From Bacteroidales bacterium (lineage in GTDB: Bacteria > Bacteroidota > Bacteroidia > Bacteroidales > UBA932): a stretch of 64,000 bases of DNA. Below, piece after piece: positions 1 to 64,000 of the stretch; within the stretch, counting starts at the first letter, position 1; every line of letters starts with the position of its first letter. The notes under the pieces are model-generated. The model had not been told where the DNA came from and did no database searches. It saw nothing but the letters and a program-made list of their open reading frames with translations. The stretch covers positions 302,385 to 366,384 of the forward strand of contig JAFRRA010000005.1 of NCBI GenBank assembly GCA_017428325.1. The letters run 5' to 3'. Position numbers and translations under genes: made by a program.

Positions 1-1
1 G

Positions 2-1276
2 ATCCGCCTCAATCGCGGAACTGTCCAGAAGGCCGGAACGCCATCTCCTTTCCGTAACCGCAGCGTTGAGGAAAACCTGACTCTCTTCCGCGCCATGAGG
101 GACGGCAAGTTCAAGGAGGGCGAGAAGGTTCTGCGCGCCAAGATAGACATGGCCCATCCGAACATGCTCTTTCGCGATCCTATCATGTACCGCATCAACT
201 ACGCTCCGCATCACCGCACGGGCACCAAGTGGTGCATCTACCCGATGTATGACTTTGCCCACGGCCAGAGCGATTCCATAGAGGGTATCACCCACAGTAT
301 CTGTACTTTGGAGTTTGACGTGCACCGTCCTCTCTACGACTGGTTCATCGAGAACCTGGGTATCTTCCCTAGCCATCAGTACGAGTTTGCAAGGCTCAAC
401 CTCACTTACACCGTGATGAGCAAGCGCAAGCTCCTGGAACTTGTCAAGAACAACTACGTACGCGGCTGGGACGACCCTAGGATGCCTACCATCTGCGGTA
501 TCAGGAGAAGGGGCTACACTCCGGAGAGCATCAAGATGTTCGCCGAGAAAGTGGGTGTTGCAAAGCGTGACAACATTATAGACCTCTCACTGATGGAGTG
601 GTGCGTAAGGGAGGACCTCAACGCGCGCAGCAACCGCTATATGGCTGTGCTTGACCCTGTTGAGCTGGAACTCGAGGGATGGCCTGAAGGACAGGTAGAC
701 TGGGTTGAGGCTCCGCTTAATCCTGCATTCCCGGACGGTCCTAAGAGAAGGATTCCTTTCACCGGCCACGTTTACATCGAGAGGGCAGACTTTATGGAGA
801 ATCCTCCTAAGAAGTACTTCCGTCTCCAGCCGGGCGGAGAGGTCAGGCTCAAATACGGCTACATCATCAAGTGCAAGGATATCGTAAAGGATGAGAATGG
901 CAACATCACCAAGATCATCTGCACCTACGATCCAACCTCCAAGCCGGGAGCAGGCCCTTGGCGCACCGTTAAGGGCACCATCCACTGGGTAAGCATACCT
1001 CATGCCAAGAAGCTGGAAGTAAGGCTTGTAGACCGTCTCTTCACAGAGCAGTTCATGGACCAGATTCCTGAGGGCAAGGACTACAAGGACTTCCTCAACC
1101 CTCACTCAATGGACATTGTCACCGCCTATGCCGAGCCTGCCCTGATAGAGGACAAGTCTGGCATCGCAGTTCAGTTTGAGCGTACCGGCTACTTCTTCAA
1201 GGATCCTGACAGCACGGCAGACAATCCTGTCTTCAACCGTACCGTCACCCTGAAGGACACCTTCAAGTTCAAATAA
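2..1276 (+). CDS. glnS: Glutaminyl-tRNA synthetase, 5'-truncated by the window edge
   Basis: This cytoplasmic class I aminoacyl-tRNA synthetase charges tRNA-Gln with glutamine. The reading frame is open from base 2, so the gene enters from outside the window and about 425 C-terminal residues are visible. The first residues (IRLNRGT, then RSVEENLTLF) match the part of the GlnRS catalytic domain before the KMSKS loop. The KMSKS-equivalent loop is VMSKRKL, the form typical of GlnRS. The two-barrel anticodon-binding domain follows, and the end VFNRTVTLKDTFKFK matches the family C-terminus, so the 3' end is complete. The next gene begins 34 bp downstream on the same strand. The family assignment is secure. 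The N-terminal HIGH motif lies outside the window. Confidence 0.96.
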   Translation: MRLNRGTVQKAGTPSPFRNRSVEENLTLFRAMRDGKFKEGEKVLRAKIDMAHPNMLFRDPIMYRINYAPHHRTGTKWCIYPMYDFAHGQSDSIEGITHSICTLEFDVHRPLYDWFIENLGIFPSHQYEFARLNLTYTVMSKRKLLELVKNNYVRGWDDPRMPTICGIRRRGYTPESIKMFAEKVGVAKRDNIIDLSLMEWCVREDLNARSNRYMAVLDPVELELEGWPEGQVDWVEAPLNPAFPDGPKRRIPFTGHVYIERADFMENPPKKYFRLQPGGEVRLKYGYIIKCKDIVKDENGNITKIICTYDPTSKPGAGPWRTVKGTIHWVSIPHAKKLEVRLVDRLFTEQFMDQIPEGKDYKDFLNPHSMDIVTAYAEPALIEDKSGIAVQFERTGYFFKDPDSTADNPVFNRTVTLKDTFKFK

Positions 1277-1310
1277 TACAGAGCTATAAAACTCAAAACC
1301 CAAAGAGTTT

Positions 1311-2027
1311 ATGTCATATAAATCCCTTATAGCAGTAATCGTTTTGGTTGCTGCAGTAATTTCCTGCAAGTCAAACACCAACACCGGTACCAACAATAAT
1401 GGTCAAACTGGTATAACCTTCACTCCGGAAGAGCTGATGATCCTCAACCAGTCTGATTCAGTGATGTACCTTACCGTCATCGGCGACAAGTCAGACAGCA
1501 TCATCCTCAGGAAAACTTCAAGGGATTTCACTGAGCATGAGCTCCAGAGCAAGGAATTCCAGACCCTTGCCAGAAACCTCCTTGCCACGGTCCAGGACCC
1601 TAGCCAGGACGGAGTGGGCATATCCGCCCCGCAGGTCGGCCTCAACCTCAGGATGATTGCCGTAATGCGCTATGACAAAGAAGATAAGCCCATAGAGCCT
1701 TATGCCAACATCCACATTACAGACTACAGCCAGAACATCAAGTCCGGCCCTGAAGGCTGCCTGTCCGTTCCAAACTACAGGGGCATAGTTCCGCGTTCAG
1801 ACAGCATCATAGTCTCTTACTATGACATCAACTCTAAAACCAGCAAAACAGACACGATAGGGGGCTACACCGCTATCATCTTCCAGCACGAGACAGACCA
1901 CCTGGAAGGCATCCTCTACATAGACCGCGCAGACTCAGTCTTCTTCAACCAGAAATGGGCAGACGAGCGCAAACTCTTTGAGCAGCAGGGTGCCTACACC
2001 AAACCCGCCTGGTGGCCATACAAGTAA
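1311..2027 (+). CDS. Exported lipoprotein with peptide deformylase domain
   Basis: This 238-aa protein combines a lipoprotein signal with a peptide deformylase fold. Residues 1-19 form a hydrophobic signal ending in the lipobox VISC, followed by a short Asn/Thr/Gly-rich linker. The domain carries all three deformylase motifs: GVGISAPQVG (motif 1 with its Gln), EGCLSVP (motif 2, metal-ligand Cys) and QHETDHLEG (motif 3, HExxH). The metal ligands and catalytic Glu are therefore present. Normal Def acts on nascent chains in the cytoplasm, whereas this protein should be anchored outside the inner membrane. Its substrate could be formylated peptides in the periplasm or outside the cell; that is inference. 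It lies between glnS and an AlkZ-like gene, 8 bp before the latter. The domain call is sure and the role is unknown. Confidence 0.88.
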   Translation: MSYKSLIAVIVLVAAVISCKSNTNTGTNNNGQTGITFTPEELMILNQSDSVMYLTVIGDKSDSIILRKTSRDFTEHELQSKEFQTLARNLLATVQDPSQDGVGISAPQVGLNLRMIAVMRYDKEDKPIEPYANIHITDYSQNIKSGPEGCLSVPNYRGIVPRSDSIIVSYYDINSKTSKTDTIGGYTAIIFQHETDHLEGILYIDRADSVFFNQKWADERKLFEQQGAYTKPAWWPYK

Positions 2028-2035
2028 TCTGATAA

Positions 2036-3106
2036 ATGAATCCTGTAGCCATCCGCCTTCTGAATCAGCAACTTGCCTCTCCCCAGTTCACCGATCCGGC
2101 TGAGGTGGTAAGCCATATGTGCGCCATCCAGGCACAGGAATACCGCATGATGCGCTGGGCCGTGGCCATGCGGACAAAAAAGCCATCTTCAAAGGCCTTC
2201 AAGCAAGCATTTGACAGTGGAAAGATCATCCGCCTGCACCTAATGAGGGGCACCTGGCAGCTGGTCTCTGCAGAAGACTATTGGTGGATGCTGGACCTCT
2301 GTGCTCCCAAGTCCATAGCCGTCACCAAAGGATGGATGAGCAGCAACAAAATCTCCATTCCGGACAAGGAACTGGTCAAAATCCGGGACATCCTTACAAG
2401 ATATGCATCGGACAAAGGAAGCGCCACCAAAGAAGACTTCAAGCAAGCCCTGAAAGAGAAGGACATAGCCATTGACGAACACCGGCTATCCTACCATATC
2501 CGTATGGCAGAATTCTGCGGAGTTCTCTGCAGCGGAGACCTTCTTCCGATGAAAGCCACTTATGCCCTTTCAGAAGAAAAGATAAAGAGCAAATCATCAA
2601 GGACAGACAGAGACGAATCCCTTAAACTCTTTACCCGCAAGTACTTTCAGAGCCGTCAGCCTGCCACTCTAGAGGACTTTGTCTGGTGGTCCGGCCTTAA
2701 TGTCAGCGATTGCAGAAGGGGAATTGAGCTTCTGAAAGACTTCATCTATAAAGAGCATTGGAACGGCCGTGATTTCTTCCTCACCGATGATTGCCGCACA
2801 AAGGGCTTCCGCAAAGGCAAATACCTTCTTATCCCTCCATATGACGAATACCTGATAGGCTACAAGAGCCGGGATATTGTCCTTCCTCAGGAATACCGTC
2901 ACAAAGCCCACAACAACAGCGGAATCTTTCAGCCAATCATTGCCCACAACGGCATCATCTGCGGCAACTGGCAACCTTTCAAACCCGGCAACCAGGCTGA
3001 GTTCTTCCTTTCAGACCACAACGACAACAACGACGGCAATAACAAAGACAAGGAATCCCTCCAGCAAGCCTGGGAATCATACAACCGCTTTCTCATCCTT
3101 CAGTAG
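2036..3106 (+). CDS. Winged-helix AlkZ/YcaQ-type DNA glycosylase-like protein
   Basis: This 356-aa protein belongs to the HTH_42 (PF06224) winged-helix family that includes the DNA glycosylases AlkZ and YcaQ/AlkX, which unhook interstrand crosslinks or remove alkylated bases. The N-terminal part reads HMCAIQAQEYRMMRWAV and contains the Q-x-Q motif (QAQ) that supplies the catalytic residues of AlkZ. It is followed by LHLMRGTWQLV, the family's second landmark. Residues near the end (FQPIIAHNGIICGNW) match the C-terminal beta domain. It starts 8 bp after the deformylase-like lipoprotein, so the two are probably co-transcribed. Its last 30 bp overlap the convergent gene at 3077-3805. Family membership is well supported. 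The substrate and lesion type are not visible from sequence. Confidence 0.8.
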   Translation: MNPVAIRLLNQQLASPQFTDPAEVVSHMCAIQAQEYRMMRWAVAMRTKKPSSKAFKQAFDSGKIIRLHLMRGTWQLVSAEDYWWMLDLCAPKSIAVTKGWMSSNKISIPDKELVKIRDILTRYASDKGSATKEDFKQALKEKDIAIDEHRLSYHIRMAEFCGVLCSGDLLPMKATYALSEEKIKSKSSRTDRDESLKLFTRKYFQSRQPATLEDFVWWSGLNVSDCRRGIELLKDFIYKEHWNGRDFFLTDDCRTKGFRKGKYLLIPPYDEYLIGYKSRDIVLPQEYRHKAHNNSGIFQPIIAHNGIICGNWQPFKPGNQAEFFLSDHNDNNDGNNKDKESLQQAWESYNRFLILQ

Positions 3107-3805
3107 TCTAGACATAAAGGATGATACAACCTGGCTCAAATTCCGTCCCAGCCGTCCTGTCCTTGTGCTCAGCTGCAATGTGTTCACTTTCAGATATGCC
3201 TTTTTGTTGATTTCCAGCATCATCGATTTGTATTCCACACCGCATTCCGGTGCAATTGAATTGCTGTAGGGGCAGTTGATCCCCACTGCATAGCCGTTCT
3301 CCTCAAAGAAATTCACTGCAAACTCCAGAGTTTCTTTCTCCGGCTTTGACCAGTCTTCGTTGAACCCGATGCAGACATCCACATCGCTCATCCTATCCGG
3401 AAACGAGTGGCAGTCCAGCAGCAGTGTAGAAGATGATCCTTCCAGCGCCCGATTCAGCCGCCTCTGATGCCAGTGCCACAGCCCCAGAAGCCTCTCTTCC
3501 GCCCCAGCGGGAATTTCCCTGCAATACTCCCCGAACTTCCTGTACAGAATTCCCTGCCCACAGTCTTCCAGCGGATCGTTCCACAACCGCTCCGCATCCA
3601 CCACAAACCTGGAGTAGGGGAACCTGACCGTCTCAATCCGGTTATCCTGAAGCCCGTGGAACAGGAAATCAGTATGCCAGTCCGTAAGGTCCATCACGGC
3701 CCCGTTCACAAACCCCTCATCAATATTCCAGAAACTTAACCGATTGTCATACAAGCCCTCAACAGATGCGTGAGGCTCGTTCAATACTATCTTTGCGTAT
3801 CTCAT
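3077..3805 (-). CDS. N-formylglutamate amidohydrolase-like protein
   Basis: This 242-aa protein resembles the N-formylglutamate amidohydrolase family (PF05013; HutG/FGase type), zinc enzymes that hydrolyse N-formyl-L-glutamate or related N-acyl amino acids. Visible landmarks are the N-terminal NEPHAS (zinc-ligand His region), RFPYSRFVVDAERLW, LLLDCHSFP, and VEYKSMMLEINKKAYL near the C-terminus. No other histidine utilisation gene is nearby, so a role in a Hut pathway is not supported by context. The 3' end overlaps the convergent AlkZ-like gene by 30 bp. The start ATG is the first in frame, and an AT-rich leader of about 100 nt separates it from a TATATTTG element at 3913-3920. The fold call is good but the substrate is uncertain. 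Confidence 0.82.
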   Translation of the reverse strand: MRYAKIVLNEPHASVEGLYDNRLSFWNIDEGFVNGAVMDLTDWHTDFLFHGLQDNRIETVRFPYSRFVVDAERLWNDPLEDCGQGILYRKFGEYCREIPAGAEERLLGLWHWHQRRLNRALEGSSSTLLLDCHSFPDRMSDVDVCIGFNEDWSKPEKETLEFAVNFFEENGYAVGINCPYSNSIAPECGVEYKSMMLEINKKAYLKVNTLQLSTRTGRLGRNLSQVVSSFMSRLLKDEKAVV

Positions 3806-3912
3806 AAGCTATTGTTTTAGTTCTAATTAAGTCTAATTAAACCCGCATCATCTTACCACCGTGGCATAACTTAAACTCGGTTGGTGTACACTCAAGTACT
3901 CTTGATGCACTG

Positions 3913-3920
3913 CAAATATA
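3913..3920 (-). promoter_or_regulatory. Candidate -7 element for the amidohydrolase-like gene
   Basis: The minus strand reads TATATTTG, an exact match to the Bacteroidota -7 consensus TAnnTTTG. It is 108 bp upstream of the start at 3805. No clear TTTG -33 element is seen at the expected spacing, so this is tentative. Confidence 0.35.
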
Positions 3921-3928
3921 GATATTTC

Positions 3929-4951
3929 TCAGCGATTGAACTTTTTCCTGATTTGTCCTATCTCTTCGGCTAACTGGGCGGATGACGGCATATAGAGCTC
4001 GTAACGGCTCGCCATTATCGTCTTGTTGTCTGCCGGCAATGCCATCTTAACCACTGTATCGTTCTTGCTGGAACACAGAAGAATTCCAATTGTCGGGTTC
4101 TCCCCCTTTAACTTTTCGCACCTGTCGTAATAGTTAACATACATCTGCAACTGCCCTAAATCCTGATGTGTGAGCTTTCCTGTTTCCACTATCACAAAAC
4201 ATCTTAACAACCTGTTATACAGAATAAGATCAACAAAGAACTCATCATCCTCCAGCAAGATTCTTCTTTGGCGGGCAACAAAAGAGAATCCCTTTCCCAT
4301 TTCCAGCAAAAACTCGGCGAGATGGTCTATTATGGCACTCTCCAAATCTTTCTCATAGTACGAAGCCTTTCTTTCCAACCCAAGAAACTCCAGCATCATC
4401 GGATCCTTAATGACCTCCTGTGGACTTTCCGGTATTCTTTCACGCCTTGCAACAGCCAGAACTGCTTCCTTGTCATTACTCTCTAGAAGCCTCTCATATA
4501 GTTTAGAGGTTATTTGCCTTTCAAGTTCCTTGCTGTTCCAACTATTATTTACTGATTCAAGTTCGTAATATTCCCTTTTATCCTCATTCGAAATAGAGAT
4601 AAGTAGTTTATACTGAGTCCAATTCAATTGCGTCCGCAATGCGGACGCAATCGGGAAAGTCTTATAAAATTGTCTGCTTTTCTCCAGTTGCCGAACCCCG
4701 AACCCACTTCCATACTCCGGCTTCAGACGTTCTGCCAATCTCTTTATAAGATAAGTCCCATACTTGGCCCTCTCCTTGCCTTGCTGCTCCTCCTCAAAGA
4801 TCCTTCTCCCGATATTCCAGTACATCTGCACTCGGCTAAAATTCACACTCCTTACAGCCCCTTCTCTTGCCTTGTCTATGATTCCCTTTATCTCCCCGAC
4901 AAAACCCTCTTTGATAGCAATCTGTTCCTCCATATACAACCTTTCATTCAT
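3929..4951 (-). CDS. YhcG-type PDDEXK nuclease domain protein (DUF1016), possibly degenerate active site
   Basis: This 340-aa protein has the two-part YhcG/DUF1016 architecture: an N-terminal DNA-binding-like region (YWNIGRRIFEEEQQGKERAKYG, then GFGVRQLEKSRQFY) and a C-terminal PD-(D/E)XK nuclease-fold domain. Such proteins occur in defence loci and next to restriction genes. In the nuclease domain Asp241 (FFVDL) is present. The strand that normally reads I-D/E-L-K-x-G-K reads IVETGKL here, so the catalytic Lys two positions after the acidic residue appears lost through a two-residue shortening. Lys259 might substitute. Codon use is AT-rich compared with flanking genes. It is transcribed divergently from the McrB-like gene. 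A second in-frame ATG at 4933 is an alternative start that would leave a more normal leader after the promoter at 4962-4969. Confidence 0.85.
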   Translation of the reverse strand: MNERLYMEEQIAIKEGFVGEIKGIIDKAREGAVRSVNFSRVQMYWNIGRRIFEEEQQGKERAKYGTYLIKRLAERLKPEYGSGFGVRQLEKSRQFYKTFPIASALRTQLNWTQYKLLISISNEDKREYYELESVNNSWNSKELERQITSKLYERLLESNDKEAVLAVARRERIPESPQEVIKDPMMLEFLGLERKASYYEKDLESAIIDHLAEFLLEMGKGFSFVARQRRILLEDDEFFVDLILYNRLLRCFVIVETGKLTHQDLGQLQMYVNYYDRCEKLKGENPTIGILLCSSKNDTVVKMALPADNKTIMASRYELYMPSSAQLAEEIGQIRKKFNR

Positions 4952-4961
4952 TCAACACAAG

Positions 4962-4969
4962 CAAATCTA
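4962..4969 (-). promoter_or_regulatory. -7 element for the YhcG-type gene
   Basis: The minus strand reads TAGATTTG, matching TAnnTTTG, 10 bp before the ATG at 4951 and 28 bp before the ATG at 4933. With initiation about 7 bp downstream, the first ATG would be nearly leaderless, which slightly favours the second start. Confidence 0.5.
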
Positions 4970-5089
4970 CCGCCCCATCCCTCTAACTTCCAAGCCAAAC
5001 AGTAAATTTTACCCTATACAAATGAAGATTTTGCAGTTGACGCAAAACACCAACTACAATTGAAGTCACAATCTGGTACTTATTTCAAG

Positions 5090-5103
5090 AATATTTAAAT
5101 ATT
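5090..5103. repeat. 14-bp perfect AT palindrome in the divergent promoter region
   Basis: AATATTTAAATATT is a perfect palindrome in the intergenic region between the divergent YhcG-type and McrB-like genes. It could be an operator. In DNA this AT-rich a chance palindrome is also likely, so confidence in function is low. Confidence 0.25.
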
Positions 5104-5196
5104 TTAAGAATCTTGTCCTTGGCGATTGAACCTCGTTTAGACACTTCCTTTCTAAGTACAGTGGCTATAGATTGTATTATTGTAAAATGACTTTTG

Positions 5197-5204
5197 TATA
5201 TTTG
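5197..5204 (+). promoter_or_regulatory. -7 element for the McrB/LlaJI operon
   Basis: TATATTTG matches the TAnnTTTG -7 consensus. A weak ATTG lies at 5171-5174, about 22 bp upstream. Initiation near 5211 would give a leader of about 24 nt to the ATG at 5235. This excludes the longer in-frame start at 5172, which lies upstream of the promoter. Confidence 0.6.
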
Positions 5205-5234
5205 TTAGCAAGCAAAATCAATAATAACTATACT

Positions 5235-6734
5235 ATGTTCAGTGACATCCTTAAAAGATTTATAGCAAATAGTGATCTTATTGGAACAGATGATCATCAG
5301 CTATCTGTTAAAGGAAATATGAAAAAACTAAAGGATAATTGCAATTGTCCGAAAGAATTTAATGGTTTATCTGTAAAAATCAGTTTAGGAAAAGGTAATT
5401 GGGCTGATGTTACTTGGATAGGATTTACATCAAGTGGTCAGACAATTCAAAGAGGTATATATCCAGTTTATCTATATTATCGCAAATTCCATGTTCTTAT
5501 TTTAGCATATGGAATCAGTGATTCAAATACCCCTCAATTGTCTTGGAATAAAGATGCTATTACTATAAAAAACTATTTTACTAAGCAACAATTAGGAAAA
5601 CCTCCTCGCTATGGATCATCAATGGTCTATAAGGCTTATCGTAGCCCAGAAGAGATAAACGAAATAAAAGATGACGAGGATCTTAACAATCTTATTGCAG
5701 AGTATAAAAGTGTTTTATTACAAAACATAACAAAAACGGAAGAGGGATCTAATAAGCCACTCAAAGAGTCTAGTGGATTACCTGAACAAATTATATATTT
5801 TGGTGCCCCAGGCACTGGTAAATCCTACAATATAGAAAAAGAGCTTAATAGTAAAAACATCCAAGACGCACAAGTCAAGAGAGTGATTTTTTATCCAGAT
5901 TACTCATATTCAGATTTTATTGGTGGTTTAACTCCAGTGACCAATAATGAAGGTCAACCCGAATACAGGTTTGTAGCAGGGCCTTTTACAGAAATTCTTA
6001 AAGATGCTTTTAACAATCCTGATAAGCAGTATTATATGCTAATTGAAGAAATCAATAGAGGTAATGCTGCCGCTATTTTTGGCGATGTGTTTCAACTTCT
6101 TGACAGAAATTCTTCAGGCCGATCAAAATACACTATCACGAATTCAGATATATGTGGATATCTTCGCGGCCATGATATATCTAAGTTTAAAAATGACCGC
6201 ATCTGGTTGCCTAGTAACCTGAATATTATTTGCACGATGAATACGGCAGACCAGAATGTTTTTGTTCTTGATACAGCATTCAAGCGAAGGTTCACTATGG
6301 AATATGTGTCTATTGATTTTGGAAAACTGGATGCAGATGAAGTTAAGGGATACAATGATGAGACTAAGGTCTTTGAGGGCAGCAAATCTTTCAAGGATTT
6401 GTTTGAAAGCACAGACTTGGGGAGTTATGTCAATGAGCATGAGACCACGTTGAAGAGAAACTGGCCTACTTTTGCTCAACTTGTCAATGAGAAGATAAAC
6501 ATAGTCAACGGTAATGGAGACTCCATTTCAGAAGACAAGAAATTAGGACCATTTTTTGTCACCCTCGAAGAGTTGAAAGATAGGAGAAAGTTTGCAGATA
6601 AGGTTCTCTATTATCTGAAACAAGATGTCTTCAAATATACGGATTCTGTGCTCATACCTTCATATCAGAAACTTTACGATGATTTTGTAAAAGGCAAAGC
6701 GGACATCTTTGAGTTGTTTGCAGCAGCAAAATAA
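5235..6734 (+). CDS. McrB-like AAA+ GTPase of a restriction/defence system
   Basis: This 499-aa protein is a McrB-family motor. Residues about 1-130 match the MrcB-type N-terminal domain (GNWADVTWIGF, then RGIYPVYLYY), which in relatives reads DNA. The AAA+ domain has Walker A GAPGTGKS (about 190-197), Walker B LIEEINRGN (about 270) and the McrB guanine-specificity signature MNTAD (335-339), followed by AFKRRF with the arginine finger. In characterised systems such motors assemble with a nuclease subunit and use GTP to drive cleavage. The start at 5235 was chosen because a -7 element lies at 5197-5204, although the frame is open from 5172. The nuclease gene begins 3 bp after the stop. AT-rich codon use differs from most of the window and suggests transfer. 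Confidence 0.92.
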   Translation: MFSDILKRFIANSDLIGTDDHQLSVKGNMKKLKDNCNCPKEFNGLSVKISLGKGNWADVTWIGFTSSGQTIQRGIYPVYLYYRKFHVLILAYGISDSNTPQLSWNKDAITIKNYFTKQQLGKPPRYGSSMVYKAYRSPEEINEIKDDEDLNNLIAEYKSVLLQNITKTEEGSNKPLKESSGLPEQIIYFGAPGTGKSYNIEKELNSKNIQDAQVKRVIFYPDYSYSDFIGGLTPVTNNEGQPEYRFVAGPFTEILKDAFNNPDKQYYMLIEEINRGNAAAIFGDVFQLLDRNSSGRSKYTITNSDICGYLRGHDISKFKNDRIWLPSNLNIICTMNTADQNVFVLDTAFKRRFTMEYVSIDFGKLDADEVKGYNDETKVFEGSKSFKDLFESTDLGSYVNEHETTLKRNWPTFAQLVNEKINIVNGNGDSISEDKKLGPFFVTLEELKDRRKFADKVLYYLKQDVFKYTDSVLIPSYQKLYDDFVKGKADIFELFAAAK

Positions 6735-6737
6735 TTT

Positions 6738-7997
6738 GTGAAATACTCTATTGTTAACATATCAGAGACAGAAAAAGGTGGTCGCAGTTTTGTTGGCATA
6801 TCTAACATAAAGGATACCGACAAGACTAGGATAGTAGTGCCATACGGATTCCAAATTTCATCAGTTGTCGGTATTGAGGATAAGGATAGTATAGACCAGT
6901 TAAGGCGATATGTCAAGGTCATTCAAAAAGCGCTTCATACATACGTTGCTCAGCGAGAAGAAATTGATTTTTCCAAAGGAATGAATAGTCCCCTTGCTGC
7001 TGTAAACATAATTCAGGATTACCTTTCAATGGGTAGCTTTGTTGAATTTGAAAAGACTCTACAGGAATCTGATAAGGGAAAGATTAACTTCAGGCAGACA
7101 ATAAAGAAAATTCATCCAAGGATAATTGGTGGTGGATTTTTCTATGATTCGTTCATTACAGATAAAAAGTTAGTTGTCGAAGACAATTTAATAGCTCTTA
7201 TACAAGGGAATATTATCAATCATTTTATGTCACATGGTGGCGACGTTCTGTTTGGCAGATCCCTTGTGGCTCAAGTATTATTTGTTAATTTGGATAATAA
7301 ACAGGAGGCCCATCATGCCATTAGGCTTCTTCGTGAAGAGCAGAATAATACATTCAATTCAAGAAAACAGAATCTGATACGTTGGAGTATAGATTATATT
7401 CGTGGACTCCTTATTCCAAACTATGAAGAGCGTGGAGAATGGAATTATGCTATAGTTGCTAGTTCCCTTTGGGAAATAATAGTTGATTACGTCTTTGGAA
7501 ATCAGAAAAAACGAGATAAAACTGTTTATGGAACTACATATCGTTTTTTTGATATTGCAACTGGAAAGTACACGGAACAAGGTTCATCTACAGAACATGA
7601 TACCATTTATGAGGATGACGAATATATTTTCATAATAGATTCTAAAATGTATGCTTCCCAGAATGATTTGTTAACCGAAGCTATTCTTGGTAAGCAGTTT
7701 GGATATTATCTGTCTGCAAAGAAAAAGAAACCCCATAAAAAGATTGTTAATATGTTATTCCTTCCTTGTGTTGATTGTGAACGTGGGTTTCAATCAATCT
7801 TCATCCCCGATCCCAATGCTCCAAAATTATTAGATCCGGATAAGATGGTTTTTCTTTATTGTTATCCTGTTAATGATCTAATAGACGATTATTACTATGG
7901 ACGAAAACGAATAGGAAAAATTAAGAAAGATTTTTTGTCTTTTACGTCTTCTCCTAAAATTAGAGCCTATCTAGATGAGAGGGGAACCTCTTTCTGA
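6738..7997 (+). CDS. LlaJI-family restriction endonuclease subunit (McrC role)
   Basis: This 419-aa protein is the nuclease partner of the upstream McrB-like GTPase. The stretch INFRQTIKKIHPRI...YDSFITDKKL followed by a conserved hydrophobic helix, plus the C-terminal core, resemble the RE_LlaJI family (PF09563). The PD-(D/E)XK core is visible as Asp288 (EHDTIY) and Asp301-Ser-Lys303 (FIIDSKMY), so the active site looks intact. The start is GTG, 3 bp after the McrB stop, and no upstream alternative exists. The lactococcal LlaJI system pairs such genes with two cytosine methyltransferases, but none is present on either side here. The pair may therefore be modification-dependent like McrBC, or rely on a methylase elsewhere. 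Family confidence is moderate to good; specificity is unknown. Confidence 0.78.
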   Translation: MKYSIVNISETEKGGRSFVGISNIKDTDKTRIVVPYGFQISSVVGIEDKDSIDQLRRYVKVIQKALHTYVAQREEIDFSKGMNSPLAAVNIIQDYLSMGSFVEFEKTLQESDKGKINFRQTIKKIHPRIIGGGFFYDSFITDKKLVVEDNLIALIQGNIINHFMSHGGDVLFGRSLVAQVLFVNLDNKQEAHHAIRLLREEQNNTFNSRKQNLIRWSIDYIRGLLIPNYEERGEWNYAIVASSLWEIIVDYVFGNQKKRDKTVYGTTYRFFDIATGKYTEQGSSTEHDTIYEDDEYIFIIDSKMYASQNDLLTEAILGKQFGYYLSAKKKKPHKKIVNMLFLPCVDCERGFQSIFIPDPNAPKLLDPDKMVFLYCYPVNDLIDDYYYGRKRIGKIKKDFLSFTSSPKIRAYLDERGTSF

Positions 7998-8038
7998 TAA
8001 TTGTAAGAATAGAATTGCTTTAAAAAACATTTTAATTA

Positions 8039-8464
8039 ATGAAACGATTGTTTTTGTTAATGGTGCTATTGTCTGTCGGGATGATGGCTATGGCACAGAA
8101 TGGTGGACAGAATAGTGAGCAGAATCCATTGGTGCAAGATTCTGAGGAACAATATTATATCTATAACTTCATTTATATATCGGGAGATATAAAGAATGAA
8201 GGATTGAAAGCGGATATAGATGACGGGAAGTCCATTGAGAGGGTGAAGGATGCAGAGGGCAAGACAATCAAGTTTAGGACACCGGCGGCGGTACTTATGT
8301 ACTTTGTGGCAGACGGATGGGAACTATATTCTAATGGAGCAACAACATCTGGATCATCGGTGAGTGGTATAGGAAGCGTTTCTTCAACTTCTTACTGGAT
8401 TATTAGAAAACGCTGCACCAAGGAAGAGATGCTTGAAGCTGCCAAGGCTGGGAGAAAAAGGTAA
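8039..8464 (+). CDS. Small exported protein of unknown function
   Basis: This 141-aa protein has a clear cleavable signal peptide (MKRLFLLMVLLSVGMMAMAQ, cut after MAQ or AMA). After an Asn/Gln-rich linker there is a compact region with the pattern FRTPAAVLMYFVADGWEL, then a Gly/Ser/Thr-rich loop and SYWIIRKR. The pattern of a helix before a Gly-Trp turn and a final strand recalls small DUF4177-like folds, but this is only a resemblance. It should be periplasmic or secreted. It starts 41 bp after the LlaJI-like gene and may be the last gene of the AT-rich block or unrelated to it. No function can be assigned. Confidence 0.75.
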   Translation: MKRLFLLMVLLSVGMMAMAQNGGQNSEQNPLVQDSEEQYYIYNFIYISGDIKNEGLKADIDDGKSIERVKDAEGKTIKFRTPAAVLMYFVADGWELYSNGATTSGSSVSGIGSVSSTSYWIIRKRCTKEEMLEAAKAGRKR

Positions 8465-8535
8465 GAGTTGGAGATATTGACATCTCTTTTGCTATTGGCA
8501 GTTTTATACTAACATTGTAACAATAGGATAAAACA

Positions 8536-9726
8536 ATGAAAGAGAAGTTGAACATCGCTGAGTTAAATAAGGACCGTGCACTTGGTTGTATGGTTGGTGG
8601 GGCAGTGGGAGATGCACTGGGCTATGCAGTGGAGTTTAAGCAATGGGCTGAGATAGAGCGTCTATATGGCCCTCGTGGGATTATTAGGTATAGTTTGTCT
8701 TCCTCTGGAAAGGCACTGATATCGGATGATACCCAGATGTCGCTTTTTACTGGGACGGGAATTCTGCTGGGGATGACACGTGCGTATATGAGGGGGATAA
8801 TGGGGAGGCTGGATACGTATTGCCCTTTTACATATCTGGATTGGCTGCATACTCAGGAATGGAAATCTCGCAGAAGTGATTGCAGTGTTCACTCATGGCT
8901 TATGGATGTTCCAGAGCTGTATTCACGAAGACATCCGGGAAATACTTGTCTGACTGCGCTTAGAGATCTGGAGGCGGGAAAGGCTGTTGTGAACGACAGT
9001 TGCGGATGCGGGGGTGTGATGAGGACTGCGCCAATTGCCATTTTGACTTATGTGCATAGGTATAAAGACGGAAAAATTGATAGCTGTGATATGGTGGCTG
9101 CCGAGGCGGCTAGGATAACTCACAAGCATCCGCTCGGATTTCTTCCGTCTGCAGTGCTGAATGACATTCTCATGCAGATAATGAGTAGGGGGGCGGATGA
9201 CGGAGACCGGCTTGGTTGCGTTGTGGAAAAGGCGGCAGAAAGGTTGCCGGGGATTTATTCTGAAGAGGACGGTAAAACATACGGGGAGCTGTGGCCGAAG
9301 GAAGTGTCGCGGCTTCAGGAGATTCTTTCTATTGCTGAAGATCTTGCCAATACAGATTTGCCGGATCATGTTGCGATAGAAAGAATTGGAGGGGGCTGGA
9401 CGGGGCACGAAGCTCTTGCTATTGCCGTTTACAGTGCGTTGAAGCATAAAGACAGTTTCGAGGATGCCATAGTGAGCGCTGTCAACCATTCGGGAGACAG
9501 TGACTCTACAGGTGCTGTCTGCGGGAACATTATTGGAACTTTGTTGGGCCGGAAAGCTATTCCGGAGTATTATACTAAAGACCTTGAGCTCTTGGATGTT
9601 ATAGAAGAGATGGGGACTGATTTGTATACCGGATGCATTATCGCTGAATATGATAGAATTGAAACTCCCGAGAAAAAGCGCTGGTATGACAAATACTGCC
9701 GATTTAGATGGGAGCCAATTGGCTGA
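8536..9726 (+). CDS. ADP-ribosylglycohydrolase family protein
   Basis: This 396-aa protein belongs to the DraG/ARH family (PF03747), binuclear metal enzymes that remove ADP-ribose from modified proteins or related N/O-glycosides. Family signatures are DRALGCMVGGAVGDALG at the N-terminus, ISDDTQMSLFT (metal-binding SDDT), GCGGVMRTAPIAI, and NHSGDSDSTGAVCGN near the C-terminus (the second metal motif, GDSDSTG). All expected metal ligands are present. It is probably cytoplasmic, with no signal peptide. It lies 71 bp after the small exported gene and 37 bp before the carbonic anhydrase. The target cannot be inferred from context, since no ADP-ribosyltransferase is nearby. Confidence 0.92.
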   Translation: MKEKLNIAELNKDRALGCMVGGAVGDALGYAVEFKQWAEIERLYGPRGIIRYSLSSSGKALISDDTQMSLFTGTGILLGMTRAYMRGIMGRLDTYCPFTYLDWLHTQEWKSRRSDCSVHSWLMDVPELYSRRHPGNTCLTALRDLEAGKAVVNDSCGCGGVMRTAPIAILTYVHRYKDGKIDSCDMVAAEAARITHKHPLGFLPSAVLNDILMQIMSRGADDGDRLGCVVEKAAERLPGIYSEEDGKTYGELWPKEVSRLQEILSIAEDLANTDLPDHVAIERIGGGWTGHEALAIAVYSALKHKDSFEDAIVSAVNHSGDSDSTGAVCGNIIGTLLGRKAIPEYYTKDLELLDVIEEMGTDLYTGCIIAEYDRIETPEKKRWYDKYCRFRWEPIG

Positions 9727-9763
9727 TGTCTGATTTTATGGTAGTTATTAAACATTATGGAGT

Positions 9764-10300
9764 ATGAGCAATATAGATAAGGTTTTGGCTTACAACAAGG
9801 AGTTTGTTGCCAGTAAGGGATATGAAAAACATCTGACAGATAAATATCCTGCTCTTCATCTTGCGGTGCTGAGCTGTATGGATACCAGGCTGAGTGTGCT
9901 GCTGCAGGAAGCGCTGGGGTTGAAGAACGGGGATGCCAAGATCATAAAGAATGCGGGGGCGGTGATTCCGTCATTGTGGGATTCGGCAATGAGGAGCCTG
10001 ATTGTGGCCGTGTATGAGCTTGGTGTTACGGAAATTATGGTGGTAGCGCATACAAGTTGCGGGGCTTGCCATATGAGCTTTGGGCATTTCAGGGAAGAGA
10101 TGGTGAAGCGTGGGATTAGTTCTGCGGCGCTTGAAAGGCAGGATGTGGATCTATCCGAGTGGCTGGAAGGATTTCATGATGTTCATTCTTCCGTTCTCAA
10201 GACTGTGGAGGTAATCAAGATGCATCCGCTGATGCCTTCAGATGTGGCTGTAAGGGGCTTTATCATTGATTCAGCTACCGGGGAGCTGACGGAAGTTTAG
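9764..10300 (+). CDS. Beta-class carbonic anhydrase
   Basis: This 178-aa protein is a beta-carbonic anhydrase that interconverts CO2 and bicarbonate. The zinc site is complete: LSCMDTRL supplies the Cys and the Asp/Arg dyad of CxDxR, and VAHTSCGAC supplies the HxxC ligands. NAGAVIPSLWDSAMRSL matches the helix between them. Its length resembles the short Bacillus YtiB-like group. There is no signal peptide, so it is cytoplasmic. It may be co-transcribed with the glycohydrolase gene 37 bp upstream. Its TAG stop overlaps the stop codon of the convergent 68-aa gene by sharing the sequence TTAG at 10297-10300. Confidence 0.92.
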   Translation: MSNIDKVLAYNKEFVASKGYEKHLTDKYPALHLAVLSCMDTRLSVLLQEALGLKNGDAKIIKNAGAVIPSLWDSAMRSLIVAVYELGVTEIMVVAHTSCGACHMSFGHFREEMVKRGISSAALERQDVDLSEWLEGFHDVHSSVLKTVEVIKMHPLMPSDVAVRGFIIDSATGELTEV

Positions 10301-10503
10301 TTATCCTTGTCGTTGAGGTTGTCCTGGCTGTCCTTTTTGTTCTGCTTGTATTTAAGACGCTCAAAGTATATTCCTGCAACCAGTGTGAGGAGAATTATGA
10401 CACTCAAAAGAATTATTTCTCCTACACTGTCTGCTGTGTTAAATATGAGGACTATTAGGAGTAAATAAACAATTACACTCGCCAGTTCTAGCAGGAATTT
10501 CAT
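10297..10503 (-). CDS. Small two-helix membrane protein
   Basis: This 68-aa protein consists of two hydrophobic segments (about residues 5-22 and 29-48) followed by a highly charged Lys/Asp/Asn-rich cytoplasmic-type tail. It has no recognisable family. A TATCTTTG -7 element lies 33 bp upstream at the right distance, which supports it being a real gene. Its TAA stop overlaps the convergent carbonic anhydrase stop by 3 bases. The function is unknown. Confidence 0.6.
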   Translation of the reverse strand: MKFLLELASVIVYLLLIVLIFNTADSVGEIILLSVIILLTLVAGIYFERLKYKQNKKDSQDNLNDKDN

Positions 10504-10536
10504 GATTCAGCCATTTTCTTTTAATCCTTCCGGGGG

Positions 10537-10544
10537 CAAAGATA
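10537..10544 (-). promoter_or_regulatory. -7 element for the 68-aa membrane protein
   Basis: The minus strand reads TATCTTTG, an exact TAnnTTTG match, 33 bp upstream of the ATG at 10503, implying a leader of about 27 nt. Confidence 0.5.
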
Positions 10545-10601
10545 TATGGTCTCGTTGACAGTTTCCGTCAAGGCGGCGAAGTGGCACTCGAAAAGATCGT
10601 G

Positions 10602-11393
10602 CTAGTAGTTACCTTCGTTCTTGGTGGTGATAGGGCCTTCGTAGTAGAGTTTCCAGATGTTGCCGTTGCTTAGGGTAACATCTATTGTGGCCTTATAGCC
10701 TATTCCGGTAGTGAGTTCAAGGCTGTAGTATCCTGTGGCGGTGATAGGCAGGGTTTCCCACATCTCGTTCCTGATGACAGGGTTGCCGTCTCTGCTGAGG
10801 TAGATGGTTATGTCATTCTCGTTGTTGTTGCGTACGGAGCAGAGGAAGCAGGAGTCATATTCATCGAGAGAAGGATTAGGCTTGGAAACGTCTATCTTCT
10901 TGCCAAGATCCTTTGCCAGAACAGTCATGCGGAAATGTTCGGTGCCGTCTGAGAAGTCAACATCGTAGTAGTTTACCACTCCAGGGGAGTCATAAATCTT
11001 GTAGCCGGTGGCTTGCTTGATAGGGTAGGATGTAAGGGTCTTGGTCATTGTCCAGTAGACTCTTACGGTAGCGGTATTCCTTACGGCTCCGCAGGTGGCA
11101 ACTAGGTTTGCAGATCCTGCTTTGACTCCGGTTACCTTGCCGTTTTCAAATGTTGCTATGTCCGGCTTGCTGGAGTTTACCTGAAGGTCTCCCGTGTTTG
11201 TTGCGTTCTCCGGAACGGTAGTAACTTTAACAGGAAGAACCTGACCGATAAATATCTCCATCTTGTTCGGGTTGAACTCGATGCCGGTTACAGGTATGTT
11301 TTTCTCGCTTTTGCTGCAGGATGAAGCCAAAGATATAGCTGCTGTCAGCGACAAAGTCAAGATGCTCTTTATGGTTAGTTTACGGGTGTTCAT
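10602..11393 (-). CDS. Lipoprotein with bacterial Ig-like (BIG2) domain
   Basis: This 263-aa protein has a signal peptide ending in a lipobox-like ASSC. A BIG2-type Ig-like domain follows at about residues 33-112: PVTGIEFNPNKMEIFIGQ, VTTVPENAT, SSKPDIATFENGKVTGVKAGSA, then a final strand ATVRVYW. The C-terminal 150 residues form a beta-rich region with no family I can name (YYDVDFSDGTEHFRM, LTTGIGYKATIDVTL). Such lipoproteins are usually surface or periplasmic and bind ligands or matrix. It starts 36 bp after the STAS gene stop and could be the distal gene of the signalling operon, but it may be independent. The role is unknown. Confidence 0.8.
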   Translation of the reverse strand: MNTRKLTIKSILTLSLTAAISLASSCSKSEKNIPVTGIEFNPNKMEIFIGQVLPVKVTTVPENATNTGDLQVNSSKPDIATFENGKVTGVKAGSANLVATCGAVRNTATVRVYWTMTKTLTSYPIKQATGYKIYDSPGVVNYYDVDFSDGTEHFRMTVLAKDLGKKIDVSKPNPSLDEYDSCFLCSVRNNNENDITIYLSRDGNPVIRNEMWETLPITATGYYSLELTTGIGYKATIDVTLSNGNIWKLYYEGPITTKNEGNY

Positions 11394-11429
11394 CGTGTTG
11401 CTGTCCAGTTAGGGCTGTTGTGCGGTTAT

Positions 11430-11732
11430 CTATCTGATTTCAAACAGGTTCAGGAATCCTGTCATCATGAATACGCTGCGGATGTCGTTGTTGATGTTCT
11501 GGACGATGACCTTGCCTTTGCGGTCTTCTGCAGCCTTTCTGATGGTAAGGAAGATCCTGAGGCCTGAACTGGAAATGTAGGTCAGCTCCTTGCAGTCTAT
11601 GATGATGGTCTTGTCGGCCTCATCCAGAAGCGGAGTAATTTCAGGATTGGCTTCCTGGGCGGCTGGGGTGTCGAGACGGCCTGTGAATTCAATGGTAATC
11701 TGGCCTTCTTCTCTGGTGACTTTTGTTTTCAT
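11430..11732 (-). CDS. STAS-domain anti-sigma factor antagonist
   Basis: This 100-aa protein is a single STAS domain of the RsbV/SpoIIAA type. The phosphorylation loop is YISSSGLRIFLTIRKAAE, with the Ser after the DCKELT strand (IIIDCKELTYISSSGLR). In partner switching a serine kinase phosphorylates this Ser and a PP2C phosphatase removes the phosphate; the dephospho form sequesters the anti-sigma kinase. I chose the ATG at 11732. An in-frame ATG at 11765 would add 11 Lys/Asn-rich residues. It lies about 50 bp after the Cache-PP2C-HATPase gene, its probable kinase and phosphatase. No sigma factor is encoded nearby, so the output of the switch is not visible. Confidence 0.9.
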   Translation of the reverse strand: MKTKVTREEGQITIEFTGRLDTPAAQEANPEITPLLDEADKTIIIDCKELTYISSSGLRIFLTIRKAAEDRKGKVIVQNINNDIRSVFMMTGFLNLFEIR

Positions 11733-11783
11733 TTGCAGTATTGTCTTTTTTTTATTCTTATTCAATATGTCAGCTTATCCTTT

Positions 11784-13976
11784 TCAGCTTATCTTCTTGA
11801 TTAGGGTAAGTATGTTCCTGTTATCCTGGCGCCTGTAGGTGACGCTGTCCATAATCTTCTTGAACATGTGGATGCCGAGTCCACCGACAGGGCGGTCTCC
11901 TGCGTTCTGGTTAATGTCCACATCAGGGACAGCGGTAGGGTCGAACGGCTTGCCGCTGTCCGTAATGGTGAAGGTGATTCCATCTTCATCTGTCTGGGCA
12001 GCAATGTCCACGGTATCTGCACCGGAATACATTATCACGTTGGTAACAGCCTCCTCCATTGCAAGATTTATGCTGGATTTGAGAGATTCAGGAATTTTTA
12101 TGTCCTCAGCGATTTTGCCGATGAACTTTTCGAGTTCGTGAATTTGGCTGATATCGTTTGAAAGGGTTATGCTATTCACTGATTTATTTTGAGTAGGGTT
12201 GTTCAGATAATGGAAGAAGAGCATCGTAAGGTCGTCGCTCTGAGGAGCGTCTTTCACGAAGTCCGCAACGGCCTTCTTGACATTGTCCAGATGATCCTGG
12301 GCCGGTTTCCTTCCTGAAAGGGTGTCTTTGAGCCTTTGGAGGCCGAACATTCCGTGGGTAGGGTTTTCTGCCTCGGTGATACCGTCTGTATAGAGGAAGA
12401 CGGCATCGTCATAATGGAGGTCCACTTCCTGGAGGGTATATGGCCGGCCCTTGATGATGCCGAGCGGAAGGTTTGGATCCACAGGCAGTTCGCTGATCTT
12501 GTCAGTGAAAACCAGAGGGGCGTTGTGGCCGGCGTTGCTGTATTGCATCTTCCCGGTCTTGAGGTCCAGGACGCAGCATATGAAGGTGACGAACATGTTG
12601 CTGTCGTTCATGTCCGCCATACTGTTGTTCATCGCGGAAACAATCTCCTTTGGATTGTCCTGATGAGAGCTGATGCTGCGGAAAAGGCTTCTGGTCACCG
12701 CCATCAGCAGGGAGGCGGGAACTCCCTTTCCGGACACGTCGCCGATGCAGAAAAAGAGCTTTTCGTCCCTGATGAAAAAGTCGTAGAGGTCTCCGCTGAC
12801 CTCCTTTGCCGGAACCAGGGCGGCTGAAAGGTCTATGTCCTTCCTTTCCGGGAACGGAGGGAATGTCTTTGGAATCATGGACATCTGTATGTCGCTGGCG
12901 ATCATCAGCTCACTTTCCATTTTCTCCTTCTTCTCCGAAATGGACTTGAATTTCAGCTGGCTCTTGGCTATGGCGTGGAATATCAGGATTAACAGCAGAA
13001 GACCAAGACCCTGCAGTATCCTTATAAGATTGTTCAGTTTCCTCAGGCCGGTAAACATCTCCCTTTCAGGAATGATGATGTTCATGGCCCATCCGGTTTT
13101 ATCTATAGGAGTATAGTAAACCATGTTCCTGGTGCCGTTGTGAGTTACCTGGATACTGCCGCTTTCCCTGTTCAGCATCGCCCTGTTGAGGGCGTTGAAA
13201 GAAGCTGTGTCATCGACTGTGGCGGCATATTCATCGATGGTTGTGTTCATTATAAGGTTGTCGTCTGGGCTTACCATAAGCCTGCCTGTGCGGCTGACAA
13301 CTGTACTGAAGGCTCCCGGATATATCTTTATGTCATTGACGAGGGCCTTGAGCCACTCTAGGTCAATGTCTGCTGTAAGGACGGCGGCTATGCGGCCATC
13401 GTTATCCTTAATAGGGACGGAATAGGTGGTCATCAGGATTTCCCCGCCGCCTGTGTCCACATATGGTTCAGACCAGTAGCCGCGGTCCATCTCGACGGGT
13501 TTGACAAACCATTCCTGAGACGGGTAGTCGTACTCTGGAGTAGCCAGGGATGTCTCTATGATTTTGCCGTTTGTTATTGCGACATAGGGCGAATACAGGG
13601 GTCTGTCTTTATAATAATTTGGCACCAGAGCTATCGTGGAGCCGGCTATGATAGGGTTGTTGTTTACTATAAGTCTTGGAATGTTGGCCAGGCTGTCCGG
13701 GACCTGGAGGCACCACTGCGCAAGCCAGACGTTGTTCCTTACAGCGCTTTCAGCCTGGTTTACCACGTTCAGGATTCCGCTTTTGATAGCGTTAAGCTGG
13801 CTCTCGGCCTTGGTTTGGGCTTCGTTCCGGATGCCTTCCTGGGCATAGTATGCCTGGATAAGGGAAATGGCCCCGAGAACAGCGACAGCTACTACGATAA
13901 GCAGAAGGCCCGTCCATCTGGACCTTCTTTTCATCGCCTTTTCCGCAATCTTCTTAGCGTGATCTCTTACATTCAT
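11784..13976 (-). CDS. Membrane sensor with fused PP2C (SpoIIE) phosphatase and HATPase serine-kinase domains
   Basis: This 730-aa protein joins both opposing enzymes of a partner switch. A TM helix at about 23-43 is followed by a double-Cache-type periplasmic sensor (about 45-310, including WFVKPVEMDRGYWSEPY and TGWAMNIIIPE) and a second TM at about 320-337. A linker helix leads to a SpoIIE/PP2C domain (about 385-590) with metal-binding SGDLYD, GDVSGKGVPASLL, TDGITEAEN and SDDLT. The C-terminal HATPase_c_2 domain (about 605-730) has the N-box EEAVTNVIMYSG, the G1 box DSGKPFD and GGLGIHM. Phosphatase and kinase residues are all present, so both activities are expected. The likely substrate is the STAS protein encoded next. 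It follows the HD hydrolase gene by 8 bp, in the same operon. Confidence 0.92.
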   Translation of the reverse strand: MNVRDHAKKIAEKAMKRRSRWTGLLLIVVAVAVLGAISLIQAYYAQEGIRNEAQTKAESQLNAIKSGILNVVNQAESAVRNNVWLAQWCLQVPDSLANIPRLIVNNNPIIAGSTIALVPNYYKDRPLYSPYVAITNGKIIETSLATPEYDYPSQEWFVKPVEMDRGYWSEPYVDTGGGEILMTTYSVPIKDNDGRIAAVLTADIDLEWLKALVNDIKIYPGAFSTVVSRTGRLMVSPDDNLIMNTTIDEYAATVDDTASFNALNRAMLNRESGSIQVTHNGTRNMVYYTPIDKTGWAMNIIIPEREMFTGLRKLNNLIRILQGLGLLLLILIFHAIAKSQLKFKSISEKKEKMESELMIASDIQMSMIPKTFPPFPERKDIDLSAALVPAKEVSGDLYDFFIRDEKLFFCIGDVSGKGVPASLLMAVTRSLFRSISSHQDNPKEIVSAMNNSMADMNDSNMFVTFICCVLDLKTGKMQYSNAGHNAPLVFTDKISELPVDPNLPLGIIKGRPYTLQEVDLHYDDAVFLYTDGITEAENPTHGMFGLQRLKDTLSGRKPAQDHLDNVKKAVADFVKDAPQSDDLTMLFFHYLNNPTQNKSVNSITLSNDISQIHELEKFIGKIAEDIKIPESLKSSINLAMEEAVTNVIMYSGADTVDIAAQTDEDGITFTITDSGKPFDPTAVPDVDINQNAGDRPVGGLGIHMFKKIMDSVTYRRQDNRNILTLIKKIS

Positions 13977-13984
13977 AATACAGA

Positions 13985-14563
13985 TTATTGCCCGAATACC
14001 TGGTTAATAAGCGCTTCGAACTCCTTGAATGCGAAAGTGTCCTGAAGTTCCCTCAGAGAATCCGCAAGGCCCCTGTAATGCCACTCGTGGTCTTTCTTGT
14101 CTTTTACGTGGAATATTTTCCAGAGTTCGTCTCCCTTTTGCGCATAGTCCCTGGCGATGGCTCTCATGTTGGAGAGCTTGTCTCCCAGCGCCACGATCTT
14201 GGTGTCGCGGGGCGCATTTGCAAGCCGGGTGATTGCGCCTTGTTTGCGCTTGTGCCAGCTCTCTTTCCCGCTTCTGCCTTTAATGCCCTTGTCGCTTTCC
14301 GCATCCACGATGGAGGCGATCCTGTCCCCGAACTCCTTACGGATCAGGTCAATGGTCACACTGGTGTCTTCCACGGTGTCGTGAAGGGCGGCGGCGGCCA
14401 GGAGTTCCTGGTCTGAAGTCATGGTGGAAACTATCTCCACGGCTTCCATCGGATGTACTATGTAAGGGAATCCCTTCCCCCTTCTCTCCGTTCCCGAATG
14501 GGCCTTGACAGCGAATATTATCGCCCTGTCCAGAAGTTCCGTGTCTAAAGGTTTGTTTGCCAT
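13985..14563 (-). CDS. HD-domain alarmone hydrolase-like protein
   Basis: This 192-aa protein is a stand-alone HD domain of the RelA/SpoT-hydrolase or MESH1-like type (HD_4). The metal and catalytic set is visible: His22 (KAHSGT), His37 (VHPMEAVEIV), His61-Asp62 with Glu65-Asp66 (LHDTVEDTSV), and Asp128 (GDKLSNMR). This is the expected site for manganese-dependent removal of the 3' pyrophosphate from (p)ppGpp. It overlaps the stop of the synthetase-domain gene by one base, so translation is probably coupled. The two may form an opposing pair, or a toxin-antitoxin pair in which this hydrolase neutralises the synthetase. The substrate remains inferred. Confidence 0.85.
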   Translation of the reverse strand: MANKPLDTELLDRAIIFAVKAHSGTERRGKGFPYIVHPMEAVEIVSTMTSDQELLAAAALHDTVEDTSVTIDLIRKEFGDRIASIVDAESDKGIKGRSGKESWHKRKQGAITRLANAPRDTKIVALGDKLSNMRAIARDYAQKGDELWKIFHVKDKKDHEWHYRGLADSLRELQDTFAFKEFEALINQVFGQ

Positions 14564-15630
14564 TACTGCTGGTTCATGAAAGGCAGGTCCTTTGCCTGTT
14601 CCACAATCATTTCAGCAACGGTCTCGTTGCTCTCTTCCTTGCCGTTCAGAAGGTCGAAGAAATAGCGGACTCCGCCTTTTCCCCAGCCTTTTTTCAGAAT
14701 GTATGCTATGCAGAGGTTCTGCGGGCCGATTGAAGAGGAGACAATGTCCAGGTCTGTGAGTCCCATCTGGTAGCAGGCAATCTGGTAAGCGCCTTCGAAG
14801 TTGTCTTTTATGATGTTGTGTATGTCTCCCAGGGTCTTGCATCCTATGCCCTTGAAAACGGCAAGGTAAGGAAGCAGGGAAACTTCCTGGATCTCAGCCT
14901 GGTTTACGGCCGCAATCTTCCTGTTAATCTGCCGGAACGGATCCAGTCCCAGGAAACTGCGGAACGAGTCTCCGTCCAGCGGGACTTCGTCCAGGTTGCC
15001 GGAAGAGACCAGTTTGTGGATCTTCCTTCTGTAGTCTGTAAGCTCGGAGCGGATCCTGCTGAATTCCTCGTCTATCAGTTCCAGCATTCCTGCCAGACGG
15101 CTCATGGAGCGCATGTATCTTTTCGGGATCTCCACTCCGGACTTGTATCCGGTGTCGTGGTCCAGGTTTGCCCAGGCGTGCTGGAGGACGGTACGCATCT
15201 GGATCTCGAACCTGTATGGGAAATCTTTCATCTTACAGACATAATGCAGGGAGAGATAGCCGAAACTGTCTATGTCGTGGAGTTTGCGCTTGTCGATGGA
15301 ATTCTCCCAGTCCACATCAAACAGTCTCTCGATTGCCGTGGCAACCTTGTCCACATCGTCTATGTAGTAGGTAATAAGGCGGACACCCAGGATATCGGTA
15401 ATGTCGGCCAGGCTCTTGTATTTGTTGCCTTTCCTTTCCAGCTTTCCTTCAAGGGAGTCTTCCGTCTTGATTCTGGACTCGATGCTCGCCAAATGGATTC
15501 CCGCCTCCTTTAAAGACTGCCTGAGAAGGGCGGCTATCTTCAGTTCCGCCTCTGCAAAAAGAGGACGTCTGTCTCTGTATTCCTGCATGATAGCCATGCA
15601 GTGAGGGTCAAGTTGAGTGGACTGGGACAT
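14563..15630 (-). CDS. RelA/SpoT synthetase-domain protein ((p)ppGpp synthetase-like)
   Basis: This 355-aa protein has a single RelA_SpoT nucleotidyltransferase domain without HD, TGS or ACT domains, as in small alarmone synthetases, but with a long C-terminal extension. Landmarks are RIKTEDSLEGKLERKG (ATP-binding basic loop), ITDILGVRLITYY, SFGYLSLHYV (with the GTP-stacking Tyr), and FEIQMRTVLQHAWANLDHDTGY (catalytic Glu and the Q/H motif). Residues about 200-355 contain a helical section and a region (LLPYLAVFKGIGCKTLGDI) I cannot assign. It would make (p)ppGpp, or, as in toxic SAS enzymes, pyrophosphorylate another acceptor. It starts 2 bp after the kinase-like gene and overlaps the hydrolase gene by one base. 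Confidence 0.88.
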   Translation of the reverse strand: MSQSTQLDPHCMAIMQEYRDRRPLFAEAELKIAALLRQSLKEAGIHLASIESRIKTEDSLEGKLERKGNKYKSLADITDILGVRLITYYIDDVDKVATAIERLFDVDWENSIDKRKLHDIDSFGYLSLHYVCKMKDFPYRFEIQMRTVLQHAWANLDHDTGYKSGVEIPKRYMRSMSRLAGMLELIDEEFSRIRSELTDYRRKIHKLVSSGNLDEVPLDGDSFRSFLGLDPFRQINRKIAAVNQAEIQEVSLLPYLAVFKGIGCKTLGDIHNIIKDNFEGAYQIACYQMGLTDLDIVSSSIGPQNLCIAYILKKGWGKGGVRYFFDLLNGKEESNETVAEMIVEQAKDLPFMNQQ

Positions 15631-15632
15631 TG

Positions 15633-16277
15633 TTACTTGATGTAAGACAGGATGATGTCTACGAGTTCGTCTTCAGTGTGGTTGTCTGCATTAATCACAA
15701 GGTCGTAGTTGCGGGCGTCATAGCGGCTTATTCCGGTATAGCGCTTAACGTAATTCTCCCTGGACTCGTCTATGGAATCCATAATGGTCTCCGCCTCGGT
15801 TTCAGTCATATGCTGCTTGCGGACAATTCTCTTGATGCGGTTTTCCCTTGATGCGGTGATGAAGACGTCAATCTTGTTAGGATGGTCTTTCAGAACGAAG
15901 AAGCCGCTTCTTCCGGCAATTACGCAGGAACCCTCTTCTGCGATTTCCCTGAGGATTTCCTTTTCTGCCTTGTAGATGTCGTCTGTGGTGACATCAGAGC
16001 GGAGTTCATTCAGGAACTTGCTGTCGGTATCCATAATCATACTGGCCTTAGGAACAGGCGCTACCATATGGATCAGGTCTGCCAGCCAGCTTTTCTTCTC
16101 TCCCTTGAGTTTCTCGATAGCGTAGGTTGTCAGGTTGAATTTCTCCCTGAGGTTGCGGATGAGTTCCTTGTCTGAATAGCGTACGCCCAGTTTGGCGGCA
16201 AGCTTGCGCCCAATGGTCCTTCCTCCGGAACCGATTTCACGGGCGATGGTGATGACGAATTTCTCTTTAGTATCCAT
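15633..16277 (-). CDS. Cytidylate kinase-like family protein
   Basis: This 214-aa protein matches the cytidylate-kinase-like family (PF13189). The P-loop is the variant IAREIGSGGRTIGRKLA, followed by LGVRYSDKELI. A lid-like basic region (ASRENRIKRIVRKQH) and RYTGISRYDARNYDLVIN near the end are typical. Canonical Cmk phosphorylates CMP, but members of this group often lack a proven substrate. It is the first gene of the operon with the alarmone synthetase, hydrolase, Cache-PP2C-HATPase sensor and STAS protein, starting 30 bp after a TAAATTTG -7 element. Its position suggests it feeds or senses nucleotides for that system; this is inference. Confidence 0.85.
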   Translation of the reverse strand: MDTKEKFVITIAREIGSGGRTIGRKLAAKLGVRYSDKELIRNLREKFNLTTYAIEKLKGEKKSWLADLIHMVAPVPKASMIMDTDSKFLNELRSDVTTDDIYKAEKEILREIAEEGSCVIAGRSGFFVLKDHPNKIDVFITASRENRIKRIVRKQHMTETEAETIMDSIDESRENYVKRYTGISRYDARNYDLVINADNHTEDELVDIILSYIK

Positions 16278-16306
16278 AATGGGTGTTATTTGTCACGATT
16301 ATCATA

Positions 16307-16314
16307 CAAATTTA
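16307..16314 (-). promoter_or_regulatory. -7 element of the alarmone/partner-switch operon
   Basis: The minus strand reads TAAATTTG, an exact TAnnTTTG match, 30 bp before the ATG at 16277. It gives a leader of about 23 nt. No other TAnnTTTG element was noticed before the five close-packed genes downstream, so this probably drives the whole unit. The -33 region is only a weak TTTTC. Confidence 0.6.
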
Positions 16315-16541
16315 ATAAGAATATGTTTAGGGAAAACGGGTTCGCGATTGATTTTTGGACGTTACAGGACTTTTTGGCAAAGTAGCGGGACAATTTTACA
16401 TCTTTTGAAGACAAATTTTCATCATTTGTGGCGGTTGTTTGAGTGGCAAGGGTTTTGCCGCTGTTGAGTTGTCTCCCGCTAAGGAGATCAGCGAACAAGG
16501 CCCTTGGGGACCGGAAGGCTGGACATTAAGAATTTTGCGTT

Positions 16542-16973
16542 ATGCTACCTGTAAGAAGAACTTCGAATAGCTGGCTGCCGGAAATTTTTAATGATTTCTT
16601 CGACAACAGCTGGATGGAAAGGACAAATTATACGGCCCCGGCCATCAATGTAATCGAAAACGAAAAAGAATATGAACTTGAGCTGGCAGCTCCTGGCTTG
16701 AGCAAGGAAGACTTCAAGATCCAGCTTGACAACGAGGGTAATCTCGTAATCCACATGGAAAAGAAAACCGAGAACAAGGAAGAGAAAAGGAAAGGACGCT
16801 TCCTGAGGCGCGAGTTCTCGTATGAGAAATTCCACCAGAGCCTTATGCTTCCGGACGATGTGGACATAGAGAAGATCGAGGCCAAGATGGAAAACGGCGT
16901 GCTGAACATTCATCTGCCAAAGATCGTGAAGGTTACGCCGGCAGAGGTTCACCGCCAGATAGATATCAAATAA
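16542..16973 (+). CDS. Hsp20/alpha-crystallin small heat shock protein
   Basis: This 143-aa protein is a small heat shock chaperone that holds unfolding proteins in the cytoplasm. A short N-terminal arm (SWLPEIFNDFFDNSW) precedes the alpha-crystallin domain, which has YELELAAPGLSKEDFKIQL, RREFSYEKFHQSLMLPDDVD and the signature MENGVLNIHLPK. A C-terminal I-x-I-like tail (RQIDIK) ends it. Length is normal for the family. It stands alone between the divergent signalling operon and the convergent recG gene, with a shared terminator hairpin after it. No clear -7 element is seen upstream, so it may use another sigma factor. Confidence 0.93.
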   Translation: MLPVRRTSNSWLPEIFNDFFDNSWMERTNYTAPAINVIENEKEYELELAAPGLSKEDFKIQLDNEGNLVIHMEKKTENKEEKRKGRFLRREFSYEKFHQSLMLPDDVDIEKIEAKMENGVLNIHLPKIVKVTPAEVHRQIDIK

Positions 16974-17009
16974 TCTTCTATTATTAGTTGGTTATCAGCG
17001 AAGTATGAA

Positions 17010-17040
17010 GGGGACGGCAAATCGCCGCCCCCTTGTTTTA
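17010..17040. terminator. Bidirectional terminator between hsp20 and recG
   Basis: A GC-rich stem (GGGGACGGC, loop AAATC, GCCGCCCCC with a small bulge) is followed by TTGTTTTA on the plus strand. It sits between the convergent hsp20 and recG stop codons and could stop transcription from both. Confidence 0.65.
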
Positions 17041-19218
17041 TGAAATCGCGGAGTAGTCTTTGATATCCTTGCCCTGTTTGCGGAGGATTCTGAGCTGGGC
17101 TTCAAGAAGCTTGTTCTCCGGTTTTTCCAGCAGAGGGTCCTTGTCCAGTATTTCCAGGGCGGTGCGGCGGGCCATGTCGAGGTATCTGCCGTCGCGGTAC
17201 AGGGAGGCGATGTGCAGGTCTATGGCAAGGCCGCTCTGCGATGTGCCCTCCAGGTCTCCAGGACCCCTCATCTTCATGTCTTCTTCCGCCAGGAGGAATC
17301 CGTCCGTGGTCTTGCACATCAGTTCCAGCCTCTTGCGGCTTTCCTTGCTGAGCTTGTAGCCGCTCATCAGGATGCAGTAACTCTTGGCTGCGCCCCTTCC
17401 AACGCGGCCCCTGAGCTGGTGGAGCTGGCTGAGTCCGAACCTCTCCGCACTCTCTATGACCATCACGGATGCGTTAGGGACGTCGACACCGACTTCTATC
17501 ACGCTGGTAGCCACCAGTATGTGCGCCCTGCCGGATGCAAAGAGGTTCATGTCTATGGCCTTGTCTTCCGGCTTCATCTTGCCGTGGACCACTGCAGTGA
17601 TGTATTGCGGGGTCTTGAATTCCTCTATGATGCGCATATAGCCGGCCTCCAGGTTCTCGTAGTCCATCTTCTCGCTTTCCTTTATGAGAGGATAAACCAC
17701 AAAGACCTGCCTCCCGGCGTCAATCTGCTGCCGCATGAAGTTGAAGACCTGGTGCCTCTGGCTTTCCCAGGCGTGGGATGTGACAACCGGCGTACGGCCA
17801 GGTGGCATCTCGTCTATCACGCTCACGTCCAGGTCTCCGTAAAGGGTCATGGCCAGAGTCCTTGGAATAGGGGTGGCTGTCATGACCATAATGTGAGGTG
17901 CGAGATTCGAGGCCTGGGCCTCGTCGTTCTTGCTCCAGAGGCGGCTGCGCTGGTCCACACCGAAGCGGTGCTGCTCGTCGATTATGGCAAGGCCCAGGGC
18001 ATGGAACTTCACCCTGTCTTCAATCAGGGCGTGGGTGCCGACAATGATGTCAAGAGATCCGTCAGCCAGGTCGCCGAGTATCTTTTTCCTCTCCTTAGCC
18101 TTGGTGCTGCCGGTAAGGAGGGCGATTGTTGCCGGAGTTGCCTTGAGGAATTTTGATATGCTTGCAAGATGCTGCTGGGCAAGTACTTCTGTCGGAGCCA
18201 TTATGCAGGCCTGGTAACCGTTGTCCACTGCAATCAGGGCCAGGAGGACAGCCACCAGAGTCTTGCCGCTTCCCACGTCTCCCTGAAGGAGGCGGTTCAT
18301 CTGCTTTCCGCTGCGCATATCTTCCCGCATTTCCTTTATGACACGTTTCTGGGCGTTTGTAAGCGGATAAGGGAGAGACTGATAGCAGAGGTTGAAATTG
18401 TCGCCGACCTTGCCCATCACTATGCCGCTGCCCTTGCTCAGGCGGGCGTTCTTCTGCTTGAGAAGGCTGAGCTGGAGATAGAAAAGCTCCTCGAACTTGA
18501 GCCTTCTCTGGGCTTCTTCAAGAGCTTGGCTGTCAGACGGAAAATGTATGTTCCTGAGGGCTTTTTCCAGGGGGCAGAGCCGCTTGCTTTCCATAAGGTG
18601 CTGAGGGAGGGTTTCCTTTATGTGGCCGCTGACCTTTTCCAGAAGGATGCTCTCCACCTTGGTGATGGCCTTGATGCCGAATCCGCCGTTTTTCATCTTC
18701 TCCGTGGTGGAGTAGATGCCGGCCATTGAACCGGCTCCGTAGGTTAAGGCCTGTGAAGGGGGATAGATTTCCGGATGGACGAGGTTTACTTTTCCGTTGA
18801 AGATGCTTGGCTTCCCGAACGCGATGTATTCCTCTCCCTGCTTGAGCTTGTCCGTTATCCATCTCAGGCCGCTGAAGAAGACGAGTTCAATGCTGCCCGT
18901 GGCGTCCTGCATCGTGGCAACCAGCCTGGTCTTGCCCTTGACGGCCTTTCCCCTGATAGCTCCCACCATTTCCATACGGGTGATTATTCCACGTATCTGA
19001 ACGTAAGCCGCAGACGGAGAGTCCTCGTTTTCAATATCCGCGCTGGAGATGATGCCGCTAATGGGATAGACCTTGCTCTTGTCTATCCACCGGAACGGGA
19101 AGTAGTAGAGCATGTCTCTGTAGGTATGGACACCGATCTCCCTGGCGAGCAGATCCGCACGCTTGGGGCCTATCCCGGGAAGATACTTTATGTCGGTATC
19201 CAGAATGTCCATACCCAT
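17038..19218 (-). CDS. recG: ATP-dependent DNA helicase RecG
   Basis: This 726-aa superfamily 2 helicase remodels stalled replication forks and branched DNA. The N-terminal wedge region begins DILDTDIKYLPGIGPKRADLL. An OB-fold follows (VQIRGIITRMEMV, LVFFSGLRWITDKL). Helicase motifs are LLQGDVGSGKTLVAVLL (I), IIVGTHALIEDRV (Ib), IIDEQHRFGVDQR (II, DEQH), VMTATPIPRTLAMT (III) and QLRGRVGRGAAKSYCIL (VI). The start at 19218 (MGMDILD) is preceded by a -7 element at 19236-19243. The frame is open further upstream across pdxA, but that extension is antisense noise. The 3' end meets the hsp20 terminator. Confidence 0.96.
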   Translation of the reverse strand: MGMDILDTDIKYLPGIGPKRADLLAREIGVHTYRDMLYYFPFRWIDKSKVYPISGIISSADIENEDSPSAAYVQIRGIITRMEMVGAIRGKAVKGKTRLVATMQDATGSIELVFFSGLRWITDKLKQGEEYIAFGKPSIFNGKVNLVHPEIYPPSQALTYGAGSMAGIYSTTEKMKNGGFGIKAITKVESILLEKVSGHIKETLPQHLMESKRLCPLEKALRNIHFPSDSQALEEAQRRLKFEELFYLQLSLLKQKNARLSKGSGIVMGKVGDNFNLCYQSLPYPLTNAQKRVIKEMREDMRSGKQMNRLLQGDVGSGKTLVAVLLALIAVDNGYQACIMAPTEVLAQQHLASISKFLKATPATIALLTGSTKAKERKKILGDLADGSLDIIVGTHALIEDRVKFHALGLAIIDEQHRFGVDQRSRLWSKNDEAQASNLAPHIMVMTATPIPRTLAMTLYGDLDVSVIDEMPPGRTPVVTSHAWESQRHQVFNFMRQQIDAGRQVFVVYPLIKESEKMDYENLEAGYMRIIEEFKTPQYITAVVHGKMKPEDKAIDMNLFASGRAHILVATSVIEVGVDVPNASVMVIESAERFGLSQLHQLRGRVGRGAAKSYCILMSGYKLSKESRKRLELMCKTTDGFLLAEEDMKMRGPGDLEGTSQSGLAIDLHIASLYRDGRYLDMARRTALEILDKDPLLEKPENKLLEAQLRILRKQGKDIKDYSAIS

Positions 19219-19235
19219 ATCTGTTTCTGTCTTTG

Positions 19236-19243
19236 CAAATTTA
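19236..19243 (-). promoter_or_regulatory. -7 element for recG
   Basis: The minus strand reads TAAATTTG, 17 bp before the recG ATG at 19218. The divergent pdxA start is at 19273, so the two genes share a 54-bp promoter region. Confidence 0.6.
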
Positions 19244-19272
19244 CAAGCATTTTTTGTAAATTGCACTTTATT

Positions 19273-20367
19273 ATGAAACAGAAACTTGTAATCGGAATTA
19301 CGCAGGGAGACAGCAACGGAATCGGCTACGAGGTTATCATCAAGGCCCTCTCCAATGCCAATGTGCTGGAACTTTTTACTCCGGTGGTTTACGGCTCCTC
19401 CAAGGCTTTCGGTTATTACCGCAAGCAAATACCTGAAACAGAAAACATTAACACCAATCTCATATCTTCCGCAAAAGATGCCCATCCAAAGAGGGTGAAC
19501 ATCGTGAACTGTGTGGGGGATGACCTTCCGATAGAACCGGGCAAGCTCACTCACGAGAGCGCCAAGGCCGCGATAGCGTCCCTTGAGAAAGCCGTGCAGG
19601 AAGCAAAGGCCGGTTATATCGACGTTATCGTGACCGCCCCTTTCAGCAAGAAGGGCGTTACGCTTGAACACTTCAAGTATGCCGGACATACTGGATATCT
19701 GATCGAGACTTTCGGGGCGAAGGACGGACTCATGTTCATGTGCGCTGATAACCTGAGAGTGGGTGTGGTAACCATGCACATTCCTCTGAAGGATGTGTCT
19801 TCATCTATTACCAAGGAGCTTATAATGAGCAAGCTGAGGCTGATGAACGATTCCCTCAAGGAGGATTTCCGCATAGAGAGGCCGAAGATCGCTGTGCTGG
19901 GCCTGAACCCTCACGCAGGGGACAGGGGACTTCTCGGCGACGAGGAGCAGAATATCATAATTCCGGCAATCAAGGAGGCCAATGCTGAGGGTATAGACAC
20001 CTTCGGGCCGTTCCCGCCAGACGGATTCTTTGCGGCCACGCTCCAGGGCAAGTATGACGCGGTCCTGACCATGTATCACGACCAGGGGCTGATTCCTTTC
20101 AAGACCCTGAGCTTTGATACCGGAGTAAACTACACTGCCGGGCTTCCGGTTATCAGGACTTCCCCTGACCACGGGACGGCATTTGACATTGCAGGCCAGA
20201 ACAAGGCAAATCCGCGTTCCATGCTCTCAGCAATTTACCAGGCGATAGACATTTACCGTAACAGGGAACATTTCAAGGAGATACACGCAAATCCGATGAC
20301 AGCCCAGATTCCTGGGAACGATGACAACGGAAAGCGCGGTCCGGCCCCTGAGGCGGAGACAGAATAA
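19273..20367 (+). CDS. pdxA: 4-hydroxythreonine-4-phosphate dehydrogenase
   Basis: This 364-aa enzyme catalyses an NAD-dependent oxidation in pyridoxal phosphate synthesis. Visible family features are GITQGDSNGIGYEVI at the N-terminus, TAPFSKKGV, KYAGHTGYLIE (metal-ligand His), LGLNPHAGDRGLLG (second His) and MYHDQGLIPFKT (third His), then RTSPDHGTAFDIAG. All three metal histidines are present. The start ATG lies 54 bp from the divergent recG start; longer in-frame translation would run into recG and is rejected. It begins a plus-strand run of seven close-packed genes through addA. A charged tail after AQIPGND is slightly longer than usual. Confidence 0.95.
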   Translation: MKQKLVIGITQGDSNGIGYEVIIKALSNANVLELFTPVVYGSSKAFGYYRKQIPETENINTNLISSAKDAHPKRVNIVNCVGDDLPIEPGKLTHESAKAAIASLEKAVQEAKAGYIDVIVTAPFSKKGVTLEHFKYAGHTGYLIETFGAKDGLMFMCADNLRVGVVTMHIPLKDVSSSITKELIMSKLRLMNDSLKEDFRIERPKIAVLGLNPHAGDRGLLGDEEQNIIIPAIKEANAEGIDTFGPFPPDGFFAATLQGKYDAVLTMYHDQGLIPFKTLSFDTGVNYTAGLPVIRTSPDHGTAFDIAGQNKANPRSMLSAIYQAIDIYRNREHFKEIHANPMTAQIPGNDDNGKRGPAPEAETE

Positions 20368-20370
20368 GAT

Positions 20371-20847
20371 ATGGCAAAGCGTCCTCCGATATATCTGTAC
20401 ACAGACGGGTCTTCCCGCGGTAATCCTGGCCCTGGCGGGTGGGGTGCCGTGCTGGTATGCGGAGACAAGCGCAAGGAAATCAGCGGGGGAGAAGCCCTCA
20501 CCACCAACAACCGTATGGAGCTTACGGCCGTGATTGAAGGGCTCAAGGCCATCAAGTGGAAAAACGCCACTGTGCATATCTGGTCAGATTCCTCATACGT
20601 GGTCAAGGCCATAGAAGACGGCTGGCTGGACGGGTGGATTGCCAATGGCTTCAAGAACAAGCAGAAAAAGAAAAAGAAAAACGAGGAACTGTGGCGGGAA
20701 TATATTGAGGTGAGCAGGGGATTCGACCTCCACTTCCACTGGCTGAAAGGGCATGCGGGACATCCGGAAAACGAGCGGTGCGACGCCATGGCCTTTGCCC
20801 AGGCTACAGCTTACGCTGGAATAACTGCAGAAGAAAAAAGAACATAG
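20371..20847 (+). CDS. rnhA: Ribonuclease HI
   Basis: This 158-aa enzyme cleaves the RNA strand of RNA-DNA hybrids. The DEDD active site is present: Asp in YLYTDGSSRGNPGPGG, Glu in NNRMELTAVIEGL, Asp in IWSDSSYVVKAI, and the last Asp in PENERCDAMA. The basic handle region is a Lys-rich loop (FKNKQKKKKKNEELW), as in E. coli-type enzymes. It starts 3 bp after the pdxA stop and gpsA starts 2 bp after its own stop, so the three are co-transcribed. Confidence 0.96.
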   Translation: MAKRPPIYLYTDGSSRGNPGPGGWGAVLVCGDKRKEISGGEALTTNNRMELTAVIEGLKAIKWKNATVHIWSDSSYVVKAIEDGWLDGWIANGFKNKQKKKKKNEELWREYIEVSRGFDLHFHWLKGHAGHPENERCDAMAFAQATAYAGITAEEKRT

Positions 20848-20849
20848 AT

Positions 20850-21857
20850 ATGGAATCGATTCTTGGAAAGAGGAACCTGAAGTTCGCGATGGTGGGAAGC
20901 GGCAGTTGGGCGACGGCCCTGGTGAAGCTTCTGATGAACCATCAGGAGAAGATATCATGGTTCATAAGGGACCAGAAGAATATAGACAGGGTGATGAAGA
21001 ATCACCGTAACAAGGTGTATCTGAGCTCAGTCATCCTGGAGCCAGACCGCCTGTTCATGTCCACGGACATAAACGCCGTGGTGGAAAGCGCAGACGTTCT
21101 GGTGTTCTGCATACCGAGCGCCTACTTCCTGGGTGTCATGGAGAAACTGACCGTCTCTATGGATGACAAGTTCATAGTTTCCGCAATCAAGGGCTTTGTG
21201 GAGGACAGGACAATCGCGGAGTACTTTAACCAGGTTCACGGAATCCCTTACGACAGGATAGGCGTGGTCAGCGGACCTTGCCACGCAGAGGAGGTGGGTA
21301 TGGAAAGGCTTTCATACCTTACCTTTACAAGCAAGCATGTGGCAAACGCCAAGGCTCTCTGCGATTTCTTCGAGTGCGATTACGTGAGGACTATGCCTGG
21401 AACTGATATCTACGGAGTGGAGTATGCCGCCGCCCTTAAGAACATCTACGCCATTGCCGCTGGAATCGCCCACGGCCTGGGTTACGGAGACAATTTCATC
21501 TCCGTGCTTATGACCAGCTCCTTCAAGGAGATGACGGAATTTCTCAATGCCTCACACCCGGACAAGAAACGCAACGTGCTGACATCCCCTTATCTGGGGG
21601 ACCTGCTTGTTACGGGTTACAGCCAGTTCAGCCGTAACCGCACATTTGGCACAATGATAGGAAAGGGCTACTCCGTTAAGAACGCACAGGTGGAAATGAA
21701 TATGGTGGCTGAGGGGTATTACGCATCCGCCGCCATAGACCGCATCAACAAGAAGTACAGGGTTGAAATGCCTATCGCCGAGGCTGTTTTTGAGATATTG
21801 CACGAGGAAAAGTATCCTGTGTACGTGATGAGGAGACTGAGCGAGAAACTTTATTAG
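20850..21857 (+). CDS. gpsA: Glycerol-3-phosphate dehydrogenase [NAD(P)+]
   Basis: This 335-aa cytoplasmic enzyme makes sn-glycerol 3-phosphate from dihydroxyacetone phosphate for phospholipid synthesis. The Rossmann motif is MVGSGSWATALVKLL. SAIKGF, VVSGPCHAEEVG and EYAAALKNIYAIAAGIAHGLGYGDN (catalytic Lys) follow in the family order. The ATG at 20850 was chosen because it lies 2 bp after the rnhA stop and gives the standard N-terminus. It sits inside the pdxA-to-addA run, directly before pgi. Confidence 0.95.
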   Translation: MESILGKRNLKFAMVGSGSWATALVKLLMNHQEKISWFIRDQKNIDRVMKNHRNKVYLSSVILEPDRLFMSTDINAVVESADVLVFCIPSAYFLGVMEKLTVSMDDKFIVSAIKGFVEDRTIAEYFNQVHGIPYDRIGVVSGPCHAEEVGMERLSYLTFTSKHVANAKALCDFFECDYVRTMPGTDIYGVEYAAALKNIYAIAAGIAHGLGYGDNFISVLMTSSFKEMTEFLNASHPDKKRNVLTSPYLGDLLVTGYSQFSRNRTFGTMIGKGYSVKNAQVEMNMVAEGYYASAAIDRINKKYRVEMPIAEAVFEILHEEKYPVYVMRRLSEKLY

Positions 21858-21872
21858 AAAATACATAGCATC

Positions 21873-23174
21873 ATGCTGAAACTACATACAGAGATGATCG
21901 AGCCCTTCATAGGGCCTGAGGATTTCAAGACGGCGATGGGCTCTGCCCTGAACGCGTACGATACGCTTCTGTCAGGCAAAGGGCCGGGAGGCAATATGAC
22001 CGGATGGCTGGACCTTCCTGTAAACACTCCGGAGCGTCTGATTAAGGACTGCCGCCGGATTGCCAGCCGCTGGCAGGGAACGCTGGATGTCGTTGTGGTG
22101 ATTGGAATCGGAGGTTCCTTCCTGGGTGCCAAGTGCGCCCTGGAGGCATTTTCCCACAGTTTTGCCAGTGCAGGAGAGAGGAATTCCCCGCATATTGTGT
22201 ATGCAGGCTATTCCCTTTCCGAGGATTATATGTCAGATCTTCTGGGTTACCTGAAGAAGAAGTCCTACGGACTGATTGTCATATCAAAATCAGGTACGAC
22301 TTTAGAACCGGCCCTGGCTTTCAGGATACTGAGGATGGATATGCTGAAGAGGTTCGGGGCGGAGGATACCAGAAGGAGGATAGTTACCGTCACGGATGAA
22401 AGTAACGGAGCCCTCAGGGCAATGAGCGAAAAATACGGATATACTTCCCTTTCAGTGCCTTCCAATGTAGGGGGACGTTATTCGGTACTCACTGCCGTAG
22501 GCCTTCTGCCTATCGCTGTCGCCGGATTTGACATCGAGAGTTTCCTGGGCGGGGCAAGGGAGGCTAGGGAGAACATCATGCGCCGCGACGAGAATAATCC
22601 GGCACTGGTCTATGCGTCGCTGAGAAATCTAATGTACAGCGTTGGCAAGAAAATAGAGGTGTTCGTTAATTATCATCCTAAGCTCAAGTATCTGGGCGAG
22701 TGGCTCAAGCAGCTTTTCGCCGAGAGCGAGGGCAAGCAGCTAAAGGGCCTTTTCCCTGCCACTCTGGACTTTACGACAGACCTGCATTCCGTTGGGCAGT
22801 ACATCCAGGACGGAGAGAGGACTATGTTCGAGACATCCATCCTTGCCGGCAGCAAGGAGGTGGAAGTGTTTGTGCCTAAGTCCACTGACAATCTGGACGG
22901 CCTCGACTATCTGGTTGGAAAGACTCTGGAAGACATCAACTATATGGCGGAGAAGGGTACCCGCATAGCCCATACAAGCGGCAATGTCCCGAATATCTAC
23001 ATAGAGATGGAAAAGATAGACGAGTGGAATATGGGACAGCTCTTCTATTTCTTCGAGTTCTCCTGCGCAATAAGCGCATATATGCTGGGTGTCAATCCGT
23101 TTGACCAGCCAGCGGTAGACGTTTACAAGAACAATCTTTACAGACTTTTGGGACGGCCGGGATATACTGAATAG
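21873..23174 (+). CDS. pgi: Glucose-6-phosphate isomerase
   Basis: This 433-aa enzyme interconverts glucose 6-phosphate and fructose 6-phosphate. It has the short form found in Bacteroidota and Firmicutes. Signatures are VIGIGGSFLGAKCALEAF, VISKSGTTLEPALAFRIL (sugar-phosphate SIS loop), VGGRYSVLTAVGLLPIAVAG (PGI signature 1 region), and GQYIQDGERTMFET with KNLDGLDYLVGKTL-like sequence near the C-terminus. It lies 15 bp after gpsA and 2 bp before the antiporter gene. Confidence 0.95.
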   Translation: MLKLHTEMIEPFIGPEDFKTAMGSALNAYDTLLSGKGPGGNMTGWLDLPVNTPERLIKDCRRIASRWQGTLDVVVVIGIGGSFLGAKCALEAFSHSFASAGERNSPHIVYAGYSLSEDYMSDLLGYLKKKSYGLIVISKSGTTLEPALAFRILRMDMLKRFGAEDTRRRIVTVTDESNGALRAMSEKYGYTSLSVPSNVGGRYSVLTAVGLLPIAVAGFDIESFLGGAREARENIMRRDENNPALVYASLRNLMYSVGKKIEVFVNYHPKLKYLGEWLKQLFAESEGKQLKGLFPATLDFTTDLHSVGQYIQDGERTMFETSILAGSKEVEVFVPKSTDNLDGLDYLVGKTLEDINYMAEKGTRIAHTSGNVPNIYIEMEKIDEWNMGQLFYFFEFSCAISAYMLGVNPFDQPAVDVYKNNLYRLLGRPGYTE

Positions 23175-23176
23175 CA

Positions 23177-25441
23177 ATGACTTCTGCCATAAACCCTATG
23201 CTTCTGGACCTTGCCCTGATCCTTGTGGTGGCGGGGGTGGTCACGATAATATTCAAGGCGCTCAGGCAGCCCCTTGTCCTGGGTTATATAGTGGCGGGAA
23301 TCCTTACCGGTCCCTACATCGGATGGGTACCTACGGCGACCGAGGTCGCAAGCGTGGAGTTCTGGGGAAAGATAGGCGTAATCTTCCTTCTTTTCGGCCT
23401 TGGACTGGAGTTCAGTTTCAAGCAACTCAAGAAAGTGGGAGGGCCCGGTGCCACAACCGTGCTCACCGAGGCGGTGGTGATGTTCAGCATGGGCTTCCTG
23501 ATAGCCAAGATATTCGGATGGGAGACCATTACTGCCCTGTTCGTGGGGGCGATGCTGTCCATTTCTTCCACATCCATCATAATCAAGACATTCGACGACC
23601 TTAAGATCGGGGGAAAGAAATCATCCCAGCTGGTTTTCGGGGCACTGATCTGCGAGGACATCGTGGCTATCCTGCTCCTGGTGCTGCTCCCCACCTTTGT
23701 GATCAGCAAGACTTTCAACGGTGTGGAGCTTGCCACAAAGATTCTGGGAATCACCGTATTCCTTCTCCTCTGGTTTACGGGCGGAATATATTTTATCCCG
23801 ACAATCTACAAGAAACTCCGCAAGCTGATGAGCGAAGAGACACTGATTGTGGTGTCTCTGGGTCTTTGCCTTTTTATGGTGGTTGTCACCCTTAAGGCGA
23901 ATATCTCCGAGGCTCTGGGAGCCTTTGTAATGGGAAGCATCCTGTCCGGCACAGTGCAGAGAGACAGGATTGTCAGCCTAATCAGGCCTATCAAGGACTT
24001 CTTTGGGGCAATATTCTTCGTGTCTGTGGGTATGCTCGTGGACCCTGCCGTCCTGCTGCATTACTGGCCTCACGTACTGGTGATTACACTTGCGGTTATT
24101 CTTGTCAAGCCGATAGCCGCCACCATTGGTTTCATGTTCAGCGGCCAGGCTCTGAAGATAGCACTGCCCGCCGGAATGTGCATGTGCCAGATCGGTGAGT
24201 TCTCCTATATCATTGCATCCCTCGGCAAGAGTATGAATGCCACTCCTGACTACCTTTATCCGGTGATAGTTACGGTTTCCATCCTGACAACTTTCATAAC
24301 CCCATACTGGGCTAAGGGAGGGGAAAAGACTTTCAGTTTCATATACAGCCATTCCTCCGGGGGCTGGCGCAATGTCATTGACCGTCTGGGCAGCGGCAAG
24401 AACACATTCAACCAGCAGTCCAGATGGAAGAAACTTCTAAAGAACTACCTGGGCAGGGTGTTCATCCTGACAACCTGGATGGCTTTCATAATCATACTCT
24501 TTACAAAGGTTATCAATCCGTTCCTGAACAATCTGGTAAAGTCTCTGTATCCGGAGATCGCGGGCATGCTGTGGATCCGCCTGATCATGTTCGTCCTGAC
24601 AATTGCAGCCATAGCCCCGTTCATGTGGGCCCTCCTCCGCCTCAAGGACAAGGAGGGGCTTTACGACCAGATATGGGCAGACGGAAAGTTTGCCCGCGGA
24701 CCTCTTCTTTTCCTGCAGGCAATAAAATACATGATCGCCTTCATGGCGCTGGCTTTCGTGGCCAGCCTGTACCTTACAAGGAGTACAGGAGTTGTCATTC
24801 TGATTTGCGCCACGATAATCGTGTTCGTGGTTCTGTCGCAGAGAATTAAAGGTTATTATTCAAGAATAGAGAGGAATTTCCTTTCCAATCTGGACAGCGA
24901 GGGAGGAAGCCGTTTTGTGGTCCCACGGGAGATGGCCAACGAAATCCATATGGAAAAGTGCACGGTAGGGCAGAACTCCTACCTGGCGGGCCGCACTATC
25001 GGGGAAGTCCACCGCAAGAAAGATACCGGAGCGCTTGTCATCCAGCTTATCCGGGGTAGCCGTGTCATTAATCTTCCTCATAAGGAACAGACTTTCTATC
25101 CGTCTGATTCCCTTTTGATTCTGGGCTCAGACAAACAGCTCGGGGCTTTCATTGAATTGTCCAAAGACAGGGACAAGGACCCATCCAGTGAACTCAACGA
25201 GGAGACCATCGAGATGCGTCTTTTCCAGATTACCCTTGGCAGCCGGGCACCGGTTGTAGGGCACAATGCCAACATTACGGCTTTCCGCAAGCAGTTCGGG
25301 GTTCTTCTGGTTGGTGTGGAGAAGTCCGATTCCGATGTGTTCCTCCGTCCCAATTCCACAGTTACCATTGAGAAAGGAGACACGATATGGGTAGTGGGAA
25401 ATCACGATAAGGTGAACAGCCTCAACATTCCGGACGAATAG
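23177..25441 (+). CDS. CPA2-family cation:proton antiporter with RCK_C domains
   Basis: This 754-aa inner-membrane protein has an N-terminal CPA2 Na+/H+ (or K+/H+) exchanger domain of about 12 helices (residues 1-390, with FKALRQPLVLGYIVAGILTG, FLLFGLGLEFSFKQL, SISSTSIIIKTFDDL and GALICEDIVAILLLV). A further membrane region with about four helices (430-560) follows. Then come two TrkA_C/RCK_C-type regulatory domains (about 590-660 and 670-754), the last ending GDTIWVVGNHDKV. A canonical TrkA_N NAD-binding fold is not seen. The layout resembles Bacteroidota KefB-like or RosB-like proteins. The transported ion is not determinable. It starts 2 bp after pgi and ends 3 bp before addB. Confidence 0.9.
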   Translation: MTSAINPMLLDLALILVVAGVVTIIFKALRQPLVLGYIVAGILTGPYIGWVPTATEVASVEFWGKIGVIFLLFGLGLEFSFKQLKKVGGPGATTVLTEAVVMFSMGFLIAKIFGWETITALFVGAMLSISSTSIIIKTFDDLKIGGKKSSQLVFGALICEDIVAILLLVLLPTFVISKTFNGVELATKILGITVFLLLWFTGGIYFIPTIYKKLRKLMSEETLIVVSLGLCLFMVVVTLKANISEALGAFVMGSILSGTVQRDRIVSLIRPIKDFFGAIFFVSVGMLVDPAVLLHYWPHVLVITLAVILVKPIAATIGFMFSGQALKIALPAGMCMCQIGEFSYIIASLGKSMNATPDYLYPVIVTVSILTTFITPYWAKGGEKTFSFIYSHSSGGWRNVIDRLGSGKNTFNQQSRWKKLLKNYLGRVFILTTWMAFIIILFTKVINPFLNNLVKSLYPEIAGMLWIRLIMFVLTIAAIAPFMWALLRLKDKEGLYDQIWADGKFARGPLLFLQAIKYMIAFMALAFVASLYLTRSTGVVILICATIIVFVVLSQRIKGYYSRIERNFLSNLDSEGGSRFVVPREMANEIHMEKCTVGQNSYLAGRTIGEVHRKKDTGALVIQLIRGSRVINLPHKEQTFYPSDSLLILGSDKQLGAFIELSKDRDKDPSSELNEETIEMRLFQITLGSRAPVVGHNANITAFRKQFGVLLVGVEKSDSDVFLRPNSTVTIEKGDTIWVVGNHDKVNSLNIPDE

Positions 25442-25444
25442 TTT

Positions 25445-28400
25445 ATGAAAGGCCAGTTTCTTAGGCAGGTTGCGGAAAAATTCGCGGGCAAAAGCCCGGC
25501 GGATCTCGGGAATTACACGTTTGTCTTTCCAAACAGGCGTTCATCCCTGTTTTTCCTCAAGTATCTCGGGGAACTTGCCGGAAAGCCTGTCTTCTCTCCA
25601 AGGGTCTATACAATTGACAAGCTGTTCGAAAAGCTTACTGATCTGGAGGTTATAGATGACCTGTCCCTGATTTTCCGGCTCTGGAAAGTCTATTGCCAGG
25701 TTCAGACCGGTCTACAGGTTTCAAACGGGTTCAAGAAAGATGAAGTGAACCTTGAGGAAATGGATGATTTCTTTTCCTGGGGGAGAATAATCCTGTCTGA
25801 TTTCACCGATGTGGACAATTATATGGTTGATCCAGAGCAGCTGTTTACCAATGTCAAGGAATGGGGACAGCTCAGGCAGGATGATTCTTTCCTGAATGAG
25901 GCCCAGAAAGATGCACTCCGCAAGCTGGTGGAGATGCGTTCGGGAATCGGGGAGAAAGACAGGACAAAGAAGAAATACTTTGAGATATGGGATATGCTTC
26001 TGCCTATGTACCGGCAGTTCAAGGCTTCTCTGGCCCAGGACGGGGTTGCTTACAGGGCAATGGTTTACCGTCAGGTCGCCGAGGATCTTAAGAGAGACAG
26101 GGAGACAGAAGCCAGACATATTCTTTCAGAGCTGGGCAATCTGGTGTTTGTAGGATTCTCGGCACCTACAGAATGCGAGAAGGTCCTTATGAGGCAGTTT
26201 AAGGACCCCGATGGCAAGGGCTATTTTTACTGGGATTATTATTCCCCGATGCTGAAAGCTCCTCAAAACCGTTCTTCCCATCTGATATCCAAATGTGTAG
26301 AGGAATTCAAGTGCATTGATCCGCTGGATGATGCGGGGGGAGTGGAGGAGAACAGGTGCACATTCAGCATAATACCTGCCGAGGGTTCAACTGAGCAGGC
26401 TATGATCGCTTCTGGCCTGATAGAGGACGGGGACGGGATAGATACGGCTGTGGTTGTGTCTGATGACGTTCTGCTGCTCCCTCTGCTGGAAGTACTGAAG
26501 CCGTCGCTGAATATAAACGTGACTATGGGATATCCGATGAAGGCGACTTCAGCCGCCTCATTCGTGTTCGGCCTGTTTGCCCTTTCTCTCCGCAGCCGCA
26601 AGACGGAAAAGGGACTGCTGCTTCCGGGAGACGTCCTGCTATCTCTGCTCAATCACCCTTATCTCAAGGAACTGGACAGCGGACAAACACTGATTGCCGC
26701 GGACACTATAAGGAAGACCAACTCTTATATGCTGGATTCCGGAGAACTGGAGAAGGACGGGCCCCTGATGGTAAAGGAGGACAGCAAACTTGCGCGGCTG
26801 CTTCACAGGATAGTTCCTTGTCCAGGCGAGTTCGAGGTCAATGCCACAGTTGAACATTTCAGGCAGGTCGCCGATATCCTTTCAGAAAGCATATCATCGA
26901 CAGAAAGGGCCTTCCTTAACAAGTTCCTTGAAATATTGGAGAGGGTAGCTGCAAGCGGCATTGTCTTCAAGAAGGAGAAATCCCTTTATTCTGTCATAAA
27001 GAATGCGATAAAGTCACAGTCTGTCGTCTTCAGCGGTGAACCTTTGAGCGGAGTCCAGATTATGGGACCGCTGGAAACAAGGTCCCTGGACTTTGACAAG
27101 ATAATCTTCCTGTCTTTCAACGAAGGGACCTATCCGGCAACGGGCGAGCAGAGCAGCAGCGTCCCGTATTTCCTGCGCAAGGCGTTCGGCCTTCCTACCT
27201 ACGAGAACGAGAACAGCATCTCTGCCTATAACTTCTACCGTCTGATACAGAGGGCAAAGGAAGTCTATATGATATATGACACGGCCAATACTGACAGTAT
27301 GCGAAGTAAGGAGGAAAGCCGTTTCATCAAGCAGCTTGTCTATGATTTCGGAATAACTCCAGAGTACAGGCGGTATGACTTTCCTGTTCCGTCCGCAGCA
27401 GAGCCTTTCACCTCCGATATTGTCTTGACGGATGAGGAGAGAGGCGCATTGGGAAATTTCTTCTCTGACCTCTGTCCGAAAGACGCGGCGCCAAGGTATT
27501 TCTCGGCATCATCCCTAAACAGCTACATAGACTGCAAAAGGAAGTTCTTTATTTCCAAAGTGATGAGAATAAGGGAGGAAGACAGTCTCACCGACATGGT
27601 TGAAGTCAGCGATTACGGCAATATCTTCCATTATTGCATGCAGCATATATATGACGGATACAGGATGGTCAAATGCGACAGTTCCCTTATGGAGAAGATC
27701 CGGGCCAGGGTGGAGACCGGGGATTATCTGGACAGGCTGCTGCTTGAGGCGTTTGGGCACGAGATGAATGTCAGGATAATTGAAGGGCAGAATCTCATTA
27801 TCAGGGAATCCGTAAAGAAATACATCAGGAATACCGTAGAATCCGACTGTATGAGAGCCAGGAACAATCCATTCATCATAGAAGGCAACGAGTATCCAAT
27901 CGGTGAGCTGGATCTCGGAGAGGATCTGCTGAATGCCTGCGTTACAGGTTCTCTGGACAGGGTTGAATTATCGGCTGACGGTCAGGTCCCAAGGATCGCC
28001 GATTACAAGACCGGCCAGTTCATTTCAATAGAAAAGGGAGGGCTTGCCAGGACATTGGAGAATGCCGGTTTCACATCTGCGGATCCATCCGGCCACTTCC
28101 CGTCCAAGCCTCTGGAGGAAGAGGGTTTCGATTCAGTCCTGGAAAAGATGTTTGCCCCTAAGCGTGATAAGTATCATTCTATACTGTTCCAGCTTTTCAT
28201 GTATGCCCTTATGTACAGTAAGCGTTCGGGCAGGATCCCTCCAATGGACCTTACGGTATACCAGCTCAGGCTTCTCAAGAAGTGCGGTCCGCTCACTTTA
28301 CGGATAAGCGAAAGGCATCTGGATATGTTCAGGGAACGTCTCCTTGTCCTGCTCAAGGAGATCAGGGCCAAGGCCCTGACGCCGGGATCCGTTATGGAAG

Positions 28401-28471
28401 TGTGCCCGGATACAGACGCTTGCAAGTATTGCGATTTCAACATTTATTGCAGGAGGGCCAGAAATGAGTAG
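25445..28471 (+). CDS. addB: AddB-like PD-(D/E)XK nuclease subunit of a recombination complex
   Basis: This 1008-aa protein resembles the AddB subunit of AddAB, which resects double-strand breaks for RecA. The N-terminal region (YTFVFPNRRSSLFFLKYL) lines up with the inactive helicase domain but has no Walker A. The C-terminal nuclease shows YIDCKRKFFISKVMRI, GNIFHYCMQHIYDGY, and the core IADYKTGQF (D-x-K). A terminal cysteine cluster CKYCDFNIYC, together with the Cys in YIDCKRK, matches the four ligands of the AddB Fe-S cluster. It overlaps the addA-like gene by 8 bp. Genomic pairing makes the AddB assignment strong despite expected divergence. Confidence 0.88.
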   Translation: MKGQFLRQVAEKFAGKSPADLGNYTFVFPNRRSSLFFLKYLGELAGKPVFSPRVYTIDKLFEKLTDLEVIDDLSLIFRLWKVYCQVQTGLQVSNGFKKDEVNLEEMDDFFSWGRIILSDFTDVDNYMVDPEQLFTNVKEWGQLRQDDSFLNEAQKDALRKLVEMRSGIGEKDRTKKKYFEIWDMLLPMYRQFKASLAQDGVAYRAMVYRQVAEDLKRDRETEARHILSELGNLVFVGFSAPTECEKVLMRQFKDPDGKGYFYWDYYSPMLKAPQNRSSHLISKCVEEFKCIDPLDDAGGVEENRCTFSIIPAEGSTEQAMIASGLIEDGDGIDTAVVVSDDVLLLPLLEVLKPSLNINVTMGYPMKATSAASFVFGLFALSLRSRKTEKGLLLPGDVLLSLLNHPYLKELDSGQTLIAADTIRKTNSYMLDSGELEKDGPLMVKEDSKLARLLHRIVPCPGEFEVNATVEHFRQVADILSESISSTERAFLNKFLEILERVAASGIVFKKEKSLYSVIKNAIKSQSVVFSGEPLSGVQIMGPLETRSLDFDKIIFLSFNEGTYPATGEQSSSVPYFLRKAFGLPTYENENSISAYNFYRLIQRAKEVYMIYDTANTDSMRSKEESRFIKQLVYDFGITPEYRRYDFPVPSAAEPFTSDIVLTDEERGALGNFFSDLCPKDAAPRYFSASSLNSYIDCKRKFFISKVMRIREEDSLTDMVEVSDYGNIFHYCMQHIYDGYRMVKCDSSLMEKIRARVETGDYLDRLLLEAFGHEMNVRIIEGQNLIIRESVKKYIRNTVESDCMRARNNPFIIEGNEYPIGELDLGEDLLNACVTGSLDRVELSADGQVPRIADYKTGQFISIEKGGLARTLENAGFTSADPSGHFPSKPLEEEGFDSVLEKMFAPKRDKYHSILFQLFMYALMYSKRSGRIPPMDLTVYQLRLLKKCGPLTLRISERHLDMFRERLLVLLKEIRAKALTPGSVMEVCPDTDACKYCDFNIYCRRARNE

Positions 28472-31400
28472 GACAGGGAATCTTTTCGTATACGACGCGT
28501 CTGCCGGTAGCGGCAAGACCCACAGGCTGTCCCGTAAGTTCTCCGATTACCTCATCGCCGAGTACAGGAAAGGCAACAGGGACGCATATAAGTATGTCAT
28601 GGCCGTGACCTTCACCAATAAGGCGACTTATGAGATGAAGAGCAGGATAATTGACAGGCTCCTGGAGCGCAGCAAAGATGAAAGCGACCCTGACCACAAT
28701 ATAGCAAAGGATATACTCCAGCGTCTTGTGCATGACTATACAATGTTCAAAGTCAGCACAATAGACAGTTTCTTCCAGAAAGTGCTCAAGGCTTTCGCCC
28801 TGGAGATGGGAAGCCGCTCGGCATTTGACACAAGTCTGGATACGGACAGTGCCGTGGAGGCGGCCCTTGACGGCGTCTATTCCAAACTGGGATCTGACAG
28901 GGAGCTTCTGGGGACAATGGAAGACCTGTCTCTTTCAAGGGTTGAAGAAGGCAAGAACTGGAACTGGAGAGATGACCTCATAAGGATCAGCAAAGAGGTT
29001 CTGAATCCGGAATACAGGCATTACAGGTCTTTGTCTGCGGGGGAGAACATACGGGAACTGGGCAAGCGTTTTGAAAGGCGTATCCGTGAACTGGAAAGAT
29101 GCTACGTGTCCAAGGTCATTGGGCTGGAAGAAGGGCTTAGGGCCAATTCTGACGGAATAGATTCCTTTAAGGTCAATTCAAGACTCAAAAAATTCGTAAA
29201 GGGCGAACTCGCAAAGGATAAGCAGTATGTAGACAAACTCCAGAAGAGGATTTTGTCCAGACCAGACATACCGGACCAGTGGTCAAGCGACCCGGACAGT
29301 TTCCTTCTGGTGAAAGGAACCAAGGCAGACATAGATTCGGTCAACAGGATCACAGGAGGAAGGCTTCAGGAAATGGTGGCGCTGAATGATGCGTATTATA
29401 CGGAGTATCTGACAATTACCAAGGTTGTGGCATATATCCGGGAAACCGCTCTCCTTGAGCATGTCTCAAAGGAGATGGACGATTATCTCCAGTCTCAGCA
29501 GCTTACCCTGCTGGCAGAGGCTCCCCAGATTCTGGCTGATCTCATAAGCGGAAGCGACACTCCTTTCGTATTTGACAAGATAGGCACCGCGATAGACCAT
29601 TATCTGCTTGACGAATTCCAGGATACCTCGGTAGACCAATGGAGAAATTTCAAGCCTCTGGTGGGCGAGGGCATAAGCAGAGGTTTCCAGTCCCTTCTGG
29701 TCGGCGATGTCAAGCAGAGCATATACCGCTGGAGGGGAGGCGACTGGAACCTGCTTAAGGATACAGTGCCCGCGGAATTCCGGGAGGACTATGAGAAAGA
29801 ATTCCTCAAAGTCAACTACAGGAGTCTGCGCAATATAGTGTTGTTCAACAATCTGGCTTTTTCTGACCCTGGTTTTCTTGTAAAGGGGTTCATGGCTAAT
29901 CTGGATGAAAAGACAGGTAATCCGGCCCTTTCCGCGCAAATAGGGGCCATTTACTCTTCACCGGCCCAGACTGTCAGGAAAGAATATGCTGAGTCTTCCC
30001 AGAGCGGTGTCGTGCACATCATATCCTGTGCGGGAAATGGAAAGGACTCTGTCCTTGACAACAATGGCTTCATTCTCTGGGATGTGGCCAGAAGGATAAG
30101 GTTCCTGGTATCTGAAAAAGGCTATGCCCATCAGGACATAGCTATCCTCACATCAACTAAGAACGAGGCGTCTCTGGTTGCCAATTACCTTGTTAACAGA
30201 AACATACCAATTGTTTCAGGGGAGAGTCTCAAGCTGGACAGCAACAAGACCGTGTCTGTCCTGATCGAGATACTGAAGAAGCTAACGGATTCAGGCAGCA
30301 GGGGTCTTGACCTTATGCTCAGGATTTCGGGAGTAAGGCTTAAAAACCTGGAGATGCTGGATTCCTCAAATGAGGGGAGTGAGCTGTTTCTCGGCAGACT
30401 GAAGGCCTGCAACACTCTGTACCAGATTTGCAAGATGATACTAAAGGAGTTCTTCTATAGGATAGAAGAATCCGATATGTCATTTGTAAACGCCTTTATG
30501 GACAAGGTACTGGATTATTCCTCTCTCTACGGTACAAGCATAGCTGATTTCCTTAAATGGTGGTCTTTGTCTGCCGACAATTTCTTTATTCCTGAACCTC
30601 TTAACAGCCATGCCGTCAAGATTATGACGATGCACAAGGCCAAGGGACTGGATTTCAAGGCTGTGTTCATTCCTTTCCTAAGGGACAGGATGATAGATTT
30701 CAAGAACGGGAACAAGTGGTTCCGGACAGACTCGGATATTGTCGGATACAAGGGTCCGCTGCTTCTGTCTCTGAATGCCGGTCTGGAAGACACTGTCTAT
30801 GAAAATGACCTGAACAGGGAAAGGATGGAGGTCAGTGTAGACAATCTGAATCTTGCATATGTTTCATTTACAAGGCCTAAGGAAAGGCTCTACATATATG
30901 CCAAGATGGGCGGGAACTATGCCTCTACAGTTTCAGGCACGTTGAACCGTTTCTGCGAGGATAACTCCTCGGGGGAGCATCCTCTGTTTGTAAGGTCAGA
31001 GCATATTCTGGACAGCAGGGTAATCCTGGCGGAAGACCCTGGCCTGAAGCTGGACGAATCGTTGCAGGATTTCAAGTTTGTGGATTTCTCCTTGGGGGAT
31101 GATTCGGAGGTTCCGTATGAGGCCGGATCCGCTGTAGGAAACGGCATTGATGCCGGCAATCTGGCCATGTCCCTGATGAATGAATCTTCCAAAACTAAAC
31201 TCAAGGGAGAGTTTGACAGGGATGACAATGTGCAAAGGGGGTTATTGTGGCACCAGCTTTTCTCTATGATAGAAGATGAAGGAAAGGGAGACAGCTGGCT
31301 GGAAGAGACTGTAAGAAAGGCTGTTGACAGGTTTGCCAGAAAAAATCCTGGCAGTTTGCCGGAGTGTGACGCTGAAAAGGTCCTCGGAATGATTGAGGGA

Positions 31401-31697
31401 GTGGCGTCTTACGGATGGTTTGGATCCGGGAACTGCGTCCTGAATGAAGTGTCTATACTGGACCGTTCAGATATCTGGCGGCCTGACAGGGTGATCCTTC
31501 CTGCCGATGGCTCTATGGAATGGGCGCAGGTTGTGGACTACAAGTTCGGGTCTTTTGAAGAAAATTCTCCCAAACATCTCTCATACGAAAGACAGGTCAG
31601 GAATTATATGCGCCTTCTCAAGGGAATGGGATATTCCGGCATCAAGGGATATCTTTGGTATGTGCTTGAAGGTAAGGTGATTGAAGTTTACGCATAA
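28464..31697 (+). CDS. addA: AddA-like UvrD-family helicase/nuclease
   Basis: This 1077-aa superfamily 1 helicase-nuclease is the motor partner of the AddB-like protein. Motifs in order are YDASAGSGKTHRLS (I), AVTFTNKATYEMKSRI (Ia), LLDEFQDTSVDQW (II), GDVKQSIYRWRGGDW (III), VNYRSLRNIV (IV), IMTMHKAKGLDFKAVFIPF (V) and NLAYVSFTRPKERLYIY (VI). The C-terminal nuclease has VVDYKFGSFEENSP followed by SYERQVRNYM, giving the D-x-K and Q-x3-Y elements. It ends the operon that starts at pdxA. The gene starts within the last 8 bp of addB, so translation is probably coupled. Confidence 0.9.
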   Translation: MSRTGNLFVYDASAGSGKTHRLSRKFSDYLIAEYRKGNRDAYKYVMAVTFTNKATYEMKSRIIDRLLERSKDESDPDHNIAKDILQRLVHDYTMFKVSTIDSFFQKVLKAFALEMGSRSAFDTSLDTDSAVEAALDGVYSKLGSDRELLGTMEDLSLSRVEEGKNWNWRDDLIRISKEVLNPEYRHYRSLSAGENIRELGKRFERRIRELERCYVSKVIGLEEGLRANSDGIDSFKVNSRLKKFVKGELAKDKQYVDKLQKRILSRPDIPDQWSSDPDSFLLVKGTKADIDSVNRITGGRLQEMVALNDAYYTEYLTITKVVAYIRETALLEHVSKEMDDYLQSQQLTLLAEAPQILADLISGSDTPFVFDKIGTAIDHYLLDEFQDTSVDQWRNFKPLVGEGISRGFQSLLVGDVKQSIYRWRGGDWNLLKDTVPAEFREDYEKEFLKVNYRSLRNIVLFNNLAFSDPGFLVKGFMANLDEKTGNPALSAQIGAIYSSPAQTVRKEYAESSQSGVVHIISCAGNGKDSVLDNNGFILWDVARRIRFLVSEKGYAHQDIAILTSTKNEASLVANYLVNRNIPIVSGESLKLDSNKTVSVLIEILKKLTDSGSRGLDLMLRISGVRLKNLEMLDSSNEGSELFLGRLKACNTLYQICKMILKEFFYRIEESDMSFVNAFMDKVLDYSSLYGTSIADFLKWWSLSADNFFIPEPLNSHAVKIMTMHKAKGLDFKAVFIPFLRDRMIDFKNGNKWFRTDSDIVGYKGPLLLSLNAGLEDTVYENDLNRERMEVSVDNLNLAYVSFTRPKERLYIYAKMGGNYASTVSGTLNRFCEDNSSGEHPLFVRSEHILDSRVILAEDPGLKLDESLQDFKFVDFSLGDDSEVPYEAGSAVGNGIDAGNLAMSLMNESSKTKLKGEFDRDDNVQRGLLWHQLFSMIEDEGKGDSWLEETVRKAVDRFARKNPGSLPECDAEKVLGMIEGVASYGWFGSGNCVLNEVSILDRSDIWRPDRVILPADGSMEWAQVVDYKFGSFEENSPKHLSYERQVRNYMRLLKGMGYSGIKGYLWYVLEGKVIEVYA

Positions 31698-31727
31698 CAT
31701 TAACGTAAAAAACTTTTTTCCGGAGCG

Positions 31728-31740
31728 GGTAAATTTTACC
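31728..31740. repeat. Inverted repeat upstream of the fimbrial promoter
   Basis: GGTAAA, one T, TTTACC forms a perfect inverted repeat ending 6 bp before the -33 element of the fimbrial operon. It is placed where an activator or repressor could bind. It is short and the role is inferred from position only. Confidence 0.35.
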
Positions 31741-31746
31741 GGATGG

Positions 31747-31778
31747 TTTGGTGACGGGCTGATGCGCTGATACTTTTG
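31747..31778 (+). promoter_or_regulatory. Promoter of the fimbrial operon
   Basis: A TTTG -33 element at 31747-31750 and TACTTTTG (TAnnTTTG) at 31771-31778 are separated by 20 bp, an almost ideal Bacteroidota housekeeping promoter. The ATG of the first gene lies at 31803, so the leader is about 18 nt. I see no flanking long inverted repeats that would make this promoter invertible. Confidence 0.75.
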
Positions 31779-31802
31779 CCGTTGTTTTTTAAGCGGCAGA
31801 AT

Positions 31803-32375
31803 ATGAAGCGCATATCAAAAACAGTCCGGAACTGGGTTGCGGCGGCAGCGGTCATGCTGGCCGGTCCGGCCCTTCTGAGCGGACAGAATTATTCAATTTC
31901 CACTAATGCGGCCGAATGGCTTGCTTTGGGAACCGCCAATATCCAGGCGTCTGTTCCCGTAAGCCGGCACTATAGTATCCAGTCAGGGGCTGCGTATAAT
32001 CCTTTTACTTTCGGCAATGGGGAAAAGCGGAAATATTTCCGCCGTATGGAATTTTCCCTTGGAGCCAGATACTGGCCATGGTTCGTGAACTCCGGGTGGT
32101 TTGTGGACGGTTATGCGGACTGGGCAAAATTTTCCTGGGGAGGGTTATTTACAAGCAAGTCTTACGAAGGTTATGCCTATGGCATAAAACTGCGTGGTGG
32201 CTATGCACTGATGCTTGACAGGGGCATCAATCTGGAAATGGGGCTTGGAAGTTTTCTCGGCTTTGAGAAGTATACCAGATATTCTTGTACTAAATGCGGC
32301 CATTCCGAGGGCAAGAAACAGAAATTTGTTGTTTCTCCGACCGCCATGCTTCTTGGCATATCATTAATTTTCTGA
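31803..32375 (+). CDS. DUF3575 outer-membrane-type protein of the fimbrial operon
   Basis: This 190-aa protein has a signal peptide (hydrophobic VAAAAVMLAGPALLSG) and a beta-rich body matching DUF3575, a family common next to FimA/Mfa genes in Bacteroidales. Typical features are ISTNAAEWLALGTANIQASVPVSRHYSIQSGAAYNPFTF and the terminal strand SPTAMLLGISLIF. It probably forms a small outer-membrane barrel. A CTKCGH pair of cysteines lies near residue 165. The ATG at 31803 was preferred to one at 31776 because it follows the promoter at the normal distance and directly gives the signal peptide. The next gene starts 5 bp downstream. Confidence 0.82.
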   Translation: MKRISKTVRNWVAAAAVMLAGPALLSGQNYSISTNAAEWLALGTANIQASVPVSRHYSIQSGAAYNPFTFGNGEKRKYFRRMEFSLGARYWPWFVNSGWFVDGYADWAKFSWGGLFTSKSYEGYAYGIKLRGGYALMLDRGINLEMGLGSFLGFEKYTRYSCTKCGHSEGKKQKFVVSPTAMLLGISLIF

Positions 32376-32380
32376 AGTTT

Positions 32381-34219
32381 ATGGGAAAGATACTTGTCAA
32401 GGGGATGTCTATGCTGATAGGGTGGCTAGTCATATCTTCCCTCTCTGGAGGATGCCGTACCACTTATAAGGAAGATAAAGGCAATTCCTTAAGAATCACA
32501 ATAGCTGATGCACCAAGAGATATGAATCTCTCTGTCTCCGGGCATAAACCGGAGAAATACTCCCCTGTGCCTTCAGGCGACGATGACCTGATTCTGAATG
32601 CAGTGGTGGCTGATTCGTGCGGGGAAATCGTGGGACAGGGAAAACTGTCAGCGCTCACCGTTACTGCTGTACACAGGAATATCGCCGAGAGGGACGGAAA
32701 GGTCAGGCTGTGCTTCGATCTGCACGTGTCGGAGGATTTGCTGTCGGAAGACAGTCAGTTGAGGATAATACCCAAACTGATGGCGGACGGTGACACAATG
32801 TTTATGGATAGGGTCCTGGTTACAGGTGAACAATACAGGGAAGCCCAGAGAAAGGGATATGAGAGGTATAACCGTTATTTCGCTTCCATTATACCGGATT
32901 CCGTGGACTTCATAGAGGCTTTCGGGTATTTGGGCCTGCTGAGCAATTTCAGCCGGCGGAATCTGAAGGACAGCACTGTAGGGGAGTTCGGCATCACGGA
33001 GCAGGAGGCGATGGACCACTATATCAGAAACTGGCTGGTCCGTCTGAATAAAAGGAGAAAGGACAAGCTGGAGGAAGTTTTCAGAAAGTGTGTCAAAGAT
33101 CCGATAGACAATTTGGGAATCAGGCTGGACACGGTTCTCAGCGATCCGTCCGGTGGTCTGGTATACAGATATGTGCAGGACCTGAAGGCAACCCCGCAGC
33201 TGCACCGGATGCGGATGGTTTTCCAGGGGAGCGTCAATTCTTATGGTAAAAGGAAGGCATTGTTCAACTCTAACGATACTCTTACCTGGTTTGTGAGTTC
33301 CCTGACACAGATGGCGGACACTTCAGTCATCTACCGGAAACAGGCTTTGCCAAGGGATATAGCGGTATCCACACTGGCGTTCATAGAATTCTCAAAGGGA
33401 AGCTGGGAGATAGACACAACCTTGGGCAACAATGCTGATGAATTGCGCCGGATCCGATGTGAGTTTGATTCCCTGTCGGCCAACAAGTCTTTCGCTACGG
33501 ATTCAGTAATCATTTGCGCATCATGCTCTCCAGAAGGAAGTTACAGTACCAATACAACCCTTTCCAGAAAGAGGGCTGAGGCGATAACGGAATTTTATTC
33601 CGACCTGCCGGAACTGTCGGGGACAAAGACCAGGCTTAGGACAGAATATGTTCCGGAGAACTGGCAGTTGCTAAAGGAGCATATTGTCGCCGATGGGAAT
33701 ATCAGGGATAAAGATGCCGTGCTTTCTGTCTTCGGCGAGGAAAACTGTGACAGGAGGGAGGAAATGCTGTCGCGCCTGTCCGATTTCAGATATATAAGGG
33801 AGAAGCTTTATCCTCTTTTGAGACGGATTGATTTCACCTTCAGGCTTCATCGGAGAGTCTATGACACGGTTGAAACTGAAATCATACCTGACGATGCCTA
33901 TAAGGATGGACTGAAGGCGTTGATGGACAGGGATTTCAAAAAGGCGCTGTCCATACTCAGGCCATATTCGGACATTAATGCCGCGATTGCATATCTCTGC
34001 CTCGACTACAACGCTTCTGCGCTGGCAGTGCTAAGCGGTCTGGACAAAACTCCCAAGACAGATTACCTGATGGCGATGGCCTATGTCCGGATGGGCAATA
34101 ATGCCAAGGCTCTGGAATTGTACCGCAAGGCTATAGCAGGGGATGAGAGACTTAAGTTCCGGTCTGCGCTGGATCCCGAGATGGAGCCATTTCTGGAAGA
34201 AGCCGGATTATATGACTAA
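32381..34219 (+). CDS. Fimbrial-operon lipoprotein with OmpA-like motif and C-terminal TPR-like repeats
   Basis: This 612-aa protein has a signal peptide ending in SGGC, consistent with lipidation. Its N-terminal 300 residues are beta-rich and resemble DUF3868-type proteins of fimbrial clusters. In the middle, VIICASCSPEGSYSTNTTLSRKRAEAITEF has the pattern of OmpA-like peptidoglycan-associated domains (NxxLSxxRAxA). The last 110 residues form TPR-like helices (KDGLKALMDRDFKKALSIL, YLMAMAYVRMGNNAKALELY). It may anchor or assemble fimbriae at the cell envelope. The ATG at 32381 gives the signal peptide; the open frame to its left overlaps the preceding gene and is not used. Confidence 0.72.
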   Translation: MGKILVKGMSMLIGWLVISSLSGGCRTTYKEDKGNSLRITIADAPRDMNLSVSGHKPEKYSPVPSGDDDLILNAVVADSCGEIVGQGKLSALTVTAVHRNIAERDGKVRLCFDLHVSEDLLSEDSQLRIIPKLMADGDTMFMDRVLVTGEQYREAQRKGYERYNRYFASIIPDSVDFIEAFGYLGLLSNFSRRNLKDSTVGEFGITEQEAMDHYIRNWLVRLNKRRKDKLEEVFRKCVKDPIDNLGIRLDTVLSDPSGGLVYRYVQDLKATPQLHRMRMVFQGSVNSYGKRKALFNSNDTLTWFVSSLTQMADTSVIYRKQALPRDIAVSTLAFIEFSKGSWEIDTTLGNNADELRRIRCEFDSLSANKSFATDSVIICASCSPEGSYSTNTTLSRKRAEAITEFYSDLPELSGTKTRLRTEYVPENWQLLKEHIVADGNIRDKDAVLSVFGEENCDRREEMLSRLSDFRYIREKLYPLLRRIDFTFRLHRRVYDTVETEIIPDDAYKDGLKALMDRDFKKALSILRPYSDINAAIAYLCLDYNASALAVLSGLDKTPKTDYLMAMAYVRMGNNAKALELYRKAIAGDERLKFRSALDPEMEPFLEEAGLYD

Positions 34220-34245
34220 CTATTAACCAAAACATATAAAGTATC

Positions 34246-35301
34246 ATGAAAAAGATTTTTTGCGCAGCACTGATTGCGCTATGTGTTGCAGCTTGCAGTA
34301 AAGAGGAAGGCGCAGCCTTGCCTGAAAGCGGAAAGAAGGTGACATTGACTCTGAATGTCAGCCCTTATCACGTTGAAACCAAAAACACCGGGTTACCGAA
34401 TGCAAATTCTGCGCAGTTTGACAGTATTAAGCTGATGGAGATTTTCGTGTTCCGGGAGGACGGTGTCCTTGAAGTTTACAACAAGTCGTATATAACTGAT
34501 CCGGGCGGAGTTCAGACAAAGCACATAAAGATTAACATGACACCGGGCAAGAAATATATTTATGCGGTGGCAAACGCCAAGATTTCTCCTTGGGCGGGAG
34601 CAACGACAAGGTCAAAATTCCTGGCCCAGGAAGTGCTGCTGAAATATGAAAACTTTGGAAACGTGACTCTTTCAGCGGCTACGGAAATAACAATAACAGA
34701 CCATATGACCATGGAGATTTACCTTAAGAAACTTCTGGCCAGAGTCAGGGTAAGGAGCATTTCCACATCATTCGCCAATAGTCCGTACAGAGATATGAAA
34801 CTGAAGAACATCAAGCTTTATCTGACAAATGTGGAAGGAAAAAAGACCTATATGGGTGAAGAGCCGGCAACACCTCTGATCCTGAACTCTGGAGGATATG
34901 TTGCGGCAGACAACTCCTCAACAGCCATGGCAAACATGATGTATGAACCGATATCTGAAGAAATCGGCACAAATTACTATAACAAAGAACACTATCTCTA
35001 CTGTTTCGAGAACCTTCTGGAAGAAGAGACCGCTACAAAGAAGTTCACCCGCCTGATTCTGGAGGCAGAGCTGGACAACAAGAAATACTATTATCCTGTT
35101 GACATAAACCAGCCTGGTTACGGTTGGGACATTTCAATGGACCATAGGGGTGTTAAAAGAAATACATCTTATGACCTTAGATTCGTAATCAGCGGCCCTG
35201 GTTTAGATAATCCGGACGACAAACTGGATCAGAAAACTTTGACAGTCCAGTCATATGTGTCTGCATGGAGCAGCGGCGGCTCTTTTGAAACAACCTTCTG
35301 A
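34246..35301 (+). CDS. FimA/Mfa1-type major fimbrial subunit
   Basis: This 351-aa lipoprotein precursor belongs to the Bacteroidales FimA/Mfa1 fimbrillin superfamily. The signal peptide ends in VAAC at Cys17, as needed for the lipoprotein-dependent export of these fimbriae. The N-terminal domain shows VTLTLNV, then FDSIKLMEIFVFREDGVLEVYN, and PGKKYIYAVANAK, all typical of fimbrillins. The C-terminal strand TLTVQSYVSAWSSGG fits the A-strand region involved in donor-strand exchange. No clear Rgp-type Arg cleavage site is seen after residue 40. It is the third gene of the operon and its stop overlaps the next start in ATGA. Confidence 0.85.
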   Translation: MKKIFCAALIALCVAACSKEEGAALPESGKKVTLTLNVSPYHVETKNTGLPNANSAQFDSIKLMEIFVFREDGVLEVYNKSYITDPGGVQTKHIKINMTPGKKYIYAVANAKISPWAGATTRSKFLAQEVLLKYENFGNVTLSAATEITITDHMTMEIYLKKLLARVRVRSISTSFANSPYRDMKLKNIKLYLTNVEGKKTYMGEEPATPLILNSGGYVAADNSSTAMANMMYEPISEEIGTNYYNKEHYLYCFENLLEEETATKKFTRLILEAELDNKKYYYPVDINQPGYGWDISMDHRGVKRNTSYDLRFVISGPGLDNPDDKLDQKTLTVQSYVSAWSSGGSFETTF

Positions 35302-36107
35302 TGAACAGGTGTATCTTGCTGCTACTGGGGATTTTATCACTGATTCTTCCCGGATGTGACATCTGGGAAGACAGGGGTTCGTGCCCGAGCCTCCTGACAG
35401 TGGACTGCGGGAAGCTTGAGGGGATGGCAGACAGGGCGGATATCTGGGTTTTCCGTCAGGACGGAAGCCTGGATTCCAGGAAATCCATCCCCAAGCAGGA
35501 TTTCAGTGTTATACAGAGATTCCAGGTCAGGAAAGGGGTTTACAAATGCATTGTATGGACAGATATCGGCATTAATTCAGTGACTGCGGATATGTCTTCA
35601 TTGACAGGAACCATATGCAAGGCTGCGGGCAAGGATGCCGATCCCATGTTCTCATTCTGTCAGGATATTGAATGCACCAGGGATTCTGCCAGGGCGGAAG
35701 TGCTACCAAAGAAAATGTTTGTCAATGTTTCCGTTACTTTCAAGGGACTGAAAGATGTTGATAATGTGAAGTTAAGCCTGAATTCGTCCTGGGGAGGATT
35801 CGTTCTTGGAGGAAAGGGTATAAGACAGGAAAATTCAGTTATTTCGGAGGGAAAGGACACTGTCGTGATGAGAATGCTCAGGCCTTTCTCGTTTGATGGC
35901 TGGGAACTGAAACTGACTTATCTGTTCAGCGACGGAAAGACGGCGGATTCCGGTTTTGCCCTTGGCGAATATCTGGAGGAAAACGGTTATGACCTGACAG
36001 AAGACATGATAAGGGATGTCTACATAACTGTAGATCTTTCAAGTCTCAAGACAGTGATAGAAACGGAGCCGTGGAATGAAATACCGCCAGTTACCATCAA
36101 CTACTAG
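35301..36107 (+). CDS. FimB/Mfa2-family fimbrial anchor subunit
   Basis: This 268-aa lipoprotein matches the FimB/Mfa2 family, which caps the base of the fimbria and limits its length. The signal peptide ends in LPGC, and IWEDRGSCPSLLTVDC just after it is the family's conserved Cys-containing N-terminus. ADIWVFRQDGSL and GVYKCIVWTDI follow as in Mfa2. The end, VDLSSLKTVIETEPWNEIPPV, matches the final beta strand with its Trp. It overlaps fimA by 4 bp. Its TAG stop overlaps the stop codon of the convergent DUF748 gene in CTAG. Confidence 0.85.
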   Translation: MNRCILLLLGILSLILPGCDIWEDRGSCPSLLTVDCGKLEGMADRADIWVFRQDGSLDSRKSIPKQDFSVIQRFQVRKGVYKCIVWTDIGINSVTADMSSLTGTICKAAGKDADPMFSFCQDIECTRDSARAEVLPKKMFVNVSVTFKGLKDVDNVKLSLNSSWGGFVLGGKGIRQENSVISEGKDTVVMRMLRPFSFDGWELKLTYLFSDGKTADSGFALGEYLEENGYDLTEDMIRDVYITVDLSSLKTVIETEPWNEIPPVTINY

Positions 36108-38092
36108 TCTTTTTCATCCCAGACGGCATTGACCAGGAAGCAGTCTTTACCCTTGTAGGAGGTCAAGGAATCTTCGGTAACTGGCTCCACCGTATAGCTG
36201 CCCGATGGCAATCCCATGCGTCTGAGGTAGTTGGACAGATTCTCGTTTCTGGCTTCTGCCAGGGCGAGAATCTTGTCTCTGTCCTCTTTCCTCATTGCTT
36301 TCCTGAGGTTGAAGCGCTGTGCAAAAGTGTAATGGAAGCCGTCTTTTTCCTTCATTGCCTCCGCGATGAGGGCAAGCTTTCCGTATTCTTTGGTGCTGAA
36401 GTCTTCTGAAGACATGTCTATGGATATCCTGTCCAGATCCTCATCTTTGCCCAAAAGGTTTCCTATCGCCCTCATAGGAGCGACGCCAACCTTTGAGAAA
36501 GTGTTGAACAGAGCCTTGAAGAGAGTCTTGCGGTAGGAAAAGTCCGGATTGTCCAGGTTGCCCTTGACAGGAAGATTTATCTTCAGCATACCTTTCTTGT
36601 TGGTCAGCGCATAAACGCCAAGCCTGACGGGAACTTCATATACAGGTTCCGACCATTTGGAGCGGCCGCTTACCTTAGGTTTGTATATCTCTATGCTGTT
36701 GCTTGCCTCTATATGGTTGCCTATGATGGTGTTATGGCTTTCCACCCGCATGGTTCCACCTTCAATCCTGTTGCCGACATAATACTTGGAATATGGAGAG
36801 AAGTCCCTGACATTTATGTTGGATGCCGTGATGTCAAGATAGACGTTTTCCATCTTCACGAAATCTGTTGTCCACTCAAAGTCTATTTTACCGGCCTTTG
36901 AGGCTACGGCGCTACCTGTGAGGATATTCATCCTGTCCAGGCAGAAATTGTCGCATTCAAGTCCAATTTCGCTGATCCTGTATGAGAAAGATTCTTTCAG
37001 CGTATAATCCTTGAATTCCACTTTTCCGTCCTTTATCTTCAGGCTGTCTATGACAAGTCTCACGGATGGGTTGCTGTCTTCAAACGTCTGGTCATCGTTT
37101 TTTAGCAGGGTGCTGAAATTGTCCGTGGAATCCGTCAGTATCTCATAATAGGTCTGTGGACCGTTAATGACAAGTTTATGGAGATGGGCAATCCCTTTGG
37201 CCAGATTGAAGTTGCGGATTCCGGCATCCAGGCTTTCTGCCGAGAAAACGGCTTTCCTCCTGCTGTCCACCACCTTAAGGTTTTCCGCGTGGAGGCTGCC
37301 CTTTATGTCTGCATCGGTAATATGCTGGGTCTTGCCTTTAATTTCCAGGGTTCCGGATACGGTACCCTTGCACCTTCTGATGTTCAGGAACTGCTGCAGA
37401 TATGGGGTGATCCTGTCTGTGGCAATATCCTTTATCTTGAGCATCAGGGTGTAACGGCTGCGGTCAGGGTTATAGCTGAGACGGCATTCCATCTGTCCTC
37501 CCTGGTCAAAGGTCAGGACTGTGCCCACGTCTGTGTTCTTGCCGTCCAGGTTGACCTTGGGGATGTCCAGGCTAATTTTACTGAAGGTGAATCTGCTACC
37601 CAGCTGCCTGTCGCTGTAGCTTATCTTGCCTCCGGACAGGGCGATGTTCCTAAGGTCCATCTTCCACCCGCTGTCCTTGGAATCCTCATCCAGCCAGTAA
37701 GATATCTTTTCAACGATATCGTCAAAACTGAAGGCGGAACCGTTCTGCTCTATGTTCACAAAAAGGGAATCCGCATGCAGCCTTTTGACCTTGAGCACCC
37801 TGTGGGTGATTGGGCGGAGATTTATGTTCCCTTCCAGTGACGAAAGGCTGAGGAAATCGTTTTTTCCGTCCTTCTCCAGGATGTGCACATCCTTTGCACG
37901 TATTCCGGCCGTGAAAGGATTAATGCCCAGGCTGCCTATGGTTACCTCACGGCCGATCAGTTCCTTGCTGTGCCTTTGGATATAGAGGCGGCTTATGGTT
38001 CCGCTCAGACACAGAACCAGTGCAACCAGGACAATAACCGTCAAGATCAGCCATAGGATCCCTTTTCCGAGTTTCCTGAAAAATCCCGCCAT
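36104..38092 (-). CDS. DUF748/AsmA-like envelope protein
   Basis: This 662-aa protein has one N-terminal membrane helix (residues about 10-33) and a long beta-rich periplasmic region of the DUF748/AsmA-like type. Landmarks are the opening REVTIGSLGINPFTAGIRAKDVHI, IALSGGKISYSDRQLGS, repeated IKGSLHAENLKV-like strands, and ITASNINVRDFSPYSKYYVGNRIEGG. Such proteins are thought to bridge the envelope and move or organise lipids. The end (MRKEDRDKILALAEARNENLSNYL, then SYTVEPV) has the helix-strand layout seen in this family. The start overlaps the divergent DUF2461 promoter region. The function is inferred from family only. Confidence 0.8.
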   Translation of the reverse strand: MAGFFRKLGKGILWLILTVIVLVALVLCLSGTISRLYIQRHSKELIGREVTIGSLGINPFTAGIRAKDVHILEKDGKNDFLSLSSLEGNINLRPITHRVLKVKRLHADSLFVNIEQNGSAFSFDDIVEKISYWLDEDSKDSGWKMDLRNIALSGGKISYSDRQLGSRFTFSKISLDIPKVNLDGKNTDVGTVLTFDQGGQMECRLSYNPDRSRYTLMLKIKDIATDRITPYLQQFLNIRRCKGTVSGTLEIKGKTQHITDADIKGSLHAENLKVVDSRRKAVFSAESLDAGIRNFNLAKGIAHLHKLVINGPQTYYEILTDSTDNFSTLLKNDDQTFEDSNPSVRLVIDSLKIKDGKVEFKDYTLKESFSYRISEIGLECDNFCLDRMNILTGSAVASKAGKIDFEWTTDFVKMENVYLDITASNINVRDFSPYSKYYVGNRIEGGTMRVESHNTIIGNHIEASNSIEIYKPKVSGRSKWSEPVYEVPVRLGVYALTNKKGMLKINLPVKGNLDNPDFSYRKTLFKALFNTFSKVGVAPMRAIGNLLGKDEDLDRISIDMSSEDFSTKEYGKLALIAEAMKEKDGFHYTFAQRFNLRKAMRKEDRDKILALAEARNENLSNYLRRMGLPSGSYTVEPVTEDSLTSYKGKDCFLVNAVWDEKD

Positions 38093-38129
38093 GCGAATAG
38101 TTTTTCCTTTTGCAAAAATACGCTTTTGC

Positions 38130-38137
38130 TATCTTTG
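38130..38137 (+). promoter_or_regulatory. -7 element for the DUF2461-lactonase pair
   Basis: TATCTTTG matches TAnnTTTG, with TTTTG ending at 38112, about 17 bp upstream, as a -33 candidate. The ATG lies at 38158, so the leader is about 14 nt. Confidence 0.6.
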
Positions 38138-38157
38138 TACACAGCAAATATTATGCT

Positions 38158-38853
38158 ATGAAGCGAGTATATGATTTTCTGAGCCGCCTTTCCCGCAACA
38201 ACAATAAGGTGTGGTTTGACGCCCACAAGGCGCAATACCTTGAGACAAAGCGGATTTTTGACGATTTCACCTGTGAACTCATAGACGAGGTCGCCAAATG
38301 GGACAGTTATGTCGCTGCCCGTAAGCCAACGCTTAAGGAAAGCACATACAGGATTTACCGCGACCTCCGTTTTTCAAGGGACAAGAGCCCGTACAAGACC
38401 CATATGGGGGCTTTCGTGGTTCCGGGCGGAAAGAAGTCTCCTTACTGCGGCTACTATTTCCATATGGAGCCGCCTCAGAAAAGGGAGTACATAGGGGGCA
38501 ATATGCTGTTTGTCGGGCTCTATATGCCTGAGGCGAAAGTGCTTGCAAGTTTCAGGGATGAGGTTTCGGTAAATGGGGACCCGTTCCTTGAGGCAGTTGC
38601 AAAGGCAAAGGGTTTTGAGCTTTACACCCAAAGCATGTCCAGAAAGGTGCCTGCCGGATTCGAGAACGTGGAGAAAGAAGAGTGGAAAGACATCCTGAGG
38701 ATGAAGGACGTGAACCTTACAATGGCCATGGACGAAAAATTCCTCTTTGCTCCGGACCTCGCAAAGAGGGTGGCCGCCCGTTTCAAGAGGTGCAGGGACT
38801 TTTCCTTTATCCTTAACCGCTGCGTGGATTATGCACTGGAGGGCAATTTATGA
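38158..38853 (+). CDS. DUF2461 domain-containing protein
   Basis: This 231-aa protein matches the DUF2461/TIGR02453 family, cytoplasmic proteins of unknown function. Typical features are LSRNNNKVWFDAHKAQYLE at the start, IYRDLRFSRDKSPYKTHMGAF, and GYYFHMEPPQKREYIGGNM in the centre. The family is widespread and often a single-copy gene. I chose the ATG at 38158, which follows the -7 element. The stop overlaps the start of the lactonase-like gene in ATGA, so the two are co-translated. No activity can be assigned. Confidence 0.87.
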   Translation: MKRVYDFLSRLSRNNNKVWFDAHKAQYLETKRIFDDFTCELIDEVAKWDSYVAARKPTLKESTYRIYRDLRFSRDKSPYKTHMGAFVVPGGKKSPYCGYYFHMEPPQKREYIGGNMLFVGLYMPEAKVLASFRDEVSVNGDPFLEAVAKAKGFELYTQSMSRKVPAGFENVEKEEWKDILRMKDVNLTMAMDEKFLFAPDLAKRVAARFKRCRDFSFILNRCVDYALEGNL

Positions 38854-39983
38854 GAAAAATAAGCATACGGAGTGCGGTTATGATTGTTGCGGCTGTTCTG
38901 CTGGCCGGTGGCATCGCACTGTATCTTTCCCGGCATAATATGGAAAAGAAGGGATATTACACACTGTACATTGGCGGTTACGGAAATGCGGCCGTCAAAT
39001 GCCTTTTCAACTCCAAGAGCATGGAGTACAGCATCAACAGGGATTTCAAGGCTATAAACCCGTCTTATCTGGTAACCGTGCCGTCTCCCAGGAGAATTTA
39101 CGGGGTAAGCGAGAGCGGTGCTTCCTCGGGAGTCTGGGGTTATGTGAACAATAACCTGGACCAGAGCCTGGGCTTTGTAAAGGACAACGGGGCAGACGCC
39201 TGCTTCCTGACATATTTCAGGAACCATCTGATCACTGCCGGATATGGAAAGGGGAGCGTCAGTGTCTTTCCTCTGGATACTGCCGGAGCTGTATGTCCCG
39301 CATCCCAGACAGTGAAGTTCCCCTCTTCCTCAGGTGCGGTCTCAAGGCTGCATATGGTCAAGGTCCTGACAGCCAGACAGACAGGAAACAACTATCTTCT
39401 GGCCACCGACAAAGGGTGTGACAGGATCCACTCTTTCAGAATCAGCGACAGCGGGGAGTCTTTGAGGCTTGAACAGTGCGATTCCGCATTCATAGAGGTC
39501 CCGAAGGGTTATGGCCCGAGGCATATGGAATTTTCCAAAGACGGGAAGTTCATGTATCTCCTCTGCGAAACAAGCGGAAGGATCCTGGTATATTCTGTCA
39601 GGGAAATAGACAGCAACATCGTCTTCCGGCAGATACAGGATATAGTGTCTGACAAGGAACAGATGGGGGCCAGCGCTGACATACACCTTTCTCCGGACGG
39701 AAGGTATCTTTACGCCTCCAACCGCAGGGGTAAAGACGGTATAGCGATATTCAGGGTGGAGGAGGACGGGACCCTTTCCAGAATTGCCTATCAGGTTACA
39801 GGACAATGGCCCAGGAGCTTTGCCCTAAGCCCTGACGGAGAGTATATGTTCGTCTGTTGCCAGAAAGACAGGCTTGTGCAGATTTTCCGTGTAGACAAGT
39901 CTTCCGGCTATCTGCTGAATACGGGAAAGACGATATCATTCCCGGACCTTGAACCGTCCTGCATTCTTGTCAGGAATACCTAG
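38850..39983 (+). CDS. Lactonase-family beta-propeller protein (YbhE/Pgl-like)
   Basis: This 377-aa protein has an N-terminal membrane anchor or signal (residues about 8-26) followed by a seven-bladed beta-propeller of the lactonase family (PF10282). Blade features are YTLYIGGYGN, INPSYLVTVPSPRRIYGVSE, FPKGYGPRHMEF-like sequence at GYGPRHMEFSKDGKFMYLLCE, IHLSPDGRYLYASNRRGKDGIAIF, and RSFALSPDGEYMFVCCQKDRLVQIF. Some relatives hydrolyse 6-phosphogluconolactone, but those act in the cytoplasm and this one looks exported, so the substrate is open. It overlaps DUF2461 by 4 bp. The TAG stop overlaps the convergent GH89 stop in CTAG. Confidence 0.85.
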   Translation: MRKISIRSAVMIVAAVLLAGGIALYLSRHNMEKKGYYTLYIGGYGNAAVKCLFNSKSMEYSINRDFKAINPSYLVTVPSPRRIYGVSESGASSGVWGYVNNNLDQSLGFVKDNGADACFLTYFRNHLITAGYGKGSVSVFPLDTAGAVCPASQTVKFPSSSGAVSRLHMVKVLTARQTGNNYLLATDKGCDRIHSFRISDSGESLRLEQCDSAFIEVPKGYGPRHMEFSKDGKFMYLLCETSGRILVYSVREIDSNIVFRQIQDIVSDKEQMGASADIHLSPDGRYLYASNRRGKDGIAIFRVEEDGTLSRIAYQVTGQWPRSFALSPDGEYMFVCCQKDRLVQIFRVDKSSGYLLNTGKTISFPDLEPSCILVRNT

Positions 39984-42214
39984 AGCGCATCTTTCCACCT
40001 TTCGAACATACGGAGCGCTGTCTGGTATTCGTCTCCGTATTCTCTTGGCCCATATTGCTTTGGAGTGGTTATCCATTCCCATTCCCATTGCCTGAGTCCG
40101 GCATAGAAAGCGTCTGCCTCAATAGCCTCGCGGCCAGATGTCCTAGGAAGATTATCCTCGTACTCCCTATATGATTTCCAGCTTCCGTCCAGTAGTTTTT
40201 CCCTCAGCATTGCGTGGAATCTCTGCCATCGCGGAAGATAGTAGTCCCTGATAAGGCCGCTCCATTCTCTCCAGGAATAGTCGAACAGATAGTTGGTGCC
40301 GCTCTCCCTGTCAGGTCCCCACTGGGTGACAAGCATAGACTGGTTGTAGTCGTAGAGCTTTTCCTCCTCCGGCGTGGTGGCCCATTTGAGGGCTTTTTCG
40401 ATTTTGTCTTCAAAACTGTATTCACGGCGGGTACCGACAAGAGTGTCCATGTCGGAGAGCAGATTGTGGAACATTGCGGTGTATTTGTCGTAATCGCTGA
40501 GACTGCCTTTATTGAAGGCCTCTTCCACCTTACCCAGAATCTTGTAGGCAAGGTTGCTCATAAACTGCCTCTGGACATCCACTATGTCGAACCTTATTCC
40601 GTCTGTCGCATCCGGAAGGCCTGTAAGTATGTCCATTACAATAAGCAGCGAATCGTTGTCGTAAGGGAAACTGAACGGTCCGCTAGGGCCTGATTTCTTT
40701 ACGTGCAGGGCCGGTCTCGCGGCAACGGCGGAACTTCTTTCAGTGCCGTCTGTCCCTCTCTTGTATGCAGTCCTTACAAGGAGTTCCAGGGCGCTTGTAG
40801 TGTAGTCCGAGATATAGCCGTATCTGCCTGCGCTGTAGTCTTCTTCCCAGGACACCAGGTCTGCCTTCTCCTGTTTTAGCGGCATCTGGAGGGCCAGGTC
40901 GTAATAGAGCGGATTCTGGCATATGCCTTCCATGAAGACACCCGTTCCTATGGCTTTCTCCCCGGCTTCCACGGCGCGTATGTACTGGTTGTCCGCCAGG
41001 GCTTTCACGTCTCCGTGGAGCTTGATCCTTCCACCGAAATTGTGGAGGTTTCCGGCCAGGTAGCTGTAACCCCAGAACCTTTCCTGTCCGTCTTTCCTTG
41101 GAGTGTAGTCCGGGTCTGCAAGATCCAGTATGATAAGAGAATCCTTAGGTATTGCGGTAACGATTCCCTTGGTAGGGGTCCAGCCCTGCATAATCCAGAA
41201 ACGGAAATCAGGGTCAGCGATGGTGTTAAGCTTCATAATGGAGTGGGCGACATCTGCCAGATAGGTGCTGTCTCTGGAAACCGGCTCGCTCTCGTGGAAC
41301 GGGTCTGCGGCATAGAAGCCGTGAAGCCCGTACAGCTTTGCCTCTTCTTCGAAGAATATCTTTCCGAAGTCCATGAAGAGGGAGTCGGTTGGGTCCAGCT
41401 GGTAGACAGGAGGAAAGCCGCACCAGTCTTCCTTGGCTATGATATTGGCGTTGGGATAAATATCCTTGAAGGCGGCCGGAACATTGCCTGCAAAACCTTG
41501 CTGGATAGGGTGCATCCCCAGTTCTATCTCTCTCTGCATAACTTTCTTGCCTAGCTCTATGTGGCTGTCTATCCAGGATTTCGGAAGCGGACCGGCAAAG
41601 CTCTCGATGTTGCCCATCCACTGCCAGGCGAAATATGCCGGACCGCACAGATATTCCCTTGCCTGGAGGTCTGTGTATCCGCATCTGAGCAGCGCATTGT
41701 ACCATACCCCTTCGAGACCGGTAACCTGGAGCGGCATATTCACTCCGTTCATTGCCAGGAAATCTATCGTCCACTGCCAGTCCTCCCAGTCCCACCAGGC
41801 TGCGGTGTAGCTGAAAGAGCAGTAGTTGAAGAAAGAGCGGTAACGTCCGTTTACCTTTCCTTCTGTCCTGTTGGGAAGCGGCAGTTTTTCAGGCAATTCC
41901 ATATGGCTTCCGCAGAAAGACAGGTTGACATTGCACCATTTCCTGAGATACTGGTAATAGGCTACGCAAAGGGAGATGGTGGTGTTTCCTTCCAGAAGAA
42001 TCTTTCCGTCACTGGTGTCATAGGCGAACTTTTCGTCTCCCTTGTCATCGCTGATCCTGAGGATGAAACTGGACGAATAGCCTGGCGTTACCCTTTCTAT
42101 CAGTGCGTATACGGCTTTTTCTTTTCCGTCTTTCCAGTCAGAAGGAGAATTCTTCCTGCAGGACGGCAGAACGGCTGCCAGAAGTGCAGCAACGGCAATT
42201 ATGTATGATTTCAT
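39980..42214 (-). CDS. Alpha-N-acetylglucosaminidase, GH89 lipoprotein
   Basis: This 744-aa enzyme belongs to GH89 (NAGLU), which removes terminal alpha-N-acetylglucosamine, for example from mucin or heparan-type glycans. The signal peptide ends in LPSC, so it is probably a lipoprotein. The catalytic region carries FNYCSFSYTAAWWDWEDWQWTIDFLAMNGVN, GPAYFAWQWMGNIESF, HPIQQGFAGNVPAAF and AADPFHESEP with acidic residues in the family positions. The C-terminal helical domain ends WEWITTPKQYGPREYG. It is the last gene of a three-gene minus-strand unit with a secreted nuclease and a 106-aa protein, each overlapping the next by 4 bp. Host glycan use is the likely role. Confidence 0.92.
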   Translation of the reverse strand: MKSYIIAVAALLAAVLPSCRKNSPSDWKDGKEKAVYALIERVTPGYSSSFILRISDDKGDEKFAYDTSDGKILLEGNTTISLCVAYYQYLRKWCNVNLSFCGSHMELPEKLPLPNRTEGKVNGRYRSFFNYCSFSYTAAWWDWEDWQWTIDFLAMNGVNMPLQVTGLEGVWYNALLRCGYTDLQAREYLCGPAYFAWQWMGNIESFAGPLPKSWIDSHIELGKKVMQREIELGMHPIQQGFAGNVPAAFKDIYPNANIIAKEDWCGFPPVYQLDPTDSLFMDFGKIFFEEEAKLYGLHGFYAADPFHESEPVSRDSTYLADVAHSIMKLNTIADPDFRFWIMQGWTPTKGIVTAIPKDSLIILDLADPDYTPRKDGQERFWGYSYLAGNLHNFGGRIKLHGDVKALADNQYIRAVEAGEKAIGTGVFMEGICQNPLYYDLALQMPLKQEKADLVSWEEDYSAGRYGYISDYTTSALELLVRTAYKRGTDGTERSSAVAARPALHVKKSGPSGPFSFPYDNDSLLIVMDILTGLPDATDGIRFDIVDVQRQFMSNLAYKILGKVEEAFNKGSLSDYDKYTAMFHNLLSDMDTLVGTRREYSFEDKIEKALKWATTPEEEKLYDYNQSMLVTQWGPDRESGTNYLFDYSWREWSGLIRDYYLPRWQRFHAMLREKLLDGSWKSYREYEDNLPRTSGREAIEADAFYAGLRQWEWEWITTPKQYGPREYGDEYQTALRMFERWKDAL

Positions 42215-42531
42215 ATTTCTGGATATATTCTGTAGTTGATCTCTTTGGTTTTGCCGCCTTTGAAGATGACGGTTATCTTGAGTCTGGAGAATCTGCGGAA
42301 CGGGTCTTCCAGAAGAAGCCTGGAGAGATCGAAAATGCCCCAGCAGTCAAGCATATGCCTTTCTTTTCCAGCCAGGACGCTCTGGGTGAAGACTGCCTGC
42401 CTGTCTGCTATAGAGACCCTTATGGATGTGGCCCTGCAATTCTGTGGAGAGAATCCGTTCTTTTCCAGGTTGATCAGGGCATACTCGGCGATTTTGCCAA
42501 GGTATGGAGGAAGCTGGGCGGGATTATTCAT
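42211..42531 (-). CDS. Small protein of unknown function between nuclease and GH89
   Basis: This 106-aa protein has no signal peptide. An N-terminal helix (PPYLGKIAEYALINLEKNGF) is followed by strands such as ATSIRVSIADRQAVFTQSVL and RFSRLKITVIFKGGKTKEINY. I do not recognise a family. It is real by context: its start overlaps the nuclease stop by 4 bp and its stop overlaps the GH89 start by 4 bp, so it is translated within the same transcript. Confidence 0.7.
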   Translation of the reverse strand: MNNPAQLPPYLGKIAEYALINLEKNGFSPQNCRATSIRVSIADRQAVFTQSVLAGKERHMLDCWGIFDLSRLLLEDPFRRFSRLKITVIFKGGKTKEINYRIYPEI

Positions 42532-43400
42532 CTTTTGTTCCTTTTTTGTCCGCCTTTTGCGGGCGAATTGTCAAACATTCCTGTATAGTTGTTCACAAGT
42601 TTTCCTGCTTTGTCATAGACCTTCACGTTGTTCTCGAATCCGTAAGGCCGTTTCTCGTTCCCGTGGTACAGGATACGTATTTCATAGGAAACCCTGTAGC
42701 CTCTCTGCTTGGCGTTTATGGCTTTTTTCTCCAGTTCCAGGATTTCTCCGGAGTTGAGGTCTCTGCGCTGAGGCACGAAGTTGATCTGTTCTGCCGGTCC
42801 GTTCAGGGCCTGGGGGATGAGGTGGCCGCAATTGTCGCCTTCCACCCCGTCCTTGAACTTCACGGAGTATTTCTGGGAACTCTGGTTGCGGCCTCTGGAC
42901 TTCAGGACAAGGTCCGGGCAGAATACCTTTTTGATCCTTCCCCTGCTGTCTGTATAATAGCTGATATTATCCACAAGATATAGCGCGGAAGGAAGATGCA
43001 CTGAATTCAGAAGCATATTCACATATACTTCTCCTTTATTCTTTGACTTGACTCCGGCATCGGCGACAATAATGTTCTCGCTTATCAGTCCGCAGAACTG
43101 TCCGCGGTTGTCGAATGCGGCAACCCATTTTCTTGAGCGGGATTTTGAAGGAACCCGGGACAGAAGTATTCCTGCCTTCCTGATAGAGGCGGTATCCCTT
43201 CCTGAACACAGGCGGCTGAGATTCATAAACTTGAACTGGCGGAAGTCCACATTGTAATACTTGGTGCTGCAGGCTTCGTTCCACCAGCTTTCCAGTTTGG
43301 AGGATTTTTCCAGCGACGTGCCCTTGAACGGGGCGTATGAAGCCAGAATCAATGGCAGCAACAGGGCCGCCAGCAATGAAAATATAGGGGCTCTTTTCAT
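42528..43400 (-). CDS. Exported DNA/RNA non-specific endonuclease
   Basis: This 290-aa protein has an N-terminal signal (RAPIFSLLAALLLPLILASYA) and a C-terminal domain like the Endonuclea_NS_2 (PF13930) beta-beta-alpha-metal nucleases. The core reads VEGDNCGHLIPQALNGPAEQINFVPQRRDLN, with the catalytic His in CGHLI and the metal-binding Asn in EQINFVPQ. It should cut nucleic acid outside the cytoplasm, for nutrition or biofilm turnover. The start at 43400 was chosen because it gives the signal peptide; a longer frame would cover the divergent promoter. The -7 element at 43409-43416 leaves almost no leader. Confidence 0.82.
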   Translation of the reverse strand: MKRAPIFSLLAALLLPLILASYAPFKGTSLEKSSKLESWWNEACSTKYYNVDFRQFKFMNLSRLCSGRDTASIRKAGILLSRVPSKSRSRKWVAAFDNRGQFCGLISENIIVADAGVKSKNKGEVYVNMLLNSVHLPSALYLVDNISYYTDSRGRIKKVFCPDLVLKSRGRNQSSQKYSVKFKDGVEGDNCGHLIPQALNGPAEQINFVPQRRDLNSGEILELEKKAINAKQRGYRVSYEIRILYHGNEKRPYGFENNVKVYDKAGKLVNNYTGMFDNSPAKGGQKRNKR

Positions 43401-43408
43401 AACTTCTA

Positions 43409-43426
43409 CAAATTTAGGTATTTTTG
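43409..43426. promoter_or_regulatory. Back-to-back -7 elements for the nuclease and pgpH-like genes
   Basis: The minus strand reads TAAATTTG at 43416-43409, 8 bp before the nuclease ATG at 43400. The plus strand reads TATTTTTG at 43419-43426, 16 bp before the pgpH-like ATG at 43443. The two elements are separated by 2 bp, so polymerase cannot occupy both at once. The minus transcript would be nearly leaderless. Confidence 0.6.
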
Positions 43427-43442
43427 CATAAAATGACTGTAT

Positions 43443-45482
43443 ATGGAAAGGGTGGACCTTTATAAGCTGAGGCGTGTGCTCGGGAAGAGGAGCAACTTCC
43501 TTGCTATGGGCATAGCGCTGGTTGTAATGCTGATATTCTATCCGGTAGACGGAAAGTTCAGATACCAATACAAGAAAGGCTCTCCGTGGCTTTACGAGAC
43601 ACTGGTGTCTCCGATCGATTTCCCTCTGCTCAAGACCCAGCAGGAACTCGCTGAGGAAAAGAGCCGTGCCGCCGAATCTATGATCCAGTATTTCCGCACA
43701 GACGAGGGGGTCAAGAACAGCGTATTGACTGATTTCTCCGGCAAGTGTCTCAGCGACAGCATTTCCCCTGCAATCAGGGATGCCGTTTCCGAGTCTCTGG
43801 CAAAAATCTACAATATGGGAGTGCTGCCTGAAAGGACACTTACAGACAAGACGGTTTTCATCCAGAGGGGAAGGAACGCGCTTCCTGAGATAGAGATGGA
43901 CCTCTACACTCCGTCCAAGGCTTTGAAACTGGTACGCTCAGACCTTAAATACGCCTTGCCGCTAGTGAATCCCGACTCCCTTATGGACGCCCTTGACATA
44001 GCTTCCCTCCTGGTTCCCAACCTGACTTTCGACAAGACCACTACAGAAGAACTGCATCACAGGGCGGCTGACTACATTTCTCCGACCAAGGGAATGGTAT
44101 ATGCCGGAGAGCATATCGTTACGGAAGGAGAGACCGTGACAGCCGAAATCGCGCAGATCCTTGATTCCTTCAAGGCTGAATACCAGAAGAGTGTAGGCTA
44201 TTCCGGAAATTTACTGCTGATCCATCTCGGCCATGCCCTTATCATCATCATGCTGCTGATAATGGCCTACATTGCAGTCTATTTCTCCGATCCGGACGTG
44301 CTGAGGCATCAGAACGAGTTCAACTTCGTGGTGTTCATACTGTGCCTGAACTTTGTGGTCATGATGCTGGTCAGGAAGATTTCACCGGAGTTCCTCTACC
44401 TTGTTCCATTTGCAGTCACTGTCCTGTATATGAGCTCATTCCTGTACAACAGAGTGGTGCTTCCGGTTTATCTGGTTTCCATAATCCCGCTGCTTTTCAT
44501 TGCGGAAAACGGTGTGGAGCTGTTCACCATTGCAGGAGCCGCAGGATGCATTGCCTTTGTTTCTTTCTCCCTGTACGAGAGGGGATGGCTCCAGTTCATG
44601 AATTGCTTCTACATATTCTTCGCCTGTGCGATTGTCCATATAGGATTCAAGCTCATAGCTGACGGGACCATCTTCCCGCTGGAGAGCAAGATCTACCTCT
44701 ATCTGTTCATAGCCAGCATACTGGTGGTCATTACCTATCCGTTCGTCTTCATTATGGAGAAGATGTTCTATATGGTTTCCATTTCAACCCTGAAGGACCT
44801 GTCGGATACGGAGAACGATATACTGGAGGAACTTTCCGCCAAGGCTCCGGGTACATTCCAGCACTCCCTCCAGGTTGCCAACCTGGCTGAAAGGGCTGTT
44901 GTCGCCATTGGCGGAAATCCACGTATTGCAAGGGCAGGGGCCCTGTATCACGACATAGGAAAGATGAGCAACCCTCAGGCTTTCATAGAGAACAATCCGG
45001 CAGGGTCGGATCTTCATAAAGACCTGTCTCCGGTAGAAAGCGCCCAACTGATAATCAAGCACGTGGAAGACGGTGTGGCTATTGCCCAGAAGCACAAGTT
45101 GCCGCAAGTGATTCAGGACTTTATCCTGTCTCACCACGGCCATTCAGTGACCGAGTATTTCTACAACGTATACTGTAACAATGGGGGAGATCCTGCAGAC
45201 AAGACAATGTTCACCTACAAGGGCAATCTGCCTGTCTCAAAGGAAGAGGTGGTTGTTATGATCGCCGATGCCGTAGAGGCCGCCTCCCGCTCTCTGAAAG
45301 AGTACTCGGAGGAAAGCATCGCGGCTCTTGTGGACAGCGTGGTGGCCAAGCGTATATCAGGCAACCAGCTCATACGTTCGGATGTGACGTTCCGTAACCT
45401 CAACACCATCAAGGCGGTTATGAAACGCCAGATCAGGGAGATTTATCACGTCAGGATCGCTTATCCGAAGCGGAACGCCTAG
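43443..45482 (+). CDS. 7TM-HD family phosphodiesterase (PgpH-like)
   Basis: This 679-aa membrane protein has the PgpH architecture. A first TM helix (about 20-38) is followed by an extracellular 7TMR-HDED region (about 60-255), then seven TM helices (about 260-450), and a cytoplasmic HD domain. The HD motifs are GTFQHSLQVANLAERAV (about 467), LYHDIGKMSNPQAFIEN (about 500), ILSHHGHSVTEYFYN and MIADAVEAASRSL. All expected metal ligands are visible. PgpH proteins hydrolyse c-di-AMP. The TAG stop overlaps the convergent lnt stop in CTAG. Substrate by family; no direct evidence here. Confidence 0.9.
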   Translation: MERVDLYKLRRVLGKRSNFLAMGIALVVMLIFYPVDGKFRYQYKKGSPWLYETLVSPIDFPLLKTQQELAEEKSRAAESMIQYFRTDEGVKNSVLTDFSGKCLSDSISPAIRDAVSESLAKIYNMGVLPERTLTDKTVFIQRGRNALPEIEMDLYTPSKALKLVRSDLKYALPLVNPDSLMDALDIASLLVPNLTFDKTTTEELHHRAADYISPTKGMVYAGEHIVTEGETVTAEIAQILDSFKAEYQKSVGYSGNLLLIHLGHALIIIMLLIMAYIAVYFSDPDVLRHQNEFNFVVFILCLNFVVMMLVRKISPEFLYLVPFAVTVLYMSSFLYNRVVLPVYLVSIIPLLFIAENGVELFTIAGAAGCIAFVSFSLYERGWLQFMNCFYIFFACAIVHIGFKLIADGTIFPLESKIYLYLFIASILVVITYPFVFIMEKMFYMVSISTLKDLSDTENDILEELSAKAPGTFQHSLQVANLAERAVVAIGGNPRIARAGALYHDIGKMSNPQAFIENNPAGSDLHKDLSPVESAQLIIKHVEDGVAIAQKHKLPQVIQDFILSHHGHSVTEYFYNVYCNNGGDPADKTMFTYKGNLPVSKEEVVVMIADAVEAASRSLKEYSEESIAALVDSVVAKRISGNQLIRSDVTFRNLNTIKAVMKRQIREIYHVRIAYPKRNA

Positions 45483-47107
45483 GATATCCTTCTTTTCCTT
45501 GTTAATATGCCTATGAGGACGAATGCTGCCGAGAGCCAGCAGCAGAGGAGTCCTGCAATGTCACCGTACCTTACGAAAGGGGTTATCTCCCTGTTAGGAT
45601 AGACATTACCCCTTATTGCGCACTCTTCCCACCAAGGAGTCGGCTGGAGTATGTCTCCCCTCTGGTTGATGATGGCTGAAGTGCCTGTGTTGGCGCTTCT
45701 TGCGATGTCCCTTCTGGTTTCAATGGCTCTCAGCGACGCATAATGCAGATGCTGGATATGGCCGCTGGTGTTTTTCCACCAGCCGTCGTTGGTGATTATC
45801 GTCATCAGGTCCGCCCCTTCATTTCTGATATAATCCCTGAAGAAGTTAGGGAATACGGATTCGTAGCATACCGCGCTTCCAATCCTGTGACCGTCACCGG
45901 TGATGAAAAGCCCTCTGTAACTTTGGGTTCCGAAGTTGCCGAATCCGCCTCCCAGGTCCAGGCCCAGGAATCCGAGAACACTTGTTTTCCCGATATAAGG
46001 AACGGTTTCCGCCAGAATCACAAGCTTGGACTTGTGGTAGAAACTCAAAGTACTGTCTCTGCCTGTGAAGACTGCGGTGTTGAACAGGTCGTACCACCCG
46101 TACGCTCCCATAGGCCTTGCAGAACGGGTAGGTTTCTCATCGCTGAGATTGTCGAAGTAGCAGAGCTGTGTTACCGCTCCGAATATGAAATTGGTCTTGT
46201 TCGTAACGGCGAACCGCCTTATGCTGTCCAGAGTAGGGTTGCCCTCAGGATAGTTCTCGACAATGTTTCCTGCAACGCGGGAAGGGTTGAAGAATGTCTC
46301 CGGAGCAACAACCAAGAATGTGGAGTCAGTAATGTTGTCCTTTGCCAGGTTCAGAAGGATCTCGTCCTGCTGTCTCTGAGTCTTTCCGCCGAACTTGTCC
46401 TGATAAGGGTCTATGTTAGGCTGGAGAATCACGACCTCCCTGGCTGCTGAAGGGCTGAAAGAGGCAATTTTCTTGCCGTATTCGGCGTATCTTATTTGGG
46501 AAAGGACAATAGGGACTGCAATCAGAAGGAAAGTCCCCAGAGCCCACCATCGGGTTTTCCGGCTTTCCGAGAAAACCTGCAATGTCTTGAAGATAAAAAC
46601 ATTGGCAAGCAGAATCCACAGTGAGCCACCGATGGAACCCGTGACCTCATACCATTGTATGTGCCTTATGCTTTGGGCAAAACTGTTTCCAAGGTTCAGC
46701 CACGGCCAGGTTACCTGCCACCCCTGGTAAAGATGCTCCCAGGCGCACCACATTGCCGCGAGGGCAAGATACGGAAGGAAGCCTGAATATCTTCTCCTGA
46801 GGAAGCGGAACAGGCGGAAGATTATGGCCATCTGGAGAGAGTTAAGGATTATGGCGGCAATGGCTCCTGCCGGGGTGGCATACCATATCCACCAGGTTGC
46901 TATCACGTTCCACAGAAGGAAAGAAGGGTAATAGCAGAGCCAGAAATGGCGTATTCCATTCTCCGTGGCGATCCTTTCCGCTGCCAGCAGAGGCAGGAAA
47001 GCCACAAGGGCAATCAGGCCGCAATGCGGATAGATGTATGGTATAGAAAGCAGAAGGCCTGATATGAGGCCCAGCAGGCAAAGTTTTCCGAGGCTATTTT
47101 TTTTCAT
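45479..47107 (-). CDS. lnt: Apolipoprotein N-acyltransferase
   Basis: This 542-aa inner-membrane enzyme adds the third acyl chain to lipoproteins. The N-terminal half has about six to seven TM helices. The nitrilase-like periplasmic domain carries the catalytic triad: Glu in VVAPETFFNPSR (about 267), Lys in YHKSKLVILAETVPY, and Cys in SAVCYESVFPNFF (about 412). NDGWWKNTSGHIQHLHYASLRAIETRR follows as in other Lnt proteins, and one TM helix closes the protein. The ATG at 47107 is preferred to the GTG just before it. The -7 element ends 4 bp before the ATG. Many lipoproteins in the window would need it. Confidence 0.94.
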   Translation of the reverse strand: MKKNSLGKLCLLGLISGLLLSIPYIYPHCGLIALVAFLPLLAAERIATENGIRHFWLCYYPSFLLWNVIATWWIWYATPAGAIAAIILNSLQMAIIFRLFRFLRRRYSGFLPYLALAAMWCAWEHLYQGWQVTWPWLNLGNSFAQSIRHIQWYEVTGSIGGSLWILLANVFIFKTLQVFSESRKTRWWALGTFLLIAVPIVLSQIRYAEYGKKIASFSPSAAREVVILQPNIDPYQDKFGGKTQRQQDEILLNLAKDNITDSTFLVVAPETFFNPSRVAGNIVENYPEGNPTLDSIRRFAVTNKTNFIFGAVTQLCYFDNLSDEKPTRSARPMGAYGWYDLFNTAVFTGRDSTLSFYHKSKLVILAETVPYIGKTSVLGFLGLDLGGGFGNFGTQSYRGLFITGDGHRIGSAVCYESVFPNFFRDYIRNEGADLMTIITNDGWWKNTSGHIQHLHYASLRAIETRRDIARSANTGTSAIINQRGDILQPTPWWEECAIRGNVYPNREITPFVRYGDIAGLLCCWLSAAFVLIGILTRKRRIS

Positions 47108-47111
47108 CACC

Positions 47112-47128
47112 CAAAAGTAGTAAATTTG
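47112..47128. promoter_or_regulatory. Back-to-back -7 elements for lnt and the LysE-type gene
   Basis: The minus strand reads TACTTTTG at 47119-47112, ending 4 bp before the lnt ATG. The plus strand reads TAAATTTG at 47121-47128, 9 bp before the ATG at 47138. One base separates them. The lnt transcript would be leaderless if initiation is about 7 bp downstream. Confidence 0.55.
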
Positions 47129-47137
47129 CCGTTTGTT

Positions 47138-47806
47138 ATGAATAACGAAATGCTGGAAGTTTTCATCAAGGGCCTGATTGTGGGCATTGGGGCGTCAATT
47201 CCGCTTGGCCCTGTGGGTGTCCTGTGCATCCAGAAGACTATCAGCAAAGGTAGGTTTGCGGGCTTCTTCACGGGCCTTGGAGCTTCCATTTCGGATACCT
47301 TCTATTCCGCCCTTTCCCTTCTGGGCCTGTTCATGGTAGACAGTTTCCTGGACCAGTACAAGGCCTGGGTTCTGCTTTTCGGAGGAATTGTAATCGCCCT
47401 TATCGGAATCAGGGTTTACCGCAGCAACCCTGTTAAGCAGATCAAGCAGAAGCAGGGCAATGGCAGCAGAATCAAGGATATGCTGGAATCTCTGGCCATC
47501 ACGATCACAAATCCCGGCTCTATTTTCCTGATTTTCGCGATGATGGCGGCTGTAAGGCTGGATGTGTCCTCCTACACCCTCGAGACCGCTCCCGTGGCCG
47601 TGAGGATTCTTCTGCTCGCGATATTCCTTGGAACCGCCCTGTGGTGGTTCTCCCTGACTTCTTTCGTAAGCATATTCCGAAAGAAATTCCGCCTCAAGCA
47701 ACTGATTGTGATAAACAGGATATCCGGAATCGTGATTATCCTGCTGGGCATACTGAGCTTTGGAGAAGGACTCTTCAAGCTGATTCTTCAGTATGTCATA
47801 AAGTAG
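47138..47806 (+). CDS. LysE-family amino acid exporter
   Basis: This 222-aa protein has six predicted TM helices and the LysE/RhtB family N-terminus (FIKGLIVGIGASIPLGPVGVLCIQKTISKGRFAGFFTGLGA). The second motif region, SLAITITNPGSIFLIFAMMAA, matches the conserved Asn-Pro turn of the family. A Lys-rich cytoplasmic loop lies at about residues 105-115. It exports amino acids or related solutes; the substrate is not visible. The ATG at 47138 was chosen because a -7 element overlaps the earlier TTG start. Its TAG stop at 47804-47806 is immediately adjacent to the 3' end of tmRNA on the other strand. Confidence 0.85.
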   Translation: MNNEMLEVFIKGLIVGIGASIPLGPVGVLCIQKTISKGRFAGFFTGLGASISDTFYSALSLLGLFMVDSFLDQYKAWVLLFGGIVIALIGIRVYRSNPVKQIKQKQGNGSRIKDMLESLAITITNPGSIFLIFAMMAAVRLDVSSYTLETAPVAVRILLLAIFLGTALWWFSLTSFVSIFRKKFRLKQLIVINRISGIVIILLGILSFGEGLFKLILQYVIK

Positions 47807-48204
47807 TGGAGGTGAGCGGAGTCGAACCGCTGTCCAATCAGGCCGCCAACCGGTTTTCTACGTGCGTATCTCCAGTTTGTTTTTCGTCTGAGGCCCCGCC
47901 CCGGAGCGGGCAAGTCCAAAGCTTATCCTTTAAAACTTGGGAGGAGTTAAAGGAGTCGTCCTCCGCATTCTTCTTTAGATGATACCCCGTATGCCAGATC
48001 CAAGAAGACGGAAAACCTGGCGGGATACTCGTCCGAGGCACCTTGTGCCTCAAGGATTAAGCGTGTCAGCTTGGCTGATTACGCAGCGAGTCTCATAGAA
48101 TTGTTGCCAATTAATGGCTGAAAGTCATTGGTTAACGGGTGCGGCTTCCAACGCCCGGCACGCTTGCCGACCAACTGATCTGATGTCAAAACCAGAACAC
48201 CCCC
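47807..48204 (-). ncRNA. ssrA: Transfer-messenger RNA (tmRNA)
   Basis: This one-piece tmRNA of about 398 nt rescues stalled ribosomes. On the minus strand the 5' end GGGGGTG pairs with CACCTCC at the 3' end, forming the acceptor stem with one G-U pair; the D-like section is TTCTGGTTTTGACATC. The T arm is AGCGG TTCGACT CCGCT. The discriminator is A and CCA is not encoded (CTA follows). The tag reading frame is at about 48115-48086, GGC AAC AAT TCT ATG AGA CTC GCT GCG TAA, giving GNNSMRLAA. That keeps the Gly resume residue and terminal LAA seen in other Bacteroidota, but lacks the usual Tyr-Ala before LAA. The promoter TATATTTG lies at 48220-48227. Confidence 0.95.
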
Positions 48205-48219
48205 GGCATAAATGGGACG

Positions 48220-48227
48220 CAAATATA
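48220..48227 (-). promoter_or_regulatory. -7 element for tmRNA
   Basis: The minus strand reads TATATTTG, ending 15 bp before the tmRNA 5' end at 48204. It lies just outside the stop codon of the FAD-dependent dehydrogenase gene at 48232. Confidence 0.6.
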
Positions 48228-48231
48228 CAAA

Positions 48232-51069
48232 TTATTCAGAAGCCTCGTCAATCAGATAGAGAAGGTTCTTGAAAACAATTCCGCTGTGTTCGCTGAGGCC
48301 TATCTCGCAGGTGCGGCTGGTTGCGTAACCTTCCGTGCATCCCTCCACCTGGTTGCGGAGGTCTCTCAGTCCCCAGTCGTTGAGCTCAGGAGTGAAGAAC
48401 CCCTTGTCTCCTGCAAAGCCGCAGCAATTGGTGTCCATAACCTTGACTTTCTTTGCGCAAAGCCTTGCTATGTCCACGATGGTGGTGTCAACTCCCAGTT
48501 TCTTGGAAGTGCAGACTGCGAACACCGCAACGCTCTTGTCCAGTTTGTTGATTGTCAGGTTAGGAATAAGGTATAGCCTGGCGAATTCCGCAGGCTCGTA
48601 CAGGGTGAGTTTGTCCCCGAAGTTGGACTTCATTGTGTACAGGCAAGGCGTCATGTCGCAGACAATAGGCAGGGTTCCGCCTTCAGATGCCTTGGTGAGC
48701 TCTTCCAGAAGGTTGTCGCTGAGCATCTTGCCGGCCTTTACATATCCCTTGCTGGAGAAGGCCATTCCGCAGCAGAGTTTCTTCAGGTTGGCAGGGTATA
48801 CCACCTCGTATCCGGCTTTGCGTATGAGTTTGTCCATAAGCCTGGTGAGCGAGAGCGCATCCCTGTATTCCTTGCTGTTTCCCATCGAGCGGGTAAGGCA
48901 GCTAGGGAAGTATACAACCTTTCCTTTGCTCGGCGACGGTATCCTTGAAGGGTCGTTCCCTTCCAGTATAGCCTTGGAAATCTTGCGGTTGCCCTTAGGG
49001 AAACTGGCGTTCCACTTTGGAATCAGGCCGCAGGTTGCCCACCTGGCGAACTGGGCCATAGGTTTCATTACTGTCTTGCCGACAGTCCTTCTTATTCCAT
49101 ATGACATGTTCCAGGCGGCTCTCATGCCCCAGACCGCCCTGTCCCAGTGGGCTGCCAGGCTGGCTGCCCTGTCTTCCTGCTTCTGGGTGTGGCTTTGATG
49201 GCGGAGCTCCTTGGTAAGTTTTCCGTTGTCAACTTTTACCGGGCAGGCTACGGCGCAGAGGCTGTCCGTGGCGCAGGTCTCGTCTCCCAGATACTTGTAA
49301 TCCTTTTTCATCAGAGCCAGGTCGGCAGGGTTGGAACCTGTCTTCTCCAGTCTGGTCATTTCCCTGTAAGAAACCACCCTTTGCCTTGGCGAGAAGGTGA
49401 GACCTTCTGATACACAATTCTTTTCGCAGAAGCCGCATTCCATGCAGCGGTCGATTTCAGGACTGGTCTGCGGGCAAGGCTTCAGGTTCTTTATATGGGC
49501 CTGCGGGTCATCGTTGAGGATAACTCCAGGATTCAAAATTCCTTTCGGGTCCAGAAGCTGCTTGATCTCCTTCATCAGGCCATAGGCCTGCTTTCCCCAT
49601 TCCATCTCCACAAACGGGGCCATATTCCTTCCGGTTCCGTGCTCTGCCTTGAGGGAACCGTCATACTTGTCTACGACCAGGTGGCATACATCGTCCATGA
49701 AATGAGCGTATTTGCTCACTTCCTCCGGGCTCTGGAAATCCTGGTTGAACATGAAGTGGAGGTTGCCGGCAAGGGCGTGTCCGAAGATCACGGCATCCGA
49801 ATAGCCGTCCTTGTCGAAGAGTTCCCTAAGGTCTGTAACGGCATCAGCAAGCCGAGGTACTTCAAAGCAGACATCTTCTATTATGGCTGTTGTTCCGGCC
49901 TTTCTCATTCCGGCAACGGTAGGGAGGCATTCCTTCCTGACTTTCCACAGCGTCGCCCTTTCCTTTTCGTCCATTGTGAACGAGAACGGAAGGACCGTCT
50001 GGAAAGGAGAGAGAGCCTCGGTGATTCTCTTGACCTTGCCCTGGAGTGACGGCTTGTCCTCTTCGGTTATTTCAACGAGCAGACCGCAGGCTCCGTCCGG
50101 CAGAGTCTTCAGATACTCCGGGACTCCGTCTGCGTTCTCCACGCTGCGGATGGAGGACCTGTCTATGAGCTCCACTGCGCTGACCGGCATCTGTTTGAGG
50201 ATCTGCACGGCGCTGCAGGCTTCCCTGATTGTAGGGAAGATGACCAGGGCCAGAGCCTTGAACTTGTTGTCGTCCACCGTGTTGTAGGTTACGGAAGAAA
50301 TGAAGGCAAGGGTTCCCTCGCTTCCTATGATAAGGTGCTTCAGGATGTCTATTCCGTCTGAATAGTCCACAAAGGCGTTCAGGCTGTAGCCGGTAGTGTT
50401 CTTTATCTTGTATTTTCTCTCTATCCTTTCCTTAAGGACAGGGTCGTCTCCAATTCTTCTGGCAATATTTTCAAGCCCTTCCACTATGTTATTGTGGGTC
50501 TTGCGGAAACGTTTCACAGAGGCGACATCGGACGTGTCCAGGTCTGTTCCGTCCGGAAGTATGATGTTTATGTCTGCGATGGTCTTGTAGGAGTTCTGGC
50601 TTGTACCGCAGCACATTCCGCTGGCGTTGTTGGCGGCGATTCCTCCTATCATCGCGGAGTCGATGGATGCCGGGTCAGGTCCGATCTTCTTGCCGAAACG
50701 AGTCAGCAGGCGGTTTGCCATGGCTCCCCTGATGCCAGGTCCCAGGCAGATCCGCTCTCCCCTTACCGATATGCTGTAGTTGCGGAACCCGTGGGTGGCT
50801 ATAACCAGGACAGAGTCCGAGATGGACTGCCCGCTCAGCGATGTTCCTGCCGCCCTGAATGTTACGGGAATATCCATCCTGTACGCCTCCATCAGGATCT
50901 GCCGGACTTCCGTAGAAGACCAGGCCCTTACCACCAGCTTTGGAATCAGCCGGTAGAAAGAAGCGTCCGTACCGAATGCCAGAGTGGTCAGCGGATCGTG
51001 AAACATCCTCTCTTTAGGTATGAATTCTTTCAGTTTGTCGTAGAATTCCTTGTATTTTCCTGTAAGCAT
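48232..51069 (-). CDS. FAD-binding and 4Fe-4S dehydrogenase (D-lactate/glycolate oxidase type)
   Basis: This 945-aa protein fuses a GlcD/Dld-type flavoprotein to Fe-S and CCG domains. The FAD_binding_4 domain is at about 40-260 (VTFRAAGTSLSGQSISDSVLV, GGIAANNASGMCCG), and the FAD-oxidase C-terminal domain at about 270-530 (GHALAGNLHFMFNQ, EHGTGRNMAPFVEMEWG). Two 4Fe-4S motifs follow: CMECGFCEKNC and CATDSLCAVACP. The C-terminus carries two CCG domains (LKKLCCGMAFSSKGY and MDTNCCGFAGDKGFF). This architecture oxidises D-lactate or another 2-hydroxy acid and passes electrons to the respiratory chain. It follows the tandem thioredoxin gene by 6 bp. The exact acid is not certain. Confidence 0.88.
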   Translation of the reverse strand: MLTGKYKEFYDKLKEFIPKERMFHDPLTTLAFGTDASFYRLIPKLVVRAWSSTEVRQILMEAYRMDIPVTFRAAGTSLSGQSISDSVLVIATHGFRNYSISVRGERICLGPGIRGAMANRLLTRFGKKIGPDPASIDSAMIGGIAANNASGMCCGTSQNSYKTIADINIILPDGTDLDTSDVASVKRFRKTHNNIVEGLENIARRIGDDPVLKERIERKYKIKNTTGYSLNAFVDYSDGIDILKHLIIGSEGTLAFISSVTYNTVDDNKFKALALVIFPTIREACSAVQILKQMPVSAVELIDRSSIRSVENADGVPEYLKTLPDGACGLLVEITEEDKPSLQGKVKRITEALSPFQTVLPFSFTMDEKERATLWKVRKECLPTVAGMRKAGTTAIIEDVCFEVPRLADAVTDLRELFDKDGYSDAVIFGHALAGNLHFMFNQDFQSPEEVSKYAHFMDDVCHLVVDKYDGSLKAEHGTGRNMAPFVEMEWGKQAYGLMKEIKQLLDPKGILNPGVILNDDPQAHIKNLKPCPQTSPEIDRCMECGFCEKNCVSEGLTFSPRQRVVSYREMTRLEKTGSNPADLALMKKDYKYLGDETCATDSLCAVACPVKVDNGKLTKELRHQSHTQKQEDRAASLAAHWDRAVWGMRAAWNMSYGIRRTVGKTVMKPMAQFARWATCGLIPKWNASFPKGNRKISKAILEGNDPSRIPSPSKGKVVYFPSCLTRSMGNSKEYRDALSLTRLMDKLIRKAGYEVVYPANLKKLCCGMAFSSKGYVKAGKMLSDNLLEELTKASEGGTLPIVCDMTPCLYTMKSNFGDKLTLYEPAEFARLYLIPNLTINKLDKSVAVFAVCTSKKLGVDTTIVDIARLCAKKVKVMDTNCCGFAGDKGFFTPELNDWGLRDLRNQVEGCTEGYATSRTCEIGLSEHSGIVFKNLLYLIDEASE

Positions 51070-51075
51070 ATCTGT

Positions 51076-53184
51076 TTATTGTTTTTTCAGAATTTCAGTC
51101 AGTTTTTCTGTGGAAGTGCCCTTGAAGACAATAGTTCCATCCCGGTCTATTGCCAGGATCAGAGGCACCGCCTCGATATAGTATTTGCCTCCCAGCTCAT
51201 CCAAGTTGTTCTTGGCGTACAGTTGCCTGAATTCAAGGTTGTTGGCGGAAATAAACTTGCGGAACCCGCTGACATTGTTTCCGGCAAACACACCCGTGAA
51301 AGAGACCTTCTTTCCGTATTTCTTCCAGGCGTTCCTTATTTCAGGCAGCGTTTCCCTGCAGACCTCGCAGCCCGTTCTGTAGAAATAGAGCACCTTCATC
51401 TTCCCGTCAGGAATCAGAAGATCGGCAGGATTATCCGCTATATCGAATAGTGTCAGGTTCTCGGCCTTGCTTCCCGGAGCGTTCATATTGGCCGCCTTCA
51501 GAATGCTTCCGATGCTGGAAACAAACACCGTATCCTCCCACCTTTCAGGCATATCCAGCACATATTTCTGTCCAAGGTACAAAGCGGTCTGCGTATTAGG
51601 CGCATAGCCACAGAAGAATAGATAGGTGAAAGCCTGCCTCATCAGACGGTTGAAAGATTCTGAATCCTTTACTCCATCATATATCTTGTCAACGGCATCC
51701 CTTCTGGCATCCAAATCCAGAGATGCCTCCGGAGAAAGTTCCTCTGCCGGGAATATCTGTGAAAGATAACTGTATGCCTTGCTGTCTTCTTCCGCCTGTT
51801 CCTTCAGCATTGCCGTAAGGGTAGGGGTAAGGATTCCTCTCCCTTTAATCTTCAGGCTTTCGTCCAGAAGGAAAATCTTTGGAGTGCTTACAACTCCGTA
51901 ATCTACAGGAAAATTGCTCTCCCTGTCCAGATCTGCCACATGGATCCAGGTTATATAAGGGTTATTTGTCTGGAAATGCTTTCTGATATATTCTTTCCAG
52001 GCATCCGGATCGGTTCCGGTATAAACTGTCGCAATATTGATCGGAAATTCATTCCACGAGTCCAGAAGCGATACCAGTCTTGGAGTTTCTTCCTTGCAGT
52101 AATTGCAATCATCTGAATAAAAGTAAATTATGGAATGGTCTCCCATGAGGTCCTTTATGCTTCTTTCCACTCCTGAAGTGTCCTTCAGCTTCAGTTCCGG
52201 AGCTTTCGCCCCAACCAGGGTTCCTTTGTTTACTGTCACGAACCAGGCAGCTTCTGCTTTGTTATCAGGTGAAACAGTCTCATCGCCGAGAATATATTTC
52301 TCAGCGGCATAGACTGCGCTTCCCTCGCATCCCATCACCACAGAGGAAGAATAGCTGCGGAAAATCTCCATCGCTACGGCGGCCCTCATCTTAGGGGCTG
52401 TCAGATAGCGGTTTTCCATTAGATAGTCAATGGCCATGTTCCTTACGCTTTCCTTGGAAAACTTGAACTTGTCAAGGAATATGTCCAAAACCAGTCTTTT
52501 CCCGAAATCTGTATAGTACAGCCTTTCGTCTGCTATGTCCGGCAACTGACTTTCGTCGCTTGATGTCAGAGGCTTGAACAGAAATTCCAGATAGAGATCG
52601 ACCAGACTTCCCGGCACTTGTTTCCGGGCCTGGAGCATCAGGCTGTTCAAAGTGGCATCAGATGAATCATAGAGTGCTTTTTCTGCCGCAAGGAAGATTT
52701 CGTTCTCCTTTCCTCTCCTTTTTGTCACGCTGTTTTTCCACCATAAGCCCTGCCGGTATGTGAAAGTTTCCCTGAAATTTCCTCCATCTATCGGTGAATA
52801 GAAGAAACTAAAACGGACCCCAAAATGGTCTGCTATGAAATACTGGCCGGCTGTGAAGACACTGTCCTGTCCACTCTGCAGATCTAAAGGATATACAAGC
52901 CCGCGGAACTTTGCCTGAAGAGATTTGTCCACAACTGCCGAGTCAATGACAAGTCCTCCGTTTAATCCTCCGGGAATTGCCCAGTTAGCCTTTTTCAGGT
53001 AAAGTGTGGTTCCCGGAACGGTCTTGACGGGAGAGCCATCAATATGCCTTTCCAACTGGACTTTAATTGTGTAGATGCCGGCAGGCTTCTGTGAAAAGGC
53101 CAAAAGAGCGGAAAATAGAAGGATAAGGGCTGTAAGGATCAGTCCTTTAAGTGAATGAGCCGGTGTCTTTCTTTTGTCTGGCAC
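51076..53184 (-). CDS. Exported protein with two thioredoxin-like domains
   Basis: This 702-aa protein has an N-terminal signal or anchor (GLILTALILLFSALLAFSQ) and an N-terminal region of about 280 residues like that of large Bacteroidota TlpA-type proteins. It is followed by two thioredoxin folds. The first has the CxxC pair Cys360-Cys363 (SDDCNYCKEETPRL) with cis-Pro in VVSTPKIFLLD. The second has Cys606-Cys609 (RTGCEVCRETLPEI) with AVPLILAID. Both redox centres look intact. The start is GTG, overlapping the coaD TAG stop as TAGTG. It acts in the periplasm on disulfides or thiol proteins; the partner is unknown. Confidence 0.85.
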   Translation of the reverse strand: MPDKRKTPAHSLKGLILTALILLFSALLAFSQKPAGIYTIKVQLERHIDGSPVKTVPGTTLYLKKANWAIPGGLNGGLVIDSAVVDKSLQAKFRGLVYPLDLQSGQDSVFTAGQYFIADHFGVRFSFFYSPIDGGNFRETFTYRQGLWWKNSVTKRRGKENEIFLAAEKALYDSSDATLNSLMLQARKQVPGSLVDLYLEFLFKPLTSSDESQLPDIADERLYYTDFGKRLVLDIFLDKFKFSKESVRNMAIDYLMENRYLTAPKMRAAVAMEIFRSYSSSVVMGCEGSAVYAAEKYILGDETVSPDNKAEAAWFVTVNKGTLVGAKAPELKLKDTSGVERSIKDLMGDHSIIYFYSDDCNYCKEETPRLVSLLDSWNEFPINIATVYTGTDPDAWKEYIRKHFQTNNPYITWIHVADLDRESNFPVDYGVVSTPKIFLLDESLKIKGRGILTPTLTAMLKEQAEEDSKAYSYLSQIFPAEELSPEASLDLDARRDAVDKIYDGVKDSESFNRLMRQAFTYLFFCGYAPNTQTALYLGQKYVLDMPERWEDTVFVSSIGSILKAANMNAPGSKAENLTLFDIADNPADLLIPDGKMKVLYFYRTGCEVCRETLPEIRNAWKKYGKKVSFTGVFAGNNVSGFRKFISANNLEFRQLYAKNNLDELGGKYYIEAVPLILAIDRDGTIVFKGTSTEKLTEILKKQ

Positions 53185-53684
53185 TATTTCTTGAGCTCTT
53201 TCTTGGCCTTGATGTATTTCTTTATGTCAACTCCGCCCGGCATGAATGGGGTAGGGTCTCCGTTGTGGATGAGAAGGTCTCTGACAACTGTGGAGGAAAT
53301 GAACGAGTACTCGTGGCTGGCCTGTACATATACTGTAGTCACGTCTGGATCCATAACCCTGTTGGCCTGGGCTATAACGCCCTCAAACTCAAAGTCCGTG
53401 GTTGTTCTCAGGCCTCTTACTATGAAGTTCACTCCCAGCCTGTGGCAGAGGTCTATGGTCAGTTCCTTGTAGCAGCAGACATCCACCCTGTCCTTATAAT
53501 GCTTTACGGCATCCTTGATGATTTTGATTCTGATGTCAACCGGAAAGAAACCGCTGGTTGTCTTGGTGCTGTTGTATCCCACGGCAACTATCACTTTATC
53601 AAACAGTTTGAGAGCCGAATCCAGGACATCCAGATGGCCGGCGGTAAAAGGATCGAAGGATCCCGGGAAGATTGCTGTACGCAT
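53184..53684 (-). CDS. coaD: Phosphopantetheine adenylyltransferase
   Basis: This 166-aa enzyme joins AMP to 4'-phosphopantetheine in coenzyme A synthesis. Signatures are the N-terminal AIFPGSFDPFTAGHLDVLD (TxGH-type nucleotide binding), VNFIVRGLRTTTDFEFEG, and YSFISSTVVRDLL. Length and order are typical. It heads the unit coaD-thioredoxin protein-dehydrogenase. A 22-bp perfect palindrome begins 12 bp upstream of its ATG, so expression could be controlled by a dimeric regulator. Nothing unusual is seen in the protein itself. Confidence 0.95.
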   Translation of the reverse strand: MRTAIFPGSFDPFTAGHLDVLDSALKLFDKVIVAVGYNSTKTTSGFFPVDIRIKIIKDAVKHYKDRVDVCCYKELTIDLCHRLGVNFIVRGLRTTTDFEFEGVIAQANRVMDPDVTTVYVQASHEYSFISSTVVRDLLIHNGDPTPFMPGGVDIKKYIKAKKELKK

Positions 53685-53695
53685 AATTGTTCTTG

Positions 53696-53717
53696 TTTAC
53701 ACTTTACAAAGTGTAAA
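53696..53717. repeat. 22-bp perfect palindrome upstream of coaD
   Basis: TTTACACTTT and its exact reverse complement are separated by 2 bp. It lies between the ung stop and the coaD start. A terminator role is unlikely because no T-tract follows the stem in either direction. On the coaD strand it includes TACACTTTG, a -7-like sequence with one extra base, so an operator overlapping the promoter is the simplest reading. Confidence 0.6.
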
Positions 53718-53741
53718 TTTAAGAAAAAAAGCGATGGGGTA

Positions 53742-54413
53742 TTACAGGCTCCAGTCTATCGGGGAGAGTCCCCGGTTTTGGAGATATGCGTTGCACTGGG
53801 AGAAATGGCGGCAGCCGAAGAAGGCCCCTCCGGCAAGCGGAGACGGGTGCGCCGCTTCCAGGACCAGATGCCGTGAAGTGTCAATCAGGGCTTTCTTGCT
53901 CTTGGCGAAATTTCCCCAAAGCATAAACACGACACCTTCCTTATGGTCTGATATTGCCTTTATTACACTGTCCGTAAAGGTGGTCCAGCCAATCCTGCTG
54001 TGGGAGGCTGCGCTGTATGCCCTTACGGTCAGGATTGCGTTCAGGAGGAAGACTCCCTGCCTGGCCCAGCCGGTAAGGTTTCCGTTTTTGCCCTGGAGGG
54101 AAATTCCAAGGTCGCTCTCAATCTCCTTGTAGATATTCTTCAGCGATGGGGGAAGTGCAACCCCGTCGGGGACAGAGAAACTCAGGCCGTGGGCCTGACC
54201 AGGGTTGTGGTATGGGTCCTGGCCCAGGATCACGACTTTCACATCGTTGAACGGAGTAAGTGCAAAAGCATTGAAAATCAGAGATCCGGGAGGATAAATC
54301 GTCTGTCCGGAATCCTTTTCCCTGTGAAGATATGCGGCAAGGTCCCTGAAATAAGGCTTGCTGAACTCATCGCTGAGTATGCTCTTCCACTGGCTCTCTA
54401 TTTTTACGTCCAT
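53742..54413 (-). CDS. ung: Uracil-DNA glycosylase
   Basis: This 223-aa base-excision repair enzyme removes uracil from DNA. Family motifs are [23 protein letters not shown] (water-activating GQDPYH), [26 protein letters not shown] and [22 protein letters not shown] (minor-groove leucine loop HPSPL). Its ATG shares one base with the lon TAA stop, so lon and ung form a unit with coupled translation. All catalytic residues are visible. Confidence 0.96.
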
Positions 54414-56830
54414 TACTTATCGGGGAAAATGAAATTGATTACCTCGTCTATTGTCTTTACATACTTGAACTTGAGTCCCTTGATGTATATTGGCTTTATC
54501 TCCGCGATGTCTTTCCTGTTGTCCTGGCTGAGGATGATGGTGGTCACTCCGGCTCTCTTGGCAGCCAGGATTTTCTCCTTTATACCCCCGACAGGAAGGA
54601 CTTTTCCTCTCAGTGTCATTTCTCCCGTCATCGCGATCTTGCTCTTGACTTTCTTTCCCGTAAGGGCAGAGGCCATGGCGCTGACCATAGTGATGCCGGC
54701 GGAAGGGCCGTCCTTAGGGATAGCGCCTTCAGGAACATGTACGTGAAGGTCATATTTCTTGAGCTGCTGTGTGGTCATTCCCAGGATTTTGGGGTTTGCC
54801 TTAAGCCACTGGTAGGCGATTGTGGCGCTTTCCTTCATAACGTCTCCTAGGTTACCGGTGGTTGAGAGCATTCCCTTGCCCTCGCTTCGGATGCATTCCA
54901 CGAATAGGATTTCTCCGCCCATCTCCGTCCAGGCCAGTCCGGTCACAACTCCAGGTGCCTCGTTGTCTTTCTGGAGCTCGTGCTGATTGGTCGGAAGCCC
55001 GAGGATTTCCTTGACGTCCTTAACCTCGATCTTTTCTGGAACCTTCTCGTCAGAAGCCACTTTCATTGCCTGATGGCGGGCTATCTTGGCAATCTGCTTG
55101 TCCAGCTGGCGCACACCGCTTTCACGTGTATATTCGTCTATGATTTCGTCTATGGCTCCTTCTGAGAATGTGAGCTGGCCTTCTTTCAGTCCGTGCTCCC
55201 TCATCTGTTTAGGCACAAGATAACCTGTCGCTATATGGTGTTTCTCCTCTGCCAGATAGCCCGAGAGCGGGATCATTTCCATCCTGTCCTTGAGGGCGGC
55301 CTGGATCGTGGATGTATTGTTGGCGGTTGTGATGAACAGTACCCTGGACAGGTCGTAGTCAATATCCAGATAGTTGTCGTGGAACGTAGTGTTCTGCTCA
55401 GGGTCAAGCACTTCCAGAAGAGCGGAAGAAGGGTCTCCGTGATAGTCGTTGGATACCTTGTCAATCTCGTCCAGCACAATTACCGGATTGGATGTTCCGG
55501 CCCTGTTGATGGCCTGCATTATGCGGCCGGCCATGGCTCCGATATAGGTCTTGCGGTGACCGCGGATCTCGCTTTCGTCATGAAGTCCTCCAAGGGAAAT
55601 CCTCTGGTATTTTCTGCCAAGCGCCCTGGCAACGGACTTTCCGAGGGAAGTCTTTCCGGTGCCTGGAGGCCCGTAGAGGCAGATGATAGGGGACTTCATG
55701 TTGCCCCTGAGTTTCAGGACTGCAAGGAATTCCACAATCCTTTCCTTTATCTTGTCCAGCCCGTAGTGGTCTTCGTCCAGAACCTGGCGGGCGTGCTTGA
55801 GGTCAAGATTATCCTTGGTTACCTCGTTCCAAGGCAGGCCCACCATAAACTCCAGGTAGTTGAGTTCCACGTTGTAGTCCGGAGTGTTCGGGTTCATTTT
55901 CTCCAGACGGCCTATGCCGCGGTCGAACTCCTTCTTGGCGTATTCAGGCCAGTCTTTCTTGGCAGCCTTCTTCGCAAGTTCGGACACATCCTTGGAGTTA
56001 CCGCTCATTCCCAACTCTTCCTGTATGGTTTTCAGCTGGTTGTTGAGATAGTACTCTCTCTGCTGCTGGTCCATCTCGCTCTTGACCTTCTGCTGGATGT
56101 CATCCTTGATCTTGAGAATCTCTATCTGTTTGCTGAGGACGGCCAGGAGCTTGTAGGCCCTTTGCTTTATGTCGCTCTCCATCAGCAGCTTGATCTTGTC
56201 TGCAACTGCCTCGTTGTCCAGAGTAGTGGCTATGAAGTTGGTCAGGAACTCGAACGAGTCGATGTTCTTTATTGCAAATTCGCTCTCTGCCGCAAAGGAC
56301 GAAGAGTACTTTACTATCTTCAGTGCAGATTCCTTGATGGAATCGGAGAGCGCCTTGATATCCCTGTCATCCTTGGCCGGATAGATGTCCGGAACAGTCT
56401 CGATCTTTCCTATCAGATATGGATCCTCCGCGATTATCTGCTCGATGCGGAAACGGCGGATACCCTGAAGTACGGCTGTAAGGGCGCCGTCAGGCATCTC
56501 TATGAGTTTCAGTATCTTGGCACTGCAGCCTGTCTCGTACAGGTCTGCCAGGCGGGGATCATCCTTGTGCACATCTATCTGTGTGGCTGTACCGATAGTG
56601 CGGGTAGTCTTGTAAAGGCTTCTGACAAGCTTTACGGATTTGTCCCTGCCGATGGTGACCGGAAGGATTGTTCCGGGAAACAGGACGGAATCCCTCATTG
56701 CCAATATAGGGAGAGTCTGCGGTACCTCTATCTTGTCTGTCTTTGCGTTTGCCTCTATGCTCATAACAGGGAGAATGTTGATGTCTCCTCCCTCTATCTG
56801 GTTAAGCAGCGATTCATCAAAAAATTTCAT
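54413..56830 (-). CDS. lon: ATP-dependent protease La
   Basis: This 805-aa Lon protease degrades misfolded and regulatory proteins in the cytoplasm. The N-terminal LAN domain begins with [19 protein letters not shown]. The AAA+ domain has Walker [14 protein letters not shown] (about 388), Walker [16 protein letters not shown], and the catalytic Ser-Lys dyad is in [11 protein letters not shown] (about 710) and [14 protein letters not shown] (about 750). The ATG at 56830 has AGAGAAAGAGA before it, a purine-rich ribosome-binding-like site. An in-frame ATG at 56869 would add 13 residues not seen in the family. The next gene, ung, overlaps by one base. Confidence 0.96.
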
Positions 56831-56885
56831 ACAATCTCTTTCTCTTGCTAGTTTCTGCCGTTTTGTCAAATTGTCAGTATTCCTG

Positions 56886-56914
56886 TTTTCCGGGAACGTA
56901 TGGTTACCGGAAAA
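56886..56914. repeat. Inverted repeat in the lon upstream region
   Basis: TTTTCCGG at 56886-56893 and CCGGAAAA at 56907-56914 form a perfect 8-bp inverted repeat with a 13-bp gap, about 57 bp before the lon start. No TAnnTTTG element is seen here, so lon may use a stress sigma factor or this may be a regulator site. The whole 344-bp stretch between lon (56830) and HU (57214) holds this repeat and the HU promoter and no convincing gene. Confidence 0.35.
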
Positions 56915-57145
56915 AGGCCTTTCTGAGCACTCTCATATTATATATGTCAATCATTATGCCAAAAAATCAAATGTCAGAAATGGCAGAACCGGTTTGGGCC
57001 GCAGAATGTGCCAGAAACGGGATTTTGTCAATTAAATATCTGGAATACAGGACATTAGTATGCGATTCCGAGCCGTCCGGGAAAGCAAAGTCAATAATAT
57101 CAGGCACTTTTTGCATTTTTCCGGGCAATTTTTTTTGAAAATCAT

Positions 57146-57176
57146 TTTGTTGGAATCAAAAAAAAATCTATTTTTG
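57146..57176 (+). promoter_or_regulatory. Promoter of the HU gene
   Basis: A TTTG -33 element at 57146-57149 and TATTTTTG at 57169-57176 are separated by 19 bp. This matches the Bacteroidota consensus and is one of the best promoters in the window. The leader to the HU ATG at 57214 is about 30 nt. Confidence 0.8.
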
Positions 57177-57213
57177 CGCCACAAATATTCACCAACTATT
57201 AGTATTTAGAATT

Positions 57214-57498
57214 ATGACTAAATCAGACATTATCAACGAGGTTGCTAAGCAGACTGGCTTAGAGAAAGTAACCGTAGCTCGCGTAGTAGAGGGCTTCATG
57301 GCAGCCGTTAAGGGTTTCCTTGCAAAGGGTAAGAACGTTTATCTTCGCGGATTCGGCTCATTCGTAATCAAGAAGAGAGCAAAGAAGACTGCAAGAAACA
57401 TTTCTAAGAACACTACAATGGTTATCCCTGCTCACAACATTCCAGCTTTCAAGCCTGCAAAGGTTTTCATGAGCGGTGTAAAGGGCGGTAGAAAATAA
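57214..57498 (+). CDS. HU-family DNA-binding protein
   Basis: This 94-aa nucleoid protein bends and compacts DNA as a dimer. It matches HU: TKSDIINEVAKQTGLEKVTVARVVEGFMAAVK forms the helical dimer core, and VYLRGFGSFVIKKRAKKTARN leads into the DNA-binding arm, with IPAFKPAKVF after it. A strong promoter precedes it. A 30-aa basic gene follows 5 bp after its stop, and a hairpin terminator closes the unit. High expression is likely. Confidence 0.95.
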   Translation: MTKSDIINEVAKQTGLEKVTVARVVEGFMAAVKGFLAKGKNVYLRGFGSFVIKKRAKKTARNISKNTTMVIPAHNIPAFKPAKVFMSGVKGGRK

Positions 57499-57503
57499 TA
57501 ATT

Positions 57504-57596
57504 ATGCCAAGCGGAAAGAAAAGAAAAGGACACAAGATGGCCACCCACAAGCGCAAGAAACGTCTGCGTAAGAACAGACATAAGAAGCGCAAATAA
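57504..57596 (+). CDS. 30-residue basic ribosomal-type protein (AURKAIP1/COX24-like)
   Basis: This very short gene starts MPSGKKRKGHKMATHKRKKR and ends LRKNRHKKRK, with two-thirds Lys, Arg and His. It matches the tiny Bacteroidota proteins annotated AURKAIP1/COX24 domain, which resemble the mycobacterial ribosomal protein bS22 and mitochondrial mS38. It is probably a small ribosomal subunit component. It starts 5 bp after the HU stop and lies before a strong terminator, so the two are co-transcribed. The match is by sequence pattern and not by alignment search. Confidence 0.8.
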   Translation: MPSGKKRKGHKMATHKRKKRLRKNRHKKRK

Positions 57597-57612
57597 GGCA
57601 TCTTGGTGTGTT

Positions 57613-57657
57613 AATAATCTAAGGCAGGGCTATGCTCTGCTTTAGATTATTTTTTTT
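57613..57657 (+). terminator. Strong intrinsic terminator between the HU unit and the RNase E/G gene
   Basis: A long stem, AATAATCTAAGGCAGGG, pairs with its near-complement CTCTGCTTTAGATTATT across a TATG-containing loop, with two G-U pairs. A run of T follows (57650-57657). It clearly ends the HU unit. It is unusual in lying only 5 bp before the ATG of the RNase E/G gene at 57663. Confidence 0.9.
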
Positions 57658-57662
57658 ATGAG

Positions 57663-59231
57663 ATGGAGAAGGATTTGATTATCGATGTCAGCCCTGCACA
57701 GGTGACAATCGCTCTTCTGGAAGACCATCGTCTGATGGAGATCAACAAAGAGCAGAATACCTCGGCGCAGAGCATCGGTGTCGGTGATGTCTACCTGGGA
57801 AAAGTCAAGAAGGTTATGCCTGCCCTGAACGCCGCGTTCGTGGATATCGGGGACAACAAGGACGCTTTCATCCATTATCTGGATCTCGGCCTGAATTTCA
57901 AGGCATTTGACTATTTCACAAGACAGATCAACACCCAGAAGGATCTTCAGACCTTCTACTCCAAAGTAAGGATCGGTCCGATACTCGAGAAAGAGGGCAG
58001 GATCGATGAGGTTCTCTCGCCGGGCCAGCAGATTGTCGTACAGATAGTCAAGGAGCCGATATCAACCAAAGGCTCAAGGCTTACGGCGGAAATATCGATA
58101 GCAGGAAGAAACATTGTCCTGCTGCCTTTTGCAGATAAGGTAAGCATATCGCAGAAGATCTCCTCCAAGGAGGAGAAGAGGCGTCTGGAACGCCTGGTGC
58201 AGAGTATTCTGCCCAAGAATTACGGAGCCATTATCAGAACTGCAGCGGAAGGAAAGAAAGCGGCGGTTCTTGATGCAGAGCTCAGTTCATTGATAGAAAA
58301 ATGGGAAGGAGGATGCCGCAAGCTGCAGAGCAGCCGTCCGCCGCAGCTCCTTTTCACAGAGAACAGCAAGACCACGACAATCCTCAGGGACCTCCTGAAC
58401 GACACTTTCTCTTCAATCGAGGTCAATGATGAATCAACTTACTATGAGATAAGGGATTACATCAGGACCATCGCTCCTGAGAAAGAGAAAATAGTGAAGC
58501 TCTACAAGGGTGAGATGCCAATTCTTGACGCATTCGATGTCACCCGTCAGATCAAAGGTTCGTTCGGAAAGGTTGTTCCATTGAAGAAAGGTGCATACCT
58601 GATAATAGAACATACTGAGGCATTGAATGTTGTAGATGTCAACAGCGGAACCCGCGTAAAGAAAGGCGTGGAGCAGGAGGACAACACCTTCGAGGTCAAC
58701 ATGCACGCCGCGGACGAGATTGCCCGTCAGATGAGGCTAAGGGATCTGGGCGGTATAGTCATAATAGACTTCATCGATATGGACAACGGCGATAACCGCA
58801 ACAAACTCTACAAGCATATGCAGGAGCTGATGCAGTCCGACAGGGCCAAGCACAACATATTGCCTCTGACCAAGTTCGGACTAATGCAGATTACCCGCCA
58901 GAGAGTCCGTCCTGCAACTGAGATCAAGGTTAACGAGACCTGCCCTATGTGCCACGGCACAGGCGAGATTGCTCCTAGCCTGATAGCGGACGAGGCTCTT
59001 GAAAGACAGCTGGCGTATTACACTAAGGAAAGGAAGATTTTCTCTTTCATCCTGACGCTGAACCCTCTGTTCGAAGCTTATCTTACAAAACGCAAAGGAT
59101 TGTTCCACAGTATCGTGAAAGACTGGTGCAGGAAATATTCCTGCTCTATCAGGACAAAGACGGATACGGAACTGCCTCTTCTGGACGCCCATTGGAGCGA
59201 CAAGGAAGGAAATCCTTTGGATCAGGAGTAG
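57663..59231 (+). CDS. rng: Ribonuclease E/G family endoribonuclease
   Basis: This 522-aa protein is an RNase E/G-type endoribonuclease acting in rRNA maturation and mRNA decay. The N-terminal S1 domain spans VGDVYLGKVKKVMPALNAAFVDIGDNKDAFIHYLDL. The catalytic DNase I-like core has GGIVIIDFIDMDNGDNRNKLY with the metal-binding Asp residues. The zinc-link motif CPMCHGTGEI follows near residue 425. It lacks the long C-terminal degradosome scaffold of E. coli RNase E. The start codon lies 5 bp after a strong terminator and no separate promoter is evident, so it may depend on readthrough or on a leader hairpin. Confidence 0.93.
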   Translation: MEKDLIIDVSPAQVTIALLEDHRLMEINKEQNTSAQSIGVGDVYLGKVKKVMPALNAAFVDIGDNKDAFIHYLDLGLNFKAFDYFTRQINTQKDLQTFYSKVRIGPILEKEGRIDEVLSPGQQIVVQIVKEPISTKGSRLTAEISIAGRNIVLLPFADKVSISQKISSKEEKRRLERLVQSILPKNYGAIIRTAAEGKKAAVLDAELSSLIEKWEGGCRKLQSSRPPQLLFTENSKTTTILRDLLNDTFSSIEVNDESTYYEIRDYIRTIAPEKEKIVKLYKGEMPILDAFDVTRQIKGSFGKVVPLKKGAYLIIEHTEALNVVDVNSGTRVKKGVEQEDNTFEVNMHAADEIARQMRLRDLGGIVIIDFIDMDNGDNRNKLYKHMQELMQSDRAKHNILPLTKFGLMQITRQRVRPATEIKVNETCPMCHGTGEIAPSLIADEALERQLAYYTKERKIFSFILTLNPLFEAYLTKRKGLFHSIVKDWCRKYSCSIRTKTDTELPLLDAHWSDKEGNPLDQE

Positions 59232-59252
59232 AACTTCTCGGCGATTAATGTT

Positions 59253-59284
59253 GATGCGGCCTCTAGAAAAGGGAGAGCCGCATC
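59253..59284. terminator. Candidate terminator at the RNase E/G-argH junction
   Basis: GATGCGG with CTCT pairs with AGAG and CCGCATC across a purine-rich loop, and a T-rich tract (TTCTTTTCT) follows on the plus strand. It would end the RNase E/G transcript. The stem covers the argH stop codon and last codons on the other strand. Confidence 0.5.
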
Positions 59285-60567
59285 TTCTTTTCTATCTCTT
59301 CAAGAGAGAGGTTGCCTATACTTCCGATATGCCTATGGTTTAAAGCCCGGACGTTCATCCTGTCCTGAGGGTAGTTGAAGGATCCTTCAGCAACTTTCTT
59401 GCCTACAGCCTTATATGCGTCCCTGAACGGAACGCCTGACAGGACTTTTCCGTTGACTTCCTCCACGGTGAACATCTGCCCGTAAAGGGGATTGCTGCAT
59501 ATATCCCTGTTAATCCTGATGTTTTCAAGCATGAGGGCACACATCCTGAGGCAGTCGTGCATCTTGTCCAGGGCAGGGAAAAGGACCTCCTTGAGAAGCT
59601 GGAAATCCCTGTGGTAGCCGTGAGGAAGATTTGCCGTAAGAATGCTGATCTGACTGTAGCAGGAGGATATGAGGTTGCAGTTTCCCCTTATCATCTCCCA
59701 TACGTCCGGGTTCTTCTTGTGAGGCATGATGCTGCTTCCTGTCGTCAGGTTGTCCGGGAAGCTTATGAACGAGAAGTTCGGGCACATGAAAAGGCAGCAA
59801 TCATGGGCGAACTTGTTGAGTGTTCCGGCAATCTGGCCGAGTGCCGCGGCAACCGCCCTTTCAGTTTTCCCTCGTCCCATCTGAGCCGCTATAGAGTTGA
59901 AACTCAGTGTACTGAAGCCTAGCAGCTCAGTTGTCATCTCCCGGTCAAGAGGGAATGAACTACCGTAGCCTGCGGCGCTTCCAAGAGGATTCTGGTCCGC
60001 AGTCTGATAAGCCGCCCTGAGCATAATCATGTCATCTGCCAAGGATTCGGCATAGGCTCCAAACCACAGTCCGAAAGAAGACGGCATGGCAATCTGGAAA
60101 TGAGTGTATCCAGGCATTAGGACATCCTTGTTTTCACGGCTGAGTTTAAGGAACAGACTGAATAGTTCCAGCATCCCGTCCCTTATTGCAAGACATTCGT
60201 CCTTGAGGAAGAGTTTTATGTCCACGGCCACCTGATCGTTACGGCTTCTGCCGGAATGGATCTTCTTGCCAATATCTCCAAGACGCTCTGTCAGAATCAG
60301 TTCCACTTGGGAATGTATGTCTTCCACGCCTTCTTCCAGGTGGAATTGTCCTTTTTCTATACTGTCCAGTATGCAGTCAAGGGCATCGCTGAGCTTATGG
60401 AATTCCTCCGGTGTCAGAAGGGAAATCTTCTCCAGCATAGCAATGTGGGCCTTGCTTCCGAGGACATCGTATTTTGCCAGTCTCAGGTCCAGCTCGCGGT
60501 CTTTCCCTACAGTGAACCTTTCCACTGATTCTTCTGCCTTATAGCCTTTGTCCCAAAGTGTTGCCAT
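59263..60567 (-). CDS. argH: Argininosuccinate lyase
   Basis: This 434-aa enzyme splits argininosuccinate into arginine and fumarate. It has HSGRSRNDQVAVDIKLFLKDE, FQIAMPSSFGLWFGAYAE and the fumarase-superfamily signature GSSIMPHKKNPDVWEMIRGN with the catalytic Ser loop. The ATG at 60567 is preferred to the TTG two codons earlier. It lies 2 bp after the stop of the argE-like gene and is the last gene of the arginine unit. The sequence is slightly short of the usual 460 residues but its core is complete. Confidence 0.95.
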   Translation of the reverse strand: MATLWDKGYKAEESVERFTVGKDRELDLRLAKYDVLGSKAHIAMLEKISLLTPEEFHKLSDALDCILDSIEKGQFHLEEGVEDIHSQVELILTERLGDIGKKIHSGRSRNDQVAVDIKLFLKDECLAIRDGMLELFSLFLKLSRENKDVLMPGYTHFQIAMPSSFGLWFGAYAESLADDMIMLRAAYQTADQNPLGSAAGYGSSFPLDREMTTELLGFSTLSFNSIAAQMGRGKTERAVAAALGQIAGTLNKFAHDCCLFMCPNFSFISFPDNLTTGSSIMPHKKNPDVWEMIRGNCNLISSCYSQISILTANLPHGYHRDFQLLKEVLFPALDKMHDCLRMCALMLENIRINRDICSNPLYGQMFTVEEVNGKVLSGVPFRDAYKAVGKKVAEGSFNYPQDRMNVRALNHRHIGSIGNLSLEEIEKKMRLSLF

Positions 60568-60569
60568 TG

Positions 60570-61679
60570 TCAAATGTTTTTAATGATTTTCAGATAACCG
60601 TTGATGCCGTTTTCTATTTCCTGAATTGTTATGAATTCGTCGGCTTTGTGGCTTCTCGAACTTTCTCCCGGACCTATCTTGATTGCCGGTATGTCCAGCC
60701 GTGCCCAGTCTGAGGAGGTGGGGGAGACAAAAGTTTCCATCCCAAGTGATTTCACTGTTTTTACAAGTATGTGGTTTTCAGGGGTGACGCGGCATTTATG
60801 TTCCAGGTTTCTCGCTTTGAGCGTACCGTTAACCTTTGCTGACAGTTTTGCCAGTATCTCTTCCGGCGTATACCGCTCGTTCGGCCTGATGTCGATTACA
60901 TAGCTGCATTTGCCCGGTACAATGTTATGGGCATTCCCTGCCTCGATCTGGGTAATTGAGAGGTGGACGGGGCCCAGCAGTTTTGATTTTCTCCTGAACT
61001 GGAAGCGGCGCAGTGCCCCGATGTCCTTTATGGCATTGTAAATAGCATTGTCATTGTTTGGGTATGCCGCGTGAGAGCTTGTCCCGCAGGAAGTTGCGTC
61101 AATTACAAGCAAACCCCGTTCTGCAATTGCCGCTTTCATGCCCGTAGGCTCTCCTACAAGAGCAAAGTCCGGCGCAGGTATCCCTTTCCCTTTCTTAAGG
61201 TAATCCATCACTGCACAGATTCCGTCTTTTCCTCCCTTTTCTTCCTGGGTGGAGAGGACCAGCAGAAGGGCGCATCTGTCCTCTGAGGGAACGGAGTGGA
61301 AAAAAGCTGCCAGCATGCACACTGCCGAAGCGCCGTCATCGTTTGTTCCAAGGCCGTAGAGCCTGTCTCCAACCTTTGTTAGGGCATAAGGCTTAAATGT
61401 ATAGCTGTCAGCAGGTTGAACGGTATCCATATGGGCGCACATCATCATAAGGCTGCGGCCTACCCTCGGAGCATAAAGAATGATGTTGTCCTTGACCTTG
61501 ACGGCTTTTACGGCTTTGAAGGCTTGGGCATCCTTTCCTTGCTTTTCCGCTTTAAGCATATCATTTATCCTTTTCCAGAGGAATGCGCTTCTTTCCTTTT
61601 CCTTGAAAGAAGGTGCCGGGATGGGAATCATTCCCTGGAGGATATCTGTTGCTGTCTTTGTCAGTTGCTTGCAGTTCAT
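60570..61679 (-). CDS. argE: M20-family acetyl/succinyl-ornithine deacetylase
   Basis: This 369-aa enzyme is a zinc-dependent M20 amidohydrolase. Metal-site motifs are MMCAHMDTVQPADSYTF, YGLGTNDDGASAVCML and STQEEKGGKDGI, with the closing metal His near the end (SSRSHKADEF). Within an arginine gene cluster it probably removes the N-acyl group from ornithine. Bacteroidota often use N-succinylated intermediates here, so the acyl group is not certain; a DapE-like substrate is less likely in this context. It lies 24 bp after argG and 2 bp before argH. Confidence 0.88.
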   Translation of the reverse strand: MNCKQLTKTATDILQGMIPIPAPSFKEKERSAFLWKRINDMLKAEKQGKDAQAFKAVKAVKVKDNIILYAPRVGRSLMMMCAHMDTVQPADSYTFKPYALTKVGDRLYGLGTNDDGASAVCMLAAFFHSVPSEDRCALLLVLSTQEEKGGKDGICAVMDYLKKGKGIPAPDFALVGEPTGMKAAIAERGLLVIDATSCGTSSHAAYPNNDNAIYNAIKDIGALRRFQFRRKSKLLGPVHLSITQIEAGNAHNIVPGKCSYVIDIRPNERYTPEEILAKLSAKVNGTLKARNLEHKCRVTPENHILVKTVKSLGMETFVSPTSSDWARLDIPAIKIGPGESSRSHKADEFITIQEIENGINGYLKIIKNI

Positions 61680-61703
61680 GGAGTTGCGCTTGATGTCCAG
61701 GGC

Positions 61704-62900
61704 TTATTCTGTCTTCTTTGCATCGCCGAGGCTGTAATAGATTTTCAGAGGATTTGCCAGCACTTTCGTGAAACCGGTTACATCCTGGGCTGTGTAGGAC
61801 TTGTTGTCTTCCCCGTAGGCCCCGAATTTAGGGTTCATAAGGTCATGTGGGCTTGAGCAGCCGAGGATCTGGAAGCTGTAGGGCCTGAGCCTGACGTAGA
61901 CAGTTCCGGTCACTTTCTTCTGTGAACTTTCCAGGAAGGCTTCCATATCCCTGGCCGTAGGGTCCAGATATTGAGCCTCGTGCATAAGCTGTCCGTAATA
62001 TGAGGATATGTGGTCTTTCCAGTTGAGCTGTCCCTTTACAAGAACATGTTTTTCCAGAAGGTGATGGGCCTTGACAATAATCAGCGGGGCGGCGGCTTCG
62101 AATCCGACCCTTCCCTTGATGCCTATGATAGTGTCTCCGACATGCATGTCCCTTCCGATCCCGTATTTTCCCGCAATCCCGGCGATTTTCAGGATTGCCT
62201 GTACCGGCTTCATCTTTTTGCCGTCCACTCCTACAGGCTCTCCTTTGAAGAAATCAATTCTGATAATCTTTTCCTCGGTTGTCTCGACATGATGGGTGTA
62301 AGCTTCTTCCGGAAGATAGCCATCCGAATGGAGTGTCTCCACGCCTCCTATGCTGGTTCCCCAGATTCCCTGGTTTATGGAATACTTGCTCTTGTTCCAG
62401 GAGAAACGGAACCCCTTGCTTTTCAGGTAGTCTATCTCGTATTTCCTTTGGAAATTATTGTCTCTTACCGGTGCAACTATCTTGACTTCAGGCGCCAGCA
62501 CATCGAATACCAGATCGAATCTTACCTGGTCGTTTCCCGCTCCGGTGCTTCCGTGGGCAACATACCCGGCTTTAAGCTTCCTGACTATACGCAGCACTTC
62601 CAGTGCCTGGAATATCCTTTCGCTGCTTACGCTCAGGGGATATGTGGAGTTCTTGAGGACGTTCCCGAAAATAAGGTACTTTATACCTTTATTATAATAC
62701 TCGTCAACCACATTGGATGTTGTATGGGTCTTTGCTCCCAGTTCCAATGCCCGTTTCCGGATATTCTCTTCTTCCTTGGCGCTGAAACCGCCGGTGTTGA
62801 CGAATGCCGTATGGACTTCAAAGCCTTGTTCTTTGAGATAGGGGACGCAGAAAGATGTGTCCAGGCCGCCGCTGAAGGCGAGTACGATTTTCTTTTCCAT
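61704..62900 (-). CDS. argG: Argininosuccinate synthase
   Basis: This 398-aa enzyme joins citrulline and aspartate with ATP. The N-terminal P-loop is VLAFSGGLDTSFCVPYLKE. AHGSTGAGNDQVRFD and SKYSINQGIWGTSIGG follow in the family order. The ATG at 62900 was chosen because it is 10 bp after the GNAT gene stop and directly gives the standard N-terminus; a longer frame upstream would overlap the GNAT gene. It is the second gene of the unit GNAT-argG-argE-argH. Confidence 0.95.
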   Translation of the reverse strand: MEKKIVLAFSGGLDTSFCVPYLKEQGFEVHTAFVNTGGFSAKEEENIRKRALELGAKTHTTSNVVDEYYNKGIKYLIFGNVLKNSTYPLSVSSERIFQALEVLRIVRKLKAGYVAHGSTGAGNDQVRFDLVFDVLAPEVKIVAPVRDNNFQRKYEIDYLKSKGFRFSWNKSKYSINQGIWGTSIGGVETLHSDGYLPEEAYTHHVETTEEKIIRIDFFKGEPVGVDGKKMKPVQAILKIAGIAGKYGIGRDMHVGDTIIGIKGRVGFEAAAPLIIVKAHHLLEKHVLVKGQLNWKDHISSYYGQLMHEAQYLDPTARDMEAFLESSQKKVTGTVYVRLRPYSFQILGCSSPHDLMNPKFGAYGEDNKSYTAQDVTGFTKVLANPLKIYYSLGDAKKTE

Positions 62901-62910
62901 CGTTATGTCT

Positions 62911-63468
62911 TTATTTGTTGTTTTCTTTTGGTTTTTGTTCTGCCGGATCGAACAGCAGGGCGGTGCACAGGCAGATCTTGTGGTCATTCCTCTGCAGGAT
63001 GTCATAGTTGGGACATCCGTAGCAGCCCTCCCAGAATTCCTTGTCGTCAGTAAGCAGAGAAAATGGTACCGGCTTGAATCCCAACTCTGTATTGATTTTC
63101 ATCACAGCCAGGCCGGTGGTGATGCTGAAGATTTTGGCATACGGGTACATTTCCCTGGAAAGGGCGAATATCCTTTGCTTGATCTGCCTTGCCAGGCCGC
63201 TTCTCCTATACTTCGGGGCTACAATAAGACCAGAGTTTGCGACGAATTTCGTGTGGCTCCAAGTCTCTATGTATGAGAATCCTGCAAGTGTTCCGTCTTC
63301 GTCCAGGGCGATTACCGCCTTGTGGAATTCCATCTTGTCCTTTATGTATTCCGGAGTCCTGATGGCAAGTACGGTACCCCTTTCCTGGGCAGAGCTGCCC
63401 ATCAGTTCAACGATTTTTTCCGCATACTTGAAATGGCTCTGATCGGCTACTAGAATATCTGCTTTCAT
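62911..63468 (-). CDS. GNAT-family acetyltransferase linked to arginine synthesis
   Basis: This 185-aa protein has a GNAT fold: FKYAEKIVELMGSSAQERGTVLAIRTPEYI, GTLAGFSYIETW, and the acetyl-CoA loop VAPKYRRSGLARQIKQRIFA. The C-terminal section is unusual for GNATs in being Cys-rich (FWEGCYGCPNYDILQ, HKICLCTALLFDP), perhaps a metal-binding region. As the first gene before argG, it may acetylate or succinylate glutamate at the head of the pathway; that role is inferred from position. Its upstream leader is long and contains several predicted stems. Confidence 0.8.
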   Translation of the reverse strand: MKADILVADQSHFKYAEKIVELMGSSAQERGTVLAIRTPEYIKDKMEFHKAVIALDEDGTLAGFSYIETWSHTKFVANSGLIVAPKYRRSGLARQIKQRIFALSREMYPYAKIFSITTGLAVMKINTELGFKPVPFSLLTDDKEFWEGCYGCPNYDILQRNDHKICLCTALLFDPAEQKPKENNK

Positions 63469-63473
63469 TTTTA

Positions 63474-63507
63474 TTGTATAAGATTACACAAAGTTCCCCT
63501 TATGGGG
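63474..63507. repeat. Two inverted repeats just upstream of the arginine unit
   Basis: TTGTATAA (63474-63481) and TTACACAA (63484-63491) form an imperfect inverted repeat 6 bp upstream of the GNAT start. CCCC-TTAT-GGGG at 63496-63507 is a perfect stem. The first is placed like an operator. The second could be part of a leader hairpin. Neither matches a known arginine regulator site that I can confirm. Confidence 0.35.
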
Positions 63508-63542
63508 CATTAGTTATGTAAACGATTGAAATAAAATAATAT

Positions 63543-63690
63543 GTGACTAGACTAAAAAGTCACTTAATGAAAGACACCTCCCGTCATTACTTGCTTGGCA
63601 AGGGCTAGGCGAGGGTGTTCAGGATCGGACACGCCTTATATTGCTAATAGAATGAAATATGAAAATTTTTTCAATCACACTGCAAATGTA
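63543..63690 (-). promoter_or_regulatory. Candidate promoter and structured leader of the arginine unit
   Basis: On the minus strand TACATTTG at 63690-63683 matches TAnnTTTG and would give a leader of about 205 nt before the GNAT start. The leader can form GGACAC/GTGTTC (63627-63632 with 63615-63620), CTTGC/GCAAG (63590-63594 with 63598-63602) and GTGACT/AGTCAC (63543-63548 with 63558-63563). A competing pairing of 63574-63583 with 63610-63618 would exclude the first stem. This is consistent with a switching leader but is not proven. No Arg-rich leader peptide is seen. Confidence 0.4.
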
Positions 63691-63792
63691 TAAAAATATC
63701 TTTATGATGTATTCCAAGACCGATTTTTTTTGCCGAGAAAGTGTAAGTTTTCCCTGAAATCAAAAAAATATTCAAAATTTTTTGCAAAAAGA

Positions 63793-63823
63793 TTTGGCGG
63801 TATGAAAAAAGTGTTTACCTTTG
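63793..63823 (+). promoter_or_regulatory. Ribosomal RNA operon promoter
   Basis: A TTTG -33 element at 63793-63796 and TACCTTTG at 63816-63823 are separated by exactly 19 bp. The region upstream is A/T-rich, with runs of A and T that could serve as an UP element. Initiation near 63831 would give a 16S leader of about 145 nt. A weaker TATCTTTA at 63697-63704 may be a second promoter. Confidence 0.75.
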
Positions 63824-63888
63824 CAGCCCGTTTCGGCCAAATTTTTGGTGACCGGGACAAGTTCATTGACATATTGAAGACAAGCAGC

Positions 63889-63941
63889 AAACCTTTTAAA
63901 AGGTTTTCCAAGAAAAAGAGCGTCAGATTCTTTTGAGAATC
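63889..63941 (+). repeat. Hairpins in the pre-16S leader
   Basis: AAACCTTTT and AAAAGGTTT form a perfect 18-bp palindrome at 63889-63906. GATTCT and AGAATC form a stem at 63926-63941 with a TTTG loop. Both lie in the transcribed leader between the rRNA promoter and the 16S start and may act in antitermination or processing. Confidence 0.5.
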
Positions 63942-63973
63942 GAGCGGGACAGACTTAGAAATTTATACATTAT

Positions 63974-64000
63974 ACAATGAAGAGTTTGATCCTGGCTCAG
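63974..64000 (+). rRNA. rrs: 16S ribosomal RNA, 5' end only
   Basis: The last 27 bases contain GAAGAGTTTGATCCTGGCTC, the conserved 5' end of 16S rRNA. By alignment with E. coli numbering the mature end is near 63974. The gene continues beyond the window. Confidence 0.95.

Follow-up and report, generated by a model that had tools for sequence, protein, structure and literature searches.

Gene content and layout of the operon

The locus raises the question of whether a membrane sensor, a partner switch and a pair of alarmone-type enzymes encoded side by side belong to one signalling module, and through which protein an outside signal would reach the enzymes. Alarmone enzymes are best known as controlled by ribosomes, nutrients or transcription. 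The window, by which we mean the whole stretch of 64,000 nucleotides that was analysed, contains the features compiled in Table 1.

Table 1. Features of the operon and its surroundings in the window
Feature	Position	Strand	Length	Evidence or remark
Promoter-like TAAATTTG box	16307..16314	-		Upstream of first gene
CMK2, cytidylate-kinase-like, optional member	15633..16277	-	214 aa	Pfam PF13189 Cytidylate_kin2, 3.6e-46
RelS, RelA/SpoT synthetase-domain protein	14563..15630	-	355 aa	Pfam PF04607 RelA_SpoT, 1.1e-19
HD, small-alarmone-hydrolase-like protein	13985..14563	-	192 aa	Pfam PF13328 HD_4, 7.9e-19
HD-PP2C junction	13977..13984	-	8 bp	Site of kinase gene X in sister species
Cache-SpoIIE (PP2C) phosphatase-HATPase sensor protein	11784..13976	-	730 aa	Pfam PF22673, PF02743, PF07228, PF13581
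STAS protein	11430..11732	-	100 aa	Pfam PF01740, 5.5e-16; start revised from 11765

The five-gene operon is real, and the linkage of its set is conserved. The ORF check of the window found five open minus-strand genes where an earlier note on this DNA had placed them, and its description of tight packing agrees with intergenic gaps of 2, -1, 8 and 18 bp, the final gap being 51 bp if STAS starts at an internal ATG, where the aligned relatives begin. The protein families that it had named were likewise recovered, with Pfam matches for all five gene products. Upstream of the first gene, where it had placed a promoter, ATTAAATTTGTA is invariant across the window and six sister species, but the 8-mer class occurs at chance frequency in the window, where TANNTTTG alone was found 31 times against 30.8 expected. 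Significance by frequency was rejected for TAAATTTG on this ground, although the box is conserved.

Conservation of the gene set

The module is not rare: the scan of GTDB genomes found 467 encoded RelS relatives, and the best 80 of these were examined as loci fetched by RelS from public Bacteroidales genomes, so that counts per 80 are biased to close relatives. Loci of the window genus supplied the profiles for RelS, HD, X (a kinase described below), PP2C, STAS and CMK2, and the 80 loci that for an antiporter; RelS, HD, X, the PP2C sensor and STAS were defined as the core. All five core genes occurred together in 66 of the 80 loci and in 53 of the 58 with 6 kb or more to either side, numbers that are lower bounds wherever contigs end. 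As a control, flanking gene clusters were counted: leaving the antiporter aside, the most frequent one recurred in 9 of 81 loci, and chance adjacency was rejected on this comparison. The carriers are gut and rumen Bacteroidales, and the module is patchy within the genus (17 of 37 genomes).

Complete five-gene sets come in several orders, and the direct HD-PP2C succession of the window did not recur in any other locus examined. The earlier note would have been refuted by a gene order confined to this genome; this does not hold for the gene set, although the precise order of the window was met nowhere else. CMK2 is part of the window operon but was present in only 15 of the 80 loci; it is an optional member, and its place as a core part was rejected. 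Some loci carried portions of the set: X-PP2C-STAS with RelS, HD not being found nearby (L128, L130, L143); RelS-HD with neither switch nor X nearby (L033, L091, L181, L182); and RelS alone (L100). Profile searches around ten distant RelS-like matches from other classes found no other module gene in the ten short loci, nor in the wider regions of seven of them (L183-L189).

The overall interpretation of the earlier note, in which a Cache sensor and partner switch accompany a synthetase/hydrolase pair, was upheld in part: these parts are conserved together in most of the well-covered loci, but it had counted in the optional CMK2 and overlooked the core member X.

The sensor and STAS proteins

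The sensor combines, in one protein, Pfam matches to MCP-like_PDC_1 (2.9e-28), SpoIIE (4.4e-50) and HATPase_c_2 (2.2e-23). Residues D396, D413, D531 and D581 of the SpoIIE/PP2C domain (PF07228), which we take to be the metal ligands of the PP2C phosphatase, were invariant in five of five aligned proteins, as were E642, N646, D673, G675, G699 and G701 of the HATPase domain (PF13581), presumably the N and G boxes of the HATPase kinase. The STAS serine motif, SSS before G, was found in 71 of 71 related copies, and phosphorylation is predicted there. The sequences thus hold the three marks of a partner switch, namely a PP2C phosphatase, an HATPase_c_2 kinase and a STAS protein with its serine, and the module appears to work like one, although it is not classed as sigma-B-type. 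RsbU/RsbV/RsbW and SpoIIE/SpoIIAA/SpoIIAB have the same SpoIIE-type phosphatase, HATPase_c_2 kinase and STAS serine motif. The module differs from them in that phosphatase and kinase share a single Cache membrane protein (they are encoded apart in L177-L180), in that its STAS protein is tied to a kinase and alarmone-type enzymes, and in that no partner sigma factor was found with it.

The synthetase and hydrolase proteins

The only Pfam match of RelS is PF04607; like the small alarmone synthetases YjbM/YwaC (RelP/RelQ), it has a RelA_SpoT domain without HD, TGS or ACT domains. Its profile was closest to YwaC/YjbM-type chains among solved structures, at about 1e-16 (4e-17 to 2e-15), and all 21 motif positions checked were invariant in 41 of 41 copies. 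Unlike those synthetases, RelS is encoded in an operon with HD and a switch, and it carries about 155 additional C-terminal residues. This region had no Pfam match over the cut-off in four proteins (the best was PIN_6, 0.0075, in one protein), and its mean majority fraction was 0.80 compared with 0.85 for the catalytic domain. A further difference is that 80 of 80 RelS copies have L, M, V or Q where canonical GYRS has Arg, so substrate or activity may differ. The predicted product of RelS is most likely (p)ppGpp or a close analogue. Two long RelA_SpoT ORFs lie elsewhere in the window genome.

HD resembles the small alarmone hydrolases (Mesh1/SAH) in being a lone HD domain with HDxxED and a second Asp. 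Both HDxxED and DKLxNM were kept in 74 of 76 related copies, and the closest chains were 4yf1 (1e-25), 7qoe (7e-25) and 7qoc (6e-22). The module protein departs from Mesh1/SAH in its fusion to an APH-fold kinase in L177-L180.

Kinase X, a core member encoded outside the window

X, an APH-fold kinase of the TIGR02172 (Fb_sc) type, is a core member that could not be seen from the window. In 15 of 16 loci from sister species, its gene separates HD from PP2C. Loss of X from the window genome was rejected, since an intact copy was found on another contig, outside the window (G000 contig C6:162886-163716). The gene adjoining X on C6, taken for dihydropyrimidine-dehydrogenase-like from its letters alone, resembles by eye the operon-adjoining gene of L023, L024 and L026, and a gene of the same appearance, also compared by eye, stands two ORFs from the operon in L019.

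Motifs of X were intact in 75 of 76 related copies. X matched TIGR02172 over the whole model (220 and 216.4 bits in the two copies tested), and single X proteins scored 213.2 to 224.9 bits, just under the cut-off of 228.2, compared with 232.3 and 238.2 bits for HD-X fusions. Besides these scores just short of the cut-off when unfused, X is distinguished from TIGR02172 proteins by its linkage to STAS, HD and RelS. Occurrence followed RelS: a three-query search of the 37 genus genomes found close X and close PP2C in the same 16, all with RelS, and the five strong TIGR02172 matches among 295 genomes of the order were all in RelS carriers. A literature search on TIGR02172 found no paper.

HD-X fusion ORFs were present in four loci from two other families (L177-L180), and STAS was fused to an X-type kinase in L194 and L200 (by Pfam) and L207 (by the profiles built here). 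Together, the two kinds of fusion make X a better candidate than RelS or HD for the direct partner of STAS. STAS-X fusions were also found in G006 and G009, two genomes in which no RelS passed the threshold applied, so that X can serve in other roles.

A proposed signalling pathway and its alternatives

From the parts, intact motifs, conserved linkage and STAS-X and HD-X fusions read in the sequences, we propose, tentatively and with a little less than even confidence, one signalling module in which an extracytoplasmic sensor controls a dedicated alarmone synthetase/hydrolase pair via STAS and X. We infer which way each step runs, which substrates are used, including what X phosphorylates, and that STAS targets X directly. 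The Cache domain would read an outside signal and, within its own protein, favour either the SpoIIE phosphatase or the HATPase kinase, thereby setting phosphorylation of the STAS serine. STAS would then bind or release X, and X would act on HD, whether through phosphorylation of HD or by using up or providing its nucleotide. This would tilt RelS/HD towards either synthesis or removal of a hyperphosphorylated nucleotide. This output would be separate from the two long RelA/SpoT-type proteins of the genome, and in the window genome X would act in trans from its other contig. If true, alarmone signalling gains an outside input through a membrane sensor that has a synthetase/hydrolase pair to itself, a new route from outside signal to alarm nucleotide; partner switching gains an output that is not a sigma factor; and TIGR02172-type kinases gain a first role. 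No description of the combined module was found in the literature searched, and the available parts of PMC3861447 and PMC8256260 are unrelated to it.

STAS could instead act directly on RelS, via the conserved C-terminal region, or on HD, with X as a parallel enzyme. In L177-L180 and in PP2C-STAS-RelS loci, RelS follows STAS immediately, and the C-terminal region, whose conservation almost equals that of the catalytic domain and which is free of Pfam matches over the cut-off, would offer a site. We consider direct action unlikely, if a serious contender, because STAS-X fusions exist and no STAS-RelS or STAS-HD fusion was found among the loci scanned for double-domain ORFs.

It is rather improbable that ion balance is the real output, with the module controlling a K+/H+ antiporter and the nucleotide or kinase acting on TrkA_C. 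An antiporter-like gene, with Na_H_Exchanger and TrkA_C in the one copy tested, occurred in 32 of the 80 loci at a median gap of 2 bp after STAS or PP2C, but it was absent from the fetched region of the other 48, the window among them.

Also improbable is that RelS and HD form a toxSAS-like pair, serving as toxin and antitoxin or against phage, that was placed under sensor control. As in toxSAS with HD antitoxins, the synthetase gene is paired with an HD hydrolase gene, the two adjoining in 17 of 17 genus loci, and the patchy distribution within the genus fits such a pair. The PADLOC candidate PDC-S33 matches the synthetase domain of the window RelS (5.8e-17) and, over the same domain, five of five RelS-type proteins tested. 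A plasmid of Bacteroides finegoldii encodes a 357-aa relative, 42% identical over 224 residues, which stands alone among phage structural genes. On the other hand, the RelS profile matches YwaC/YjbM-type chains far better than FaRel2, to which its similarity is negligible (0.76), and its match to the RelA/SpoT-family chain 7ztb, which we take to be CapRel, was 0.008. Sensor, STAS and X are attached, and a conserved sensor switch would be unexpected for a simple toxin-antitoxin pair.

A long shot combines several of these elements in a one-operon relay of a new kind in Bacteroidales, in which an extracytoplasmic ligand would be sensed by Cache-PP2C-HATPase, the signal would pass through STAS to a TIGR02172-type kinase, and a matched synthetase/hydrolase pair would convert it into a private nucleotide that directly gates the K+/H+ antiporter via TrkA_C. 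In view of the GY[LMVQ]S change this nucleotide may be other than ppGpp, and the relay might, by analogy and with equally slim probability, parallel the control of potassium by c-di-AMP with an alarmone-type molecule in its place.

The earlier statement that no sigma factor lies nearby was confirmed, with no cognate group-3 sigma factor in the operon and no second Sigma70_r3 protein in the 89%-complete window genome. That genome has one Sigma70_r3 match, a profile by which ECF sigma factors are undetectable, together with one STAS domain and one HATPase_c_2 over the cut-off, and these single matches make a sigma-factor output unlikely. A classical RsbU/V/W-type switch that frees a sigma factor, the nearby nucleotide genes being incidental, would suit the Rsb/SpoII-type phosphatase, kinase and STAS families but is very improbable, being rejected on the single Sigma70_r3 match and at odds with a linkage of RelS, HD and X that survives rearranged gene orders.

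Composition of the operon and the missing kinase

Five core genes, encoding a RelA/SpoT synthetase-domain protein (RelS), a small-alarmone-hydrolase-like protein (HD), an APH-fold kinase (X), a Cache-SpoIIE-HATPase sensor (PP2C) and a STAS protein, form what we rate as a partner-switching module whose output would be alarmone-type enzymes, reached by way of a kinase. Every component belongs to a known family; what appears new is the combination, in which a partner switch is joined to alarmone-type enzymes through a kinase. A literature search covering open-licence PMC papers found no description of the five-gene combination. Atkinson 2011 (PMC3153485) gives a Rel[HS] plus RshB[HS] set for 8 Bacteroidia genomes, with one further table column marked. 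According to PMC9765508, toxic synthetases often accompany bacterial SAHs, and SAH roles can extend past antitoxins.

The window is part of G000, a genome of 1.95 Mb in 7 contigs that is 89% complete. The five packed genes described as an operon in the earlier note were all open, with gaps of 2, -1, 8 and 18 bp, and matched the Pfam families Cytidylate_kin2 (the cytidylate-kinase-like CMK2), RelA_SpoT, HD_4, Cache + SpoIIE + HATPase_c_2, and STAS. An internal ATG, at which the aligned relatives begin, is the more likely start of STAS and would give a protein of 100 aa and a gap of 51 bp. ATTAAATTTGTA, which contains the promoter-like box, was invariant across the window and six sister species; TANNTTTG by itself occurred in the window at chance level. 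The Big_2 gene next to STAS had a homologue in 5 of 16 sister loci and may therefore be co-transcribed with the operon in the window's lineage.

Kinase X (about 277 aa) is absent from the window operon. It lay between HD and PP2C in 15 of the 16 fetched sister loci, the sole exception (L033) having RelS-HD without X or PP2C. X matched Pfam APH (2.8e-12) and scored 220 bits against TIGR02172, the cut-off of which is 228.2; H163, D165, N170 and D183 (X numbering) were invariant in nine aligned kinase sequences. Since an intact copy was present on contig C6, the operon is split in G000.

Coordinates of the window operon and of features in its surroundings and in related loci
Sequence	Coordinates	Strand	Feature
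Window	5172-7997	+	Two ORFs resembling an McrB/McrC-type restriction pair, judged from translations alone
Window	10602-11393	-	Protein with a Big_2 domain, immediately downstream of STAS
Window	11430-16277	-	Five-gene operon
G000, contig C6	162886-163716		Kinase X, open, 87% identical to query copy
L107	10444-15438		Tandem second PP2C-STAS pair within one locus
L190 (Bacteroides finegoldii plasmid)	3989-5062		357-aa gene annotated as (p)ppGpp synthetase, isolated amid phage structural genes; 42% identity to RelS across 224 residues; partial match to PADLOC candidate PDC-S33
L194	7242-8117		Tyrosine-phosphatase-family gene (Y_phosphatase3, 2.3e-50) between STAS-kinase fusion and sensor genes

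Linkage and distribution

A scan of genome contigs with the RelS alignment gave 467 encoded relatives, and the best 80 of these were kept as loci L065-L144. The record titles of these best 80 all named Bacteroidales, Bacteroidaceae, Prevotellaceae or Bacteroidia; ruminant stomachs were the main source, and several titles gave none. Profiles built from loci of the window's genus detected X in 77, HD in 76, PP2C in 75 and STAS in 70 of the 80 loci. All five core genes occurred together in 66 loci. Where RelS had 6 kb or more on both flanks (58 loci), 53 held the full set, the incomplete ones being L091, L094, L100, L118 and L128. The 66 complete sets comprised four gene orders (55, 5, 3 and 1 loci), the remaining two loci carrying an additional PP2C or PP2C-STAS, and neighbouring core matches lay at median distances of -1 to 7 bp. 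As a linkage control, the commonest flanking gene clusters apart from a K+/H+ antiporter were found in 9 of 81 loci (the 80 and the window). CMK2 was detected in 15 of the 80 loci and an antiporter-like gene (Na_H_Exchanger + TrkA_C in the one copy tested) in 32; it followed STAS in 17 loci and PP2C in 9, in each case at a median gap of 2 bp.

RelS was detected in 17 of 61 genomes searched (E at most 1e-10). All 17 were among the 37 that represent the window's genus; the 24 genomes of other families gave no match. HD adjoined RelS in all 17. The 37 were searched with RelS, PP2C and X, and the 16 genomes with a close PP2C match (E at most 1e-250) were also the 16 with a close X match (E at most 1e-130); all of them carried RelS, and one other genome (G035) had RelS-HD without either. 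Weaker PP2C matches without RelS occurred in G009, G010 and G024, and weaker X matches in G006, G009, G034 and G035, with a second copy in G011. The whole operon was also present in a genome beyond the 37 (G061). RelS was found at 1e-40 in 9 of 393 genomes of the order, from six families, and RelS-like matches at 1e-20 in 11 of 395 of the phylum, the window's own counted. TIGR02172 matched 7 of 295 order genomes, five of them, all RelS carriers, below 1e-60, and 1 of 390 in the phylum sample, the window's own.

Loci from other families differed in arrangement: RelS-HD-X-PP2C-STAS in L175, PP2C-STAS-RelS-X-HD in L176, separate HATPase and SpoIIE followed by STAS, RelS and an HD-X fusion in L177-L180, and RelS-HD only in L181 and L182.

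RelS and HD enzymes

The RelS profile matched YwaC/YjbM-type chains at 4e-17 to 2e-15, the RelA/SpoT family protein chains 7ztb and 9erv, which we take to be CapRel, at 0.008, and FaRel2 at 0.76. The 21 motif residues checked were invariant in 41 of 41 RelS sequences; in all 80 copies the Arg of GYRS was replaced, by L in 59, M in 12, V in 6 and Q in 3. Both HD motifs were retained in 74 of 76 copies, and the closest structures were 4yf1, 7qoe and 7qoc. Elsewhere in G000, two long ORFs, one of 742 and one of 707 aa, contain RelA_SpoT domains, indicating that the RelS/HD pair is extra.

Fusions and proposed signal chain

HD and X formed a single protein in L177-L180 by the core-gene profiles, with Pfam HD_4 + APH for L178 and L180. 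L194 and L200, which come from genomes of the genus that gave no RelS match, encode STAS and an X-type kinase as one protein (Pfam STAS + APH); by the core-gene profiles so does L207, from another family, and a weak fusion in L199 had a STAS match (0.0028) below cut-off. In L194, L200 and L207 the STAS portion of the fusion kept the SSG serine motif. Next to the L194 fusion were genes for an NMT1-like protein and a Cache-HAMP-SpoIIE-HATPase protein, and L200 contained a gene (640 aa) that matched the PP2C profile. By the fusion argument, STAS would partner X, and X would partner HD.

A sigma factor is an unlikely output, since G000, at 89% completeness, had one STAS match, one HATPase_c_2 match over cut-off (a second, 9e-4, was below) and one match to Sigma70_r3, a search outside which ECF factors fall. 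In the simplest chain, a Cache signal would shift the PP2C/HATPase balance, this balance would set STAS phosphorylation, STAS would act on kinase X, X on the HD/RelS balance, and the latter on the nucleotide level. The parts and pairings of the module rest on sequence, and we infer the direction, substrate and nucleotide of the chain. Counting against it are L128, L130 and L143, which were without a nearby HD, and the occurrence of the switch without the RelS-HD pair and of the pair without the switch.

Ten sensor or neighbour proteins were tested, and all seven PP2C proteins among them contained PDC/Cache, SpoIIE and HATPase_c_2. An NMT1/THI5-like binding-protein gene lay just upstream of PP2C in 7 of the 80 loci (L076, L077, L079, L080, L082, L097 and L104); its product is a possible ligand-binding partner of the PP2C sensor.
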